Below, in pieces: positions 1-64,000 of a DNA stretch of 64,000 bases. Position 1 is the stretch's first letter; each line of letters opens with the position of its first letter. Source of the stretch: Leptospirillum sp. (GTDB lineage Bacteria; Nitrospirota; Leptospirillia; Leptospirillales; Leptospirillaceae); NCBI GenBank assembly GCA_027323445.1, contig DAHWBS010000003.1, positions 1 to 64,000 on the forward strand. Reading direction: 5' to 3'. The notes under the pieces were generated by a model. It was not told the origin of the DNA and searched no databases. It worked only from the letters and a program-made list of their open reading frames with translations. A program made the position numbers and the translations under genes.

Positions 1-281
1 AGGGTATTTTTTGACTGTGGCTCAACAAATATCCGGGGAGATGTCTGTCCAGGCTGGCTTTTGGGAAGATTTGAGAGAGTCCGTATGGTTTCAGATTCGT
101 GTTTGGTTCCGACCATGATCCAGATCTGGTCTTGTGGGAAAAGTGGGAGGAGACGGTTGACTGTGCCGTGGAGAAGGCTTTTTTCGCCGACAAGTGACAG
201 GAACTGTTTGGGGTAAAGTTCTCGGCTTAAAGGCCAGAAACGCGTTCCCGAGCCGCCTGCCATAATGATGCCATGCCACAT
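1..281 (-). CDS. manC: Mannose-1-phosphate guanylyltransferase, N-terminal part only (runs off the left edge)
   Basis: Reverse strand reads MWHGIIMAGGSGTRFWPLSRELYPKQFLSLVGEKSLLHGTVNRLLPLFPQDQIWIMVGTKHESETIRTL..., with the nucleotidyltransferase signature AGGSGTRFWPLSR..PKQF. AAGGAG lies just upstream of the ATG. No stop before the window edge, so it is absent from the ORF track. Confidence 0.85.
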   Translation of the reverse strand, partial: MWHGIIMAGGSGTRFWPLSRELYPKQFLSLVGEKSLLHGTVNRLLPLFPQDQIWIMVGTKHESETIRTLSNLPKSQPGQTSPRIFVEPQSKNT

Positions 282-626
282 GTGTCGGATCTCCTTGGGT
301 TTTGGTGGAGTAATAAAAGGACTCTCAATTTTTTATCATTCTGGTTGTTAAAGGGCAAGCACTTTGTTTGAAAATAGGTGTCAATCAAGGGATCGGGTGA
401 TTTTTGAAACGGCCAGATGTTTTCCATCAAAACAGTGAAAGATCCGTTCCCGAGCGAAGAGGGGAGCATTGTCAGAAATGTGGGCATCATATCCTGAGAC
501 GCTCTGTTTTCATCATTAGCTGATCCGGAATCAGGCGGTCTGTTTTAAAAGCAGTCCTGATGCGTGCTAGAATCAGTTTGATTCGTATGGTTCGTATCTG
601 TGGAAAGTCCACAGTGGCGATGAACC

Positions 627-1607
627 GTGATTAACTGTTTCTGGAGGTGTGCTTTGAAGGAAATTGATATCGATGATCTGGGCTCTGACGGAGGTTCTTC
701 CGAGCCCTATAAATGTGGTCTGGTTGCAATGGTCGGACTCCCCAATGCCGGCAAGTCAACTCTTGTCAACGCGCTGGTCGGGGAAAAAGTATCAGCCATC
801 TCTCCGATTCCCCAGACAACCCGTACCCTTATCCGGGGAATCCTCACCGAGTCGAGAGGGCAGATTGTTTTTCTTGACACACCGGGTATTCACCGGCTTT
901 CTCACGCGTTCAACCATCTTATGGTTGACATGTCGAGGGAAGCCCTGCTCGGGGCGCATGTCATCGTATGGGTGATCAGCCTTGACCCGATGCCTTCGCG
1001 TGATGATGTTTCCAGAATGCGGGATCTGCTTCTGCCTGTTCTTGATGGGCGCCCCCTTTTGATTGCGGCAACCAAAATGGACAAGACCGGAGGGCAAGGA
1101 ATGATTCCGCGGCTTCTTGAGATTGAGTCATGGGGGCTTCCGGGTGAAATCATTCCTGTATCGGGTGTCAAGAGTAAAAATCTTGAGCGTTTTATTGACG
1201 TTGTTTTCCGATATCTTCCTGAAGGGGAGAACCTTTTTGATCCTGAGCTTTATACGAACCAGACCGTGAGGCAACTTGTTCGTGAGCTTATCCAGGAAAA
1301 GATTTTCTGGAGTCTCAGGGAGGAGGTCCCCCATCAAAGTGCGGTGATGATCGAGGAATACATCGAACCGGAAGGTCCAAAGGGGATCACGACCATTCGT
1401 GGCGTTATCATTGTTGAAAGGGATTCTCAAAAGGCCATCATGATTGGCAGTGGTGGTGAGCGAATCAGGGAGGTCAGTGAAAAAGCCCGGCTGGAAATCG
1501 AACGTCTTGTCGGCGGAAAAGTTTTTTTGAGGCTTCTTGTAAAAGTTGAACCGGCCTGGCGTGATAACCCCAGAATTCTGCGAGAGCTTGGGTATATCGG
1601 GGAGTAG
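627..1607 (+). CDS. era: GTPase Era
   Basis: G1 GLPNAGKSTLVNAL, G3 DTPGIH, C-terminal KH domain (VERDSQKAIMIGSGGERIREV). Followed directly by recO. Exact start uncertain. Confidence 0.92.
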   Translation: MINCFWRCALKEIDIDDLGSDGGSSEPYKCGLVAMVGLPNAGKSTLVNALVGEKVSAISPIPQTTRTLIRGILTESRGQIVFLDTPGIHRLSHAFNHLMVDMSREALLGAHVIVWVISLDPMPSRDDVSRMRDLLLPVLDGRPLLIAATKMDKTGGQGMIPRLLEIESWGLPGEIIPVSGVKSKNLERFIDVVFRYLPEGENLFDPELYTNQTVRQLVRELIQEKIFWSLREEVPHQSAVMIEEYIEPEGPKGITTIRGVIIVERDSQKAIMIGSGGERIREVSEKARLEIERLVGGKVFLRLLVKVEPAWRDNPRILRELGYIGE

Positions 1608-1615
1608 TTTCTTGA

Positions 1616-2452
1616 TTGGTTATGTGCGGAGGATGGAGGGGGCTTTTGGCGTTTGAACGGTATGCTCTCATCCTCCGGTCTGTTCGTTATGGTGATGATG
1701 ATAGGGTTGTGACCTTTTTTTCCTTGGAAGAAGGTCTCCTCACCGGGTTTGCAAGAGGTGCGAATGCAACGGGAAATCGTTTCGGAGCGGCATTGTCACC
1801 TCTTACCTTTTCTTCCTTGTTAGGGCGGCATCATACTCCCGACAGTCTTTTTCGGCTTCATAAAGCCAATGTGATCGATCCATTTTCAGAGATTCGGAAT
1901 GATTATGACAAGCTTGTATGGGCGGGGCTTCCGGTAAGGGCTATCCTTTGTCTTTTGCCAGCGCATGTTCAGGAGCCGGCTCTTTTTGAGCTTTTCCTGC
2001 ATTATCTGTGCCTCCTGGAGAAGGAAAATTCCAGATACGGACTGCTTTGGATCCGTTTTTCAGCCAGAATGCTCAGAATTATGGGTTTTGGCCCATTAAT
2101 TCCTGTTTGCCAGGGATGCGGTTTGGAGATTCTGATCGGAAAGGTCCGATTTGATCCTGAGAACGGCCGTGTGAGGTGCCGTGACTGTAGCCGGATGGAT
2201 GGTGAAAAAAGTCGGGAGCCTGTTTGTCAGGCAGATTCATTGCGATTGCTGGAACGGTTTTCGGGTGAAGATCTTCGGAAATCAGAAAGTGTGGTCCTCT
2301 CGGACCATCAGGAAAGTCAGCTTTTGGAGCTGATTGATCAAATGATTTCCTGGCATGTGCATCAATGGACCTTTTCTCAAGCGCTCCCTTTTTTGAAGAA
2401 AACTCCCTTGCCGGTCAGAACTGGAAAAAATGAACACCTATCGATGTCGTAA
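1616..2452 (+). CDS. recO: DNA repair protein RecO
   Basis: N-terminal YALILRSVRYGDDDRVVTFFSLEEGLLTGFARGA and a CQGCG..CRDC zinc-finger region; adjacent to era. True start may be slightly downstream. Confidence 0.85.
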   Translation: MVMCGGWRGLLAFERYALILRSVRYGDDDRVVTFFSLEEGLLTGFARGANATGNRFGAALSPLTFSSLLGRHHTPDSLFRLHKANVIDPFSEIRNDYDKLVWAGLPVRAILCLLPAHVQEPALFELFLHYLCLLEKENSRYGLLWIRFSARMLRIMGFGPLIPVCQGCGLEILIGKVRFDPENGRVRCRDCSRMDGEKSREPVCQADSLRLLERFSGEDLRKSESVVLSDHQESQLLELIDQMISWHVHQWTFSQALPFLKKTPLPVRTGKNEHLSMS

Positions 2453-3008
2453 AAAGGAGCAGTGGTCCTGAGGGAGAGTTTGGAATTGCTCCAAAAGCAT
2501 TCAGCATGGATTCTGCCCGCTCTTCGATAAAGAACTCTTTCGTTCCAAATCCGATCCCGCCATCAACAAATGGTTCTGGTGCCGAGTGGCCGACGCCAAA
2601 ATTGTACTCAAGAGCGCCACCGCCATCGAGAACTCCGTAAAAATCATACTTTTTCCTGTCGAATCGGGCGAAAATATGCTGCACACCAATTGTTACGGGG
2701 ATAATCGAAACCATTCCCCCGGTTGTTGGTGCATAGGTCATCGGGTTGACGCCCCCAGGGGTTGATGTCGGGAAAAAATAGGCACTGCCTGTCAAGGTTA
2801 CATCCCAGTCAGGAGCGTATTCCCATGCAAGCCGGACTGTTCCTCCACCGGCAATGGCGGTCTGGTTATCGAGCGGGCTTTTGACTGCGGCGGTCATGTC
2901 ACCCATGAGCTGAAGGTCGAATGCGCCGGAGTTTTTGGGAAAGACTAAAAAAACTGCAATGGCAGCCATGATCGTGGTGATTGAGATCAGGCGGAGATGC
3001 GTTCTCAT
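2415..3008 (-). CDS. Exported outer-membrane beta-barrel-like protein
   Basis: MRTHLRLISITTIMAAIAVFLVFPKNSGAF signal peptide followed by alternating hydrophobic segments and a terminal aromatic (..GVHFFQF). Start chosen at the internal ATG (3008) giving the signal peptide. Confidence 0.55.
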   Translation of the reverse strand: MRTHLRLISITTIMAAIAVFLVFPKNSGAFDLQLMGDMTAAVKSPLDNQTAIAGGGTVRLAWEYAPDWDVTLTGSAYFFPTSTPGGVNPMTYAPTTGGMVSIIPVTIGVQHIFARFDRKKYDFYGVLDGGGALEYNFGVGHSAPEPFVDGGIGFGTKEFFIEERAESMLNAFGAIPNSPSGPLLLFTTSIGVHFFQF

Positions 3009-3172
3009 GGAATCCTTTTTGGTTGACGTTTGAAAATGGGGTTGAATGCGTTTCACAATCCTATGGACAATACCCGAGATTGGCTCCAAGTGGAAGAGGC
3101 CATCTTGAGCTGAACGGAAGGTTAGGGCAGGTTACTCCATATATTTTGTGAAAACAGACAACGGCTTGTACA

Positions 3173-4435
3173 ATGTTCTTTTCCTTTTTTTCGGTCAATC
3201 TGTATATGAGGAGCAATATCGCTATGGTTTTTGTGGATGAAAAGGGTCGGGATGAGCGCGAAGGACGTCTGATTCTTAAAAAGGGTGAAGAAAGAAGACT
3301 TTTATCCGGACATTTGTGGGTATTTTCGAACGAAGTCGCCATCGTGGAGAAGCGTTCTCCGGAAGCTCCCCTGTTTGTATCGGTGGAGTCACATCAGGGA
3401 AGGGTTCTTGGGCGGGCGATCTATAATCCCCAAACACTGATTGCAGCGCGTCTTCTTGATCCTTTTTACCCGCGATGGAAGGGTTTTTCATCCTATCTTG
3501 AAGAGACGATCGATCGTGCCATTTCCCTCCGCAATCAGCTTTGCCCGGGAAGTCTCTATCGTGTTGTGCATTCAGAGGGAGATTTTCTTCCGGGTCTGAT
3601 TGTTGACCGGTATGATGACTTTCTGGTTGTGCAGGTGACCACTCTGGCAATGGAAGCGTATCTGTCGGAAATACTTCTTGTTCTTAGAAATCGGTTTTCC
3701 CCTCGTGGTATCCGGGTGGATCGTTCCGTTCATTCGAGGTCAATCGAGGGGCTTCCCGTTGGAGAGGACCTGATCGAAGGAGATGTTCCAAAGATCCTCT
3801 CAATCCATGCGGGCGAGTCGACAGTGCGATTCCCCTTCAGGGACGGACAGAAAACAGGGCTTTTCCTGGACCAGCGGCGAAACATTGACTCGCTTTCCCG
3901 TTTTTTTGGAAAGAGTGATGTTCTTGATGCTTTCTGTCATGTCGGATCCTGGTCGATGGCGGCTGCCAGGCAGGGAGCCGCAGGAGTGACCGGAGTCGAT
4001 TCTTCTTCTTCGGCACTTGAATGTTACAGTGAGAATCTTTCAGGCTTTCCCAGCGTGATGAGTTCGGTAATCAAGCGGGATTTTTTTGAATGGGCGGAAG
4101 AAGCCACCAGTGCAGGCAAAAAATATGATGCAGTGGTCATGGATCCTCCTGCTTTCATCAAGAGTCGAAAGAAGAAAGAAGAGGGCGTCAGGGGCTATTA
4201 TGCTGCAAACCAGCTTGCCATTGACCTTGTTCGTCCAGGCGGGATCCTTGTGACATGTTCCTGTTCGGCGCTTTTGGAAGCCGATGAGCTTCTGGGGATT
4301 CTTCGAAGCCTTCTGAAGAAAAAAAGGCGCTCGGGAAAACTTGTTTACAAGGGAGGTTCTGGCCCGGACCACCCGATTGTTCCGGCGATGGGAGAGCTTG
4401 AATATCTGAAATGCCTGGCGTTTGTCATCGCCTAG
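3173..4435 (+). CDS. rlmI: Class I rRNA methyltransferase, RlmI family (PUA + SAM-MTase)
   Basis: N-terminal PUA-like region (KKGEERRLLSGHLWVFSNEV), FRDGQKTGLFLDQRRN, MTase motif DAFCHVGSW, catalytic-loop DPPAF. Start could be a later ATG. Confidence 0.8.
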   Translation: MFFSFFSVNLYMRSNIAMVFVDEKGRDEREGRLILKKGEERRLLSGHLWVFSNEVAIVEKRSPEAPLFVSVESHQGRVLGRAIYNPQTLIAARLLDPFYPRWKGFSSYLEETIDRAISLRNQLCPGSLYRVVHSEGDFLPGLIVDRYDDFLVVQVTTLAMEAYLSEILLVLRNRFSPRGIRVDRSVHSRSIEGLPVGEDLIEGDVPKILSIHAGESTVRFPFRDGQKTGLFLDQRRNIDSLSRFFGKSDVLDAFCHVGSWSMAAARQGAAGVTGVDSSSSALECYSENLSGFPSVMSSVIKRDFFEWAEEATSAGKKYDAVVMDPPAFIKSRKKKEEGVRGYYAANQLAIDLVRPGGILVTCSCSALLEADELLGILRSLLKKKRRSGKLVYKGGSGPDHPIVPAMGELEYLKCLAFVIA

Positions 4436-4501
4436 CAGGTCAAAAATAAATTGAATGATTTTTAAAAAATATTATTTTGTAATAACTTGGTTGAAAAGGC
4501 G

Positions 4502-4530
4502 TTGACTTCATTTAACTTTTTTTCTACAAT
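4502..4530 (+). promoter_or_regulatory. Sigma70-type promoter for typA
   Basis: TTGACT (4502-4507), 17-bp spacer, TACAAT (4525-4530), about 55 bp upstream of the typA ATG in AT-rich DNA. Confidence 0.7.
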
Positions 4531-4584
4531 AAGATGATTTGAAACGATAAAACCGACTTAAAAATTGCGAGGATCTTCTTCACT

Positions 4585-6444
4585 ATGGAAACCCCATCAT
4601 CCGTTCCGTCATCGGTACCGTCCGCATCACCTGAAAATCTGCTTCATTCAAGGAATATCGCGATTATCGCCCATGTCGACCATGGAAAGACGACGCTTGT
4701 GGACAAGCTGCTCCAGCAAGGCCATGTTTTTCGCGAGAATGAGGTTGTTGAAGAGCGTGTCATGGATTCAAACGCCCTTGAAAAAGAGCGAGGAATCACC
4801 ATTCTTGCAAAAAATACATCGGTTCATTATGGCGACTACAAGATCAATATTGTCGATACTCCCGGTCACGCAGATTTTTCTGGTGAAGTGGAACGGACAA
4901 TGACGATGGTTGACGGTGTTCTCCTTGTGGTTGATGCGTATGATGGCCCAATGCCCCAGACGAGGTTTGTTTTGAACAAGGCCCTTTCAATGGGGTTAAA
5001 GCCAATCGTTGTCCTGAACAAGATCGACCGTCCGGACGCGAGACCTGTTGAAGCGTTGAATGATGTGTTCAGCCTTTTTGTCGAGCTTGGCGCTACCGAT
5101 GAGCAGATGGACTTTCCTGTGGTCTATGCATCAGCCAAGAAGGGCTATGCGATGATGGATCTGTCGACTCCGTCGGATAACCTTATTCCCCTTTTTGAAA
5201 CAATCATCAACTTCACTCCCCCTCCGGCCGTTGATGTCAACGGACCATTCCTGATGCAGGTGACCAGTCTTGAGTATGACTCTTATATCGGTCAGTGCGC
5301 TCTCGGACGAGTTATTCGCGGAAGGCTGACAAATGCCGAGACAATCGGTCGTGTCGTAAATGGCGAAATCATCGAGCGCGGTAAGGTCAAGAAGATTATG
5401 TCCTTTGAGGGGTTGAAAAAAGTTGAGGTCCAGTCTGCAAGGGCCGGGGATATTATACTGGTTGCGGCCTTCCCCGATCTTCGGATTGGAGATATTCTCT
5501 CTGACCTGACGACAATCGGAGAACTGCCTCCCATTGAGATTGGTGAGCCAACCATTTCGATGGAATTTCTGGTGAACAATTCTCCTCTTGCCGGTCAGGA
5601 AGGAAAGTTTGTAACCTCCAGAAACCTCAGGGATCGTCTTTTCAAGGAAATCCGATCGAACGTGGCTCTTCGTGTCGAAGAGACCGACAGCCCCGATTCT
5701 TTCAAGGTTTCCGGGCGAGGAGAGCTTCACCTCGGAATTCTGATTGAGACCATGAGGCGTGAAGGATATGAGTTTCAGGTGTCCAGACCAAAAGTTCTTT
5801 TCAAGGGCGAGGGTTCATCAAAGCAAGAGCCCTACGAGTATTTGGTTATCGATGTTGCGGAAGAATATGTCGGAACTGTCATGGAAAAACTCGGTCCCCG
5901 GAAAGGGGAGATGCTGAATATGGCCCCTCAAAGAGGTGGACATGTCCGGCTTGAGTTTTTGATCCCGGCCAGAGGGCTTCTTGGCTATAGAAGCGAGTTC
6001 CTTTCTGATACGAGAGGCACTGGACTTTTGACTCATACGTTTCATGGTTACGGTGACTTCAAGGGTGAAATTCCCGGCCGGGTTAACGGAGCCCTGATAT
6101 CCATGGAGCAAGGAGAAACTGTCGCCTATGCCATGGTCAATGTTCAGGAACGGGGAGTACTCTTTCTGAATCCCGGAGTAAAGGTTTATGAAGGAATGGT
6201 TATTGGTGCCCACTCCCGTCCAACGGACCTTGCTGTGAATCCCTGCAAGAAGAAGCATCTCAATAATATTCGTTCTTCAAATGCGGAAGAAGCCATTGTT
6301 TTGACTCCCCCGCGTCTTATGAGCCTTGAGCAGACACTCGAGTTTCTTGAAGAGGATGAGATTTTGGAGGTCACACCTGAAAATCTTCGCATCCGGAAGA
6401 AGCTTCTTTCTGAAAACGACCGGAAAAGGGCAGGGAAAAAATGA
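4585..6444 (+). CDS. typA: Translational GTPase TypA/BipA
   Basis: [39 protein letters not shown]; full-length BipA C-terminal region ([10 protein letters not shown]). Confidence 0.95.
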
Positions 6445-7124
6445 ATGGATCAAATCTGACAAACCGAGAACTTTTTTTGGGAGCCATGAGTCCATTGCCA
6501 TTATGGAATAGACTCAGATCCTGGGGTTTGATTTTCTTAACGGGTTTTTTATTCATGACTGGAGCAGGAATGGAAAATGCACAGGCATCAGGACAATCAT
6601 TGGCACCTGGTGAGTATGCTGAATTTGATACATCAATGGGGAAGATAACCTGTTTGTTGCTTAAGCAGTCTGCCCCACACGCTGTTGAAAACTTTGTTGG
6701 TCTTGCAACCGGGAAAAAAGAGTTTCTCGATCCCCAGTCGAGAGAAATGGTCAAGCGCAATTTTTATGACGGGCTCATTTTTCACCGCGTGATCAAGAAC
6801 TTCATGATTCAGGGCGGGGATCCACTGGGAAATGGAATGGGTGGTCCAGGCTACCAGTTTAATGATGAGATCGATCCTACACGGGATTTCACAAAAAAAG
6901 GTGTCCTGGCAATGGCCAATGCCGGACCCAATACGAACGGCAGCCAGTTTTTCATCACTGTGGCTCCTGCTCCCTGGCTTGCAGGAAATTATACGATCTT
7001 TGGGGAAGTTGTATCAGGCCAGGATGTTGCTGATGCCATTTCTCTTGTTCCAACCGATCCGAGAGATCGTCCGGTAACGCCTGTGGTCATCAAACATGTC
7101 CGCATCTTTACCGTCCTTCCCTGA
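6441..7124 (+). CDS. Peptidyl-prolyl cis-trans isomerase, cyclophilin type, exported
   Basis: N-terminal hydrophobic segment, then FHRVIKNFMIQGGDPLGNGMGGPGYQFNDE and NAGPNTNGSQFFIT. ATGA overlap with typA. Confidence 0.9.
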   Translation: MNGSNLTNRELFLGAMSPLPLWNRLRSWGLIFLTGFLFMTGAGMENAQASGQSLAPGEYAEFDTSMGKITCLLLKQSAPHAVENFVGLATGKKEFLDPQSREMVKRNFYDGLIFHRVIKNFMIQGGDPLGNGMGGPGYQFNDEIDPTRDFTKKGVLAMANAGPNTNGSQFFITVAPAPWLAGNYTIFGEVVSGQDVADAISLVPTDPRDRPVTPVVIKHVRIFTVLP

Positions 7125-7980
7125 TCCCGATACGTCCTCCCTTCCCGATGGGTCTGATGTGAGTGATCAGGTCTTTCCCGGTACGGAAGGGATGGATGTT
7201 CTTTTTCTGGGGACGGGAGCTTCTTCCGGAGTTCCCGTTATCGGTTGTTCCTGTCCTGTCTGTCTCTCTTCCAACAAGAAAAATCATCGGACCCGCTCTT
7301 CTATCATGGTTCATCATTCCGGAAAAAATCTTTTGATCGATACGGCTCCAGATCTCCGCTATCAATCCTTGAAAAATGGAATTATGACCATTGACGGAGT
7401 GATCTTTACCCATCCTCATGCCGATCACGTACTGGGACTGGACGAATTAAGAATATTTAATTACATCCAGAAACGGGAAATCCCGGTTTATGCGGATTCC
7501 TACACACTATCCCGGATACAGATGATGTTTCCGTATGCTTTTTCCGAGGCAAATAGGGGCGGGCTCTCAAGGCCGAAGCTGATTCCCTACGAAATAACTG
7601 GTTCCACAGATATTCTGGGTATGAAGGTCATTTCTTTTCCTGTTTATCACGGGCCAGTGATGAACCATGCCGTAAGGATCAATGATCTGGTGTACCTGAC
7701 CGATTGCAAGGGAATTCCTGACGAGTCATGGGAAGTTCTGTATGGCGTAGAGACATTGATTGTCGGTGCCGTGAAGTATGAGCCCCATGAATCCCATTTT
7801 GGAATTCATGAGGCGCTTGAACTGATCGACCGATTGAAGCCACGAAGAGCGTTTATTACCCACCTCTCTCATTCCATTGAGCATGAAGAGTTGTCAGAGA
7901 TGTTACCACCGTCGGTTTTTGTTGCCTACGATGGCCTCCGCATCAGAACCGGGGTCTCACTGGGCGACAGGGACATCTAG
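7096..7980 (+). CDS. MBL-fold metallohydrolase (PhnP-like)
   Basis: MDVLFLGTGASSGVPVIGCSCPVC and the metal-binding motif THPHADHVLGLDELR. An alternative start at 7192 (MDVLFLG) fits the domain better. Confidence 0.85.
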   Translation: MSASLPSFPDPDTSSLPDGSDVSDQVFPGTEGMDVLFLGTGASSGVPVIGCSCPVCLSSNKKNHRTRSSIMVHHSGKNLLIDTAPDLRYQSLKNGIMTIDGVIFTHPHADHVLGLDELRIFNYIQKREIPVYADSYTLSRIQMMFPYAFSEANRGGLSRPKLIPYEITGSTDILGMKVISFPVYHGPVMNHAVRINDLVYLTDCKGIPDESWEVLYGVETLIVGAVKYEPHESHFGIHEALELIDRLKPRRAFITHLSHSIEHEELSEMLPPSVFVAYDGLRIRTGVSLGDRDI

Positions 7981-10401
7981 TCCAGAGAATGCACTGATGA
8001 GTCGCTCTGCCAACGGAACGACATCCCCAACGTCTTTCCCGTAACCATCTGCCCTGATTTCCGTCGAAAACTTTGGCGTGACAACCGCTCCTCCGACCAT
8101 AACCTTGTAAGGAAGATTCTTTTCCCGAATGGTTTCGATTGCAATTTTCATCTGCATCATGGTGGTGGTCATCAATGCGCTTAAAGCAATGATTTGTGCC
8201 TGATGTTTTTCAGCCGCAGCAAGGATTTCATCAAGTGGAACATTTCGACCAAGATCAATAACAGAAAAACCAAAGTTTCTGAGCATCAGGATGCAGATAT
8301 TTTTTCCGATATCGTGGATATCTCCTTTCACTGTTGCAAAGATTACACATCCCTTGGGCTCGACGGGGCCGTCGGCCTCCAGATGGGGCTGGAGAACTTC
8401 GACTCCTTTTTTCATTGCGTCCGCTCCGGCTATCAGATGCGGGATAAACTTGACTCTTTGCCCAAAAAGATCTCCTAGATGGCGTATCGCAGGCGTCATG
8501 ATATCGAGAAATATTGTGAAAGCGGAGAGACCCTCGTCAAGCCCTTTTTGGCAAAGAGCCGCTATTCCGTCTCTTTCTCCTTCGAGAATGGCCTGTCGAA
8601 TGGCCTCTGAGGTCGTTTTTGGGGCGGTCTCTTTCGATGTAGCAGATTGATTGGCTGAAGCTGGCGTCCAGGCTTCTGCCTTGTTCAGGTAGATGCGGCA
8701 GTCCGGATCTCGCCGTGCGAATAGGGATGATGCGGCAACGGTTTGATGAAGTACCTGATCGTAAGGATCGCAAATCGCTGCATCAAGGCCTGCGCCGATA
8801 GCCATCGAGAGAAAGTTGTTATGGACAATCTTTCTGGCTGGAAGTCCGAATGAGACATTGGAGAGTCCCAGTATTGTCGGCAGTCGAAGTTCTTTTTTGA
8901 TGAGGGAAATGGTATCGAGTGTCTGTTTTGCGGCTTCCTGAACGGCGCTGACAGTCAAGGCCAGTGTGTCGAAGATCAGATCCCGGGGCTTAACTCCGAG
9001 CTCTTCTGCCCGTCTGAGGATCTTTTCTGCATTTTTCATGCGTTCTGCGGCTGTTTCAGGGATGTTGTCACCGGAGACGAGGGCGATGACGGCTGCGCCG
9101 TATTTTCGAATGAGAGGCAAGACCTCCTCGAGACGCTCATCCTCGGCATTGATGGAGTTGACAAGGGCTCTTCCGGGATAAAGCTTCAGGCCGGCTTCAA
9201 GGGCTGATGCGTAGGATGAGTCGATGACCAGCGGCAACGAAACCACATTTTGAATCGCGGTGATCGCTTTGGCCATCATCTCCGCCTCATTGACGAGGGG
9301 CACCCCGACATTGACGTCGAGTGCGCCGGCCCCTGCTTCGGCCTCTTTTCTGGCTTCCGCCACGATCAGGTCGACTTGCCCGTTTGCGATCGCTTCCGAA
9401 AATATCTTTTTGCCTGTGGGGTTGATTTTTTCTCCGACGATAAGAAAGGGAACTCCCTCTCCGATCAGGGTCATGCTGGTTCTGGAAGAGATCTTCAGAA
9501 GGGAAGGTGTTGGTCTTGAGATGGGGGCGGAGCCCTTGACTGTTTTGGCGAGGATCTTTATGTATTCGGGAGTTGTTCCACAGCATCCGCCAATAATATT
9601 GGCACCGGCTTCAACGAATGACGGGGCAAATCTGGCAACCTCTTCTGCTCCGGTGAGATAGAGAGTTTCTCCGTTTCGGTGAACGGGAAGCCCTGCGTTT
9701 GGTTCTACGGCTATGAACGTATCGGTTGTTTGGCCAAGTCTTGAGACAACGGGAACCATGGCCTCCGGTCCGACGGAGCAGTTAAGTCCCATGATGTCGA
9801 CACCAAAACCTTCCAGAACACTGGCTGCCGTTTCGGGGTCAGATCCGGAATCAGTAATGCCGTCCATATTGAATGTCATGAGGGCCATGATCGGAATTCG
9901 GCCATTGATTGCCTCACGGACGCCGATAAGGGCAGCTCTCATCTCCTGAATGTCAAACATTGTTTCGATGGCGATCAGATCGGCTCCGGCCTCCAGAAGA
10001 AGCTTTGCCTGCTCATAAAAAATTGCGATTGCATCATCGAACGGGAGATCTCCGAACGGGGCAATTGTTGTCCCGGATGGTCCGATATCACCGGCGACGT
10101 AGGCTTTCCCCCTGGAGGCTCTTTTTGCCAGTTCGACCGCATGGAAATTGATCTCCCGGATGCGATCCTGCGCGTTGTATTCTGAAAGCCTGAGTCTTGA
10201 GGCTCCAAATGTATTTGTCAAAATGATATCTGATCCGGCATTGACATATTCGGTGTGAACAGCCTGAATTTCATGGGGCTTTTCGATATTCCAGAGATCA
10301 GGGGCATAACCTGCCGGGAGTCCTCTGGATTGAAGGAGCGCTCCCATTGATCCGTCCAGAAGAAGCACTTCGTATTTCAAACGCTCAAGCAGGGGCTTCA
10401 C
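7957..10401 (-). CDS. metH: Methionine synthase lacking the C-terminal activation domain (Hcy-binding + pterin-binding + cobalamin-binding)
   Basis: LLDGSMGALLQSRGL, zinc-ligand motif GGCCGTTPEYI, pterin-binding LIVGEKINPTGKK, B12-binding GDIHDIGKNI. 814 aa, ends after the B12 domain. Confidence 0.9.
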   Translation of the reverse strand: MKPLLERLKYEVLLLDGSMGALLQSRGLPAGYAPDLWNIEKPHEIQAVHTEYVNAGSDIILTNTFGASRLRLSEYNAQDRIREINFHAVELAKRASRGKAYVAGDIGPSGTTIAPFGDLPFDDAIAIFYEQAKLLLEAGADLIAIETMFDIQEMRAALIGVREAINGRIPIMALMTFNMDGITDSGSDPETAASVLEGFGVDIMGLNCSVGPEAMVPVVSRLGQTTDTFIAVEPNAGLPVHRNGETLYLTGAEEVARFAPSFVEAGANIIGGCCGTTPEYIKILAKTVKGSAPISRPTPSLLKISSRTSMTLIGEGVPFLIVGEKINPTGKKIFSEAIANGQVDLIVAEARKEAEAGAGALDVNVGVPLVNEAEMMAKAITAIQNVVSLPLVIDSSYASALEAGLKLYPGRALVNSINAEDERLEEVLPLIRKYGAAVIALVSGDNIPETAAERMKNAEKILRRAEELGVKPRDLIFDTLALTVSAVQEAAKQTLDTISLIKKELRLPTILGLSNVSFGLPARKIVHNNFLSMAIGAGLDAAICDPYDQVLHQTVAASSLFARRDPDCRIYLNKAEAWTPASANQSATSKETAPKTTSEAIRQAILEGERDGIAALCQKGLDEGLSAFTIFLDIMTPAIRHLGDLFGQRVKFIPHLIAGADAMKKGVEVLQPHLEADGPVEPKGCVIFATVKGDIHDIGKNICILMLRNFGFSVIDLGRNVPLDEILAAAEKHQAQIIALSALMTTTMMQMKIAIETIREKNLPYKVMVGGAVVTPKFSTEIRADGYGKDVGDVVPLAERLISAFSGLDVPVAQ

Positions 10402-11093
10402 TGTTCTTCGTTCTCGCTTTCCGGCTCATTGTTCAGTTTTTGTCCCTCAATGATCCTTTCCCATCCGATGACAGCAGAAACGGAAAGTCTGGGGGACATG
10501 ATGAAAGATTCGTTCAGGGAAATTCCAATTTTATTTGCCTGTGTGAGTTCCATGACCTCAGTCTGGGTGGATAGGGGCCAGTCTCCATAACCAACTCCAA
10601 ATCGGAACGTTTTTTTATATCCGAAACGGAGAATTTCTTTTTCAATTGCGTGGTCGATGATGATTCCCATATAGTCGGCCATCCATGCGCCTACCCGCTC
10701 CAGAAAATAGGAATACGCTGGTTCGCTGGCGGCAAGTGCATCGACCCGGTCTTCAACCTGCGGACCGATCGTTGCGACAAGGAGCGTTGCATAGTCACAG
10801 TTTTTAAGCAGTTTAACCATCTTTTCGCCAACAAACAATGTGTTTGTTTCGCGTGTAAGAACTTTCCTGTCCTCGATCCCGCTGATCGAAAGAGTCCGGA
10901 AGACTCCCATGCCATGAATCAGGCGGTATCCTTCATCGATCGCTTTTTTGATCTGGGATGCGAGTCCGGGTTCATCGAGATCCTTGAGAAAGGACTTTCT
11001 GGGAATTCTCATCTCGCGGAGGATCTGGCGTTCCTCAATCTGAAAAGGAATATTGTTGAAAAACACCGGTGCCCCAAGCCGCATGCTTGGCAT
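10398..11093 (-). CDS. Stand-alone vitamin B12-dependent methionine synthase activation domain protein
   Basis: GVGYGDWPLSTQTEVMELTQANKIGISLNESFIMSPRLSVSAVIGW resembles the AdoMet-binding activation domain. 4-bp overlap with the start of metH. Confidence 0.8.
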   Translation of the reverse strand: MPSMRLGAPVFFNNIPFQIEERQILREMRIPRKSFLKDLDEPGLASQIKKAIDEGYRLIHGMGVFRTLSISGIEDRKVLTRETNTLFVGEKMVKLLKNCDYATLLVATIGPQVEDRVDALAASEPAYSYFLERVGAWMADYMGIIIDHAIEKEILRFGYKKTFRFGVGYGDWPLSTQTEVMELTQANKIGISLNESFIMSPRLSVSAVIGWERIIEGQKLNNEPESENEEQ

Positions 11094-11118
11094 TTTCTCT
11101 CCTCCAAAAAAAATGAAA

Positions 11119-11160
11119 ACCGGCTCCTCCTGCTGAAAAGATGAACAGCAAGGAGCCGGT
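11119..11160 (-). terminator. Rho-independent terminator downstream of thiC
   Basis: On the minus strand: ACCGGCTCCTTGCTG-TTCATCTTTT-CAGCAGGAGGAGCCGGT followed by TTTTCATTTTTTTT. Confidence 0.85.
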
Positions 11161-11221
11161 CAAGACCAAATGACGATTGTCTTTACTTTCGAGATCATGG
11201 TGACATCAGAAATGAGATCGG

Positions 11222-12643
<1,422 letters not shown>

Positions 12644-12811
12644 TTAAAGGTTACGTATTGGAACAGCTTGCCATTAAGAGCTTTCTGCTGTTTTTGCGCA
12701 ATTCATTCTTTTGAGGGACATTTCAGATTTAAACATGCGACCGTTCCGGTGTCAATGAAATCAGGCATTTCCAGAAACGAAATCTCCAAAAATCAGATTT
12801 TTATGGAGTTT

Positions 12812-15800
12812 TTAAGCAGTACTTGCATGCTCGGGAATCGGTTGGGCATGTGCGTGGGAAATGATGTCGATTTTGTTGCCACTCCAGAACAGGGTGATCT
12901 CCTCGGATGTCCCGTGCGAGACGATCTTTTCTTCTAGTTTGTGAAGAACAGGAAGCATGAGATTTTGCGTTATGATTCTTGTCTTGGAAAAATCAGGATG
13001 TTTTTGGGCGACATGATTCAATAGGCCATCGGTAAGTTCAAGATCTGTGGAGATGGTCATGTTCCCCTTTTTCCCTTCGAGGAAGGACCTTAAAATACGA
13101 TTGATTTCGAATTCGATGACATTTCGGAGCTCGTTTTCTGTATAGGGAACGAACGGAATAATCCGGTCAAGAAGCGAGAGGAACGGTGTCTGGAAAACAG
13201 GGAGGTATGCAAGCCGCCTGTCATTTTTTTGAACAATCCTTGCCAGCTCGGTTGCCCTGTCATCGACATCAAGCGCCTCAATTTCCTGAGGGGAAAAAAG
13301 AGTGGTTGCCATGACAATCGTCAGGCCAGGAAGAGGGATCTCTTGCCTTTGCCAGTGAAGGGCACCTGTCCTGAGCAGTTCTTCTATCGGCGTCCAGATC
13401 GATGGATGAGCACGTTCAATATTATCAAGGTAGATCAATTGGTTCGGATTTTCTTTCAAAAGGTCCCACAAGCCCTCGGGAACATTGACTGAGGCGCGGT
13501 CAAGGACAGGTTTTCGAATTAATTGCTCCGAATAATAAAGCTCTTCATAAAGACTCATGTCCCGGTAAATAAAGCTTTTGGGGTTCTTGTAGAGAGATTC
13601 GGAGATGGCTTGGGCCATCGTTTTCTTTCCGGTCTGATTGGGTCCAATAAAGAAGAAACTTCCAAGCAATTTCGAGTTGCCTGTTCGAATCTTCATCTTT
13701 GAGCTGTCAAGTACAGAGAGGATCTCTTCTTGGGCTTCTTCCCTCCCAAAATAGCCGGGAATCAACGTTGGTGGAAGTTGGGGAAGATTGATCTGAATGT
13801 TTGAAAGCTCATGGAGTTCTTCAACGACTTCTTTTTTGTTCTCCGGATGCTTTTCCTTCTGGATAATGGGTTCTTTGAAAAACTGGCTGAGGTCGACTTC
13901 CTCCAATGGAGTTCCATCGAGTATCTGGGCCAGGGCATGTTCTTCGATTTGACCGATGAGTTCTCTTTGAAGTTCATTGATGTCAATCACTTTTGTGAGT
14001 TTTCTGAGAATCATCGGGTCGATACTGGAAATCTGGGGATTACTGCCGACAAACCAGTATTGTTTGTCCTGAAGGACTTGGGTCAGTTCAATGACTTTCT
14101 GGTTATAAATTTCACCATGGTAGCCAAAGTTCGATAACTGTACCCTGGGAAAGAGTAGTTCTATGGGATCGATATACAGGATAGCGGGACGCTTTTTTCT
14201 GGATTGTATAATAAAATTTCTCATCGCGGCGAGACTGTTTCTGGAGAGTTCTTTCTGGAGAAGGGCATTGAAGCTGAAGAGTTCTCGCTCAGCCAAAAGC
14301 TGAATGATCTGCATCCTGAGAATAGGGTCCGGTCCGACAATGATGATCGGCTCCCTTGATCTTTTTTTATTCTGGAGAGCCACTTCAACCGCTTTTTCGA
14401 TCAGAGTCAAGCGGATTTTTTCAGGGGTCAACATTGCTCGTATGGCTTCCATCGGTCCAATGGTGGGATCCTGGATTCCCTGTTTCTTTTTACGGATAGA
14501 GACATCGAGATCCAGTTGTCTCAGAGACCGCTTGAGGTCTCTTGCAGTGTTGATGGCGCTTTGAACGATTTCATCAATGATTTCGATACTGAAGCCATCC
14601 ATCATTTCGCCGAGCTTTTTAAGGTCGTATCCGTTGACCATTTCTTCCGATATTAATGGGATATCTCCCGAAGTTGCCTCTTTTTTTCTTGCTTCAATTA
14701 ACAGTGTCCTTTTTAAAATGCTGGACCTGCTTAATGAGTCAGGTAGAGGTACTTCGATGACCCAAGTCATCAGGGGGGATGTTTTAAAATCTTCGGGGAT
14801 CGCTGTCAGGGAAGTGGCAGTGGCTATAACCAGCGTGTTTTTCATATGAAGAATTTGTTCAAGGACCCATCTGATGGATTCCAGCGGTGGCGGAAGTGCT
14901 CCGTCCGATGTTCCCAGAATCTCTTCGTAGTCCGTAATGAGAAGAAGTGTTGGCTGGAGTGGTTTAATTCTTCTGAAAAAACGCTGAAGCTGGTCTTTCA
15001 GAATATGTTTTTCCAGCAGGTTGAAACTTGAAATCTTGATTTCGATCAAGGCTCTTCCGGACTCACCTGCAAATGAACGGATAATGGTGTTTCTTCCCGC
15101 CGGAGTTCCCCCCCAGAGGAGAATCCCATTGTGCTCTGCCCGGAATAACCCCAGATGGTTGATGAAGTCCGAATAGGCTTTCATCATGGAGATCTTTAGC
15201 TCCTGATTTCCCTGAAATGTGTTGAAGTTTTCTTCAGGAACGAGTTTTCTGTTGTTTCCGCCCTGTACGACTGTGATCCCTCCCAGAAGAATTCCGGTGA
15301 GGATGGCAAAGGTCAAGGCCGAAATGCACCACCCTGTTCCCACACCAAAGGACGTTATTGAGGCAACCGTTGCGTAGGGTTTTAGAAAGGCTCCTATCAC
15401 CAGAAAAAACCCACCGGTGAAGATCGATGTTGTCCAGAAAGCAAAAGCACCAGGGGGAAGGTGCAGAATGTTTTGTTGGGTTGTGATTTCCCCGCTTGGA
15501 AGCTGCTGGGGGATCGTTGATGGAATCATCAGGAAAAACAGGATGGAAACAAAAATTGCTCCCCCTGTAATCCAGAGTCCCCAAGCCAGAGTTGACTGGA
15601 TACTTGAAAAGTGAACTCCTATCAGGATCAGGATCGAGGCAATGATGCCCCACTCAAGGAAAAATGAAGTGGGAGGGGGAGGAGTATCTCCTGGTCTTTT
15701 CTTTTTTGAGCGACTTTGGAGAGGTTTCGCATAGTTTGTGCTGATGATCATGATGGCTGTGATAAAAGTCAGAATGACAAGCCCTAGAGCAAGTGTTGCA

Positions 15801-15904
15801 AGGAGGGGGTAATCCTCAAAAAGGGGGTCGATGTATTTTCTCAGGATGGTTCCGAGACTGACAATGAGCAGTCCTGAGCCAACGAGAAGAAATTTGATGA
15901 ACAT
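12812..15904 (-). CDS. Large membrane-anchored triple AAA+/Clp-like protein with degenerate ATPase motifs
   Basis: About six hydrophobic segments in the first ~225 aa; three P-loop-like modules (GGTPAGRNT..LLLITDYEE; IIIVGPDPILRM..ILYIDPIE; FFIGPNQTGKKT..LIYLDNIERAHP). Starts 2 bp after the uvrC stop. Confidence 0.75.
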   Translation of the reverse strand: MFIKFLLVGSGLLIVSLGTILRKYIDPLFEDYPLLATLALGLVILTFITAIMIISTNYAKPLQSRSKKKRPGDTPPPPTSFFLEWGIIASILILIGVHFSSIQSTLAWGLWITGGAIFVSILFFLMIPSTIPQQLPSGEITTQQNILHLPPGAFAFWTTSIFTGGFFLVIGAFLKPYATVASITSFGVGTGWCISALTFAILTGILLGGITVVQGGNNRKLVPEENFNTFQGNQELKISMMKAYSDFINHLGLFRAEHNGILLWGGTPAGRNTIIRSFAGESGRALIEIKISSFNLLEKHILKDQLQRFFRRIKPLQPTLLLITDYEEILGTSDGALPPPLESIRWVLEQILHMKNTLVIATATSLTAIPEDFKTSPLMTWVIEVPLPDSLSRSSILKRTLLIEARKKEATSGDIPLISEEMVNGYDLKKLGEMMDGFSIEIIDEIVQSAINTARDLKRSLRQLDLDVSIRKKKQGIQDPTIGPMEAIRAMLTPEKIRLTLIEKAVEVALQNKKRSREPIIIVGPDPILRMQIIQLLAERELFSFNALLQKELSRNSLAAMRNFIIQSRKKRPAILYIDPIELLFPRVQLSNFGYHGEIYNQKVIELTQVLQDKQYWFVGSNPQISSIDPMILRKLTKVIDINELQRELIGQIEEHALAQILDGTPLEEVDLSQFFKEPIIQKEKHPENKKEVVEELHELSNIQINLPQLPPTLIPGYFGREEAQEEILSVLDSSKMKIRTGNSKLLGSFFFIGPNQTGKKTMAQAISESLYKNPKSFIYRDMSLYEELYYSEQLIRKPVLDRASVNVPEGLWDLLKENPNQLIYLDNIERAHPSIWTPIEELLRTGALHWQRQEIPLPGLTIVMATTLFSPQEIEALDVDDRATELARIVQKNDRRLAYLPVFQTPFLSLLDRIIPFVPYTENELRNVIEFEINRILRSFLEGKKGNMTISTDLELTDGLLNHVAQKHPDFSKTRIITQNLMLPVLHKLEEKIVSHGTSEEITLFWSGNKIDIISHAHAQPIPEHASTA

Positions 15905-15906
15905 GG

Positions 15907-17766
15907 TCAGGGGTTTCCAAGCTCAAGAATCGCTTGCGCCACATTTTTTGAGACACCGGCAACACGCATGATTTCCTCCACTGGAGCGGCCATGATCGCA
16001 TTGAATGAGTGGAACTCTTTCAGTAACTTCTTTTCACGTTCAGGCCCGATTCCGGGAATTTTGAGGAGTCTGGACTCTCTCAGAATGTTTTCCCTGAGGG
16101 ATCGATGGTATGTAATGGCAAATCGGTGGGCTTCATCTCTCATATGAACAAGGATATGAGTTGCCTTGCTATGGGGTGGAAGAATAACCGGGTTTTCCAT
16201 CCCGGGGATGAAAATGCGTTCGAGCTTCCCTGTTCTGAAGCGTTCTTTTGCAATAGAAACAACCCGTCGGGAGACAGGGAGTATTGACATTTTTTCCAGT
16301 TTTTCGATACAGGCACCAAGTTGTCCCGGCCCACCATCTATCACCAGAAGGTCCGGAAGAGGATTGTCTTTGAATTGACGTTCCATCACATGTGCAAGCA
16401 TTTTGAAGTCATCCTGTCCTTTTTCCAGCTGGATCCTGAATTTTCTGTACCCGGAGCGTTCCGGCTTCCCGTCCCGGAAGGTAACGTACGAGGCAACGGG
16501 AAAAGCATCCCCTATATTGGATATGTCAACACAAGCCATCAGTGATGGTGGTGCTTCAAGTTCCAGAATTTCTGCGAGTTCAGAAAGCGCTTCCTTGAAA
16601 GCCAGTTTCTGTTTTTTTCGTTCAATAAGTGCTTCAAGTCCATTTTTGATAGAGAGATCCAGAAGCGTTTTTCTGTCTCCTCGAAGTGGGTGGTGGATTC
16701 TGACCTTCCCACCTTTCTTTTCGGTGAGCCAGCGGAGACTCATGAGTTCATCTTCAGGAATGGGGCTTCCAATGAGTATCTCCTCAGGAATTGCCGAGAG
16801 ATCTTTTCCATAATATTGATCAAAGAATGCCCCAAGAAGTTCAGAGTCAAGAGCTTCTTCTCCATTTTTTATCTCGATTTCCCTTTTTCCACTAATGCTT
16901 CCTCCCCGAAGCTGAAGAATCTCAACGAGTACAAATGGGGCGTCCCTCACGATTGCGACGACATCGACAGAGTGGGGAATATCAAATGATATTCCCTGCT
17001 TTTCCTGGATCATGGAAACGTTCATGATTCGGTCCCGGACTTTTGCAGCTTCCTCAAATCGCAGACTCCTGGCAAGAGTAGTCATTTCCTCGTGGAGGTT
17101 TTTTAGAAGATCATCATTTTTTCCTTCAAGAAACAGACGGACTTCATTGGCAATTTTTCGGTAGTCTGAACTGGAAACAAGGCCCGCACAGGGGCCTAGA
17201 CATCGCTGTATCTGGTACTCGACGCACGGCCTTTCGGTCGATCCATCAAGGGGGATTTCACAGGAGGCCAGAGGGAAAGTTCTTGTTACGAGCTTTAATG
17301 TGTCCTTAAGGGCTCCAGGCGATGTGAATGGACCAAAGTAAAGTGAACCATCGCTCTGGATCCTTCTCACGACAGATAGTCTTGGGAAGGGTTCCTGCCA
17401 TGTAAATTTCAAAAGAGGGTATGTTTTATCGTCTCTCAATAATACATTGTATTTCGGGCGGTGTTTTTTGATGAGACTGTTTTCGAGAATAAGTGCGTCG
17501 ACCTCGGTTTGCGTCACGATGGTTTCGATATTTCGAATTTTTGTTACCATCATGGTAATTCGATTTCCGCGATCTGTTCGCGATGTAAAGTAGGATCTTA
17601 TCCGGTCACGAAGATTACGGGATTTTCCGACATAAAGGATATGTCCATCTGCGTCTTTCATGATGTAGACCCCGGGTTCGCATGGGGCCATTCGTATTCG
17701 TTCCCGAATCTCCGCTGAAAAAGAGTTTTCCGAGTCAGGATTTGTTATCTCAGTCATTTCATCCAT
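15907..17766 (-). CDS. uvrC: Excinuclease ABC subunit UvrC
   Basis: GIY-YIG (PGVYIMKDADGHILYVGKSRNLRDRIRSYF), UVR motif, DISNIGD...VASYV, C-terminal HhH. Confidence 0.97.
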   Translation of the reverse strand: MDEMTEITNPDSENSFSAEIRERIRMAPCEPGVYIMKDADGHILYVGKSRNLRDRIRSYFTSRTDRGNRITMMVTKIRNIETIVTQTEVDALILENSLIKKHRPKYNVLLRDDKTYPLLKFTWQEPFPRLSVVRRIQSDGSLYFGPFTSPGALKDTLKLVTRTFPLASCEIPLDGSTERPCVEYQIQRCLGPCAGLVSSSDYRKIANEVRLFLEGKNDDLLKNLHEEMTTLARSLRFEEAAKVRDRIMNVSMIQEKQGISFDIPHSVDVVAIVRDAPFVLVEILQLRGGSISGKREIEIKNGEEALDSELLGAFFDQYYGKDLSAIPEEILIGSPIPEDELMSLRWLTEKKGGKVRIHHPLRGDRKTLLDLSIKNGLEALIERKKQKLAFKEALSELAEILELEAPPSLMACVDISNIGDAFPVASYVTFRDGKPERSGYRKFRIQLEKGQDDFKMLAHVMERQFKDNPLPDLLVIDGGPGQLGACIEKLEKMSILPVSRRVVSIAKERFRTGKLERIFIPGMENPVILPPHSKATHILVHMRDEAHRFAITYHRSLRENILRESRLLKIPGIGPEREKKLLKEFHSFNAIMAAPVEEIMRVAGVSKNVAQAILELGNP

Positions 17767-17868
17767 TCGTGTTGCATTGTTCCTGCCCCCCTTATAGCAC
17801 TATAATACAAATTAAAGCTTAATGCCGATTGCGGTATAAGTGATTCTGCGAGCTGGAGAGAGGGGTTT

Positions 17869-18132
17869 ATGATGGAGGATCCAAAAACAGAAAAAGTTCA
17901 TTCCGATACTCCACTTGATACAGGGGATCCTGAGGATCTTGCCACACCGGGAATGAGTCGCTCGGACTGGTTTCAGGTGGTTCAGTATTTCTTCGGAGTG
18001 CTCTTCTTTATCGGTGTCTTTATTTACATGATTGCATCCGGACCGAAGGGCGCCTTGATCGGGGGTGTTTCCCTGCTTGCCGGAGTTCTTCTTTGGGTAA
18101 TCTTCCGGTATGTTTTAAAAGAAATCGCATGA
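17869..18132 (+). CDS. Small membrane protein (87 aa), uncharacterised
   Basis: Two predicted TM helices (YFFGVLFFIGVFIYMIA; ALIGGVSLLAGVLLWVIF); ATGA-type overlap with aroE. Confidence 0.6.
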   Translation: MMEDPKTEKVHSDTPLDTGDPEDLATPGMSRSDWFQVVQYFFGVLFFIGVFIYMIASGPKGALIGGVSLLAGVLLWVIFRYVLKEIA

Positions 18133-19004
18133 AAGCTTTTTTTGCGATTATCGGCCACCCTGTCGCACACTCCTTATCGCCCTGTTTTCAGCAGGCAGCC
18201 TTTAATGCCTGTGAAATTGATGCCGCCTATATTCCCATTGATCTTGATCCCGCTAGGGCCGAAGAGACTATTCCTTCCCTGAAGGATATGGGCATCTCCG
18301 GTTTTAACGTGACTCTTCCGTTTAAGGAACTGGCATATCGGAAGGTTGATAAGGTTTTTGGAATCGCATCAAAGATTCGGTCTGTGAATACAGTGGTTTC
18401 GAGAGGTGAACAATGGGAGGGCTACAATACGGATGTTCCCGGATTTGTGAAGGCCTATTCCTCTTTTCTGGAAAAAGCCGGCAAGAAGTCCGGAAACTTT
18501 GTTGTATTGGGAGCTGGTGGATCAGCCCGTGCCATTCTTGAAGGACTTTCTTCGATGAATCCCTGTCATATCAAGGTGGTCAACCGGTCCTCTGAGAGGG
18601 TAGAAGCCCTTTTGAAAGAGGTTTCGCGTGAAGGATCCATATCGATGAATCCGCTCTCCGAGCTGAACGCGTCTCTTGAGGGAAAGAGCTGGCACATCAT
18701 TAACACACTGTCGAGAAATGCGTTTCCTGATCGGGGTGAGTTTCCACCGCTTGAGCCAGTAGAGGAAGCCCGGGTTGCCTCTGTCTTTGATCTTTCCTAT
18801 GAAAGAGAAGGGGATACCGAGTGTGTTTCCTGGGCGAGGAGAAGAGGAATTGCTTCTTCAGATGGTTTGTCCATGCTGTTGTTTCAGGGAGCCTTGTCTT
18901 TTGAAATATGGACAGGAAAAGCTGCTCCCGTTGAGAAAATGGCTGAAGCCATGGCAAAGGCTCTTCCAAACAGGAAAAATCTGGCGGATCAGCTCTCTGT
19001 TTGA
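18129..19004 (+). CDS. aroE: Shikimate dehydrogenase
   Basis: MKAFFAIIGHPVAHSLSP, GFNVTLPFKE, NTDVPGF, VLGAGGSARAILEGL. Start at the internal ATG 18129. Confidence 0.95.
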   Translation: MKAFFAIIGHPVAHSLSPCFQQAAFNACEIDAAYIPIDLDPARAEETIPSLKDMGISGFNVTLPFKELAYRKVDKVFGIASKIRSVNTVVSRGEQWEGYNTDVPGFVKAYSSFLEKAGKKSGNFVVLGAGGSARAILEGLSSMNPCHIKVVNRSSERVEALLKEVSREGSISMNPLSELNASLEGKSWHIINTLSRNAFPDRGEFPPLEPVEEARVASVFDLSYEREGDTECVSWARRRGIASSDGLSMLLFQGALSFEIWTGKAAPVEKMAEAMAKALPNRKNLADQLSV

Positions 19005-19918
19005 AGAATAGATCGGGCAAAAAGGTTTGGATCGAATGGCAGAAGGTCGGAGCTTTGTTCTCCAACTCCGATAAATCTGACGGGAAGATTGAACTCTCTG
19101 GCAAGACCTACTGCAATGCCACCCCTGGATGTTCCGTCCATTTTTGAAAGAATCATCCCTGTTAACGGAACGGATTCTTTAAAGTGCTTGACTTGTGAAA
19201 TGGCGTTCTGGCCAATGGTAGCATCAAGAACAATGAGTGTTTCAATCGGATTGCCGCCAATTTCCCTGATGACAAGCCGATGTATTTTTGAGAGTTCGTT
19301 CATAAGATTGTTTTTTGTCTGAAGTCTTCCTGCCGTATCAATGATGGCAACATCAATCTTTCTTGCAATCGCGGCTTTCACAGTATCAAAAGCAACGGAC
19401 GCTGGATCGGATCCTTCCTTTTGATGAACAACGGGAATGGAAAGCTTTTCGCCCCAAAGCTCAAGCTGTTTTATTGCGGCTGCCCTAAATGTGTCTCCGG
19501 CACCAAGGATGACTGACTTCCCTTCGTTCTTGAAGCGGGCAGCGAGCTTTGCGACTGTTGTTGTTTTTCCGGCTCCGTTGATTCCGACGACAAGAATAAC
19601 CAGGGGAGATGGTGGTTCTGGACTCTCCCATGTTGCCGGTATGGCAGGGAAGGATTTTGCAATCTGATCGACGATAAAACTTTTGGCATCCGGAAATTGG
19701 TCTGTGTGGGCAGATTTTTCTCGCTCTTTTAGATCTGCGATGAGGCTTGCGACCATTTTTGGACCCATGTCAGCGGTCAGAAGAATGGCCTCAAGCTCTT
19801 GATGGAAGTTTGAGGAGCGATCTTTTTTAAAAAGAGCGTCAAGCTTTTCTGTCAGATTGGCACGCGTTTTTTTGAGTCCGTCCGTAAATTTTTGAAAAAG
19901 GCTCATTTCAAGGCGCAA
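18989..19918 (-). CDS. ftsY: Signal recognition particle receptor FtsY
   Basis: VVGINGAGKTTTVAKLAARF, GDTFRAAAIKQLE, DTAGRLQTKNNLMNEL, KMDGTSRGGIAVGLA. Start may be the nearby MSLFQKF ATG. Confidence 0.95.
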   Translation of the reverse strand: MRLEMSLFQKFTDGLKKTRANLTEKLDALFKKDRSSNFHQELEAILLTADMGPKMVASLIADLKEREKSAHTDQFPDAKSFIVDQIAKSFPAIPATWESPEPPSPLVILVVGINGAGKTTTVAKLAARFKNEGKSVILGAGDTFRAAAIKQLELWGEKLSIPVVHQKEGSDPASVAFDTVKAAIARKIDVAIIDTAGRLQTKNNLMNELSKIHRLVIREIGGNPIETLIVLDATIGQNAISQVKHFKESVPLTGMILSKMDGTSRGGIAVGLAREFNLPVRFIGVGEQSSDLLPFDPNLFARSILQTES

Positions 19919-19956
19919 GAAACCCTCTGGTAGTGCGTGATATTACTGACAGGGGG

Positions 19957-20547
19957 TCAATTGCGAGTCTCCTTTCTCTTAGTTGTTTTCAGTTCCCGTT
20001 TGGGCGGCGGGACAAGGTTGTCAGGGATTTTTCCCTTGAATGATAGCTCAGTTCCTCTGAATATTGCGATTGAAGGATTCTCTGGTTGATTCTGCACCCA
20101 TTGGTGGTAGCCCTTTTCGATGAAAACAGCCGTTTTCCTTTCAGCGTTTTTCATGAGCAATGCTTCCCGGTCTCCAGTCTCATGATCATATCCCTTCAAG
20201 TGACATAATCCATGAATGATAAGATTGACAATTTCATCAAAAAAAGAAATTTCTGCATCAATGGCCTGCCGGCTGGCCTGTTGCAACGAAATGACAATTT
20301 CTCCATCGGGAGACCCCAGATTTTTGAGAGATCTTTCGTGTTTATAGGAGAAAGAAAGGACATCTGTCGTTTTCCTTTTTCCTCTGAATGTATGGTTCAG
20401 ATGTCTCATCCGTTGATCGTTAATAAAAATCAGGGCGACTTCATCTTTTGAGCACTTTAGGGATGCAAGTCCGAGTTCGGCGATTTTACTGAAAAGCAGA
20501 AGGTCAACCTGAAATTTTCGCTGAAGGTTCACAACTTCAACTGGCAT
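19957..20547 (-). CDS. ybeY: Endoribonuclease YbeY
   Basis: Metal-binding motif HGLCHLKGYDHETGD; RGKRKTTDVLSFSY. Confidence 0.93.
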   Translation of the reverse strand: MPVEVVNLQRKFQVDLLLFSKIAELGLASLKCSKDEVALIFINDQRMRHLNHTFRGKRKTTDVLSFSYKHERSLKNLGSPDGEIVISLQQASRQAIDAEISFFDEIVNLIIHGLCHLKGYDHETGDREALLMKNAERKTAVFIEKGYHQWVQNQPENPSIAIFRGTELSFKGKIPDNLVPPPKRELKTTKRKETRN

Positions 20548-22150
20548 CTTTGGGTTTCCATGAAGAGGTGATTCCCGGTGCTTTCGCTCCGGGATAAGCT
20601 ATTCGCTTGTGTTGTGTCTGTAGGAGTGTACGGGTAAAAACCTCTTTTAAAGTGGCAATTTCGGAAATAGTCAGTGGGCATTCATCGAGTTGTCCATCTT
20701 TTTGTATTTCCAGGAGTGTTTCATCAATGACAGAAATGGCTCTGGCAGGAGAAGCATCCTGGATCTTGACCGCTCTTCCCGTGGCCTCGATTGCATCGGC
20801 CATCATGAGAATCGCCGTGATTTTGGTTTGGGGTTTCGGTCCCGGGTAGCGAAAGTCTGATTCTGAAGGAATATCGCCAGGGTTGTTGGATCCATCACGA
20901 GATTTTCGAAGAAAGTATTGCATGACTCTTGTTCCGTGGTGTTCGGGAATGGCGCTTATGATCGTTTCTGGAAGAGCATATTTTTTTCCCAGCTCGATAC
21001 CTTTTCTGACATGGTCGATAAGTATCAGTGAGCTCATTCTGGGGGTCAGTAGCTCATGTCTGTTGAACGTTGTTTGATTTTCAATGAAATACTGGGGTTT
21101 GTCCATTTTGCCGATATCATGAAAATACGCCGAGACTCGGGCGAGTTTCGTGTTTTCTCCAATGGAAAGGGCAGCTGCTTCCGCAATTTGTGCAACTGCA
21201 AGACTATGAAAGAAGGATCCTGGGGCTTTTTGGGAAAACTCATGAAGAAGTGGGTGGTTCAGGTCCAGAAGTTCTGTGAGGGATGCTTCTGACAAGAGAC
21301 CCAGGCTTTTTTCCAGCAAGGGCATTGCAACGTTTTCGAGCATAGGGAGCAAAAGGGTTGTTGCAATAATTGCGATGGATTCGGTTTTTAGTGTAAAGAG
21401 CGTGGGGTTTGCAATCGAGATCTCCATTCCCAGAAACAAAACTGCGGTAACCAGTCCAGAGAGAGCTCCTGATTTGAGAGAGCCGATTCTTCCTGGAAGA
21501 ATGAGTGCCAGGCTGCTTGATATCGGTCCGGCAATCAGGGGCAGAATTACCATTTCATACTGGGATGACGGGATAACGGCAATAATCATGCTGGAGATCA
21601 GAAAAAAAAGAGTTGCCGATTTTTTTCCGAGAAGGAGTGTGATGATGTTACCAATAAGAATAATAGAGATCAGTTCGATATTTTGGGTGACCAAAAAGTG
21701 ATGGGAGGTCAAGATGGCTTCCGGGCTCTCCTGTCCGATCAATATTGAGAGAACGCTGAGAATGATCAGAAAGAGAAGAGTGCTGCCCATAAGGATCGGG
21801 AGAAAGTGCTTTTGATTGATCCGTTCAAATTCATTGGGAGGATCCATAAAGGTCCGATACATAACCATTGTTGCCACAATGGCCAGGAAGGTGAGCAGAG
21901 ATGTTCCCAAAAACATATGGATAGAGGCTATGGGATCCGGAGGCATTGCAGACGACTGATTTTTAAGAGATGTTGAGGGGAATGTTGAGGAAAAAAGGCC
22001 AAGATTGATTCTTACAAGTGCCAGAACAAGGCTTATGCCTGCCAGTAGCCAGATGTCCCACCGTCTCCTGCTTTTCGGGAGGAAAGTATGTGAACTTTTA
22101 TGTATCGGCAGAAGCTCTGCCAGGACCTTTTTCGGGGGCATGTTTTTCAT
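20537..22150 (-). CDS. Multi-TM HD phosphohydrolase (7TM-HD/PgpH-like) with a very short extracytoplasmic segment
   Basis: HSLAVAQIAEAA..ARVSAYFHDIGKMDKPQYFIENQ and EHHGTRVMQYFL HD-domain motifs after several TM helices; in the phoH-HD-ybeY neighbourhood. Confidence 0.82.
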   Translation of the reverse strand: MKNMPPKKVLAELLPIHKSSHTFLPKSRRRWDIWLLAGISLVLALVRINLGLFSSTFPSTSLKNQSSAMPPDPIASIHMFLGTSLLTFLAIVATMVMYRTFMDPPNEFERINQKHFLPILMGSTLLFLIILSVLSILIGQESPEAILTSHHFLVTQNIELISIILIGNIITLLLGKKSATLFFLISSMIIAVIPSSQYEMVILPLIAGPISSSLALILPGRIGSLKSGALSGLVTAVLFLGMEISIANPTLFTLKTESIAIIATTLLLPMLENVAMPLLEKSLGLLSEASLTELLDLNHPLLHEFSQKAPGSFFHSLAVAQIAEAAALSIGENTKLARVSAYFHDIGKMDKPQYFIENQTTFNRHELLTPRMSSLILIDHVRKGIELGKKYALPETIISAIPEHHGTRVMQYFLRKSRDGSNNPGDIPSESDFRYPGPKPQTKITAILMMADAIEATGRAVKIQDASPARAISVIDETLLEIQKDGQLDECPLTISEIATLKEVFTRTLLQTQHKRIAYPGAKAPGITSSWKPKDAS

Positions 22151-23087
22151 AGGCCTTGATGATTTCCTGTACAAGACGGTGTCTGACGACATCGACCTCG
22201 CTGAAATGGAGAAACTTTATCCCGTCGATGTTTTTCAAAATCTTGGTTGCTTCGACTAAACCGCTGGATCGGTCGCTCGGGAGATCAACCTGTGTCACAT
22301 CTCCTGTAATAACAGCTTTAGAGTTAAAGCCGATTCTCGTTAAAAACATTTTCATTTGCTCGCGAGTCGCGTTTTGGGCTTCATCCAGGATAACAAACGC
22401 ATCGTTTAATGTTCTTCCTCTCATAAAAGCAAGCGGAGCAATTTCTATTTCCTGCTTTTCCATCATTTTCTGAACTTTGTCGGCATCGATCATATCGAAT
22501 AGGGCATCATAGAGCGGACGCAGATAGGGGTTGATCTTTTCTGCAATATCTCCGGGAAGAAATCCAAGTTTCTCTCCCGCCTCAACTGCGGGGCGGACAA
22601 GAATGATCTTTCTGCAGGAATGTTTTAGAAGGTGATAGGCGGCCATAGCCATGGCGAGGTATGTTTTTCCCGTTCCGGCCGGTCCTATTCCAAAGACAAT
22701 GTCATTTTTTTTGATGGCCTGAATGTATTCGAGTTGGTGGGCTGATTTGGGGAATATAACCCGTTTTCTGCTGTTAATGGGAATATATTCTGCAAGAAGG
22801 TCTTTTAATGTGACTCCAGGTTCGTTTCGTGTCAGATTGATTGCCTGGCGAATTTCATCTTCCCTGATTGCATAACCGCTTGCCATGAGAGAGGCCAAAT
22901 CTTGAATAACCTTTTCACCTTGGAGAATATTGTCTTTTTGGCCAGTAGCGGTAATCCGATGTCCGGAGGTTGCCAGATGGATGGAAAAAGCCTCTTCAAA
23001 TAAATGCAGATGAGAATCCATTTCTCCCAAAAATACTTTTGGGTCAAGATTTTCCGGGAGGTGGAAGTCTTTCTGGATTCTGTCCAT
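22098..23087 (-). CDS. phoH: PhoH family ATPase
   Basis: FGIGPAGTGKTYLAMAMA, RPAVEAGEKLGFLPGDI, FVILDEAQNATREQMKMFLTR. Confidence 0.95.
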   Translation of the reverse strand: MDRIQKDFHLPENLDPKVFLGEMDSHLHLFEEAFSIHLATSGHRITATGQKDNILQGEKVIQDLASLMASGYAIREDEIRQAINLTRNEPGVTLKDLLAEYIPINSRKRVIFPKSAHQLEYIQAIKKNDIVFGIGPAGTGKTYLAMAMAAYHLLKHSCRKIILVRPAVEAGEKLGFLPGDIAEKINPYLRPLYDALFDMIDADKVQKMMEKQEIEIAPLAFMRGRTLNDAFVILDEAQNATREQMKMFLTRIGFNSKAVITGDVTQVDLPSDRSSGLVEATKILKNIDGIKFLHFSEVDVVRHRLVQEIIKAYEKHAPEKGPGRASADT

Positions 23088-23626
23088 TAATGGGCGGGTG
23101 CTGATTGACCCGATGTCGACGATTCGGGCGAAAAAATATTTTCGGGTAGTGGAATATTTTTATAGGAATCTTTTGCGGAAAGGAGGAGTTCTTTTGCTTT
23201 CAGGAGAAGAACAGGTAGTGGGCTGTGGTGAATGATTGAGGTTGACGTTGAACCAAGGAAGATGCGCCCCAAAGCCCCTTTGCCCCGGGATACAAGAATA
23301 ATCAGGTCTTTTTCTCCGGATGCGGCTAAAGAGAGGGTTACCGTATCGGCCTCACCCCTATAAAGAGCGATACTGACAGGAATACCCCGATGAAGAAAGT
23401 CCTTGGCTATCGACTCAAGCTGCCGCGATGCCGCTATCCCGATCTGCTCATAAATTGCGACGGGAACAGGAAAACCCATAGGGAGATCTGAAAAGGATGA
23501 AAGGACATGGTAGAGATGGAGACCGGCACCATAGTCCTTGCATGCCCTTGTAACCTGATCCACAATCAGATCATCAAGAGGGAGGAGATCAACTGGAAAC
23601 AAGACTCTTTCTTCTTTTTTACTCAT
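23087..23626 (-). CDS. Universal stress protein (UspA) family
   Basis: VLFPVDLLPLDD at the N-terminus and the nucleotide-binding GALGRIFLGSTSTSIIHHSPLPVLLLK. Confidence 0.82.
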   Translation of the reverse strand: MSKKEERVLFPVDLLPLDDLIVDQVTRACKDYGAGLHLYHVLSSFSDLPMGFPVPVAIYEQIGIAASRQLESIAKDFLHRGIPVSIALYRGEADTVTLSLAASGEKDLIILVSRGKGALGRIFLGSTSTSIIHHSPLPVLLLKAKELLLSAKDSYKNIPLPENIFSPESSTSGQSAPAH

Positions 23627-23743
23627 TGGTAAATCCTAGCACAAGAAGTCTGGACAAGCAAAACGTTTTACTCGCTTCATTATATGAAAAACATACCCGA
23701 GTTGGAGATCCCTGTCTCTCCTCAGATGGTTCGCATAGGGTGC

Positions 23744-24508
23744 TCAAGTCAGGAATTGAGGAAATGGAAGCAAAATCGCCATCAAGCCTCCCAAGGATAG
23801 AAAGGGGCCAAAAGGGATGCGCAATGTTTTGATTGATGCCTTTCTGCCTCTGGAATATTCCCAGAAACTCCATGAGAGACTCGCAAGAATAGCTGCCCCA
23901 GAAGCGATGATAAGCGCAAGCAGTATTCCCTGGATACTGGTAAAGCTTCCAATGGCCCCAAAGAAAATGGCATCTCCCATTCCCAGTGCGTTGGGTTTAA
24001 TGTAAGCGATGGGAACAAGAAATAGAAGAGCAGCAACGGATGCCTCGATGCTTGTTCTAAATTGGTCCCCAGGCAAAAAAAGTGATAGGAAAATACCGGA
24101 GATCATCGCTGATATGGTTAACTTGTGAGGCAATCTATAGTGGCGTAGGTCTATCAGGGAAAGAGGAATTGCAAACGACCCAAAAATGAATGGTTTCAGG
24201 ATGGACCCGCCGTTTTGGTGGATCAGACCCAAAAGGACAAAGAAAGCAGCCGTTAAAAGCTCCGAATAAAGTGTTTGCCTGTCAATCGGGGATTGGCAGA
24301 TCCGACATCGACCCTTTCCTATGATCCATGCATAAAGGGGCAAGAGGTCCAGGAGATTAAGTTTTCTTTTGCATGTATTGCAATGGGAAGGAGGAAAAAG
24401 AAATGACTCTCCTCTAGGGATCCTGTCTGCGAGAACTCCCAGAAAGCTTCCCCAGACGGTTCCCAAGAAAAAAAGTGCCACTAAAAATGCAAAATCCGTC
24501 CACATCAA
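23744..24508 (-). CDS. Prepilin peptidase (type IV leader peptidase, A24)
   Basis: GSFLGVLADRIPRGESFLFPPSHCNTCKRKL..CRICQSPI, LIDLRHYRLPHKLT, ALGMGDAIFFGAIG; polytopic. Confidence 0.88.
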   Translation of the reverse strand: MMWTDFAFLVALFFLGTVWGSFLGVLADRIPRGESFLFPPSHCNTCKRKLNLLDLLPLYAWIIGKGRCRICQSPIDRQTLYSELLTAAFFVLLGLIHQNGGSILKPFIFGSFAIPLSLIDLRHYRLPHKLTISAMISGIFLSLFLPGDQFRTSIEASVAALLFLVPIAYIKPNALGMGDAIFFGAIGSFTSIQGILLALIIASGAAILASLSWSFWEYSRGRKASIKTLRIPFGPFLSLGGLMAILLPFPQFLT

Positions 24509-24569
24509 TATTGACTCAGTCCTTATTGTTGGGATCTTTTCCCGCGAGGATATTGCAATGGATTCTTAT

Positions 24570-24863
24570 TTAAGGAGCTTCTTGCTCTTGAGCCGGGGCT
24601 ACCATCTGTTTCGCAGGATCTTTCAGGTGAATCTCAAAGCCAAGGCGAAGAAGAATATTGATACGCTCTTTCGTCATGCGATCACGTTTTTCTTTTGTCG
24701 TTTTTTTCTTTTCGAGAAGGTTCAGTGAGTTTTTGATTGTGGTGACGGCGTCTTTGATTGCGGCTTTTGTTTCTTCCGTTGAACGGGTTTCAGCCTGTTT
24801 AGTCAGTTCCTCCATATCAATTTCAGTCCATCGATCGATATCCACCCACTTGATGAGTGCCAT
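24570..24863 (-). CDS. Hypothetical protein, 97 aa, charged/helical
   Basis: Open frame in an intergenic position with coding-like composition; MALIKWVDIDRWTEIDMEELTKQ. Confidence 0.5.
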   Translation of the reverse strand: MALIKWVDIDRWTEIDMEELTKQAETRSTEETKAAIKDAVTTIKNSLNLLEKKKTTKEKRDRMTKERINILLRLGFEIHLKDPAKQMVAPAQEQEAP

Positions 24864-25014
24864 GCTTGATTTCTCCTTAACTTTACAAGACGAACAAATT
24901 GATTATTCGATTCCATGGAAACATGTGAATCCTTCGGGCGACGTAAGGTAGCTGATCTTAATCTGACTTTGGTGGGCCTTTCAAGTCAGTATGACCGGAT
25001 TCTCTTGTTCCTTC

Positions 25015-26016
25015 TCAAGGGGACTTCTTGATAGTCCCCACTGGAGGCGCCGGGGTTTTGGGGATAAAGAGCTTTTTAATATTTTCCAATGACTGATATC
25101 CTGTAACAACATGGCCATCAGCCACAAAAGTGGGTACGTTCGGGATTCCCGTGTGGGATAAGAGGGTATCGTCGGCCCCCTGAATTTCTGCCAAGGGCTG
25201 TTGTGTTTTGATACAAGCATTCATTTTGGCTGCCGGAAGGTTTTTGGTCGCCATAATTCCTGTAAAAGCTGAATCCATCTGGTTTTTGGATAATGTTCCC
25301 AGCTCAATCCGGTTGTTCAGAAGATCATGTACATCCCAAAAGCTTCCGGGAACCGTCTGTTCGGCGCACATTTCAAAGATAGCCGCATCAAGTGCGTTAG
25401 GATGAAGCACAACGATAGGGTAGGGGATATAGATGAATCGAATATTTTTTTCATTTCGGACCAAAGGCAACACTTCCCTGTTCCATTTTCGACAGGTGTG
25501 GCATTGGTCATCCGCAAACTCAATGAGAGTATCTTGTGCATTCAGAGGGCCAATGGAAGGGAAGTGACTCAGAGGAAAGAGGCTGGGGGATATCGACAAG
25601 TCTATGGGCATCGGTGGAGATATATCTGGTACAGGTCTGAAGCTATCTTTAGTGTCAAGAATCGGGGTTGTTACAAAATATTGGTTATCAATAAGGTAAA
25701 CAGTTGAAAAAATCCGGTTGTTTCCAATATCGATGGAGAAAGGGAATGCCTTGATGCTTTTGGAGATCTGCTTCGGTGCCATCCATGTAAGACTTTTTGC
25801 TGGTACTCTCTGTAACGCCATGGATTGCTCGAGAACCTTCTGGAATTTTGCCTGCATGGCCCGGTCGGCATCGGTTATGCCGACCTCCTTTGGAGGCTCT
25901 TTTGAGGCAACTGGTTGCTTAATATTTGTATCCGCCACTGCCTGGGCCGAAAAGGGTATCTGGGATATAACTGAAACAGCAATAAACCAAAAAAGAAGAG
26001 AGGATAGTCTTTTCAA
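25015..26016 (-). CDS. Exported thioredoxin-fold disulfide isomerase (DsbA/DsbC/DsbG-like)
   Basis: Signal peptide (LKRLSSLLFWFIAVSVISQIPFSAQA), CHTC active site (FADDQCHTCRKWN), cis-Pro NVPTFVADG. TTG start at 26016 preferred over the 26088 ORF start. Confidence 0.75.
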   Translation of the reverse strand: MKRLSSLLFWFIAVSVISQIPFSAQAVADTNIKQPVASKEPPKEVGITDADRAMQAKFQKVLEQSMALQRVPAKSLTWMAPKQISKSIKAFPFSIDIGNNRIFSTVYLIDNQYFVTTPILDTKDSFRPVPDISPPMPIDLSISPSLFPLSHFPSIGPLNAQDTLIEFADDQCHTCRKWNREVLPLVRNEKNIRFIYIPYPIVVLHPNALDAAIFEMCAEQTVPGSFWDVHDLLNNRIELGTLSKNQMDSAFTGIMATKNLPAAKMNACIKTQQPLAEIQGADDTLLSHTGIPNVPTFVADGHVVTGYQSLENIKKLFIPKTPAPPVGTIKKSP

Positions 26017-26306
26017 ATTTTTTGACCTTCTCGTTTTATATCTGACTAAATTGGGTTCTCGATGTTGCAACCAAATAAGCCAGCACATCTGGTTGGCTTG
26101 TGTAGCCTGTCAGCTGTATCGCCCAGAATAACTGCTTTAGATATCTTTTCGACTCTCATACTCATTGGAGCGTAACTCAAAGAATAACAGCGGGTCAAGG
26201 GAAAAAGGCTTTTTATTTAAATGATCCACTCAAAAAACAGGTTGCAGACTGGTGTTTTTTTCTCCGGAAAAGACTCTTGAGAGGGCGATGCATCCAGATT
26301 CGCTTT

Positions 26307-26435
26307 TCACATTTTATAGAACGGGGATCTGTGTGAAAATCTGACTCCTTCCTCCTCGATCCGGCGGATATAGCGCCGAAAGGTCCGTTCACTCATCCCC
26401 GGAATCCGGCCGGCCCTTCTTGCGTCAGAGGTTCT
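26307..26435 (-). pseudogene. Transposase HTH relic
   Basis: Frame reads RTSDARRAGRIPGMSERTFRRYIRRIEEEGVRFSHRSPFYKM*, resembling the N-terminal HTH of ISNCY/IS481-like transposases; no remaining catalytic region. Confidence 0.55.
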
Positions 26436-26543
26436 TTCTTCTACTTATTCCTACTTATTCATGTTTCTTCAAAATGTATCTTCCGGATCTCCTGCACTGC
26501 AGATATCCGGTTCCATAATGGATTCTCTCCGGACTCGTTATTG

Positions 26544-26576
26544 AACCGGACAACCCTTGCGCTACAAAACCGGACA
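26544..26576. repeat. Pair of direct AACCGGACA repeats near the transposase relic
   Basis: AACCGGACA at 26544-26552 and again at 26568-26576. Confidence 0.5.
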
Positions 26577-26660
26577 GATTATCTGTTCCCTACACACCCG
26601 GAAAACAGTCTTGCCTTTTTTTTCTTCTCCAAATAGAATGTATTGGTTTTTTGCTTATTC

Positions 26661-26736
26661 GCTCCTGTAGCTCAATTGGCAGAGCACCCGCCTTGTAAGC
26701 GGAAGGTTTCCAGTTCGATTCTGGACAGGAGCTCCA
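26661..26736 (+). tRNA. tRNA-Thr (anticodon TGT), CCA encoded
   Basis: GCTCCTG/CAGGAGC acceptor stem, D-arm GCTCAATTGGCAGAGC, anticodon loop CTTGTAA, T-arm TCCAG-TTCGATT-CTGGA, T discriminator, CCA. One C-A mismatch at 27-43. Confidence 0.95.
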
Positions 26737-27301
26737 TGTTTTATAACTGTTTAAAAGGCACTTGAGTTATTCTCTCCCTCCCTTGTTTTTTTCTTGTAAA
26801 TTGCCGGCGGTCAATCAAGTAGAATCTCTGAATTGTCTTCACATAATAAAGAATCGAAACGCAGAGGATTACAAGGACAGGCTAGAGAAAACCTGCTCTG
26901 TATTCACTAATATTAGTGGGATTCAGGTCAGGTCTGGAGTTTCGTGTCTAGTATCCGAAAGCTTGCTGGTTCAAGTCGTTGAGCAGCCACCTATAGATAA
27001 AAGTCTTAAAAATACCGATATGATGGAATAGGGGAAATTGCCCTAAATAAGATTCGGTGACCTCCGCAAAGATCAGTGTGGGGAAAGAGGTTGATCTTTT
27101 GCTATCATTGTGGAGCATGTGTTAAATTCAAAGGATATTTGATATTGGTTTTTTGCACTTTTTTAACAGTTTTCACTGGGCTTAAAGCTTCTCTATATTG
27201 GGTGCTGTAAAATAAATCTTTTCGTTTGCATGTTCTGCCAATTTTCTTCTTTCTTTTTAACTTTCTGATTCCATTACCAAAGTACAGATAAGGAGAATCC
27301 A

Positions 27302-28279
27302 TTGAGTCAGATTGATAGTCTCATCCTTCAGGTCGGTACTAATCAGATGGAGCTGGTGGACTTCAGAATGTTTCAGGAGGATTCTGATGGTTCTCAGCGG
27401 GAAGGAATTTATGGCGTTAATGTATCCAAGGTGATTGAGATTATTCAGCTTCCTGGATTTATTACCCCTGTTCCTGACGGCAACGAGTACCAAGAAGGAA
27501 TCATCAATCTCCGTGGGCAAGTTATTCCTGTCATCAATCTGGCAAAATGGATGAAAATCAAGGAGCCTGCCTTCCTGGCCCAAATGACCAAGCAAATCAT
27601 TGTTACTGAGTTTAGCGCGGTCCGCTTGGGATTTATTGTTCATAAGGCTGCTCAGATAAGAAGGATTTCCTGGAAAGATATTGTACCGATAACAATGGCT
27701 CGTTCAGGTCGTTCGAAGGAGAGCAAGGTCACTGGTACAGTGAAGCTTTCAGAAGAAGAAGTTCTTCTTATATTAGATTTTGAATCTATTGTTGAGGAAA
27801 TGGGAATCTTCACCCGGCAGGAAGAGTATCTTGAACAGATGCCTCAGACTAAAAGTCTTGATCAACGCTATATTGTAGCTGCTGATGACAGTCCTGTGGC
27901 ATTGTCAATGGTCGTTAAGGCATTGAAGAAGAAAGGCTTTCGTGTTCTGGAAGCAAAAAATGGCAAGGAAGCTCTTGAGATTCTGAAAAGAGAAGTAAGT
28001 GCTGACTCTGAGCGAAAAATTGGAAACAGGGTCTCTCTTCTGATTACGGATGTCGAAATGCCAGTAATGGATGGTTATACCCTGACAAAAGAGGTCAGGG
28101 CTAATCCTGAGCTGAACTCTCTGACTGTACTGGTTCACTCCTCTATGTCAGGAACTGAGAATGTCAGGAAAGGTCTTGAAGCAGGTGCAAATGAATATCT
28201 TGTGAAATTTGATCCTGTTGTGTTTGTAGACAGGATTGAAAAACTGCTGACTATTGTAGACTCAAAGGGAAAAAAATAA
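27302..28279 (+). CDS. cheV: Chemotaxis protein CheV (CheW + receiver domain)
   Basis: CheW region (GIYGVNVSKVIEIIQLP..GIINLRGQVIPVINL) and receiver domain (LLITDVEMPVMDGYTL). TTG start. Confidence 0.92.
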   Translation: MSQIDSLILQVGTNQMELVDFRMFQEDSDGSQREGIYGVNVSKVIEIIQLPGFITPVPDGNEYQEGIINLRGQVIPVINLAKWMKIKEPAFLAQMTKQIIVTEFSAVRLGFIVHKAAQIRRISWKDIVPITMARSGRSKESKVTGTVKLSEEEVLLILDFESIVEEMGIFTRQEEYLEQMPQTKSLDQRYIVAADDSPVALSMVVKALKKKGFRVLEAKNGKEALEILKREVSADSERKIGNRVSLLITDVEMPVMDGYTLTKEVRANPELNSLTVLVHSSMSGTENVRKGLEAGANEYLVKFDPVVFVDRIEKLLTIVDSKGKK

Positions 28280-28283
28280 TTTT

Positions 28284-28913
28284 ATGGATAATGGTTCAGT
28301 TGAGGCACACGATCTTATTGAGTCTGTAACCGAAGGACTTGAAGAACGTGAGCATAAACGTGATGCCTGGAATATACGCGTTGCTCTGACAACGTCTTTG
28401 TTGGCCGTTTTTGCAGCTCTTTCAAACCTTGAGTCTGAGCAATGGACATCAGAAGCGATCCTCTTGAAAAATTCGGCCATTTTTTTTCAGGCAAAATCCT
28501 CTGACCAGTGGTCTTATTATCAGGCAAAAAAAATCAAGCTTCATATGTCCGAAAACCAGTTGAGAATGGAAACTCTCGTCCTTAAAAAAGCTCAGGCGAA
28601 TGTAGAAGAGGAAAGATTCAAGAAGCTCATTAACAAATACAACCTTCAGGTAAAGCAGATCAAACAAAATGCTCAGGATTTTGAAAAACAGAGAGACACT
28701 TTAAATGTAGAATCCGATGATGCCCTTCGGCATCATCGTGCGTTTGCTTTGAGTGTTGTTTGTTTTCAGATCGCTATCGTATTGACATCTATGGCTGTCA
28801 TGCTTCGGAAATCTTCACTGTGGTACGCCAGTATGGCACTCGGTGTGTTTGGTATCATAGCGTTTCTTAACGGGTTTTATCTATTCTTTCATTTGGGGAA
28901 ACTAACTCGATGA
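28284..28913 (+). CDS. DUF4337-like membrane protein
   Basis: EEREHKRDAWNIRVALTTSLLAVFAALSNLESEQ..LKNSAIFFQAKSSDQWSYYQAKKIK pattern and C-terminal TM pair. Confidence 0.7.
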   Translation: MDNGSVEAHDLIESVTEGLEEREHKRDAWNIRVALTTSLLAVFAALSNLESEQWTSEAILLKNSAIFFQAKSSDQWSYYQAKKIKLHMSENQLRMETLVLKKAQANVEEERFKKLINKYNLQVKQIKQNAQDFEKQRDTLNVESDDALRHHRAFALSVVCFQIAIVLTSMAVMLRKSSLWYASMALGVFGIIAFLNGFYLFFHLGKLTR

Positions 28914-29152
28914 TGAAAAATTCCCCAGCCCGCCATTCTTTCGTTCGACGAGCTCTTCTGGTGATTGCTGTTTCTACTGCTTTATCCGCTTGCACCCACT
29001 CAGATGAATCCTCTGAGAAAAAGTCCCCAACGCTCAACCCCTCAGCTTCTGTGCAACCTCAGCAGGTTAATAAGAAAACACAGGCAAAAGATAATAATCT
29101 GGTTCCATACTTTAACCGTCCACCGGTTGGAACTCCGATTGAAACTCATTAA
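28910..29152 (+). CDS. Small putative lipoprotein
   Basis: Signal peptide with a lipobox-like LSAC (ALLVIAVSTALSACTHSDES); ATGA overlap with the upstream gene. Confidence 0.6.
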   Translation: MMKNSPARHSFVRRALLVIAVSTALSACTHSDESSEKKSPTLNPSASVQPQQVNKKTQAKDNNLVPYFNRPPVGTPIETH

Positions 29153-29494
29153 AGGGGAATATCGTCAAGTCTTGGGGATGAAGACCTTCGGAAAAGGCTT
29201 TTTCTGATCGTTCTCCTGGTACGAACGGAGTGCTCATACCAGCTTTTTCTCTCTCTTTCGGGAGGGAGAAAGCGTGCTCTATTTTCTCGAAGGCAGCCGA
29301 TTGTTGATTCCCTCGAGATCAAAATATTACGGGGCGAAATTCTCGGGAGCCCACTCCTTTCCTGACGCGTATTTCACATTTCTCCGGAGAGCCGGCTCAG
29401 CCTCCTTTAAAGCACATGAGGAATGCTCCTCTTCCCGTGGGCAGAATCTTTTCCGGCAGCTCATGTTGCGCTCCGTTTTGGATGAGGGTTTATT

Positions 29495-29523
29495 TTGACT
29501 TTCAAGTTATTCCATGTTACAAA
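29495..29523 (+). promoter_or_regulatory. Sigma70-like promoter of the rimP-nusA-infB operon
   Basis: TTGACT (29495-29500), 17-bp spacer, TACAAA (29518-29523), immediately before rimP. Confidence 0.5.
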
Positions 29524-29529
29524 GACCGG

Positions 29530-30024
29530 ATGAATAATCCTGATCCAGCGCATAATCTTGAAGAAGAAATCCGTGTTTTGCTATCTCCCCTTGGTATTGA
29601 ATTGCACTCTTTGACTTTACCAAAAAGACAAGGGGGAGTTGTCAGAGTTACACTGGATGAACCCGGGGGAATCAATCTCGACCGGCTTGAAATTGCATCC
29701 AGGAGAATCGCTGATCTTCTGGACCTGACCGATCCCATTCCATTTCGATATCGGCTGGAGGTCGGATCACCAGGACTGGATAGGATTCTGAAGGTGCCGG
29801 AAGAACTTTTTGTCAATATTGGTCGTACCGTTAAAATAAAAACGATTAACCCGGTGAATGGGCAAAAAGTTTTTCGAGGCAAGATTGAGTCAACTGATTC
29901 TGTTGGTGTTTGCTTGGTCGTTCCAGCAGGGAAGAAGTTTGTTAAAGAGCTGATCCCATTGTCAGAAATCAAGGAAGTTCAGGCCCAGTTCTGGGAGGAC
30001 GCTCCACCCAGGGAAGAAAAATAG
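29530..30024 (+). CDS. rimP: Ribosome maturation factor RimP
   Basis: LEEEIRVLLSPLGIELHSLTL..RLEVGSPGLDRILK; directly upstream of nusA. Start at the internal ATG 29530. Confidence 0.9.
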   Translation: MNNPDPAHNLEEEIRVLLSPLGIELHSLTLPKRQGGVVRVTLDEPGGINLDRLEIASRRIADLLDLTDPIPFRYRLEVGSPGLDRILKVPEELFVNIGRTVKIKTINPVNGQKVFRGKIESTDSVGVCLVVPAGKKFVKELIPLSEIKEVQAQFWEDAPPREEK

Positions 30025-30063
30025 CAGGAGGAGGAATACGGTTGATCTTTAACCGTTGAAGCC

Positions 30064-31407
30064 ATGGTTAATCAGGAATTACTTAGTGTTCTCGATCAGC
30101 TTCAAAGAGAAAAAGGAATCACTCAGGAGACGTTGATAAGCGCTCTCGAAGCCGCTTTGGTTGCTGCAGCCCGGAAACGGTATGGTGGTGGTGACAACTA
30201 TCAGGTAGAGGTCAATCATCGAACCGGTGAAATTCAGGTTTTGCAGACCAAGCGCATTGTTGAGCATGTCGAGTCACCATCTGAAGAAATCTCTCTGGAA
30301 GAGGCAAAGGCTTCGGATCCTGAGGCAGAGCTTGGTGATGAGATTGGAAGCTACCTGGAGATTGAAGATTTTGGTCGCATTGCAGCCCAGGCAGCAAAAC
30401 AGGTTGTTTTTCAGAAAGTTCGAGAAGCGGAGTGGAATGTTGTCACTCGTGAGTTCGGTGGACGTCAAGGTGATATTATAAATGGCGTTGTAATCGGACA
30501 CGAAAGAAAAAACTATATCATTGACCTTGGAAAAACCGAGGCTATCCTTCCTTTTCGGGAACAGATGCCCCGGGAAAGTTTCCGGAGAGGGGACCGGATC
30601 AAGTGTCTTTTGCTGGATTTGAGAACAACAAGCAGAGGACCACAAATTATCCTTTCCCGTACTCACCCCGATTTTGTAGCGAGGCTTTTTGAAAAAGAAG
30701 TTCCGGAAATTTCTGAAGGCGTGATAGAAATTCGTAATGTCGTGAGAGAACCTGGGGAGCGGGCCAAGTTCGCGGTTTTTTCTAAAGATCCGAATGTCGA
30801 TCCGGTCGGCTCATGTGTTGGAGTCAAGGGTGTCCGTGTTCAGGCCGTTGTGAGAGAGCTTCATGGCGAGAAGGTTGATATCATAGAGTGGAGTCCTGAT
30901 CCAGCGACTTTTATCTCTAGGGCACTGTCTCCAGCCAAAATTCAGAAGGTTGCATTCCGGGAATTAGGTGGTGAAAAAGTTGCCACGGTTATCGTAGCCG
31001 ACCAGCAGTTGTCCCTCTCTATTGGGAGACGGGGCCATAATGTCAGGCTTGCTGCAAAACTGACAGGCTGGAAGATTGATATTTTTAGCGATAGTCAGGT
31101 ATCCGGTGATTCCGAGCTTGCTCAGGCGATAGATCCAGGCCGCTTGCTCCGAAGCAATACTGAAAGTGCTGATGTGAGTACAAGACTTCTTGAGATAGAA
31201 GATCTGCCTGGCATGGGTGGCATTGTGGCTGAAATCCTCAGAGGTGCCGGTTTTGACACCGTGGAAAAAATAGCGAATGCTGATCTGGCATCGGTATCTT
31301 CTTTGCCTAAATTTGGACCAAAAACAGCAGCAAAGCTTATTGAAACAGCCAAGGATTTTCTTGGACTTCAAAAGACTGAGACGAGTGTTCACGATACAGA
31401 GGAATAA
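30064..31407 (+). CDS. nusA: Transcription termination/antitermination factor NusA
   Basis: EREKGITQETLISALEAAL-type N-terminus, S1 and KH domains (GSCVGVKGVRVQAVVREL; LSLSIGRRGHNVRLAAKL), C-terminal HhH. Confidence 0.96.
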   Translation: MVNQELLSVLDQLQREKGITQETLISALEAALVAAARKRYGGGDNYQVEVNHRTGEIQVLQTKRIVEHVESPSEEISLEEAKASDPEAELGDEIGSYLEIEDFGRIAAQAAKQVVFQKVREAEWNVVTREFGGRQGDIINGVVIGHERKNYIIDLGKTEAILPFREQMPRESFRRGDRIKCLLLDLRTTSRGPQIILSRTHPDFVARLFEKEVPEISEGVIEIRNVVREPGERAKFAVFSKDPNVDPVGSCVGVKGVRVQAVVRELHGEKVDIIEWSPDPATFISRALSPAKIQKVAFRELGGEKVATVIVADQQLSLSIGRRGHNVRLAAKLTGWKIDIFSDSQVSGDSELAQAIDPGRLLRSNTESADVSTRLLEIEDLPGMGGIVAEILRGAGFDTVEKIANADLASVSSLPKFGPKTAAKLIETAKDFLGLQKTETSVHDTEE

Positions 31408-31421
31408 GGGAGTCCTAACTT

Positions 31422-34007
31422 TTGATCAAGGTCTATGAACTAGCTCGTGAACTGAAACTTGAAAGCAAACTTCTTCTTACAAAGTTGCATCAGTGGGGTA
31501 TTCAGGCCCAGACCCATATGGCTGCTCTCGATGATAAGACTGCTGCGCAAGTCCGAGCCCGGATCAAAAAAGGCGAAGAGCCTGTACATGAGAAGAAAAA
31601 GCCTATTTTGATCAAACGAAAATCCCCTTCTTCAGACACTCTTCAGCCAGAAGAAGTCTCACTGTCTCCGGATTTGTCTGCCCAGTCCATTCCAGCAGAA
31701 TCTGAGAAAACATCTCCTGATGAGGTTTCCAAGCCGGATACCATTAATCAGGAGCCCTCTCTTGAGGTTCATCCAAACCCTCTTATTCTCGAGACAATCC
31801 CTCTGACGAAAGAACCGTTGCCTTTTACCCCACCATCATCTTCTCCCCAGATTGTTACGCAAAAAGAAGAGAAGAAAAAAGGTGAAAAAGAGGCTAAGCC
31901 CGTTGTTGACAAGAAAGCCAAGCTGGCCAAGCTCAATAAAGACAAGTCTCGCAAGACAGACAGGCTTTTATTGCTAACTCAAGAAGAAATCCTTGAGGGC
32001 GATGAAGCCCCTGAGGTTGAACCTGTTGATACTGATTTTATTCCTCCTCAAGCTCCTCCCAGAGCCGTTATTCCATCGCAGCCGGTTCGTTCTGCTGTTG
32101 TGCCGGGATCGCCGCCAAGGGAGTCATCTTCTAGGCCTCCAATGGCAAGGGTCCAGCCTCAGCGCCGATCACAGTCTGGAGGGTATAAGAAAAAAGATCG
32201 TCATCGTGGAACACAGGTCCTTCCGGAAGGAACCAAGGCTCGGAAGAAGAGTATCCGGATTTCTGAGGGGATAACATTAAAGGAATATGCTGATCGCCTG
32301 GGATTAAAGGCACAGGAAGTAATCCTGAAGTTGATGGGAATGGGTGTGATGGCCACTATTAATCAGCCAATGGATCTTGATGCGGCTGTTTTAGTAGCTG
32401 AGAGTTTTGGTGTTACTGTCGAAGTTCAGGTTGCCGAAACAGAAGATGAGCTTCTTGGCCAAAGTGATGAGGATGAGTCAGATCACCTTATTCCCCGTCC
32501 GCCTGTCGTTACAATTATGGGGCATACCGATCATGGAAAGACATCTCTTCTTGATGCGATTCGGAAAACGAAGCTTGCTGAAGGAGAGGCTGGTGGGATC
32601 ACTCAGCATATCGGAGCTTATACTATCTCTGAAAAAGGTCGAGAAATAACCTTTCTTGATACCCCTGGCCATGAGGCTTTTACTGCAATGAGGGCAAGAG
32701 GAACGCAGATAACGGATGTAGTGGTGCTGGTTGTTGCTGCAGATGATGGTGTTATGCCCCAGACGATAGAAGCTGTCCATCACGCCAAAGCTGCAGGCGT
32801 TCCGATCGTTGTGGCGTTGAACAAGGTCGACAAGCCTGAGGCCAATCCGGAAAAAGTGATGCAGGAGCTTTCCGTTCATGAATTGATACCGGAAGCATGG
32901 GGTGGCCAGACGATCTTCTGTCCTGTTTCGGCAAAGAAAAGAAGCGGACTTGATAACCTTCTTGAAATGATTTTGCTTCAGGCCGATGTTTTGGATCTCA
33001 AGGCAAATCCTGACAGGCGAGCCCAAGGAGTTGTCATTGAATCCAAACTCGATAAAGGGAGAGGTTCGGTCGCAACCGTTCTTGTACAAAAGGGTACTCT
33101 CAAGGTGGGGGACTTTGTTGTTGTTGGTGGGCAGTTTGGAAGAGTCCGAACTCTTATCAATGACAAAGGCCAACGGATTACATCAGCTCTGCCATCACAT
33201 CCCGCAGAAATTGTAGGACTTGATGGTGTACCGAATCCCGGAGATACCTTCGTTGTCGTAGATGATGAAAAGGCAGGCCGACAGGTTGCCCAAAGCCGAG
33301 TTCAAAAACTCCGGCTGGCACAGATGGTCAGACAGAAGCGGGTTTCTCTTGAAGATCTCTACACCCAAATCCAGGATGGGGAAATTAAAGAGCTTAACCT
33401 CATTCTTAAAGTAGATGTTCAGGGTTCTGTTGAACCTATTAAGCACGCCCTTTCAAAACTTGGGAATGAGAAGGTTCGCGTTCGTTTTATTCATGAAGGT
33501 GTTGGCGGTATCAAGGAAACGGATGTTCTTCTTGCTCAGGCATCGAGCGCCATTATTCTTGGCTTTAATGTCCGACCTGATTCAAATGCTGCTCAAATTG
33601 CCGAGCGGGAAAAAGTAGACATCAAGTTCTACTCGGTTATTTACGATGCAATTGAGGATATTCGTAAGGCAATGGAGGGCTTGCTGGCGCCAACATTGAA
33701 GGAAAAGATCCTTGGTCGGGCAGAGGTTCGAAAAGTTTACAATATTTCGAAGGTTGGGAATGTTTGCGGGTGCTATGTAACGGAAGGCATTATGCAAAGG
33801 GCAGGGACATCTGTTCGCTTGTTAAGAGACAGTGTCGTCATTTTTGAAGGTCGTTTCTCCGCACTCAAACGCTTTAAAGATGATGTCAGGGAAGTCGCTA
33901 CCGGATATGAATGTGGTATTTCGATAGAAAATTATCAGGATATCAAAATGGGCGATGTTATTGAGTGTTTTATGCAGGAGCAAATCGCAGCTACTCTGGA
34001 TTCCTGA
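31422..34007 (+). CDS. infB: Translation initiation factor IF-2
   Basis: [49 protein letters not shown]; long charged linker; TTG start. Confidence 0.97.
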
Positions 34008-34050
34008 AAAAAGTCTTTCTGAACGCCTGATAAACAGGTTTAGTGTTTTA

Positions 34051-34099
34051 AGGCTGAATCCCCTTTCCTGAACGAGCTTCAGGAGAGGGATAGTGGCCT
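34051..34099 (+). other. Long interrupted hairpin after infB (possible terminator or processing structure)
   Basis: AGGC-TGAA-TCCC-CTTT-CCTGAA-CGAGC-TTCAGG-AGA-GGGA-TAGTG-GCCT: three nested paired helices, followed by GAATGATCTTTTT. Confidence 0.55.
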
Positions 34100-34140
34100 G
34101 AATGATCTTTTTATGTATCCCTAGTATTGATAGAGAAAAA

Positions 34141-34560
34141 TCAGGTGCTGCCTATTTTCAGTCTGCAAGCAGGAGCCTCTTCTGTTTCAGAAAAGTGAAG
34201 CGTGCAACTGTTGCTACCATCACTTTCTGGAGCATCGAAAAATTTCCGGAAATAGTATCGACTGCCTTCTCCCTGTAAGACCAGATAAGACTGCTTCCAA
34301 TACTGAAAAAGAGCTGGCCTTTCTGGAAAGATTCTCTTTCCAAGCGCTCCAGAATTCATAGAGCGAAAATGGAGGGAATCCGGCATGCCCCCGCAATTCA
34401 AGGAAAAAGGGATCAATCCACTGAGTCTTTCCTGATCAATATCATGGCGATAAAAAATCAAACGATGATGTTTTTGAGAAAATGAGATCGGATTGCTATA
34501 GAGTTTGTTTGACGAAGCGATTGCCTGATTGATTATAAAAAAGATGTTGAGAAAACTTAC
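34141..34560 (-). other. Open frame (about 139 codons) with no ATG; possible unannotated gene or pseudogene in the infB-rbfA gap
   Basis: VSFLNIFFIINQAIASSNKLYSNPISFSQKHHRLIFYRHDIDQERLSGLIPFSLNCGG...; only part of it (34141-34461, TTG) is in the ORF track. Confidence 0.35.
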
Positions 34561-34670
34561 TCAAGTATTATTACTCTAGTGTAATTGTCTGGTGTTTTGG
34601 CGGAATCTGTTTATGATTTACAAGTATATATGATTTCCTTCTAAAGGTAAAAAACTAGGATCGCGTTATT

Positions 34671-35045
34671 ATGCGGGCAGGGAAGGGAGCCGTTATGAAA
34701 CCGGGGGGTATGAAACAGGGATTCCGCAGGGCAGACAGGGTCTCCAAAGAGATCAAGGAGATTGTTGCTATACTTTTTTCAAGATATGCCTCGGAAAGCA
34801 ACCTGTCCTTTGTAACGATCACAAACGTCAGTTTGTCTGACGATCTTAAGTCTGCTCGGATTTTTTATACTGTTTTTCCTGGTGTTGATTCCAACCTTGT
34901 GGCAGAGGCAATTGATAGATCTCAAGGTTGGGTTCGTCGTGAGCTTAGCAGGCAGATTCAGATGAAGTTTGTTCCCAAAATCCAATTTTTCCCACAAGAT
35001 GAGTCAGGAGAACTTCTTGAATCGCCTAAACCTTTTGATCTTTAA
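34671..35045 (+). CDS. rbfA: Ribosome-binding factor A
   Basis: RADRVSKEIKEIVAILFSR..TNVSLSDDLKSARIFYTVF; between infB and truB. Confidence 0.88.
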   Translation: MRAGKGAVMKPGGMKQGFRRADRVSKEIKEIVAILFSRYASESNLSFVTITNVSLSDDLKSARIFYTVFPGVDSNLVAEAIDRSQGWVRRELSRQIQMKFVPKIQFFPQDESGELLESPKPFDL

Positions 35046-35063
35046 TAAAACAGATTGAATATC

Positions 35064-36056
35064 ATGAAACCAATAGATTCAAATAAACAACAGTTCTCCC
35101 CGCCAGCCCCTTCACTCTGTTCCGGCGTTTTATTAGTAGACAAGCCATCCGGGATGACCTCCCATGATGTTGTTGCCGTGATCAGGAAAGAATCAGGAAT
35201 CTCAAGGGTTGGGCATGGGGGAACCCTTGACCCAATGGCAACCGGGCTTCTCCCTATTTTGTTGGGTTCATCAACCAAGCTTGCTGATCAACTCCAAGGT
35301 TGGGACAAGTCCTATCGATTTGATGTGATATTTGGGGTGTCGACAGATACCGGTGATGCTGAAGGGAATATCATATCATCCATTCCGCTTCCGCAGCGGC
35401 TTACTCAAGACTTGTTGAATGAAACATTGAAGTCCTTTGTCGGGACTATCCACCAAAAGCCTCCCATGTATTCAGCTATAAAGCGTGATGGGGTTCCCTT
35501 ATATAAACTTGCGAGAAAAGGAATAGAGGTTGAACGCGAGGCCAGGCCGATCACTCTGCATTCATTGGTTCTTGAGGAGTTTTTTTCGCCAAAGGCAACA
35601 TTTAACGTAAGGTGCTCTAAGGGAACTTATGTTCGAGTTCTTGCTGAAGACATTGGGCATGCAATGGAGATCCCTGCTCATGTCAGTCGTCTCATCAGGA
35701 CGCAGTATGGTCATTTTTCCTTGGAGAAAGATGGCCGTGTTCTTTCAGAAATCATTTCTGCCATTCGATCGGGGGATTTGTCATCGTTTCTTTTGCCACC
35801 CGAGTCCCTGTTTCCGGAGATTCCTACCGTAAGAATCCTTGATCAGTACCTTTCCGGAATTCAAAAAGGCGGGAACATCCTTGGTTTTCAGGTTTATATG
35901 CTCGAAGGATTGTTTAATTTTTCTGAAACCATTAGAATAAGCGACCGACGTGGAAAATGCCTGGCGTTGGGCCAGAGCTTGGTGTCAAGTGAATCTTTTT
36001 CCATTATGCCAAAAGGACTTCCTGTGGCCAAAGTGGTCAAAAGGGTAGGTGTCTAA
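35064..36056 (+). CDS. truB: tRNA pseudouridine(55) synthase TruB
   Basis: GVLLVDKPSGMTSHDVV, GHGGTLDPMATGLLPI, GTIHQKPPMYSAIKRDG, CSKGTYVRVLAEDIG. Confidence 0.96.
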   Translation: MKPIDSNKQQFSPPAPSLCSGVLLVDKPSGMTSHDVVAVIRKESGISRVGHGGTLDPMATGLLPILLGSSTKLADQLQGWDKSYRFDVIFGVSTDTGDAEGNIISSIPLPQRLTQDLLNETLKSFVGTIHQKPPMYSAIKRDGVPLYKLARKGIEVEREARPITLHSLVLEEFFSPKATFNVRCSKGTYVRVLAEDIGHAMEIPAHVSRLIRTQYGHFSLEKDGRVLSEIISAIRSGDLSSFLLPPESLFPEIPTVRILDQYLSGIQKGGNILGFQVYMLEGLFNFSETIRISDRRGKCLALGQSLVSSESFSIMPKGLPVAKVVKRVGV

Positions 36057-36086
36057 GGGTTTGGAGAATATCAGAAAGGTTTTTCA

Positions 36087-36356
36087 ATGGGCTTAACAAA
36101 AGAGCAGAAGACAGAAGTTATTTCAAAATTCCAGATTAATCCGGTTGATACTGGTTCGGCTGAAGTCCAAGTCGCCATTTTGACCGCAAGGATCAACCAA
36201 CTTGGGGAACACTTTAAAAAGTTTCCAAAAGATACTCATTCTCGTAGGGGATTGCTTTTAATGGTGAGCAAAAGACGCCGTCATTTGAAGTATCTACAGA
36301 CAGTGAATGTTGCCAAATATCAGGAAGTTATCCAGAAACTGGGATTGCGCCGCTAA
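36087..36356 (+). CDS. rpsO: 30S ribosomal protein S15
   Basis: Full-length 89 aa: [41 protein letters not shown]. Confidence 0.98.
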
Positions 36357-36368
36357 TTCTGAGAGGTG

Positions 36369-36431
36369 GGCGGATTCAGAGGGGCATGGAGTGCTCGTTA
36401 TCGAGCATTGCATGACCATCTGAATACCGCC
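36369..36431 (+). promoter_or_regulatory. Long intergenic hairpin between rpsO and pnp
   Basis: GGCGG-ATTCAGA (36369-36380) pairs with TCTGAAT-A-CCGCC (36419-36431); inner AGTGCTCG-TTAT-CGAGCATT (36390-36409). Confidence 0.8.
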
Positions 36432-36490
36432 TTTCGTCTAAGTCGTATTTTTGATTCTCCTGTGCTAAGCAGGTAAAAGGACTTTTGTAT

Positions 36491-38623
36491 ATGAATCCAA
36501 TAATTGTTAATGTTTCGGTAGGTGGAAAAAATATACGCCTTGAAACGGGACGTATGGCTAAGCTGGCGGGTGGCTCCGCAACAGTATGGGCAGATGGAAC
36601 GGTTGTATTGGCAACGGCGGTGTCTGCAAAAAACATGAAGCCCGGTATAGACTTTATCCCCTTGACCGTTGACTATCAGGAACGTGCTTATGCCGCAGGA
36701 AAGATTCCCGGCGGATTTTTTAAGCGAGAAGGAAAACCCTCCGAGAGGGAAGTTCTTAATAGCCGCTTGATCGATCGCCCGATTCGGCCACTGCTTCCTG
36801 AAGGGTATTTTTATGAGACTCAGCTGGTGGCTTCGGTCATTTCAATTGACAAGGGTGGTGTTGCCGACGTAATGGCCGTTATCGCAGCATCCACTGCTCT
36901 TTATCTTTCTGATGTTCCGTTTCACTCTCCCATCGGCGCAGTTCGTTTGGCTCTGATCGATGGTAACTATATCGTTAACCCGACTCTCGAAGAACAGTCA
37001 AAATCCCAGATAGACCTTGTCGTTGCCGGAACGCGTGATGCCATTATGATGGTAGAGGGACAGGCATCTGAGGTCTCCGAAGATGTTTTTCTTAAGGGTA
37101 TTGCCCTGGCACATGAGTCAATACTTCCGATCATTGAAGCTCAGGAAAAGTTGAGGTCCCTGGCCGGGCGTGAAAAAAGACCAACTCCGCTCAATCCGAT
37201 TCCGATGGATACGGTTGCAGCGATTCGTGAGCGCTTTGGAGCAGAGCTCGATCAAGCGATGGTTATCTCTGGAAAGCAGGATCGTCAGGATTCTGTAGAC
37301 AAGATCTTCGCCCAGATCCGGGAATCCTTTTTGCCCGGAGATATCGCTCCGACACCAGCTCAGGAAAAAGATCTTTCCAATGCGATCCATGAGGTCGAGC
37401 GCTTGACGTTGCGAGAAATTGTCCTTACAAGGCAAATCCGTGCTGATGGTCGTGGTTTGAGGGATATTCGTCCCATTACGATAGAAGTCGGTCTGCTTCC
37501 CAGAACACATGGGTCAGCTCTTTTTACCCGTGGTGAAACACAGAGTCTGTCAGTTGCTACCCTCGGGACCTCCGATGACGAGCAGCGCATAGACGCACTT
37601 GAAGGGGAATATACCAAACGATTTATGCTTCATTACAATTTCCCTCCATTTTCTGTTGGCGAAGCAAAGCCAATGAGAGGTCCTGGTCGCCGGGAAATTG
37701 GCCACGGTAATTTGGCAGAAAGAGCTCTTCGTCCGGTTGTTCCTTCCAAAGAAGCTTTTCCTTATTCGATTCGTCTGGTTTCGGACATTCTTGAGTCAAA
37801 CGGTTCATCATCGATGGCCACTGTGTGTGGTGGTACGCTTGCGATGATGGATGCAGGGGTTCCTATCAAGGCACCTGTTGCCGGAGTTGCTATGGGATTG
37901 ATCAAGGAAGGCGATCGCGTTGCAATCCTCTCGGACATTTTGGGTGTTGAAGATCACCTTGGTGATATGGACTTCAAGGTAACGGGAACTCTTCAGGGCA
38001 TTACTGCCGTTCAGATGGATATCAAAATATCAGGAATCACTCTGGCGTTGATGAAGGATGCGCTTGAGCAGGCTCGACAGGGTCGGTTGCACATTCTTGC
38101 AAAAATGAATGAGACTTTGTCGGCAACCCGTAGTGTGATGTCTCCTTTTGCCCCGAGGATCTTGACCTTAAAGATAAAACAGGACAAGATAAGAGAGGTT
38201 ATCGGACCAGGCGGAAAAGTCATTCGCGGAATTACAGAAAAGACTGGTGCCAAAATTGAGATCGATGACTCTGGCCTTATCCAAATCGCGTCGGTGGATG
38301 AGTCTGCTGCACAGAGAGCCGTCGAGATGATCAATCAGATTGTTGAAGAGGTTGAAGTTGGCCGGATCTACCTCGGCAAGGTCAAGACGATTGCCGATTA
38401 TGGTGCATTTGTAGAGCTTTTTCCCGGCACAACAGGGCTATGTCACATTTCCCAGTTGGCAGATCATAGAGTGGAGAAAGTTCTCGATGTTGTTTCGGAA
38501 GGCGACATGATTCTGGTAAAAGCCTTGGAGGTTGATCGCCAAGGAAAAATCCGGCTCTCCCGAAAAGAAGCTGTTTCCGAAGTCGGAGACGGGAGGGAAG
38601 TTCGGAGCGGGGGCGGGCAGTAA
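36491..38623 (+). CDS. pnp: Polyribonucleotide nucleotidyltransferase
   Basis: GRMAKLAGGSATVWADGTVVLATAV, two RNase PH domains, KH (IREVIGPGGKVIRGI) and S1 (VGRIYLGKVKTIADYGAFVELFPG). Confidence 0.97.
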   Translation: MNPIIVNVSVGGKNIRLETGRMAKLAGGSATVWADGTVVLATAVSAKNMKPGIDFIPLTVDYQERAYAAGKIPGGFFKREGKPSEREVLNSRLIDRPIRPLLPEGYFYETQLVASVISIDKGGVADVMAVIAASTALYLSDVPFHSPIGAVRLALIDGNYIVNPTLEEQSKSQIDLVVAGTRDAIMMVEGQASEVSEDVFLKGIALAHESILPIIEAQEKLRSLAGREKRPTPLNPIPMDTVAAIRERFGAELDQAMVISGKQDRQDSVDKIFAQIRESFLPGDIAPTPAQEKDLSNAIHEVERLTLREIVLTRQIRADGRGLRDIRPITIEVGLLPRTHGSALFTRGETQSLSVATLGTSDDEQRIDALEGEYTKRFMLHYNFPPFSVGEAKPMRGPGRREIGHGNLAERALRPVVPSKEAFPYSIRLVSDILESNGSSSMATVCGGTLAMMDAGVPIKAPVAGVAMGLIKEGDRVAILSDILGVEDHLGDMDFKVTGTLQGITAVQMDIKISGITLALMKDALEQARQGRLHILAKMNETLSATRSVMSPFAPRILTLKIKQDKIREVIGPGGKVIRGITEKTGAKIEIDDSGLIQIASVDESAAQRAVEMINQIVEEVEVGRIYLGKVKTIADYGAFVELFPGTTGLCHISQLADHRVEKVLDVVSEGDMILVKALEVDRQGKIRLSRKEAVSEVGDGREVRSGGGQ

Positions 38624-38659
38624 CTGTCCGCTTAAACCAAAATGGAAGGGGGTAATCGC

Positions 38660-38779
38660 ATGGACGTCAATAAAGGTGCGAACGGGCTTATCGTCGTAGC
38701 GCTCATGTTAGGAATTTTTTGGGCATGGATGTTGAGCTACGTAGGGACTGATCCCTTTTATCTCCCACTCGGTGGTTAA
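38660..38779 (+). CDS. 39-aa single-TM small protein (below the ORF track length cut-off)
   Basis: MDVNKGANGLIVVALMLGIFWAWMLSYVGTDPFYLPLGG*; GGAAGGGGG upstream of the ATG; sits between pnp and a strong terminator. Confidence 0.65.
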   Translation: MDVNKGANGLIVVALMLGIFWAWMLSYVGTDPFYLPLGG

Positions 38780-38836
38780 AAGGATTTTTTTTTAATCACT
38801 GTTTTGGGCAATGCCATTATAATGTCCGGTTTTCTT

Positions 38837-38868
38837 AAAGCCCAGAGGTTTCCTCTGGGCTTTTTTTT
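38837..38868 (+). terminator. Rho-independent terminator after pnp and the small ORF
   Basis: AAAGCCCAGAGG-TTT-CCTCTGGGCTTT followed by a T run. Confidence 0.93.
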
Positions 38869-38903
38869 CACTTTTCATTCTTTTTTACTGTGTTTAATGA
38901 TTT

Positions 38904-39251
38904 TCAGGTATAAATCTTTTTTTGTGTTATCGGGCAATAAACATTTTTTAGGGAATTTTCAAGGATCCTGAATAAGGTCCCATTCTGACCAATATTTCTC
39001 CGGGGAAGGCTGCCGGCCGAAAAGTCCTGTTCAAGAAGAACACGACTCATACGATCTTTAAACGAATTGTTTCTAAAACAAAAGGCACCGTCTAGAGGTT
39101 GCTCTTGAGGATCTGATGTGGCTTCCCCGTCAAGAAACGCTTGCCATACCCGGAAGACGCCACTGCAGCATTTCCTTTTTAGTGGGTCGTTGATGATATT
39201 CTGTCGGGGTCTGGATGGGTGCTTGTTAGCGGAAGCTCCATAAATATTTAC
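38904..39251 (-). other. Start-less open frame (about 115 codons) in the pnp-M16 intergenic gap; candidate gene relic
   Basis: ...RQNIINDPLKRKCCSGVFRVWQAFLDGEATSDPQEQPLDGAFCFRNNSFKDRMSRVLLEQDFSAGSLPRRNIGQNGTLFRILENSLKNVYCPITQKKIYT*; no early ATG/GTG/TTG start. Confidence 0.3.
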
Positions 39252-39299
39252 TTACGTTTTAACCCAAGATGACACCTATCTTTTTGAAAGGAATTCCTT

Positions 39300-40547
39300 G
39301 TGGGATATGTAACTGCTGTCTTGAAGAATGGATTGCCTGTTTACTGGGATCCGATGCCCCAGAGCCGGGCAGCGTCGATTGGGGTATGGGTAAGGTCGGG
39401 AAGTCGCTTTGAAGAACTCACGGAAGGAGGTGTAACTCACTTTCTCGAGCATATGTGCTTTAAAGGGACTAAAACCCGCAATGCTCAGGAGATAGCCAAT
39501 GAGATGGACTTTCTTGGTGGTGAAATGAATGCGTTTACCAGTCAGGAAATTACGTCTTTTTATGCCATGGTTCTTTCTGAGAATGCACCCAGGGCTGTTT
39601 CTTTGCTTGGAGATATTCTATGCGAGTCTATTTTTGATGCAGAGGAGCTTGAACGGGAGAAAGGGGTTGTTCTCGAGGAGTTGATGGAAGCTAAAGATGA
39701 TCCAGAAGATCTTGTCTCCGAGCAGCTTTTTTCCTCCTACTTTGCGGATCACTCTTTTGGTCGTCCGATATTGGGGACAGAAGAGTCCATCCAACGCTTT
39801 TCCCAAAAATCAGTCATGGAATATTTTCATAATAATTATCACTCTGGTTCAATGTTTATTACTATCGCTGGAAATGTTGACTGGAAACTGATTCTTAAAG
39901 CCTTGGAAAAGGCTTTTGGGAAGACGCCAAAGAAAAAGCTGGATCGTGTTGCTCAGGATGCCCCGATCGAAAATTTTGGCATATGGGAGTCTAACGAAGA
40001 TTTTGAGCAGGTTCATATGAGTATCGGTATCAAGGGAATCCCTCAACGGGATCATCGTCAGTCAGCGCTCAGGCTTTTGACAACGCATCTGGGGGGTGGA
40101 ATGAGCTCCCGCCTTTTTCAGGAGGTTCGCGAAAAGAGAGGTCTGGCCTATTCTGTCTATGCATCTCCAATGTCTTTTTCTGATGGGGGAATCGTAAGAG
40201 TTGTTGCTTCAACGCGTCCGTCAAAACGAAAAGAGCTTCAGTCGGTTCTTCTTTCCGAGATTGCGAGAGTTGAATCTGTTCCACTGACGGAGGACGAGTT
40301 GGCCAGGTCCAAAAATCAGTTGAAGTCTTCACTGCTTTTTGGACTTGAAAGTGTTTCTGGTCGGATGAGCAAGATGGGGCGGAATCTTTTGACTTGGGGT
40401 GAGGAGATTCCTGTTGAAAAAATTGAAAAATGGATTGATGAGGTGACACCTGGAGATATCCAGGCTTTGGCGAGAGACCTTGACTGGGGCAAGAATCATG
40501 GTATTTCAGTAATGGGTCCTATTTTGAAAAATAAAAAAGGCCATTGA
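39300..40547 (+). CDS. M16 family zinc peptidase
   Basis: HFLEHMCFKGT (HxxEH), LEREKGVVLEELMEAKDDPEDLV; GTG start. Confidence 0.93.
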   Translation: MGYVTAVLKNGLPVYWDPMPQSRAASIGVWVRSGSRFEELTEGGVTHFLEHMCFKGTKTRNAQEIANEMDFLGGEMNAFTSQEITSFYAMVLSENAPRAVSLLGDILCESIFDAEELEREKGVVLEELMEAKDDPEDLVSEQLFSSYFADHSFGRPILGTEESIQRFSQKSVMEYFHNNYHSGSMFITIAGNVDWKLILKALEKAFGKTPKKKLDRVAQDAPIENFGIWESNEDFEQVHMSIGIKGIPQRDHRQSALRLLTTHLGGGMSSRLFQEVREKRGLAYSVYASPMSFSDGGIVRVVASTRPSKRKELQSVLLSEIARVESVPLTEDELARSKNQLKSSLLFGLESVSGRMSKMGRNLLTWGEEIPVEKIEKWIDEVTPGDIQALARDLDWGKNHGISVMGPILKNKKGH

Positions 40548-40548
40548 T

Positions 40549-41268
40549 GTGATTGTTTTGGGAGTTAACATCGATCATGTTGCAACATTGAGAAATGCAC
40601 GTGGGGGGAAAAACCCGGACCCTCTTTCTGCCGCGGAGGTGGTCTATCGTTCGGGGGCCGGACAGGTTGTTTGCCACTTGAGGGAAGATCGACGACATAT
40701 TCTTGATCAGGACTTGATGGACCTCCTCTCTTGGGGAAAGCTGCCCGTTAATCTTGAGATGGCGTTGACGTCAGAAATGCAGGAAATAGCTCTTTCAATG
40801 GAGCCTCAATTGGTGACTCTTGTTCCGGAACGGAGACTCGAGCGGACGACTGAGGGAGGGCTTTGCCTGAATCATGAGCTAATCGGAAAAATTCGGGAAT
40901 TCCACAAGTTGTCTTCCGGGAAAAAAATTCCCTTGTCTTTATTCCTGGACCCCGATATAGAAATGGTTAAAAAAGGATGTGATCTTGGCGTTGAGCAAAT
41001 CGAACTCCATACAGGCCCCTATGCAAATTCTTTCTTCAGAAGCCCTGATAAGTTCGAGATGGAGCGTCTCATCGAATGTTCACTCTATATCGGATCGAGC
41101 AATGTAAGGCTTGCGATGGGCCATGGCCTTGATTCCGAGAATCTGTTACCTCTTCTTTCGATCCCCGATTTGGCTGAAGTCAATATCGGACACAGTATTA
41201 TTTCCCGTTCGGTTTTCATAGGGCTTTCAGCGGCCATTTCCGAGATACAGGAAGTTCTTGCAAGATAG
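40549..41268 (+). CDS. pdxJ: Pyridoxine 5'-phosphate synthase
   Basis: LGVNIDHVATLRNARGGKNPDPLSAA..CHLREDRRHILDQDL; EVNIGHSIISRSVFIGL. Confidence 0.97.
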   Translation: MIVLGVNIDHVATLRNARGGKNPDPLSAAEVVYRSGAGQVVCHLREDRRHILDQDLMDLLSWGKLPVNLEMALTSEMQEIALSMEPQLVTLVPERRLERTTEGGLCLNHELIGKIREFHKLSSGKKIPLSLFLDPDIEMVKKGCDLGVEQIELHTGPYANSFFRSPDKFEMERLIECSLYIGSSNVRLAMGHGLDSENLLPLLSIPDLAEVNIGHSIISRSVFIGLSAAISEIQEVLAR

Positions 41269-41310
41269 GCCGGGGAGTTTCCAGGAGCCTGTTTCGACAG
41301 GAAGCGACTA

Positions 41311-41694
41311 TTGAAAAACATTATTTCCATCGGCACGGATCTTGTGTCCATTGACAGAATCAGTGGATTGACGAAGAAATATGGGGACCGGTTTCTTGAG
41401 AGGGTTTACACCAAAAGAGAGGTGGCTGAGTCATCTCTTTCCCCCGCTTACCTCTCAGGCCGCTTTGCTGTCAAGGAAGCTGTTCTTAAGGCGATCGGAA
41501 CGGGGTTGTCTGCAGGGATGAGCTGGCGGGAGATTGAAACAATCCGCGAGCCAACGGGTGCACCAATGGTTTGTCTTTATGGAGAAGCTGCAAGAAGAGT
41601 GTTGGGGATGGGAGGTGTCAGAATCATGGTCTCCATATCGCATGAACGGTCTTTTGCTTTGGCATTTGTCCTTTTTCTGGGAGATGCTCCATGA
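41311..41694 (+). CDS. acpS: Holo-[acyl-carrier-protein] synthase
   Basis: IGTDLVSIDRI, LSGRFAVKEAVLKAIGTGL; TTG start; downstream of pdxJ. Confidence 0.95.
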   Translation: MKNIISIGTDLVSIDRISGLTKKYGDRFLERVYTKREVAESSLSPAYLSGRFAVKEAVLKAIGTGLSAGMSWREIETIREPTGAPMVCLYGEAARRVLGMGGVRIMVSISHERSFALAFVLFLGDAP

Positions 41695-43301
41695 AGGTTG
41701 TTATCCCGTCCGAGATGTCCCGAATTGAAAAGAGGACGATTCAGGAAGGCTTCTTAAGCGAAGATCTTCTGATGGAAAAAGCCGGATTATCAGTCGCAAG
41801 AGGTGTTCTGGCTCTTTCCCCCCGTCCGTCAAGTGTGGTTGCCGTTGTTGGAAAGGGAAATAACGGTGCTGATGCTGTCGTGGCTTTAAGACACTTGGCC
41901 CTCAAAAGCATAAAAACGACAGCCCTTCTCTTGTACCCTGAAGAAGATCATTCAGAGGCATTGCGCCTGGCGATTAAAAGATTGGCTGTTGCTCATGGCG
42001 GACGACCGGATGCAGTTCTCCCGTTTTCTCTCCAGACATCCATCCATAAGTTACGGCATGCAAGCGTAATTATTGACGGGATTCTTGGAACAGGATTCAA
42101 GGGAGAGCCCAGTCGGGAGGTCCTTGGCGCTATTGATCTCATGAACTCTCTTGGGGTGCCTGTTATGTCCGTGGATATCCCCACCGGTCTTGATGGCGAG
42201 ACAGGAAGGGCCATCAAGGCTGACCGGGCTTCCCGAACGGTCACTTTTGCTTTTCCCAAGTGGCGGCTCTTAGTTGATCCCGGGTGCCGTTATACAGGAG
42301 ATGTGGTGGTTTCAGACATTGGTCTTTTTCCATCCCTGCTCTCTCCGGCTCCTTCCCGGCAAGTCCTTCTCTCCGAGGATATAGTGGGCCTTATTCCCAA
42401 AAGACCACACTCCCTCCATAAGGGACAGGCGGGTCATGTGCTTGTTTGGGGAGGAAGCGCAGGGAAGTGGGGGGCGCCGATGCTCACAGGGCTCGGCGCA
42501 CAGAGAGCTGGTGCGGGACTCCTTACGATCCTCTTTCCGGAGGAAGCACCGAAAACATCTTCTTTTCCGGAGCAGATGATTCAATATCTGCCGAAGTCTC
42601 CTTTTCAGGAGATGGCTCCAATTTTAGAGAATATCGACGTTGTTGCAATGGGGCCCGGCTTGTCTCGTGGGCCTGAAGAGCTTAGACTTTCCAGATATAT
42701 TCTGGATGAGTTTTCGGGGCCTGTCGTTGCAGATGCCGGAGTCTTTGATTTATACAGCAGTTCTCCCATGAGTCTTGTCCGCTCAAACGGGGCACCGCTT
42801 CTTCTGACCCCTCATCCGGGAGAGTTTGCCCGCTATCTGAATCTTCCCGTTTCGACCGTTCTTGAGAACTCCACCGAGTTATTGCTGGAATGGTCCCAGA
42901 AGTTATCAGCAGTCATTCTTCTGAAAGGCTACAGAACGATCATTGCTTCCCCTGACGGAGAACTGACCGTCAATATGACAGGGAGTCCGAATATGGCGAC
43001 TGCTGGTTCAGGAGATGTTCTGACCGGAGTCATTTCAGGGTTTCTGGCACAAGGAGCAGCCCCTTATGATGCCATGGTTTTATCTGCATTTCTTCATGGT
43101 TGGGGCGGCGAGGCTCTTGGACAATCAAGGTCCGTTGGGATCCTGGCCAGAGAACTTGCCGATTCGGTAGGCCTTGTTCTTTCGTCTGTCGCCACGGGAG
43201 TGACCTGTCCTGTGCGTCAGGATCCATGGGGTGATATCCTGTTGTCCACATCGGTACCAAAGCTTCTGTCTTCTCAGGCGGAACCGTATGAAAAACCCTG
43301 A
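41691..43301 (+). CDS. nnr: Bifunctional NAD(P)H-hydrate epimerase/dehydratase
   Basis: N-terminal epimerase (VGKGNNGADAVVALRHLA; VDIPTGLDGETG) plus C-terminal dehydratase (LTPHPGEFARYL; ATAGSGDVLTGVISGFLAQG). Confidence 0.94.
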   Translation: MKVVIPSEMSRIEKRTIQEGFLSEDLLMEKAGLSVARGVLALSPRPSSVVAVVGKGNNGADAVVALRHLALKSIKTTALLLYPEEDHSEALRLAIKRLAVAHGGRPDAVLPFSLQTSIHKLRHASVIIDGILGTGFKGEPSREVLGAIDLMNSLGVPVMSVDIPTGLDGETGRAIKADRASRTVTFAFPKWRLLVDPGCRYTGDVVVSDIGLFPSLLSPAPSRQVLLSEDIVGLIPKRPHSLHKGQAGHVLVWGGSAGKWGAPMLTGLGAQRAGAGLLTILFPEEAPKTSSFPEQMIQYLPKSPFQEMAPILENIDVVAMGPGLSRGPEELRLSRYILDEFSGPVVADAGVFDLYSSSPMSLVRSNGAPLLLTPHPGEFARYLNLPVSTVLENSTELLLEWSQKLSAVILLKGYRTIIASPDGELTVNMTGSPNMATAGSGDVLTGVISGFLAQGAAPYDAMVLSAFLHGWGGEALGQSRSVGILARELADSVGLVLSSVATGVTCPVRQDPWGDILLSTSVPKLLSSQAEPYEKP

Positions 43302-44082
43302 TCGCTCAGGAATGGAGGGCCTTTTTGTTTATCTGGAATATCTTTCGGGGCTTTATCCAGATCTTCCTGTGTCTCAATCTCTTCATGCCTCCGGATCTTC
43401 AGGAGAAACATCAGGTTCTTCCTTGAAAGACACAACAAAAAAGTCAGGGAGCGCAGTTGATGGGCCAGAAAACCTTATGTCTGAAAGCGTAGGGAGCAAA
43501 TCTGTTGCACTTGGGGCTTTGGCAGTCAAGGTCAATGAATGCAGGGACTGTTCTCTTGGAGAGTCCAGGGCCAATCCTGTGTTTGGGGAAGGCAATGTCG
43601 ACACCAGGCTTTTGTTCATAGGAGAGGGACCAGGTGCAGAAGAAGATCGGACCGGAAGACCTTTTGTTGGGAGGGCTGGAGAGCTTCTTGACCGAATGAT
43701 TGTTGCAATGGGTCTATCAAGGGAGGAGGTCTTTATTGCAAACGCCGTAAAGTGTCGCCCCCCGTCAAACAGGACTCCCGAAGTCGTTGAGCGTGATGCC
43801 TGTAAGCATTTTCTTCTTGAGCAAATCAGGATTATTTCTCCTGAAGCCATTGTTCTTCTCGGTCAGACTGCGATTTTCCAGATGCTATCCAATGAGTCTC
43901 CCATATCTTCGGTGAGAGGAGTGGAAACGATTCTCCCTTCTTTCCCGGGGATCCGGGTTATGCCGACGTATCATCCTGCTTATTTGCTCAGGAATCCCCA
44001 GGCAAAGGCAGTGGTTTGGAAGGATTTGCAGCAAGTGATGAAGTGGCTTTCCCTGCCGATGCCTGTTCTGAGGGAGAAATGA
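43288..44082 (+). CDS. Uracil-DNA glycosylase, family 4 (Fe-S)
   Basis: CRDCSLGESRANPVFGEGNVDTRLLFIGEGPGAEEDRTGRPFVGRAGELLDRM; NAVKCRPPSNRTP; MPTYHPAYLLRNP. Confidence 0.9.
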   Translation: MKNPDRSGMEGLFVYLEYLSGLYPDLPVSQSLHASGSSGETSGSSLKDTTKKSGSAVDGPENLMSESVGSKSVALGALAVKVNECRDCSLGESRANPVFGEGNVDTRLLFIGEGPGAEEDRTGRPFVGRAGELLDRMIVAMGLSREEVFIANAVKCRPPSNRTPEVVERDACKHFLLEQIRIISPEAIVLLGQTAIFQMLSNESPISSVRGVETILPSFPGIRVMPTYHPAYLLRNPQAKAVVWKDLQQVMKWLSLPMPVLREK

Positions 44083-44360
44083 GGGTTATCAAGGGATTTT
44101 TTTTATTACTCATGGCTTTTCTAGGAACCCTTTTCGTTTTGGAAAATGATCATGACACGGTTTTTGTCCTGATACCGTTTTGGGGACAAGCAAACCCGGT
44201 GTCGGTTGGCATTTTGGTTGTTTTCTGTTTTTTGTCCGGTATACTTGCGACTCTTTTTTTTATCCTGTTGAGTAAAATCGGGAGTTCCCTGAAAAAAAGC
44301 TTTTCAAGGCAAACACCCCAGGGCGCTGACCATCATGACGAAGGCCATCATGAGCACTGA
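44079..44360 (+). CDS. LapA-like (DUF1049) small membrane protein
   Basis: MRVIKGFFLLLMAFLGTLFVLENDHDTVFVLIPFWG..VGILVVFCFLSGILATLFF, two TM helices. Confidence 0.65.
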   Translation: MRVIKGFFLLLMAFLGTLFVLENDHDTVFVLIPFWGQANPVSVGILVVFCFLSGILATLFFILLSKIGSSLKKSFSRQTPQGADHHDEGHHEH

Positions 44361-46869
44361 TCTTTCATCTGAGAAGAGATGGATCTATCCGGATACTCCA
44401 TTGTTTCGACAGTATCAGGGTTTGCGGGAGAAAGCGGGGGAGGCTCTTCTTTTTTTCCGTCTGGGAGATTTTTATGAACTGTTTGGGGAGCAGGCGGTTG
44501 AGGTCTCCAGAGTATTGGGGCTGACTCTGACATCGAGAGACAGGAACAAATCCAACCCCCTGCCTATGTGTGGTATTCCGGCACGTTCTCTGGAACTTTA
44601 TCTGCCCCGTCTCGTCTCCCTCGGGTATCGTATCGCAATCTCGGAGCAGACTCAGCCGGATTTAGAGTCCGACGGCATGTTTTCAAGGGAAATCGTCAGG
44701 ATTGTTACAAGATCAACCCTGATCGAGGATCCTTCCCTTGAAGGAGGACAGACAAAAAATGGTGTCTGTATTGTTCGGATGGATGACTCGGTCGCCATAT
44801 CAAGCCTGGATCTTTCAAGTGGACACCTTGCTGTTTTTGAGCCAGAAAATAAAGGAGATCTAGATGCCATCCTTGACTGGATGGCATCTAAATCCCCCGT
44901 TGAAGTCCTGATTGCGGATCCTGATTTGTCCTCTGCCTTCTCTGGAATAGATCATCAGAGAACTCTCCCGTCTGAGACACCACTCAATGAATTAATAGAT
45001 GTTCTCCCGCGCGATTTTGAGTTTCCCCTGCTCTCTCCCGCATCTGAACGAGCCCTTTCAACATTGATTTCCTATGTGGCATCCCTGAAGGCCGGGATTA
45101 TCCACCATCTGACCGGGGTCACTGTCGAAAAAACGGTAGGAACACTCGTCATTGATCGTGCATCGATACGACATCTCGATCTCGTTCCAGATCAGGAAGA
45201 CCGAAAAAAAAATGGAAGTCTCCTGGAGGTTCTGGATCAGGCAAGATCAGCGCTGGGGAGCCGGATGCTCAGGAGATGGGTCTTGGCCCCGCTTTCGGAC
45301 AGGGAGAGCATCCTCATGCGACAGTGGATTGTACGCCGACTGGATGAGAACCCACGATGGGCTGATAGAGTGGGTGATATCCTTGGGGCAACTGGCGACA
45401 TCGAACGAATTCTCGGGAGAATCGGGATGAAAGGCCGATTGCCAAGAGATCTCGGGGGGATCAGGGATGGAATCGCGTGTGCCATCGAACTTGCCAAGAT
45501 GCACGACTGGAAAGAGCTTCTTCCTGACGATAAAAGGGATGCTTCCATTGAGACTCTTTCCCGGATGGTTTCAGGTCTGTCCGAAGCCTTGGTCGATGAT
45601 CCTCCTGTTTCTTGCGGGGAGTCTCCGGTTATTCGCGACGGGTTTGACCCGGAGCTTGACGGATATCGGCATTTTGAGCGGGAAGGTGATCAGGATCTTT
45701 TGAAAATTGAGGAGCGGGAGAGAAGATCAACGGGGATTGAGACATTACGTATCCGCTACAATCAGGTCGCCGGATACTACATTGAGGTTACCAAGGGGCA
45801 GGTCTCGAAAGTTCCCCCTCATTATTTCAGAAAACAAACTTTGACGGGTGTCGAGCGATATACTCTACCTGAGCTTCTGGACTTTGAGCAGCGGATAACG
45901 GAATCCCGCCTAAAGGCTCAGGAAAGGGAGTTTGCCATTTTGGATGATCTGATCAAGAGGGTCTTGTCCTGCTCTGCTCATATTCAGCGAATGGCGGAAT
46001 TCCTGGGAACGGTTGACGGATTGCTTTCATTTGCCAGAGTCGGGAAAAAGAGACAATACGTATTGCCGTCGTTCTCAACGGACGGGGCGATATCGATTAC
46101 AAACGGTCGACATCCGATCGTCGAGGCCAGACTCAGGACAGGGGCCTTCATGCCCAATGATACCCGACTTGAGGCAGGAACATTTGTGCTTTTGACGGGG
46201 CCAAACATGGCGGGAAAGTCGACATATATGAGACAATTGGCCCTGATTCAGATCATGGCCCAGATGGGAGCTCCTGTTCCGGCAGACGAGGCGGTTCTGC
46301 CGATTGTTGATCGCATACTGACAAGAGTTGGTGCGAATGATCATATTCTTGAAGGTGAGTCGACTTTCATGGTGGAGATGAAGGAGGTTGCAAGGGTTTT
46401 ACGGGATGCGACCGCCAAAAGTCTTGTCATTCTGGATGAGGTTGGAAGGGGAACCGCCACTTTTGATGGTATGGCCATTGCCTGGGCGGTATCCGAGTAT
46501 GTTCATGACCGGATACGCTCTTTGACTCTCTTTGCGACACACTATCATGAGCTTCATGCTCTGGCGGAAAAAGGCCAACGTTTTTTGAACCAGTCTGTTG
46601 CCGTTCGGATTGAGGGTGGAAAAATTTCTTTTCCACACAGGATCAGTTCCGGGCATTCATCAAGATCCTACGGCATTGACGTTGCCAAACTGGCGGGTGT
46701 TCCGGAGATTGTGATCGAACGGGCAACCCGAATACTCGAGCACTGGAACCGACAGAAGCCATTCAAGGCCATTTCAGAGGGGCTTTCTCATATGCCTGAG
46801 AAGGACACCGCATCCTTGCCTCTTTTTGAGTGGAAGATGCGTGCAGAAAATCCTCCCGCATCTTCATAG
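44350..46869 (+). CDS. mutS: DNA mismatch repair protein MutS
   Basis: FFRLGDFYELFGEQA, TGPNMAGKSTYMRQLALIQIMAQMG, LDEVGRGTATFDGMAIAWA. Confidence 0.97.
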   Translation: MSTDLSSEKRWIYPDTPLFRQYQGLREKAGEALLFFRLGDFYELFGEQAVEVSRVLGLTLTSRDRNKSNPLPMCGIPARSLELYLPRLVSLGYRIAISEQTQPDLESDGMFSREIVRIVTRSTLIEDPSLEGGQTKNGVCIVRMDDSVAISSLDLSSGHLAVFEPENKGDLDAILDWMASKSPVEVLIADPDLSSAFSGIDHQRTLPSETPLNELIDVLPRDFEFPLLSPASERALSTLISYVASLKAGIIHHLTGVTVEKTVGTLVIDRASIRHLDLVPDQEDRKKNGSLLEVLDQARSALGSRMLRRWVLAPLSDRESILMRQWIVRRLDENPRWADRVGDILGATGDIERILGRIGMKGRLPRDLGGIRDGIACAIELAKMHDWKELLPDDKRDASIETLSRMVSGLSEALVDDPPVSCGESPVIRDGFDPELDGYRHFEREGDQDLLKIEERERRSTGIETLRIRYNQVAGYYIEVTKGQVSKVPPHYFRKQTLTGVERYTLPELLDFEQRITESRLKAQEREFAILDDLIKRVLSCSAHIQRMAEFLGTVDGLLSFARVGKKRQYVLPSFSTDGAISITNGRHPIVEARLRTGAFMPNDTRLEAGTFVLLTGPNMAGKSTYMRQLALIQIMAQMGAPVPADEAVLPIVDRILTRVGANDHILEGESTFMVEMKEVARVLRDATAKSLVILDEVGRGTATFDGMAIAWAVSEYVHDRIRSLTLFATHYHELHALAEKGQRFLNQSVAVRIEGGKISFPHRISSGHSSRSYGIDVAKLAGVPEIVIERATRILEHWNRQKPFKAISEGLSHMPEKDTASLPLFEWKMRAENPPASS

Positions 46870-46917
46870 GGATTTTGTGAAAGTTTGATTATCTGTTTCC
46901 CTTTGCTCGGAGGGTTC

Positions 46918-47424
46918 ATGTCCATAAAAAATCTTTCCATTGTACTTTTCCTTTTAGGAATATGCGTTTTATCTCCGGTTACGGTGCATGCAGATGGAAG
47001 CGGGGATTCGTCTGCCCAGTCTGTTTTAAAGGAGATGAAGAGTCGTTACCTGAACCAGACCAATCAAACAGTGTCTCCCACGGTTCCGACAACCCCAGCC
47101 GTTGGTTTGCCACCACCGCCTTCCTCCCCAACGATTCCCCCCATGGGCGGATCATCAGGGGGTCCTTCCGTTGCCCATTCTCCTCTCTCTCAGGCTTCCT
47201 CTTCCCCGGTCCCCGATCAGTTGCATACACTTTTATTGGTCTCATCAGAACCTGCCGGAGCAAAAATACAGATTGATGGGGTATTAATTGGCGATACTCC
47301 AGTCTCTTTTCAGGCTCACGCCGGAATGTCCGGGAATGTTTGCGTCTTGAAGGAGGGGTTTTCTTCGAAGTGTTTCTCTGTCTTCTTTCAGGGGGGAAGA
47401 CTATCAGGACAAAAATTGCTTTAA
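46918..47424 (+). CDS. Exported PEGA-domain protein
   Basis: Signal peptide, Pro/Ser-rich linker, then LLVSSEPAGAKIQIDGVLIGDTPVSF..LKEGF (PEGA-like). Confidence 0.65.
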   Translation: MSIKNLSIVLFLLGICVLSPVTVHADGSGDSSAQSVLKEMKSRYLNQTNQTVSPTVPTTPAVGLPPPPSSPTIPPMGGSSGGPSVAHSPLSQASSSPVPDQLHTLLLVSSEPAGAKIQIDGVLIGDTPVSFQAHAGMSGNVCVLKEGFSSKCFSVFFQGGRLSGQKLL

Positions 47425-47586
47425 AAAGGATTCCCCCGTCCAATCCTTTTGAGCCATAGAAAATGAACGCTTGCCTGCGTGCTTGCTGTCCTGTTCTATT
47501 CCTTTTAATATAGGTGTCTATATTGATTGGACGACAAATTTGTGAGTGAAACATTACTTCAATGGAAATGAGGAGAAAAGAGAACG

Positions 47587-48747
47587 ATGTCCGATTCCCA
47601 TGACCATTCCCATGGCACTTTGGATGGTGATTCCAGCGAGCTTGTAAACAGCCTTTCGCAGATTATTGACAAGGGTCCACCGGAGGTTGTGCTCGAAAGT
47701 GTTGCGGATGATGATGTCGTTTCAGAAGTCCTCGCAAATCTCTATGAAATGGACGCGCTGGGGGCAATTTCCTCTTTGCCATCAATGACTCCGGATTGGT
47801 CCTTGGCAATAAGGCGATTTTTGGAGACCTATTCGGAAGGGGTTGAGCTCGAGGATGATCTGGTTCAGATCGGATCTTCATCTGAAAACAGCCGCTTCAT
47901 GTATGGCTTTGGAATCATGATCGATGGTCTTAAAACACCGGAGATTTCCTTGTCGGCAGACATTCTTGAGGGAATTCGGGAAAAGCTTTCAAGAATTTTT
48001 CACCTTCAGTCAAAGTCGATGCTCTATCTCCATCCGACACTTGCCCTGTTGCCTGAACTCTATCTTTTTTCCTTTGAGGAACGCCGCGAGTTTTTCCTTG
48101 AAGTTCCTGAAGCTCCCTTGCCGCTTTCTGATGATTTGATGCTTGATTCCGATGATGTGTCTTTTTTGTCCGCTCCTGTTGAAACCCTTCTTGGGGATGA
48201 GCATCCTGTGGTTCGATATATGGGAAGCTCACAAGACTTGCATGAAGGCGAATCGGGATATCCCGTTTTTCTCATGGGAGCGGTCATATCGCAGAACTCT
48301 CCGATGGAGGGTGGAATCCAGGAGTTTCTCGAGGGGGATGAGGCAGGAGAGTTTGATGCGATGCTTTCTGACATAGCGGAAATTATGGATCCTGAAAACG
48401 AAAACGCGGATGAGTTGCCATCTGTCTCAATTCTTCCATGGTCTCTTCTCTTTCCGATGGGGGTCTCCCTTCATTTTCAGCAAAGGGTGATGGAGTTTGT
48501 TTACCGGATGAATCTTTCCGGCAAGGAAACACTGGAAATGGTTCCTTTTTGGGAAGATGGGTATCTCTGGATTCATGCTTCCCTGAAAGGAAAGAATGAA
48601 GGTCATGATTTTCTGGTTGTGGATGAATACGTTCTTGAATTTTTGGAGGAACTGATCGAACCCGTCCTGACGGAAAATCTTCCTGTCCGACTGAAGTGGC
48701 ATCCCTTGCCCAAGGATGGCAGAGGCCTTTCGCTCGGCCTCGTCTAG
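47587..48747 (+). CDS. Uncharacterised acidic 386-aa protein
   Basis: Long open frame with coding-like composition, strongly acidic, no motif recognised. Confidence 0.7.
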   Translation: MSDSHDHSHGTLDGDSSELVNSLSQIIDKGPPEVVLESVADDDVVSEVLANLYEMDALGAISSLPSMTPDWSLAIRRFLETYSEGVELEDDLVQIGSSSENSRFMYGFGIMIDGLKTPEISLSADILEGIREKLSRIFHLQSKSMLYLHPTLALLPELYLFSFEERREFFLEVPEAPLPLSDDLMLDSDDVSFLSAPVETLLGDEHPVVRYMGSSQDLHEGESGYPVFLMGAVISQNSPMEGGIQEFLEGDEAGEFDAMLSDIAEIMDPENENADELPSVSILPWSLLFPMGVSLHFQQRVMEFVYRMNLSGKETLEMVPFWEDGYLWIHASLKGKNEGHDFLVVDEYVLEFLEELIEPVLTENLPVRLKWHPLPKDGRGLSLGLV

Positions 48748-48869
48748 GGCTGATCTGATTCATTTTTGATCGAGGTTTCTAGCGTTTTTTGATCCGTTCG
48801 GGAAAAGAGCAGCTTTTGCTTGCCGTTTATTGGTTTTATGGTTTATTATCCTGATTTTAGAAAGATTAA

Positions 48870-50090
48870 ATGAAGTTCAATCGCTGTCTCTTTTCTTTGC
48901 TTCTGATGCTCCCTTTCAGGATGTTTTCTCCTGATGATTCATTCGGAGGGTCAGTACCTCCGGCAAATTTGCCTGCTGGCAATATTTCTTCGGTCAAGAT
49001 TAATCCCGTACCGCTATATCGACTTTCTTATCCGATTCAAACAATGCGAATGGGATATAGCAAAAAAGCCCATCTCATTTTCTTGACCCTTATGAAAAGT
49101 GGTCAGGTGCTTGTTCTTGATAGCCGCACCGGAAAGGTTATAAAGACTATTTCCAATGTTTTGAAGCCGCTGGATGCAACATTTGACTGGAAAAAAAGAA
49201 ATATTCTTGTGACAGAGGGTGACTCCAGGGAGTTTCACGTCATACCGCTGGATGATCCCTCAAGAATGAAAGAGCTTCCGACAGGACTCAATCCAACGGT
49301 TGTAGAGTACCGTGGGGATGCCGGAACATTTCTTCTGGCTGGAGCGGTCCATATTCTCTACCGGCTGAATTCAGAATCCTATGATGTTGAGCGATGGACA
49401 GCTTTCGGGGATCGGATCCATGAAATCACCTTTTTGGGAAAAGAGATTTATATTCCTTTGTTGCGCCACTCCCGGATATTGGTTCTCGACGGAAAAACTC
49501 TTCAGGTGACCCATGATGAGACCCTGGATCTTTGTGAACGGCTGACCACGGTTCTGCCATTGTCCGAAGGAGGAGTTGCTGCTCTTTGTGAAAATGAGCT
49601 TCTCGTCCGAAGGAAGGCTGGCGGAGTCTTTCACCACCGATATAGTGATGATTTTCCAAGAACAATGGTTGGCCCTGTTCAGTCATCCTTTCTGTTGATC
49701 TTTTACCCGGATGCCGAGGAGATGGTTCTGACAGACCTGAGAACACTGAAGTCTGTTCAAAGGGTAGCGATTGACGGGCGCCCAATGTGGTCTCGCCTCA
49801 ATCATGATGGGACAGGGGTTTTTCTGATCGTTTCGAACCCATCGTCCGGAGTTGTCAGCTTTGAACGTTTTTCTCTCGCTCCCATTTATTCAACGAATAT
49901 TCGTGCCGGGGGAAAGGGGACTCCTCCGGTTACGAAGGCTGAAGTCCATGCGCCAAGCCCTGCGGCCATTTCGGGAAAAGCTGGCGCACCTCTTCCTTCC
50001 ATCAAAACGACTCCTCTTTCGGGGAGTTCAAAGAAGATGGCGCTTCCCCCTGCCGGGACAGCCCGGGGAACGGGGCCTGTCCCCCAATAA
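48870..50090 (+). CDS. Exported beta-propeller-like protein, uncharacterised
   Basis: N-terminal hydrophobic signal; repeats such as GQVLVLDSRTGKVIKTI and SRILVLDGKTLQVTHDE; Pro/Ser-rich tail. Confidence 0.6.
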   Translation: MKFNRCLFSLLLMLPFRMFSPDDSFGGSVPPANLPAGNISSVKINPVPLYRLSYPIQTMRMGYSKKAHLIFLTLMKSGQVLVLDSRTGKVIKTISNVLKPLDATFDWKKRNILVTEGDSREFHVIPLDDPSRMKELPTGLNPTVVEYRGDAGTFLLAGAVHILYRLNSESYDVERWTAFGDRIHEITFLGKEIYIPLLRHSRILVLDGKTLQVTHDETLDLCERLTTVLPLSEGGVAALCENELLVRRKAGGVFHHRYSDDFPRTMVGPVQSSFLLIFYPDAEEMVLTDLRTLKSVQRVAIDGRPMWSRLNHDGTGVFLIVSNPSSGVVSFERFSLAPIYSTNIRAGGKGTPPVTKAEVHAPSPAAISGKAGAPLPSIKTTPLSGSSKKMALPPAGTARGTGPVPQ

Positions 50091-50109
50091 ATAGCTCTGG
50101 AGGTAAAGA

Positions 50110-50934
50110 ATGACTCAAACTGGTTTAGGGAATCAGATGCTCAAGGGAAAACACATTCTGGTTACCGGAATTGCAAATCGCTGGTCCATTGCATGGGCTG
50201 TGGCAGAGGCTGTTCTTCGTGAGGGAGGGCAAATCACCCTGACCTATCAAGGAGAGACGCAGCTTGGAAATATCCGGAAGATCCTTGCCGATATTCCGGG
50301 TGGAGACAGTATTCTGGTGGAACCGCTCGATGTTTGTGATGAAGAGCAGTTGAAGTCTCTCTGCTCGACCCTTGAACATGCGGGTATTTTTCTGGATGGG
50401 GTGGTTCACAGTATTGCTTTTGCCCTTCGGGAAGAGCTGGATGGCCATTTTGTCGATACCAGCCGGAAGGGATACCTTCTGGCCCAGGAGATCAGTGCCT
50501 TTTCCCTGGTGGCCCTTTCGAAGGCACTTCTTCCCCGGATGAATGACGGTGGGGCTATCGTTGCAATGACTTATCTGGGATCGGAACGGGTCGTTCCCCA
50601 CTACAACGTCATGGGAGTGGCAAAGGCAGCTCTTGAATCGGCGGTTCGGTATCTGGCCTACGATCTTGGCGGAAGAAAAATCCGTGTCAACTCACTGTCA
50701 GCCGGACCGGTCAAAACAGCTTCAGGTCGTGCGATCAAGGGGTTTGGTGATATGGTAAAGACTGTTTCCGAACAGTCGGCCATAAAGGATCCGTTAACCG
50801 TTTCTGAGGTGGCGGATGTTGCTGTTTCTCTTCTGTCGCCCTATTTTAGAGGTGTTACCGGAGAGCTGATTCATGTCGATATGGGTTACCATGCTTTGGG
50901 AATGGTTCTTCCGGGTTCACCTACTGTTCCATAA
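50110..50934 (+). CDS. fabI: Enoyl-[acyl-carrier-protein] reductase FabI
   Basis: MLKGKHILVTGIANRWSIAWAVAEA, HSIAFA, MTYLGSERVVPHYNVMGVAKAALES. Confidence 0.95.
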   Translation: MTQTGLGNQMLKGKHILVTGIANRWSIAWAVAEAVLREGGQITLTYQGETQLGNIRKILADIPGGDSILVEPLDVCDEEQLKSLCSTLEHAGIFLDGVVHSIAFALREELDGHFVDTSRKGYLLAQEISAFSLVALSKALLPRMNDGGAIVAMTYLGSERVVPHYNVMGVAKAALESAVRYLAYDLGGRKIRVNSLSAGPVKTASGRAIKGFGDMVKTVSEQSAIKDPLTVSEVADVAVSLLSPYFRGVTGELIHVDMGYHALGMVLPGSPTVP

Positions 50935-50962
50935 TCTGCAGAAAAGTCTCGATCTTTCACGT

Positions 50963-51005
50963 CGAACCCTTCTTTTTCCTCAAAACCGGAGGGTTCGGCT
51001 CTTTT
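50963..51005 (+). terminator. Probable terminator after fabI
   Basis: CGAACCCTTC...GGAGGGTTCG stem (one G-T wobble) followed by GCTCTTTT. Confidence 0.55.
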
Positions 51006-51461
51006 GTAACCCTCTCCTTATTATCGGGCTTTACCTGGGTTTTCTGGCTCAGCTTCTGTTTTTGTCGGTGGACGAGACGTTCATGATTCAGCCGATCGAG
51101 CGTTCGAGCTAAAGGCCCTATCTCAAGCGGAAAGCTGTACGGAAAGTGGAAAGCACCTGCAGGTGAGATGGAACAGGGCTTCTTTGCGGCTCTTGAAAGC
51201 GCCACGGGAGTCATCCCGGGGCAAGATGGCTGAGAAGAAGAGCGAAGAGGGCCTCCAGAGGCTCGTGGAAGAGATCTGGCCCCGTCCGTCCGAAATCTGA
51301 AAAGCCGCCGGAATCAGCAGGCCTTTCCCCGTCAGGAGGCCCGGCAAAAACCGGTTTTCAGCATGACCGGTGCAAAGCAGAACAGTATCATTTTTCTTGA
51401 CAGAGCAAAAAAGCTGGGTCTTTTATTTTGTCAAAAAGGAACCTTTTTGCAGGAGGGAATA

Positions 51462-52400
51462 ATGTCGGAGCCAGTTATTTTTCGAATGGGTATTCCGGTT
51501 CTGGATCATTCTGGAAAACAGGTTGGAACGTTGGAGCAACTTGTTTTTCACGAGACCCAAAAAAAAATTGTGGAGCTTGTTATTCGTGAGCTTTCCGGAC
51601 TACGTCGTTTGCCCATGGATTGGGTGTCGGAGATCTCTCCATCATCGATTCATCTGAAAAAGTCGATGGGCTCAGGTGGACTTTCTCAATGCCCAATGTT
51701 CCATCCGGAAAATTACGAGGAGGTTCCCTCCTGGTTTTTCCCTCCAGGGGCACATATTGAAATCGGAACACTTGTTACGCTTAAGCCCTGCGATATTCGG
51801 GAGATGGGAGAAGAGCATGCCATGAGTCGCCGGGACTTCATGGCAAAGTCAACGATCGTGGTGGCCTCAATGATCGGCGTCAGTCTGGTTGTTCCCATCG
51901 GAGGCTATATCCTGACTGCAACCCAAACGAAAGTGACGGAGCATTGGGTCGATCTGGGTATTTTACTGGACAGCCTGCCTGTTGATACGCCGATTGCACA
52001 TGATTTTTTCGGAACTTCGGTGAGCGGGTGGATGAAGGTGCCGGTGTCAAGAACCGTCTGGCTGATCCATCACTCCAATCCGAATGGCCCGGATGCAAAA
52101 TCGGAAGATCAGATCAAGGGAATGGATTCCCCTCTGGAGGCCAAAAATTCTGACCCCAGACTCACAGTTCTGTCCCCCGTCTGCCCACATCTGGGATGTT
52201 CTCCTCAGTGGACGCCCTCGCAGAAAGAGTTTATTTGCCCATGTCACCATTCCATCTATCAGATCAATGGAAATCGTGTCTCCGGCCCTGCTCCAAGGCC
52301 GATGGATTCTCTGCCTGTCAGGGTTTCCAAAGATGGATCGATATCGATTGTCTACGAGCAGTTTGTTGTGGGGATTCCTCAAAAGGTCAGGTTATCCTGA
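51462..52400 (+). CDS. PRC-barrel + internal twin-arginine/TM + Rieske [2Fe-2S] fusion protein
   Basis: MGIPVLDHSGKQVGTLEQLVF (PRC-like); SRRDFM at about residue 121 followed by a TM segment; Rieske motifs CPHLGC and CPCHHS. AGGAGG before the ATG at 51462. Confidence 0.85.
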   Translation: MSEPVIFRMGIPVLDHSGKQVGTLEQLVFHETQKKIVELVIRELSGLRRLPMDWVSEISPSSIHLKKSMGSGGLSQCPMFHPENYEEVPSWFFPPGAHIEIGTLVTLKPCDIREMGEEHAMSRRDFMAKSTIVVASMIGVSLVVPIGGYILTATQTKVTEHWVDLGILLDSLPVDTPIAHDFFGTSVSGWMKVPVSRTVWLIHHSNPNGPDAKSEDQIKGMDSPLEAKNSDPRLTVLSPVCPHLGCSPQWTPSQKEFICPCHHSIYQINGNRVSGPAPRPMDSLPVRVSKDGSISIVYEQFVVGIPQKVRLS

Positions 52401-52456
52401 GGGAGATTCTTTGCCTGATTGTCCGAAAATCTTTTAAATAGTTGGAGGGCTCTTTC

Positions 52457-53839
52457 ATGCATTCTTCTCGCCCGAACCGTTTGGTTGAATATCTTGATGA
52501 GCGAATCAGAGTTCGCTCCCTGATGCAGTTTCTTCTGGCAGAGCCCATGCCTGGTGGTGCAAGGTGGGCTTATATTTTTGGAAGCATGGTTCTTTTTTCT
52601 CTGATTATCCAGTTTGTGACAGGTGTCATGCTGGCCTTTGATTATGGCGGGACTCCCGACCATGCCTGGGACAGTGTCAACTATATCGATCACCTGAAAT
52701 ATGGGACCCTTCCAGTAGGACGCCTGATCAGGGGATTCCATTACTGGGGCGCATCGGTCATGGTGATTCTGGTAGGGATCCACCTTCTGCAGGTCTTTAT
52801 CTGGGGAGCCTACAAGCGCCCGCGAGAGGTCATGTGGCTTGTCGGTGTCGTTTTGCTGGCGCTGACGATGGTCGCGGCCTTTACCGGATACCTTCTTCCC
52901 TGGGACGAGAGAGCTTATTGGGGGACGATTGTCGGAACCAACATGATGGGGATTATCCCGGTCGTTGGTCCCGTGATTAAAAGTGCGATCAGGGGAGGCA
53001 CCGGCCTGGGGGCCTTGACCCTGTCGCATTTTTTTGCCATTCATACAATGGTTCTTCCCTCTCTGTTCATCGGATTTTTCGTTTTGCACATGGTTATCTT
53101 TCGCCGGGTCGGACCTGCAGGACCATTTAGGGGAACTCCGTCCGAACTTGAAAACAAAAAAGAGTTCTTTTATCCGAGACAGGTTCTGATGGATTCTCTC
53201 GGAATGCTTTTTATTTTTATTCTGGTTGCAACGCTCGCTATTCTTTTCCCCCCGGGACTTGAAGCGATGGCTAATCCGGCGAACTCAACCTACTCACCGA
53301 CCCCTGCCTGGTATTTCGACTGGGTCTTTCAGCTCTTAAAGATGATCCGTCCCGAGATTGCCGGAGTTCTGGGTATTCCCCTGATTGTCGGGATGTTGCT
53401 TGTCATCTGGCCGTTCTTTGATAAAAGCCCCGAGCGCTCCCCTTACAAGCGACCTGTTGTTGTTTCGACCATTCTTTTAAGCCTTGCCCTGATCATTGTG
53501 CTGTCATTGGAGGCTGAGGCCGGATACAAGCCCATGGTATCTCTTGATAGAAATGCCATGGCTCGGGGGAAAATTGTTTTTGACCATAGTGGTTGCATGG
53601 GCTGTCACATGCTGGACGGGAAGGGCGGAAAGGTGGGCCCTGATCTCTCGGAAGAGGGTCTGGTTGGCCATTCGGAACATTGGCTCCAGGTACAGTTTTT
53701 GAATTCAGATGCTCATTTTCCGAAATCCCCAATGCCGAAATTTACGTTTTTGAAGCCGGATCAGATTCATGACCTGGCCCAGTACGTTTCGTCTCTAGGG
53801 AGAGCCGGGTGGCCTGACCCTACTGCCCCGACTCCCTGA
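52457..53839 (+). CDS. Cytochrome b/b6 fused to a C-terminal monohaem cytochrome c
   Basis: Cyt b helices with haem-ligand His (GFHYWGASVMVILVGIHLLQ; SHFFAIHTMVLPSLFIGFFVLH), PAWYFDW, then FDHSGCMGCHMLDGKGGKVGPDL. Confidence 0.93.
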   Translation: MHSSRPNRLVEYLDERIRVRSLMQFLLAEPMPGGARWAYIFGSMVLFSLIIQFVTGVMLAFDYGGTPDHAWDSVNYIDHLKYGTLPVGRLIRGFHYWGASVMVILVGIHLLQVFIWGAYKRPREVMWLVGVVLLALTMVAAFTGYLLPWDERAYWGTIVGTNMMGIIPVVGPVIKSAIRGGTGLGALTLSHFFAIHTMVLPSLFIGFFVLHMVIFRRVGPAGPFRGTPSELENKKEFFYPRQVLMDSLGMLFIFILVATLAILFPPGLEAMANPANSTYSPTPAWYFDWVFQLLKMIRPEIAGVLGIPLIVGMLLVIWPFFDKSPERSPYKRPVVVSTILLSLALIIVLSLEAEAGYKPMVSLDRNAMARGKIVFDHSGCMGCHMLDGKGGKVGPDLSEEGLVGHSEHWLQVQFLNSDAHFPKSPMPKFTFLKPDQIHDLAQYVSSLGRAGWPDPTAPTP

Positions 53840-54083
53840 GTGCGCGAATAATGCCGGTTGCCCGCTGCTTTTCAGGCATCCCCGAAAAGTAAAGCCGGTT
53901 ATTGATGATTGTGGAGGGAACCATTTGGACATGGTGCTCTTCCCGAAGAAGGGTGCCTTCTGGAGATTCGATATCCACTTCTGTATATTCGATATCCTGT
54001 TCATCGGCCAGATTTTCCCAGAACCGTTTGACAGGAGGGCAAGTCGGGCACCAGGTGGCGGTGAGAAGAATGACTCTGACCAT
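53820..54083 (-). CDS. Thioredoxin/glutaredoxin-like protein
   Basis: MVRVILLTATWCPTCPPVKRFWENLADEQDIEYTEVDIES..VQMVPSTIINNRLYFSG. Start at internal ATG 54083. Confidence 0.82.
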   Translation of the reverse strand: MVRVILLTATWCPTCPPVKRFWENLADEQDIEYTEVDIESPEGTLLREEHHVQMVPSTIINNRLYFSGMPEKQRATGIIRALRESGQ

Positions 54084-54171
54084 GGTTCCTCCAAAATGAA
54101 TTGTGTTGGTGAGTGTGTCTGGATAGTGTAAGGGAAGGTTGTGTCCCTGTTCTACATGTCGGGAGGTTTTG

Positions 54172-54354
54172 ATGCTTTTGCGTTTGTTTTTGGGTGCGGT
54201 TGGAGGGGCAGTATTTGGACTGCTTTTGTCAAGAATCAATCGGAAAGGATTTTGTGCAGGAGTGGTCTGCCGAATGAATGGGGATCCAATGATATCTATT
54301 CCATGGTATGCGTTGATCGGTGCCTTTCTTGGTGCAACCTTTAGGGGAGTCTAG
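54172..54354 (+). CDS. DUF6132-like small membrane protein
   Basis: LLRLFLGAVGGAVFGLLLSRI..CAGVVCRMNGDPMISIPWYALIGAFLGATF; GGGAGG before the ATG. Confidence 0.6.
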   Translation: MLLRLFLGAVGGAVFGLLLSRINRKGFCAGVVCRMNGDPMISIPWYALIGAFLGATFRGV

Positions 54355-54723
54355 ATGAGTGTGAATTCTTTTCCTGTTCCTGTTGGTCCATACCAGATCG
54401 CAAGAAGTCATGGCGGCTTCCTCTTTTTGTCAGGTCAAATTCCCCTCGACCCGGATTCAGGAAAGCTTGTCGAGGGTGGGATCTCGGCCCAGACAGAGCG
54501 AGTGATCCTCAATATAGCGGGTGTTTTGAAGTCTTATGGTGTCGACTGGCAATCTGTTTTGAAGGTCACCGTTTTTCTGACGGATCTCAACGATTTTTCT
54601 GAAATGAATGCCGTCTACTCAAGATTGATAGGAGAGCCCTATCCGGCCCGTTCGACGATTGGTGTCGCTTCCCTGCCAAAATCAGCAAAAATCGAGATTG
54701 AGGTGACTGCGGCCATTCGATAA
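54355..54723 (+). CDS. ridA: RidA family reactive enamine/imine deaminase
   Basis: PVGPYQIARSHGGFLFLSGQIPLDP..VLKVTVFLTDLNDFSEMNAVY..YPARSTIGVASLPKSAKIEIEV. Confidence 0.95.
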   Translation: MSVNSFPVPVGPYQIARSHGGFLFLSGQIPLDPDSGKLVEGGISAQTERVILNIAGVLKSYGVDWQSVLKVTVFLTDLNDFSEMNAVYSRLIGEPYPARSTIGVASLPKSAKIEIEVTAAIR

Positions 54724-54812
54724 GAGATTTCCCTGGTGAGATGGGCGATTGTCGATGTTTTTGCGTTTGTGAAGGGAAGGGCGTTCTAGGAGTAGAAACA
54801 TGCAATGATCAA

Positions 54813-54840
54813 GGAGGAGCAGGTTGGACCTTGCTCCTCC
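54813..54840. terminator. Hairpin between convergent ridA and rpmB (possibly bidirectional)
   Basis: GGAGGAGC-AGG-TTGGA-CCT-TGCTCCTCC, one bulged base; T tract weak on both strands. Confidence 0.5.
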
Positions 54841-54873
54841 CATATCTCTTTCAAAAAATCGGAACAGGGCAGT

Positions 54874-55065
54874 TTAAAGGGCTTTTTGGACTTTTCCGCT
54901 TCGGATGCAACGGGTGCAGACCTGTAACCGTTTTGCTGCTCCGTTGATCATTGCCCTTACAGGTTGTAGATTCGGGCGAAATGCTCTTCTGCTGACCCTG
55001 TGGGAGTGGCTGATCTGGTTTCCCATTACCTTTGTTTTGCCACATACTGCACATTCTTTGGCCAC
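54874..55065 (-). CDS. rpmB: 50S ribosomal protein L28
   Basis: MAKECAVCGKTKVMGNQISHSHRVSRRAFRPNLQPVRA..RLQVCTRCIRSGKV; zinc-binding CxxC pairs. Confidence 0.95.
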   Translation of the reverse strand: MAKECAVCGKTKVMGNQISHSHRVSRRAFRPNLQPVRAMINGAAKRLQVCTRCIRSGKVQKAL

Positions 55066-55454
55066 GGTTCTTACCTTTCTTTAAACAGGATCCATCCACA
55101 AAACCTCTTCATTCTAGAGAGAAAAAGAACCAAAATCAAGCTTATTTTGATCAGAGTTGTTCTTCCGGATTCCCAAAAACTTTTTAGGCCATATTTATCC
55201 TTTTTGCATTCTTGATATTTTTTTGTGGTGGACTAGAATAGCTATCAATATGTAATGACTGTTCCCTCCCGACCCTTTTCCATTTCTCAAACTCGAATGT
55301 CGATAGCTTCGGTCGGAAAGAGGGTATTTTCTGCCGAGCTACAGAAGATAAACAGGTTTTGGAGTGTCGGCCCTTCTGACGGGCTCAATTTCTGGCGGTG
55401 CCTGTATTTTTTGTATCTGGTTTTTTTCCTTCAAAATCAAGGAGAGTTCCGGAA

Positions 55455-56558
55455 GTGGGAGACCTTACGAGCAAGAAGCCCTCTGAATTGGCAGCACATA
55501 CCCTTCGACAGCTCAGCCGGGACGGGTTGCCTCCGACCCCCTGGAATTATGCTGAAGTCTATTTTCAGATGGAGGCTCCTCCGAGAAAGGAGACCTTGTC
55601 GGATCTTCTTGAAGTCTCTTCTCTTTTTGCCCAGATGGAGGAAGACACCTGGACACTAAGACAGTTGGAAGGATTGGGCAGGCTGATCCCCAGAATTCAT
55701 CTTTTGTCGGATATGGAAGTTGGTCGTGAGGCTCATTTCATACTGAAAGACATTCTGACCCGAAACAGGAACTTTCTGAAAGAGGTTCTGGAGGACAAGA
55801 AGCAGTTTCAGAAAACCGTCCTTTTTTTAAATCAGATGGTTTCACAGATCTCGGGCACGTTGGAAAATGCGTCACATAAACTTGAAAAGAATCTTGAGCG
55901 TCTCAATCACTCCAAATCACTGGAGGAGGCGAGAGTCACTTTTCTAAAGCTCACCGAAGAGTCCAGAGACCTTCTCTCGACGATCAAAAAAATGGGCAGC
56001 GATATCTTGACGGCAAACAAACAATTGATGGTTTCATCGATTGAAGCCAATCTGGACCCACTGACTGGTATTCTGAACCGGCGAGGACTCCAGCGGAAGC
56101 AGGGGAGTTTTGTTGGGAAAAGAGTTGTTTTTATGGTGTTTGATGCGGATTATTTCAAGTCCCTCAATGATCAGCATGGACATGCGGCTGGAGATCTTTT
56201 TCTCAGGCAACTGGTGATGTTTGTTTCGAGACAGCTTGAAAGTATGAATTTTTCTTTTTGCCGCTGGGGCGGGGACGAGTTTCTTGTTGTCTTTGAAGGT
56301 GAGTCGTTGGAAGCGATTGTCGAAAAGGCCGAAAGCATTCAGAATAATCTCGAGAAGGGGGTTCTTTCTCCCAGGATTTTTATTTCCGGAACAAAAAGAG
56401 ATCGCGTAACTCTCAGTATCGGGCTTTCCGGTGGCGACTATTTGTCCATTTCTGACTTTGAACGATTTTTTTCTCTGGCAGACAAAGCGCTTTACCAGGC
56501 CAAGCAAGATGGCCGGAATCTTGTTCGGGCCATCCATCTTGATGATCATCCTGGATAA
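55455..56558 (+). CDS. Diguanylate cyclase (GGDEF) with uncharacterised N-terminal region
   Basis: DPLTGILNRRGL, VFDADYFKSLNDQHGHAAGD, FCRWGGDEFLVVFEG. GTG start 55455 preferred over the longer ORF. Confidence 0.88.
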   Translation: MGDLTSKKPSELAAHTLRQLSRDGLPPTPWNYAEVYFQMEAPPRKETLSDLLEVSSLFAQMEEDTWTLRQLEGLGRLIPRIHLLSDMEVGREAHFILKDILTRNRNFLKEVLEDKKQFQKTVLFLNQMVSQISGTLENASHKLEKNLERLNHSKSLEEARVTFLKLTEESRDLLSTIKKMGSDILTANKQLMVSSIEANLDPLTGILNRRGLQRKQGSFVGKRVVFMVFDADYFKSLNDQHGHAAGDLFLRQLVMFVSRQLESMNFSFCRWGGDEFLVVFEGESLEAIVEKAESIQNNLEKGVLSPRIFISGTKRDRVTLSIGLSGGDYLSISDFERFFSLADKALYQAKQDGRNLVRAIHLDDHPG

Positions 56559-56645
56559 CGCTTAAGGAGTCTTGTGTGAATACTTTTGATTCCTTGTTTT
56601 TTCGTTCCTTCTTCTTGATTCCCTCTGACAGGACGTGTTCCTGAC

Positions 56646-58778
56646 GTGTTGACACCAGCCACTCCCGTTTCCTCCCTTCCTGATGTGGGTCCCCGTCGGG
56701 CGGAGCGTCTCTCCAAACTGGGTATCCGGACCGTTCTGGATCTTCTGTACACACTTCCCTTCCGCTATGAAGACCGAAGAGGTGTTCCTTCGATCGGAAA
56801 CCTGAGAGAGGGGGAACAGCAGGGGTTTCTTGCAACGGTGAGTTCTATCCGCAAAAAAGAGATTCGGAAACTCCGGGCGCCTGTTATAGAGGCAATACTC
56901 TCGGATGATTCCGGCTCGATCAAGGCGGTGTGGTTCGGTCAGGAATATATACTGAAACTGCTTCCCGAAGCGGCTCATGCTTTTTTTTTCGGTCGAATCG
57001 AATATTCAGAATTTGATCGCTCGCTTGTTCTGAAAAGCCCTGTCTTCGAAAAGGTTGACCCGGGACAAAAAGGTCGCAAAAGCTTCCATGTCAACCGTAT
57101 TGTTCCTGTGTACCGGGAATCACTCGGTTTGACGTCGTCTTTCTTTCGAAAGCTGATCGGCGAAACACTTCTGTCCCTATGGGGAAGTCCGTTCGATCCT
57201 CTTCCTGAAAGCATTCGGAAAAAGCATGGATTTGATTCCTGGATCAAGATGATTGTCGGGCTGCATTTTCCTGCAGCCATTCCTTCGGGTGGTTCTCTTG
57301 AATTCTTTCTGGACCCCTCTTATGGCCCACGAAAGCGTTTGATCTATGAAGAGTTTTTTCTTCTGGAGTTTTTGATGTTTCAAAAGCGGGCGGATATTTC
57401 TGCACAGGGTCGATCCAACCGATACAGGATTTCGGCGGAAGACCGGACCATTTTTTCGGCATCTCTGCCTTTTCATTTGACCAATGCCCAGAAGAAAGTC
57501 ATGGAAGAGGTTTCGGAAGACCTAGGGAAAGACTATCCCATGAACCGCCTTCTGCTGGGCGATGTTGGATCCGGTAAAACGGTCATTGCGGCATGGGCAC
57601 TTTATCTTGCCATCAAGTCCGGGTTCCAGTGTGCATTGATGGCGCCAACCGAGATTTTGGCAAAACAGCATGAAAAAACATTGACCCGGCTCTTTTCATC
57701 CATTGGTTTGACTCCCTTTCTTTTGACAAATAGTGTCAGGGGCAGTGATCGCAAGGCAATTGTTTCAGGAGTTCATTCCGGTGAGATCTCCCTGATTGTC
57801 GGAACCCAGTCCCTGATCCAGGAAAGCCTGAACTTTTCCTGTCTTGGTCTTGTTGTCATCGATGAGCAGCATCGTTTTGGTGTTGATCAAAGACGGACCC
57901 TCATGGGAAAGGGAGCACAGCCGGATACCCTTTTGATGACCGCAACGCCGATCCCCCGATCTCTTGCCCTGTCGTATTATGGGGACATGGATCTTTCGGT
58001 GCTGGATGAAAAACCACCGGGAAGACTTCCTGTCAAAACAATAATCTCCCGTTCGTCCGGCGATTTTTGGGACAAAACAGTGCGTCCGTTTCTGGAACGA
58101 GGGGAGCAGGTGTTTGTCGTTTGTCCATTGATTGAGGAGTCCGAGGCCGTTGATGCAAAAGCTGCAAGCAGCCACTGGGAGTTTCTGTCTTCTTATTTCC
58201 CGTCTTTTGAGGTCGGGCTTCTCACGGGACGCATTCCTTTTGAGAGTCGTGAAAAAGTTATGGCCCGGTTTCGTTCCGGAGAGATATTGATGCTTGTTTC
58301 CACAACGGTGATAGAAGTGGGTGTTGATATTCCGAATGCCACAGTAATGGTTGTTGAAAGCCCAGAGCGCTTCGGTCTTGCCCAGTTGCACCAACTCCGC
58401 GGAAGAGTCGGCCGGGGAGCGTTGCCAGGCTTTTTCTATCTTCTCCCGGGAGAAGCGGCAAGCGATGAAGCCATTGCCAGGCTTCATGTTCTGGAAGAGT
58501 CCGACGATGGTTTTTTTGTGGCAGAGGAAGATCTTCGCTCAAGAGGCCCGGGGGAGTTTCTTGGAACTCGTCAGTCCGGGGCTCCAGCTTTTATTTGTGC
58601 GGATCTTTTGAGAGATTTTGATATGCTTAAATCCGTTCGGGTCGATGTCAAGGATTTTTTTCAGGAAGGTGAAGCTCAGAGAATGGACCATCAAAAATGG
58701 GTCTGGGACTGGACAACCGTTACTGATTTTATTCGTTCACGTTATACAGGAGTTGAAGAATGGATCGGAATTCGGTGA
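56646..58778 (+). CDS. recG: ATP-dependent DNA helicase RecG
   Basis: LLLGDVGSGKTVIAAWA, APTEILAKQHEKTL, VIDEQHRFGVDQR, TATPIPRSLALSYYGDMD, QLRGRVGRG; TTG start. Confidence 0.97.
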   Translation: MLTPATPVSSLPDVGPRRAERLSKLGIRTVLDLLYTLPFRYEDRRGVPSIGNLREGEQQGFLATVSSIRKKEIRKLRAPVIEAILSDDSGSIKAVWFGQEYILKLLPEAAHAFFFGRIEYSEFDRSLVLKSPVFEKVDPGQKGRKSFHVNRIVPVYRESLGLTSSFFRKLIGETLLSLWGSPFDPLPESIRKKHGFDSWIKMIVGLHFPAAIPSGGSLEFFLDPSYGPRKRLIYEEFFLLEFLMFQKRADISAQGRSNRYRISAEDRTIFSASLPFHLTNAQKKVMEEVSEDLGKDYPMNRLLLGDVGSGKTVIAAWALYLAIKSGFQCALMAPTEILAKQHEKTLTRLFSSIGLTPFLLTNSVRGSDRKAIVSGVHSGEISLIVGTQSLIQESLNFSCLGLVVIDEQHRFGVDQRRTLMGKGAQPDTLLMTATPIPRSLALSYYGDMDLSVLDEKPPGRLPVKTIISRSSGDFWDKTVRPFLERGEQVFVVCPLIEESEAVDAKAASSHWEFLSSYFPSFEVGLLTGRIPFESREKVMARFRSGEILMLVSTTVIEVGVDIPNATVMVVESPERFGLAQLHQLRGRVGRGALPGFFYLLPGEAASDEAIARLHVLEESDDGFFVAEEDLRSRGPGEFLGTRQSGAPAFICADLLRDFDMLKSVRVDVKDFFQEGEAQRMDHQKWVWDWTTVTDFIRSRYTGVEEWIGIR

Positions 58779-59164
58779 AAAAGGATTCATCAATTTCTTC
58801 CATGAAGGAAGACTTTCTGAGAGGACTGGGGTTTTCAAGGAGGTGGAGTCAGATCAGCTTGTTCCAGGTGTTACACTTCCCGGAAATTCTGCGTACCGGA
58901 ATTGCAATCCGCCAAAATGAGAAGAATCTGGATGCGGCAACCCATGAACTCGGTGAATTTGTCTATCAGAGAAAAAGTCAGCAATCTCTGGATGAAGGAG
59001 AAATGATTGAATGGGATCTTCTTCGGGGTCGGGTTTTACGCTTCATGGAAGAGAGGAACCGTCTTCTCCGGCGTGGTGGGAAAAGTGATATTTTTTCCAA
59101 TGGCTCGCTCGGGAAGGATAAAGATATCAATATGATGCATCAATCCGGGAAGGAGAAAGAGTGA
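58760..59164 (+). CDS. Hypothetical 134-aa protein
   Basis: Overlaps the 3' end of recG and the start of ppx/gppA; coding-like composition. Confidence 0.6.
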   Translation: MDRNSVKKDSSISSMKEDFLRGLGFSRRWSQISLFQVLHFPEILRTGIAIRQNEKNLDAATHELGEFVYQRKSQQSLDEGEMIEWDLLRGRVLRFMEERNRLLRRGGKSDIFSNGSLGKDKDINMMHQSGKEKE

Positions 59165-60111
59165 GCTCTTTGAGTCATCGCATATGCCTGGTTGATGTAG
59201 GAACCAATTCAGTGAGAATGATGGTTGCAGATGTTTCGAACCAACGAATTTCCAAGGTGATCCTGACAGATGGAAAAATTACCCGTTTGGGGGAAGGTCT
59301 CCATGCTACCGGGGTCATAGGAGAAGCTCCTCTTTCACGCACGATCGAACTGATCGGCCACTTTTTAGCTACCGCCACACCATTTCGTCCGGATGTTATT
59401 CGCCTGATAGGGACATCGGCGGTGCGTCAGGCAACCAATCAGGCCGATGTTTTGAAGAGAGTCCTTGATGCGACGGGAGTCCCTCTTGAAGTGATTGATG
59501 GGGAAACCGAGGCTATCTGGACTTACCATGGTGCACTGGGGAATCTTTTTGATTTAACATCCCCGTATCTGGTGATCGATATCGGTGGCGGTTCGACTGA
59601 ACTCATCTACGGGGAGACGCTTACTGAGAGCTTGAGGGCGTTTTCTGTGGAGGTCGGTGTTGTGACACTCACCGAGCGGATGATTCATTCCGATCCCCCG
59701 AAAGAGGATGAAATTGATAATGCGAGAAAAGAGGTCAAAAAGGCCTTTGATGGAGTGATCTCAAAGCTTTCCCCATTTCTGGCATCAAGCGTGACGTGTG
59801 TCGGAACTGCCGGAACAGTCACAACCCTGATGGCTTTTTCCATGGGGATGAGCTTGTATGATCCCCGTAAAATCCATGGCCACGGTCTCCAGCGATCCCG
59901 TATCAGTGATCTGGTGGATAGACTTTCCCGCTTGACTCTTTCGGAAAGGCTCAGGCTTCCGGGGATCGAAAAGGGCAGGGAGGACCTGATCCTTTCCGGA
60001 GGAATTATTCTTGATGTTCTGATGGGACAGCTTAATCTTGCAGGGTTGATCGTTTCTGATTCAGGCTTGCGCGAAGGCGCCCTCTTGAAGACTGCAGGCC
60101 TGTTGAGGTGA
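59161..60111 (+). CDS. Ppx/GppA family exopolyphosphatase/phosphatase
   Basis: CLVDVGTNSVRMMVADV, LIGTSAVRQATN, LVIDIGGGSTELIYG, GTAGTVTTLMAF. Confidence 0.93.
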   Translation: MSSLSHRICLVDVGTNSVRMMVADVSNQRISKVILTDGKITRLGEGLHATGVIGEAPLSRTIELIGHFLATATPFRPDVIRLIGTSAVRQATNQADVLKRVLDATGVPLEVIDGETEAIWTYHGALGNLFDLTSPYLVIDIGGGSTELIYGETLTESLRAFSVEVGVVTLTERMIHSDPPKEDEIDNARKEVKKAFDGVISKLSPFLASSVTCVGTAGTVTTLMAFSMGMSLYDPRKIHGHGLQRSRISDLVDRLSRLTLSERLRLPGIEKGREDLILSGGIILDVLMGQLNLAGLIVSDSGLREGALLKTAGLLR

Positions 60112-60132
60112 AGCGGCATTGGGCTTTCTCTC

Positions 60133-61860
60133 CTAGCGGCGTTCATCTCTTTCTTTTAGCAGTCTCTGATAGTCCGGGAAAAGGGAGATGTTTTCCTGAG
60201 AGCGCTCCATGCCTTCCTGCAAGTCTTCAATTCCTTTTTGCCAGTTCCCCCGTCCAATGTAAAATTCGGTCATCACCCTGAAAAATCCTGCTTTTGGACC
60301 GTGATGGGTAATGAATTTTTCTCTTAGACCGAGAACTTCTTCTATCGGGGATCCTTTTTTCAGGTAAAGCCTTCCCAATGTATAGAAAAGGGTGACGGGA
60401 TCTCTGGAGTGATGGTAAACTTTGGTTGCCGCCTCAATCGCCTGTGGAAGATCTCCTGTCATTTCATAACAGAGTGAAAGCATCCAGAAGAGCACTTCGC
60501 TCAGAGGATCAATGGTGACCACTTTTTCAAGCATGGGAATGGCTTGGGCCGTTTTTCCCCGGAAGTAGGTGGCAATCGCTTTGATGGCAATCGTTTCGGC
60601 GACTTCGTTATCTGTCTCGCGTTTTTTGAGAAGGGAGTCGATAAAAGACTCCGTTCGATATCGGGACGGGGTCCGTTTTGGAAAAAAGAGGTCCATCCAG
60701 GCGAGGACCTCCATGAACGTAAAGGTTTCTCCACCTTTTTTCTCAATCAGCCGGAGAATCTCTTCTCCTGTTTCGGGAGTCGGATGGAGCTCAAATCCGC
60801 GAAGATAGGCTTCGATAGCCTCTCCCCATCTCTTCTTTTGCACATAAAGATCGCCAAGGTTTCGAAATGACGGGGCATGCTGATGTTGATGAATGATGCT
60901 GCTTGCCCGGTCAAGATCGCCCATATCCAGAATGATTTGTCCCATGAGCAGGGAGTGGTCGGGATTGTTCGGTTCAAGCTCAATGGCTCTCCCTATGGAT
61001 TCAAGAGCGGCCAGTGGTTTTCCGTTGAGCTTGTGGGCCATGGCCATTGTGTATCGAAGGGAGGCAGAGTCTCCTTCAAGATCCAGAACGCGTCTGAAGG
61101 CATCGATTGCCTGTGAATATTCATTGTTGTTCATGAGGACTCTTCCCATCTCCCGGAGAAGAAGGGGGGATTTGGGGAAGATCTTTTCGAGAGTGCGGAT
61201 TTCTTTTAATGCTTTTCTTTTCTGATCGGCAACTTCCAAACCCCGCACATAGAGAATCCGGCTGTCGATATCCGATGGGTTCCGGTCGGCGATGATTCGA
61301 TATCGGGATACAAGCTCCGGGTAGTCGTCAACGAGACCCAGTCTTGTAATGAGTGCTCCCCAGGCCATTATGGCCTCGACGGGAGGAGACTTTTGATTAA
61401 CCAGAGTATTGAGCCGGTCAAGCGCCAGCCACCATTTCCCCAAAAGTGCTGAAACAATGCCGGCTTCCAGGAGGATCGGGTGGTTGCCAGGGAATCGTTC
61501 CAGGCCTTTTTCCAGAAGCCAGAGGGATTTCTGGATATCTCCCGCGTGCATCTTGAGGGAGGCGAGATAGAGAAAAGATTCCGGACAATTGGCGCTGAAA
61601 GGTTCAAAGGAGCTCCAGTATAGATCTTCCGCCTCACTGGTCCGTCCGGAGAGCTCGAATATTCTTCCTTTTTCGGCCTTGAGCCTTGATGACTCCGGGT
61701 TTTTTTGAAGAGCTTCATCGATAAGGAGGAGTGCGCCTTCGAGGTCTCCCCTGTTGATCATTTCGCCAACATGGTGGATCAGCAGGGTTGTTTGTCTGGA
61801 TTCTTCCTGAATTTTTTCAGATGTTTCCGGAATCATTCTCTGGTCTCTCTCCCCATTCAA
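60133..61860 (-). CDS. Tetratricopeptide-repeat protein
   Basis: Repeated TPR-like units (NNEYSQAIDAFRRVLDLEGDSASLRYTMAMAHKLNGKPLAALESIGRAIELEPNNPD). Confidence 0.85.
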   Translation of the reverse strand: MNGERDQRMIPETSEKIQEESRQTTLLIHHVGEMINRGDLEGALLLIDEALQKNPESSRLKAEKGRIFELSGRTSEAEDLYWSSFEPFSANCPESFLYLASLKMHAGDIQKSLWLLEKGLERFPGNHPILLEAGIVSALLGKWWLALDRLNTLVNQKSPPVEAIMAWGALITRLGLVDDYPELVSRYRIIADRNPSDIDSRILYVRGLEVADQKRKALKEIRTLEKIFPKSPLLLREMGRVLMNNNEYSQAIDAFRRVLDLEGDSASLRYTMAMAHKLNGKPLAALESIGRAIELEPNNPDHSLLMGQIILDMGDLDRASSIIHQHQHAPSFRNLGDLYVQKKRWGEAIEAYLRGFELHPTPETGEEILRLIEKKGGETFTFMEVLAWMDLFFPKRTPSRYRTESFIDSLLKKRETDNEVAETIAIKAIATYFRGKTAQAIPMLEKVVTIDPLSEVLFWMLSLCYEMTGDLPQAIEAATKVYHHSRDPVTLFYTLGRLYLKKGSPIEEVLGLREKFITHHGPKAGFFRVMTEFYIGRGNWQKGIEDLQEGMERSQENISLFPDYQRLLKERDERR

Positions 61861-62088
61861 GCTCTTGACGAAGGCTCCATCCGGAGATGGTAAAGCGTAT
61901 TCGGGAATTCTAGCAAATATGTCCGGATTGCTCCATCTTTTTTAGGTCGCCCCGGTCTGTTTGATGACGCGCGGGGTGAGATTCCCTGAAAATGTTTGTT
62001 GTATCTGGCGAATATTGCTATTTTTATGGATCCGTGATGGATTCCGGGGCCGGCGTCATTGAGTGTTTTTCCATCTTTTGGAGAAAAA

Positions 62089-63438
62089 ATGGACCACATC
62101 AAGGAGTTGAGAGAAGATTTTGTTTCGAGGAATCTTCTTGGTGTTTCCGGGCTGATCTCCAGAATGATCCCTCCTCCTCCCGAAGGGAAGGCTTTTCTGG
62201 TGGGGGGGATTGTCCGGGATTTGTTCTGTCTGGTTTATGGTCCGCCCGATCTCTTGGATGTTGATCTTTGCTTTACCGGTGATGTCTCAAAATGGAGCAC
62301 GCTGATTGCAAGACAGTGTTCTGTCGAGGTTACTTTTGAGCCCAGATTCAAGACGGCAAGGTTCTGGATCAGATCCGGGAGCAGGGATCTGCATATGGAT
62401 ATTGCGATGGCAAGAAGTGAAGTTTATGAAAATCCCGGATCTCTTCCCATTGTCACTCCTGCGACCTGCAAAGAAGATTTGGGTCGGAGGGATTTTTCCA
62501 TCAATGCGATGGCATGGCCTCTTGAAGAGGCCGGATATTGCCGGGAGAGTCTGGTTGATCCCTTCGGAGGGCGATCGGATATTCGTTCCGGTGTCTTGAG
62601 AATTCTCCACAAAAACTCTTTCAGGGATGATCCCACCCGGCTTTTTCGGGGATTTCGACTTCTCTCCCGGCTTTCTTTTCAATGGGAGACAGAGACACAA
62701 GCCCTGGTTGAAGAGGCTATTTTCGAAAAGAACATTTTATTGGTCTCTGGAGCACGAATCAGAAAAGAGTTTGTCAGAGTTTTTCTGGAGAAGGATCCTG
62801 TCGATGTCCTGAAACGGATTTATGTGTCGGGATTGATGGAAGCTCTTGTTCCAAAAGCGAGATGGAGTGAGGTTCTTGAAAGCTCCTTGATGGAGGCTGT
62901 TTCTCTTTCCCGAATGATTTTTGGCGGGGAGACCTCCTCGCTGCTTCCTTTGCAATGGGCGTCCATCAAGGAATGGTGTCATGGAGAAACTTTCTTTTAT
63001 CTGGCTATTCTGAAAGGGCTTCAGGAAGAAGATCTTGTCCGTGCCATCAAAGCTTTGGGGCTGGTGGGCAAAACAGGTTTGATCCTGAAGGAAGCGATTC
63101 TGGACCCGTCGGCGTTTTCCCGTCGAGAGATGCAACCGGTCGATTTTTTAAGGCTTGTCTGCCGGCATCTTCTTGATGCTGGATTGCTTTACGGACCGAT
63201 GGCTTGCGAGGCCCGTACCGATGGCCAGAGACATTTTCTTGCAATGTTGAGTGTTCGTTCCGGAAAAAACCGGAAGGAAGCATTCCTTTCGGGAGAAGAC
63301 TTGATAGGGATGGGAATCCCTCCAGGGAAAAGAGTAGGGGAAATCCTCCGGGATGTGGAGGATGGAGTTCGGGAAGGAAGGATCACTTCCCGGGAAGAAG
63401 CACTCCATTGGGTCCGGAAAGAATCACTCCGAAGCTGA
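62089..63438 (+). CDS. Class II CCA-adding/poly(A) polymerase family nucleotidyltransferase
   Basis: FLVGGIVRDLF..LLDVDLCFTGD, RRDFSINAMAWPL, LVDPFGG..DVFRDDP-like SFRDDPTRLFRGFRLLSRL. Confidence 0.9.
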   Translation: MDHIKELREDFVSRNLLGVSGLISRMIPPPPEGKAFLVGGIVRDLFCLVYGPPDLLDVDLCFTGDVSKWSTLIARQCSVEVTFEPRFKTARFWIRSGSRDLHMDIAMARSEVYENPGSLPIVTPATCKEDLGRRDFSINAMAWPLEEAGYCRESLVDPFGGRSDIRSGVLRILHKNSFRDDPTRLFRGFRLLSRLSFQWETETQALVEEAIFEKNILLVSGARIRKEFVRVFLEKDPVDVLKRIYVSGLMEALVPKARWSEVLESSLMEAVSLSRMIFGGETSSLLPLQWASIKEWCHGETFFYLAILKGLQEEDLVRAIKALGLVGKTGLILKEAILDPSAFSRREMQPVDFLRLVCRHLLDAGLLYGPMACEARTDGQRHFLAMLSVRSGKNRKEAFLSGEDLIGMGIPPGKRVGEILRDVEDGVREGRITSREEALHWVRKESLRS

Positions 63439-63458
63439 CTCTTTGGCCGCTGATGGTT

Positions 63459-63941
63459 TTAGCGGATGGTATGCTGAATGATTTTATTCAGGGACCCATA
63501 ACTTGCATCTCCCGGGATAACCTTTGCAATCACGCCTTTCTGATTGATAATGGCAACCCAGGGTTCTCCATGAACACGCCAGTCGTGGACGGTCTGCTGC
63601 TCCGAGTCCTCGTAGTCGTCAATATGGATAAAGGCCATCTGGCTCCTGTAAAGATCCATCAATCCGCCAATGAGCCGGGCTTCATGGACGCATGGTGTGC
63701 AATGGACCGGAGCTCCGAAAAAAATCAGGAACGGGCGATGGTGGAAAAGGGCATGGCTTACGCTTTCACGATGAAGGTGGTCAGGGACATTCATCGTACA
63801 GAGATCTGTGTATCGTTCCCCTATCCGGAGCACGGGGTTGTGGCTGATGGGTGCCATTGTTCCTTCCTTGGGGAAGGAAAGAAACCAGTTGCATCCTCCG
63901 ATCAAGAGGAAAAAAACAAACAAGAAACTCACTTTTTTCAT
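63459..63941 (-). CDS. Thioredoxin-fold lipoprotein
   Basis: Lipobox-like LLIGGCNW; FFGAPVHCTPCVHEARLIGGL (CTPC) and IHIDDYED..EPWVAIINQKG. Confidence 0.72.
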   Translation of the reverse strand: MKKVSFLFVFFLLIGGCNWFLSFPKEGTMAPISHNPVLRIGERYTDLCTMNVPDHLHRESVSHALFHHRPFLIFFGAPVHCTPCVHEARLIGGLMDLYRSQMAFIHIDDYEDSEQQTVHDWRVHGEPWVAIINQKGVIAKVIPGDASYGSLNKIIQHTIR

Positions 63942-64000
63942 CAGAGTCCATCCTTTAGCACTTTTAACATCGGGCTTTCCGATTCAGAAGCCCCCAACCC

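Follow-up and report, generated by a model that had tools for sequence, protein, structure and literature searches.

A putative membrane-anchored scaffold with three degenerate AAA+ modules, encoded behind uvrC in one bacterial family

Introduction

A motor function is the usual expectation for AAA+ proteins, and the inactive AAA+ modules that are known usually neighbour active ones. Pseudo-AAA+ modules and scaffolds, as a kind, are already known. In chloroplast FtsHi proteins the protease has been lost but the AAA+ domain is intact (PMC8197885). In EccC, a degenerate ATPase domain termed DUF lies beside the transmembrane helices, binds no ATP and is still needed for secretion; its Arg227, in the Walker-A region, contacts an Asp (PMC11154593).

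Here we describe a gene found in the window, the 64,000-nucleotide stretch of DNA that was analysed, whose product combines a membrane domain with three AAA+-derived modules. Our preferred reading, to which we give a probability of roughly 0.6, is a family-specific, membrane-anchored pseudo-AAA+ scaffold or adaptor of the inner membrane that works without ATP hydrolysis.

Architecture of the protein

The gene is an uninterrupted open reading frame of 1,030 codons on the minus strand, and the plus-strand frame over the same positions is riddled with stops. From the N to the C terminus, the protein is laid out as six hydrophobic helices, a pair of AAA modules of Cdc48/FtsH type and a final module of ClpB-D2 type:

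12812–15904, minus strand: whole gene, six-TM triple pseudo-AAA+ protein, 1,030 amino acids (open reading frame, orthologues, dN/dS)
15230–15904, minus strand: N-terminal membrane domain, residues 1–225, six hydrophobic helices (hydropathy, charge, conserved profile)
14480–15229, minus strand: module 1, Cdc48/FtsH-type AAA with lid, residues 226–475 (Pfam AAA, 1.8e-12; PDB p97, 1e-25)
15089–15112, minus strand: module 1 degenerate Walker A, G-G-T-P-A-G-R-N, residues 265–272, Lys replaced by Arg271 (alignment)
14930–14947, minus strand: module 1 degenerate Walker B, L-L-L-I-T-D, residues 320–325, Asp replaced by Thr324 and Glu by Asp325 (alignment)
13865–14467, minus strand: module 2, Cdc48-type AAA core, residues 480–680, lid reduced or absent, pore-loop region shortened (profile against PDB, 3e-11)
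14312–14335, minus strand: module 2 degenerate Walker A, G-P-D-P-I-L-R-M, residues 524–531, Lys replaced by Arg530 in 21/21 (alignment)
14159–14182, minus strand: module 2 degenerate Walker B, I-L-Y-I-D-P-I-E, residues 575–582, Glu replaced by Pro580 in 21/21 (alignment)
12905–13756, minus strand: module 3, ClpB-D2-type AAA+, residues 717–1000 (PDB ClpB D2 match)
13622–13645, minus strand: module 3 P-loop, G-P-N-Q-T-G-K-K, residues 754–761, Lys kept, Ser/Thr lost (alignment)
13421–13438, minus strand: module 3 Walker B, L-I-Y-L-D-N, residues 823–828, Glu replaced by Asn828 in 21/21 (alignment)

Hydropathy above 1.6 marks six segments (residues 3–21, 36–54, 81–99, 109–127, 156–174 and 194–212) and none beyond residue 212, in line with the original observation of about six hydrophobic segments within the first ~225 residues. 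Hydropathy and charge together suggest an N-in/C-in topology, in which the Lys/Arg-rich loop 55–80 would be cytoplasmic and hence both termini as well. A profile search of the membrane domain against the PDB found no relative. On the single sequence, Pfam assigns AAA to residues 261–380 (1.8e-12) and AAA_2 to residues 747–877 (4.2e-12). Module 2 is missed by the best Pfam stretch in the single sequence; a profile built from 18 orthologues matches p97/VCP-like ATPases at 3e-11, in both of their modules, so that the three consecutive AAA+ modules proposed earlier are all recovered. AlphaFold models, each made from a two-sequence alignment, have a pLDDT of 30 for the full protein and 34 for module 3, too low to be informative.

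Degenerate Walker motifs in all three modules

Module 1 was aligned with p97, with two proteins of its own genome, FtsH and the ARC-like ATPase, and with a canonical AAA protein from the phylum. It had been labelled FtsH-like; the AAA type holds, but the closest solved relative is p97 and not FtsH (profile against PDB, 1e-25). Its Walker A follows the pattern G-x4-G-R-[T/N/...], with Arg at the Lys position in 18 of 20 orthologues, Gln or Cys in the rest, and the canonical Lys in none of the 20 sequences. The substitutions first read here, Lys to Asn in Walker A and Glu to Tyr in Walker B, are both displaced by one residue: the Lys position is Arg271, with Asn272 at the Ser/Thr position, and the catalytic Glu (0/20) is replaced by Asp in 7 sequences and Asn in 13, with the invariant Tyr326 sitting one residue past the Walker-B pair. 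The Walker-B Asp is lost in addition to the changes listed originally, its position holding E/T/P/V/D across orthologues, mostly Glu, Thr or Pro; the pair is Thr324-Asp325 in the window protein and Glu-Asn in the main sister genus. That seven sequences, including the window's, keep an acidic Asp at the Glu position counts against reading this site as dead.

The second module is the most constrained of the four parts of the protein, with 17.8% invariant columns, and its degeneracy is as originally described. In Walker A, Arg530 is present in 21/21 sequences and the canonical Lys in 0/21, a hydrophobic residue replaces the last Gly, and there is no Ser/Thr. The Walker B reads Asp579-Pro580-x-Glu582 in every sequence (21/21), and the catalytic Glu is found in none of them.

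Just past this Walker B, residues 585–609 (window 14078–14152) form the most constrained stretch of the entire protein, with the pattern F-P-[RK]-V-Q-L-S-x-[FY]-x-Y-H-G-E-[IL]-Y-N-Q-K-V-x-E-x-x-Q. We regard it as a candidate partner-binding surface.

Module 3 matches ClpB D2 in the PDB at 8e-18 with the single sequence and at 1.5e-25 with a profile. Its assignment as a degenerate ClpB-D2-like module stands for Walker B, where Asp827-Asn828 is invariant (21/21) and the catalytic Glu absent (0/21). It needs amending for the P-loop, in which Gly-Lys is retained in 20/21 sequences and the lost residue is the following Ser/Thr, never present and replaced by K/R/L/I/M. Because Gly-Lys and the Walker-B Asp are retained, module 3 might still bind nucleotide.

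Taken together, the Walker A consensus GxxxxGK[S/T] is absent from every module in all orthologues, modules 1 and 2 lacking the Lys and module 3 the Ser/Thr. Three of the five replaced catalytic positions are invariant (Arg530, Pro580 and Asn828), a statistic that is weak alone. The translated FtsH, Lon, ClpX, ClpB, RuvB and ARC-like proteins of the same genome have intact motifs. Read at the level of sequence, loss of ATP hydrolysis is strongly implied for all three modules, and nucleotide binding has probably been lost from modules 1 and 2. By analogy, the Walker-A Arg in modules 1 and 2 may form a salt bridge with the acidic Walker-B residue, locking the site shut; the Arg530–Asp579 pair of module 2 could act like Arg227 and its Asp in EccC.

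Loss of arginine fingers, sensors and pore loops

Alignment with FtsH, ARC and ClpB from this genome or related ones reveals finger, sensor and canonical pore-loop losses that extend the original list. Module 1 has neither SRH Arg finger and no sensor-1 Asn. Of the two SRH Arg residues, module 2 retains only R634 (21/21), which might work at the site of a partner; module 3 has neither the Arg finger nor the sensor-2 GAR of ClpB. The pore-loop positions (FVG in FtsH, GYVG in ClpB) are substituted in modules 1 and 3 and fall inside a deletion in module 2. The absence of Arg fingers and canonical pore loops makes a threading motor unlikely, and the protein as a whole would be unlikely to act as a motor. 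The combination of no active sites, nearly no fingers and no canonical pore loops indicates a structural role.

Module 3 could still be more than structural. It might bind ATP or ADP without hydrolysing it and change conformation, with modules 1 and 2 serving as structural parts of a nucleotide-gated switch. The retained P-loop Gly-Lys and Walker-B Asp favour this, as does the Asn in place of Glu, which can be likened to the substitutions of engineered hydrolysis-dead AAA+ traps. Yet the Mg-coordinating Ser/Thr is never present, and the Arg finger and sensor-2 GAR are missing too, which leaves such a switch rather unlikely.

A different use of the same surfaces would be as a pseudo-subunit or membrane docking platform, the modules pairing with active rings (FtsH, ClpB or the ARC-type proteasome ATPase) and recruiting or regulating them. 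The modules resemble these very families, all three of which the genome encodes with intact motifs; module 2 retains Arg634; and the heteromeric FtsHi/FtsH12 complex of chloroplasts shows that AAA+ assemblies can include inactive members (PMC8197885). Against this, ftsH, clpB and arc were not seen linked to the gene in the neighbourhoods examined, the tandem three-module layout mismatches single-ring partners, and the FtsHi precedents retain intact AAA+ domains. We consider docking of this kind possible but unlikely.

Two further observations concern AAA+ proteins encoded by this genome. On contigs C77 and C21 are two closely similar full-domain Lon proteases (L003 and L004), which could stem from gene duplication or from the assembly of two variants. 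Contig C21 also encodes an ARC/Mpa-like proteasomal ATPase (L002) with intact AAA motifs, which suggests a bacterial proteasome in this lineage.

Distribution and selection

In a search of 61 genomes, orthologues, either full-length or split by the assembly, were found in 21/21 genomes of one family, probably Leptospirillaceae, and one of them lies in a single-contig genome of 2.56 Mb. Outside the family, the same search returned almost only ClpB/ClpC-type matches to module 3. Profiles of module 2 and of the membrane domain were each searched against 395 genomes of the phylum; each search returned exactly the 21 family members plus one weak match, and neither found the architecture in the ~370 other genomes. 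The weak module-2 match (G031) was rejected as a homologue, being an AAA protein with intact motifs and a different architecture, and the weak membrane-domain match (G217), a 77-residue frame containing a stop, was taken as chance. A single-protein scan of genome contigs gave one close relative only (L039); the restriction to one family is drawn from the profile searches within the phylum, as the patterns of this broader scan were not the conserved motifs. Searches of plasmid and phage proteins gave only partial matches, below 60% identity and of ClpA/ClpB/TssH type where annotated.

In one family genome (G004), the orthologue is split at contig ends (contigs C44, C47, C48 and C69), and its middle part is covered twice, by two small contigs. 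These duplicates are probably assembly bubbles from strain variants.

Orthologues share 84% identity within the genus and 33–42% across genera. Pairwise dN/dS is 0.06–0.08 over the gene and similar in each module, and the modules are under strong purifying selection. At such values the degeneracy is neither sequencing error nor decay. Like substitutions in 20 other genomes, a single-contig one among them, a dN/dS of ~0.07 and intact copies without stops rule out a decaying gene or sequencing artefact. The non-canonical residues are kept across the family, and among the 20–21 aligned sequences no homologue has the canonical catalytic set.

Strong selection on the modules is also what one would expect of an active ATPase that uses unorthodox chemistry in at least one of them, an alternative raised originally as a 'very unusual ATPase'. 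No module has both the Walker-A Lys-Ser/Thr and the Walker-B Glu, however, and the trans-acting Arg fingers are absent from two of the three. With the catalytic set missing family-wide, this suggestion finds no support, and we hold it to be extremely improbable.

The junction with uvrC

The gene lies between uvrC and thiC, neighbours named from reading their translations:

15907–17766, minus strand: uvrC, directly upstream, gap of 2 nucleotides (translation reading, junction survey)
11222–12616, minus strand: thiC, downstream (translation reading)

As originally noted, the gene starts 2 nucleotides past the uvrC TGA. In 19/19 orthologues whose start is intact the junction is tight, the spacing being +2, −4 or −1 nucleotides; closeness to uvrC was thus maintained even as the precise geometry shifted between three forms. 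The two genes are presumably co-transcribed and translationally coupled. Downstream, the genes vary, with thiC-metH in four genera and unrelated genes in the large sister genus. Upstream, the order phoH-ybeY-ftsY-uvrC is likewise conserved, and part of the linkage to uvrC may therefore be plain inheritance. In other genomes of the phylum, what follows uvrC is unrelated in sequence.

Further downstream (window 7957–11093, minus strand), methionine synthase is apparently split into an 814-residue MetH-like protein and, directly upstream of it, a separate 231-residue activation-domain-like protein, an arrangement shared with other genera of the family.

A functional link to UvrC is a possibility. 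In its most specific form, the protein would be a membrane anchor for nucleotide excision repair (NER), synthesised in step with the repair endonuclease UvrC and tethering UvrC or UvrBC–DNA complexes to the inner membrane. The junction persists in three geometries despite the change of downstream genes between genera, and in E. coli NER proteins are reported to be drawn to the inner membranes in response to damage (Lin, Kovalsky and Grossman 1997, listed among the references of PMC5007444), which makes a UvrC anchor thinkable. However, the UvrC of the family looks ordinary compared with that of other families: its longest specific insertion is 5 residues, variable and near the N terminus, where a new interface might have been marked by a sizeable conserved one. 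The wider conservation of phoH-ybeY-ftsY-uvrC again allows for inherited linkage, and other bacteria run NER without such a protein. An anchor dedicated to NER is thus very unlikely.

A putative scaffold at the inner membrane

The preferred reading, a pseudo-AAA+ scaffold, would work as follows. The six helices would anchor the protein in the inner membrane with both ends in the cytoplasm, into which the three AAA+-derived modules would extend, without ATP hydrolysis. The modules would act most likely as rigid interaction surfaces, possibly oligomeric, and hold a partner complex at the membrane. Scaffold and UvrC are probably made by coupled translation, uvrC being the sole gene with a tight conserved junction. 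A bolder version strikes us as quite unlikely: a family-wide organiser in the form of an ATP-free ring or cage, built wholly of retired AAA+ motors, that ties UvrC, or some different complex for DNA or proteostasis, to the inner membrane.

The original description as a membrane pseudo-AAA+ scaffold is borne out as the best-supported reading by the conserved substitutions and the joint loss of catalytic, finger and pore features, with the scaffold role itself deduced from sequence. The gene is present in every sampled genome of the family, whose members are probable acid-mine iron oxidisers, and lies directly behind uvrC, so that its loss should give a testable phenotype.

Comparison with known systems

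The closest structures to modules 1 and 2 are of p97 type, and like Cdc48/p97 (VCP) and VAT-like proteins the present protein has two consecutive AAA modules, the first with the GF lid helix pattern. It differs in having no active site, pore loops or p97 N domain, and in the six TM helices before and the ClpB-type module after the pair. Module 3 shares with ClpB/Hsp104 D2 (AAA_2) a profile match of 1.5e-25 and the stretch Y/F-L-D-x-I-E-x-A-H-P, but has lost the catalytic Glu (to Asn), the P-loop Ser/Thr, the Arg finger, the pore loop and sensor 2. The ClpB N domain, D1 and middle domain are all absent from the protein, and the full-length ClpB model TIGR03346 scores 54.5 bits, below its cut-off of 1232.

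FtsH/FtsHi provides a parallel, an AAA protein anchored in the membrane and conserved despite the loss of catalysis. Here, in contrast to FtsHi, it is the ATPase that has been lost, there is no protease domain (a Pfam scan of 18 members found no M41), and there are six TM helices and three modules. EccC/EssC resembles the protein in its N-terminal TM region followed by tandem ATPase modules, some of them degenerate. The EccC modules, however, are of FtsK/HerA type with an active D1, whereas those described here are of Cdc48/ClpB AAA+ type, none is canonical, and the Pfam scan of the 18 members gave no match to FtsK/SpoIIIE. As for anti-phage defence, PADLOC gave no significant match (best 0.006), PADLOC and PHROGs models matched well only to the ClpB-type part, and the neighbourhood is housekeeping.

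The whole protein corresponds to no family in scans with Pfam, NCBIfam, PADLOC or PHROGs, nor in the literature searched. Within these searches the candidate 'undescribed system' has no described counterpart for its full architecture, and 'system' is too strong a word for one protein with the uvrC pairing as its sole association. Within the databases and literature searched, the all-inactive, three-module, two-subfamily, membrane-anchored arrangement in one bacterial family appears undescribed, and such a protein would offer a clear example of a motor fold put to purely architectural use.
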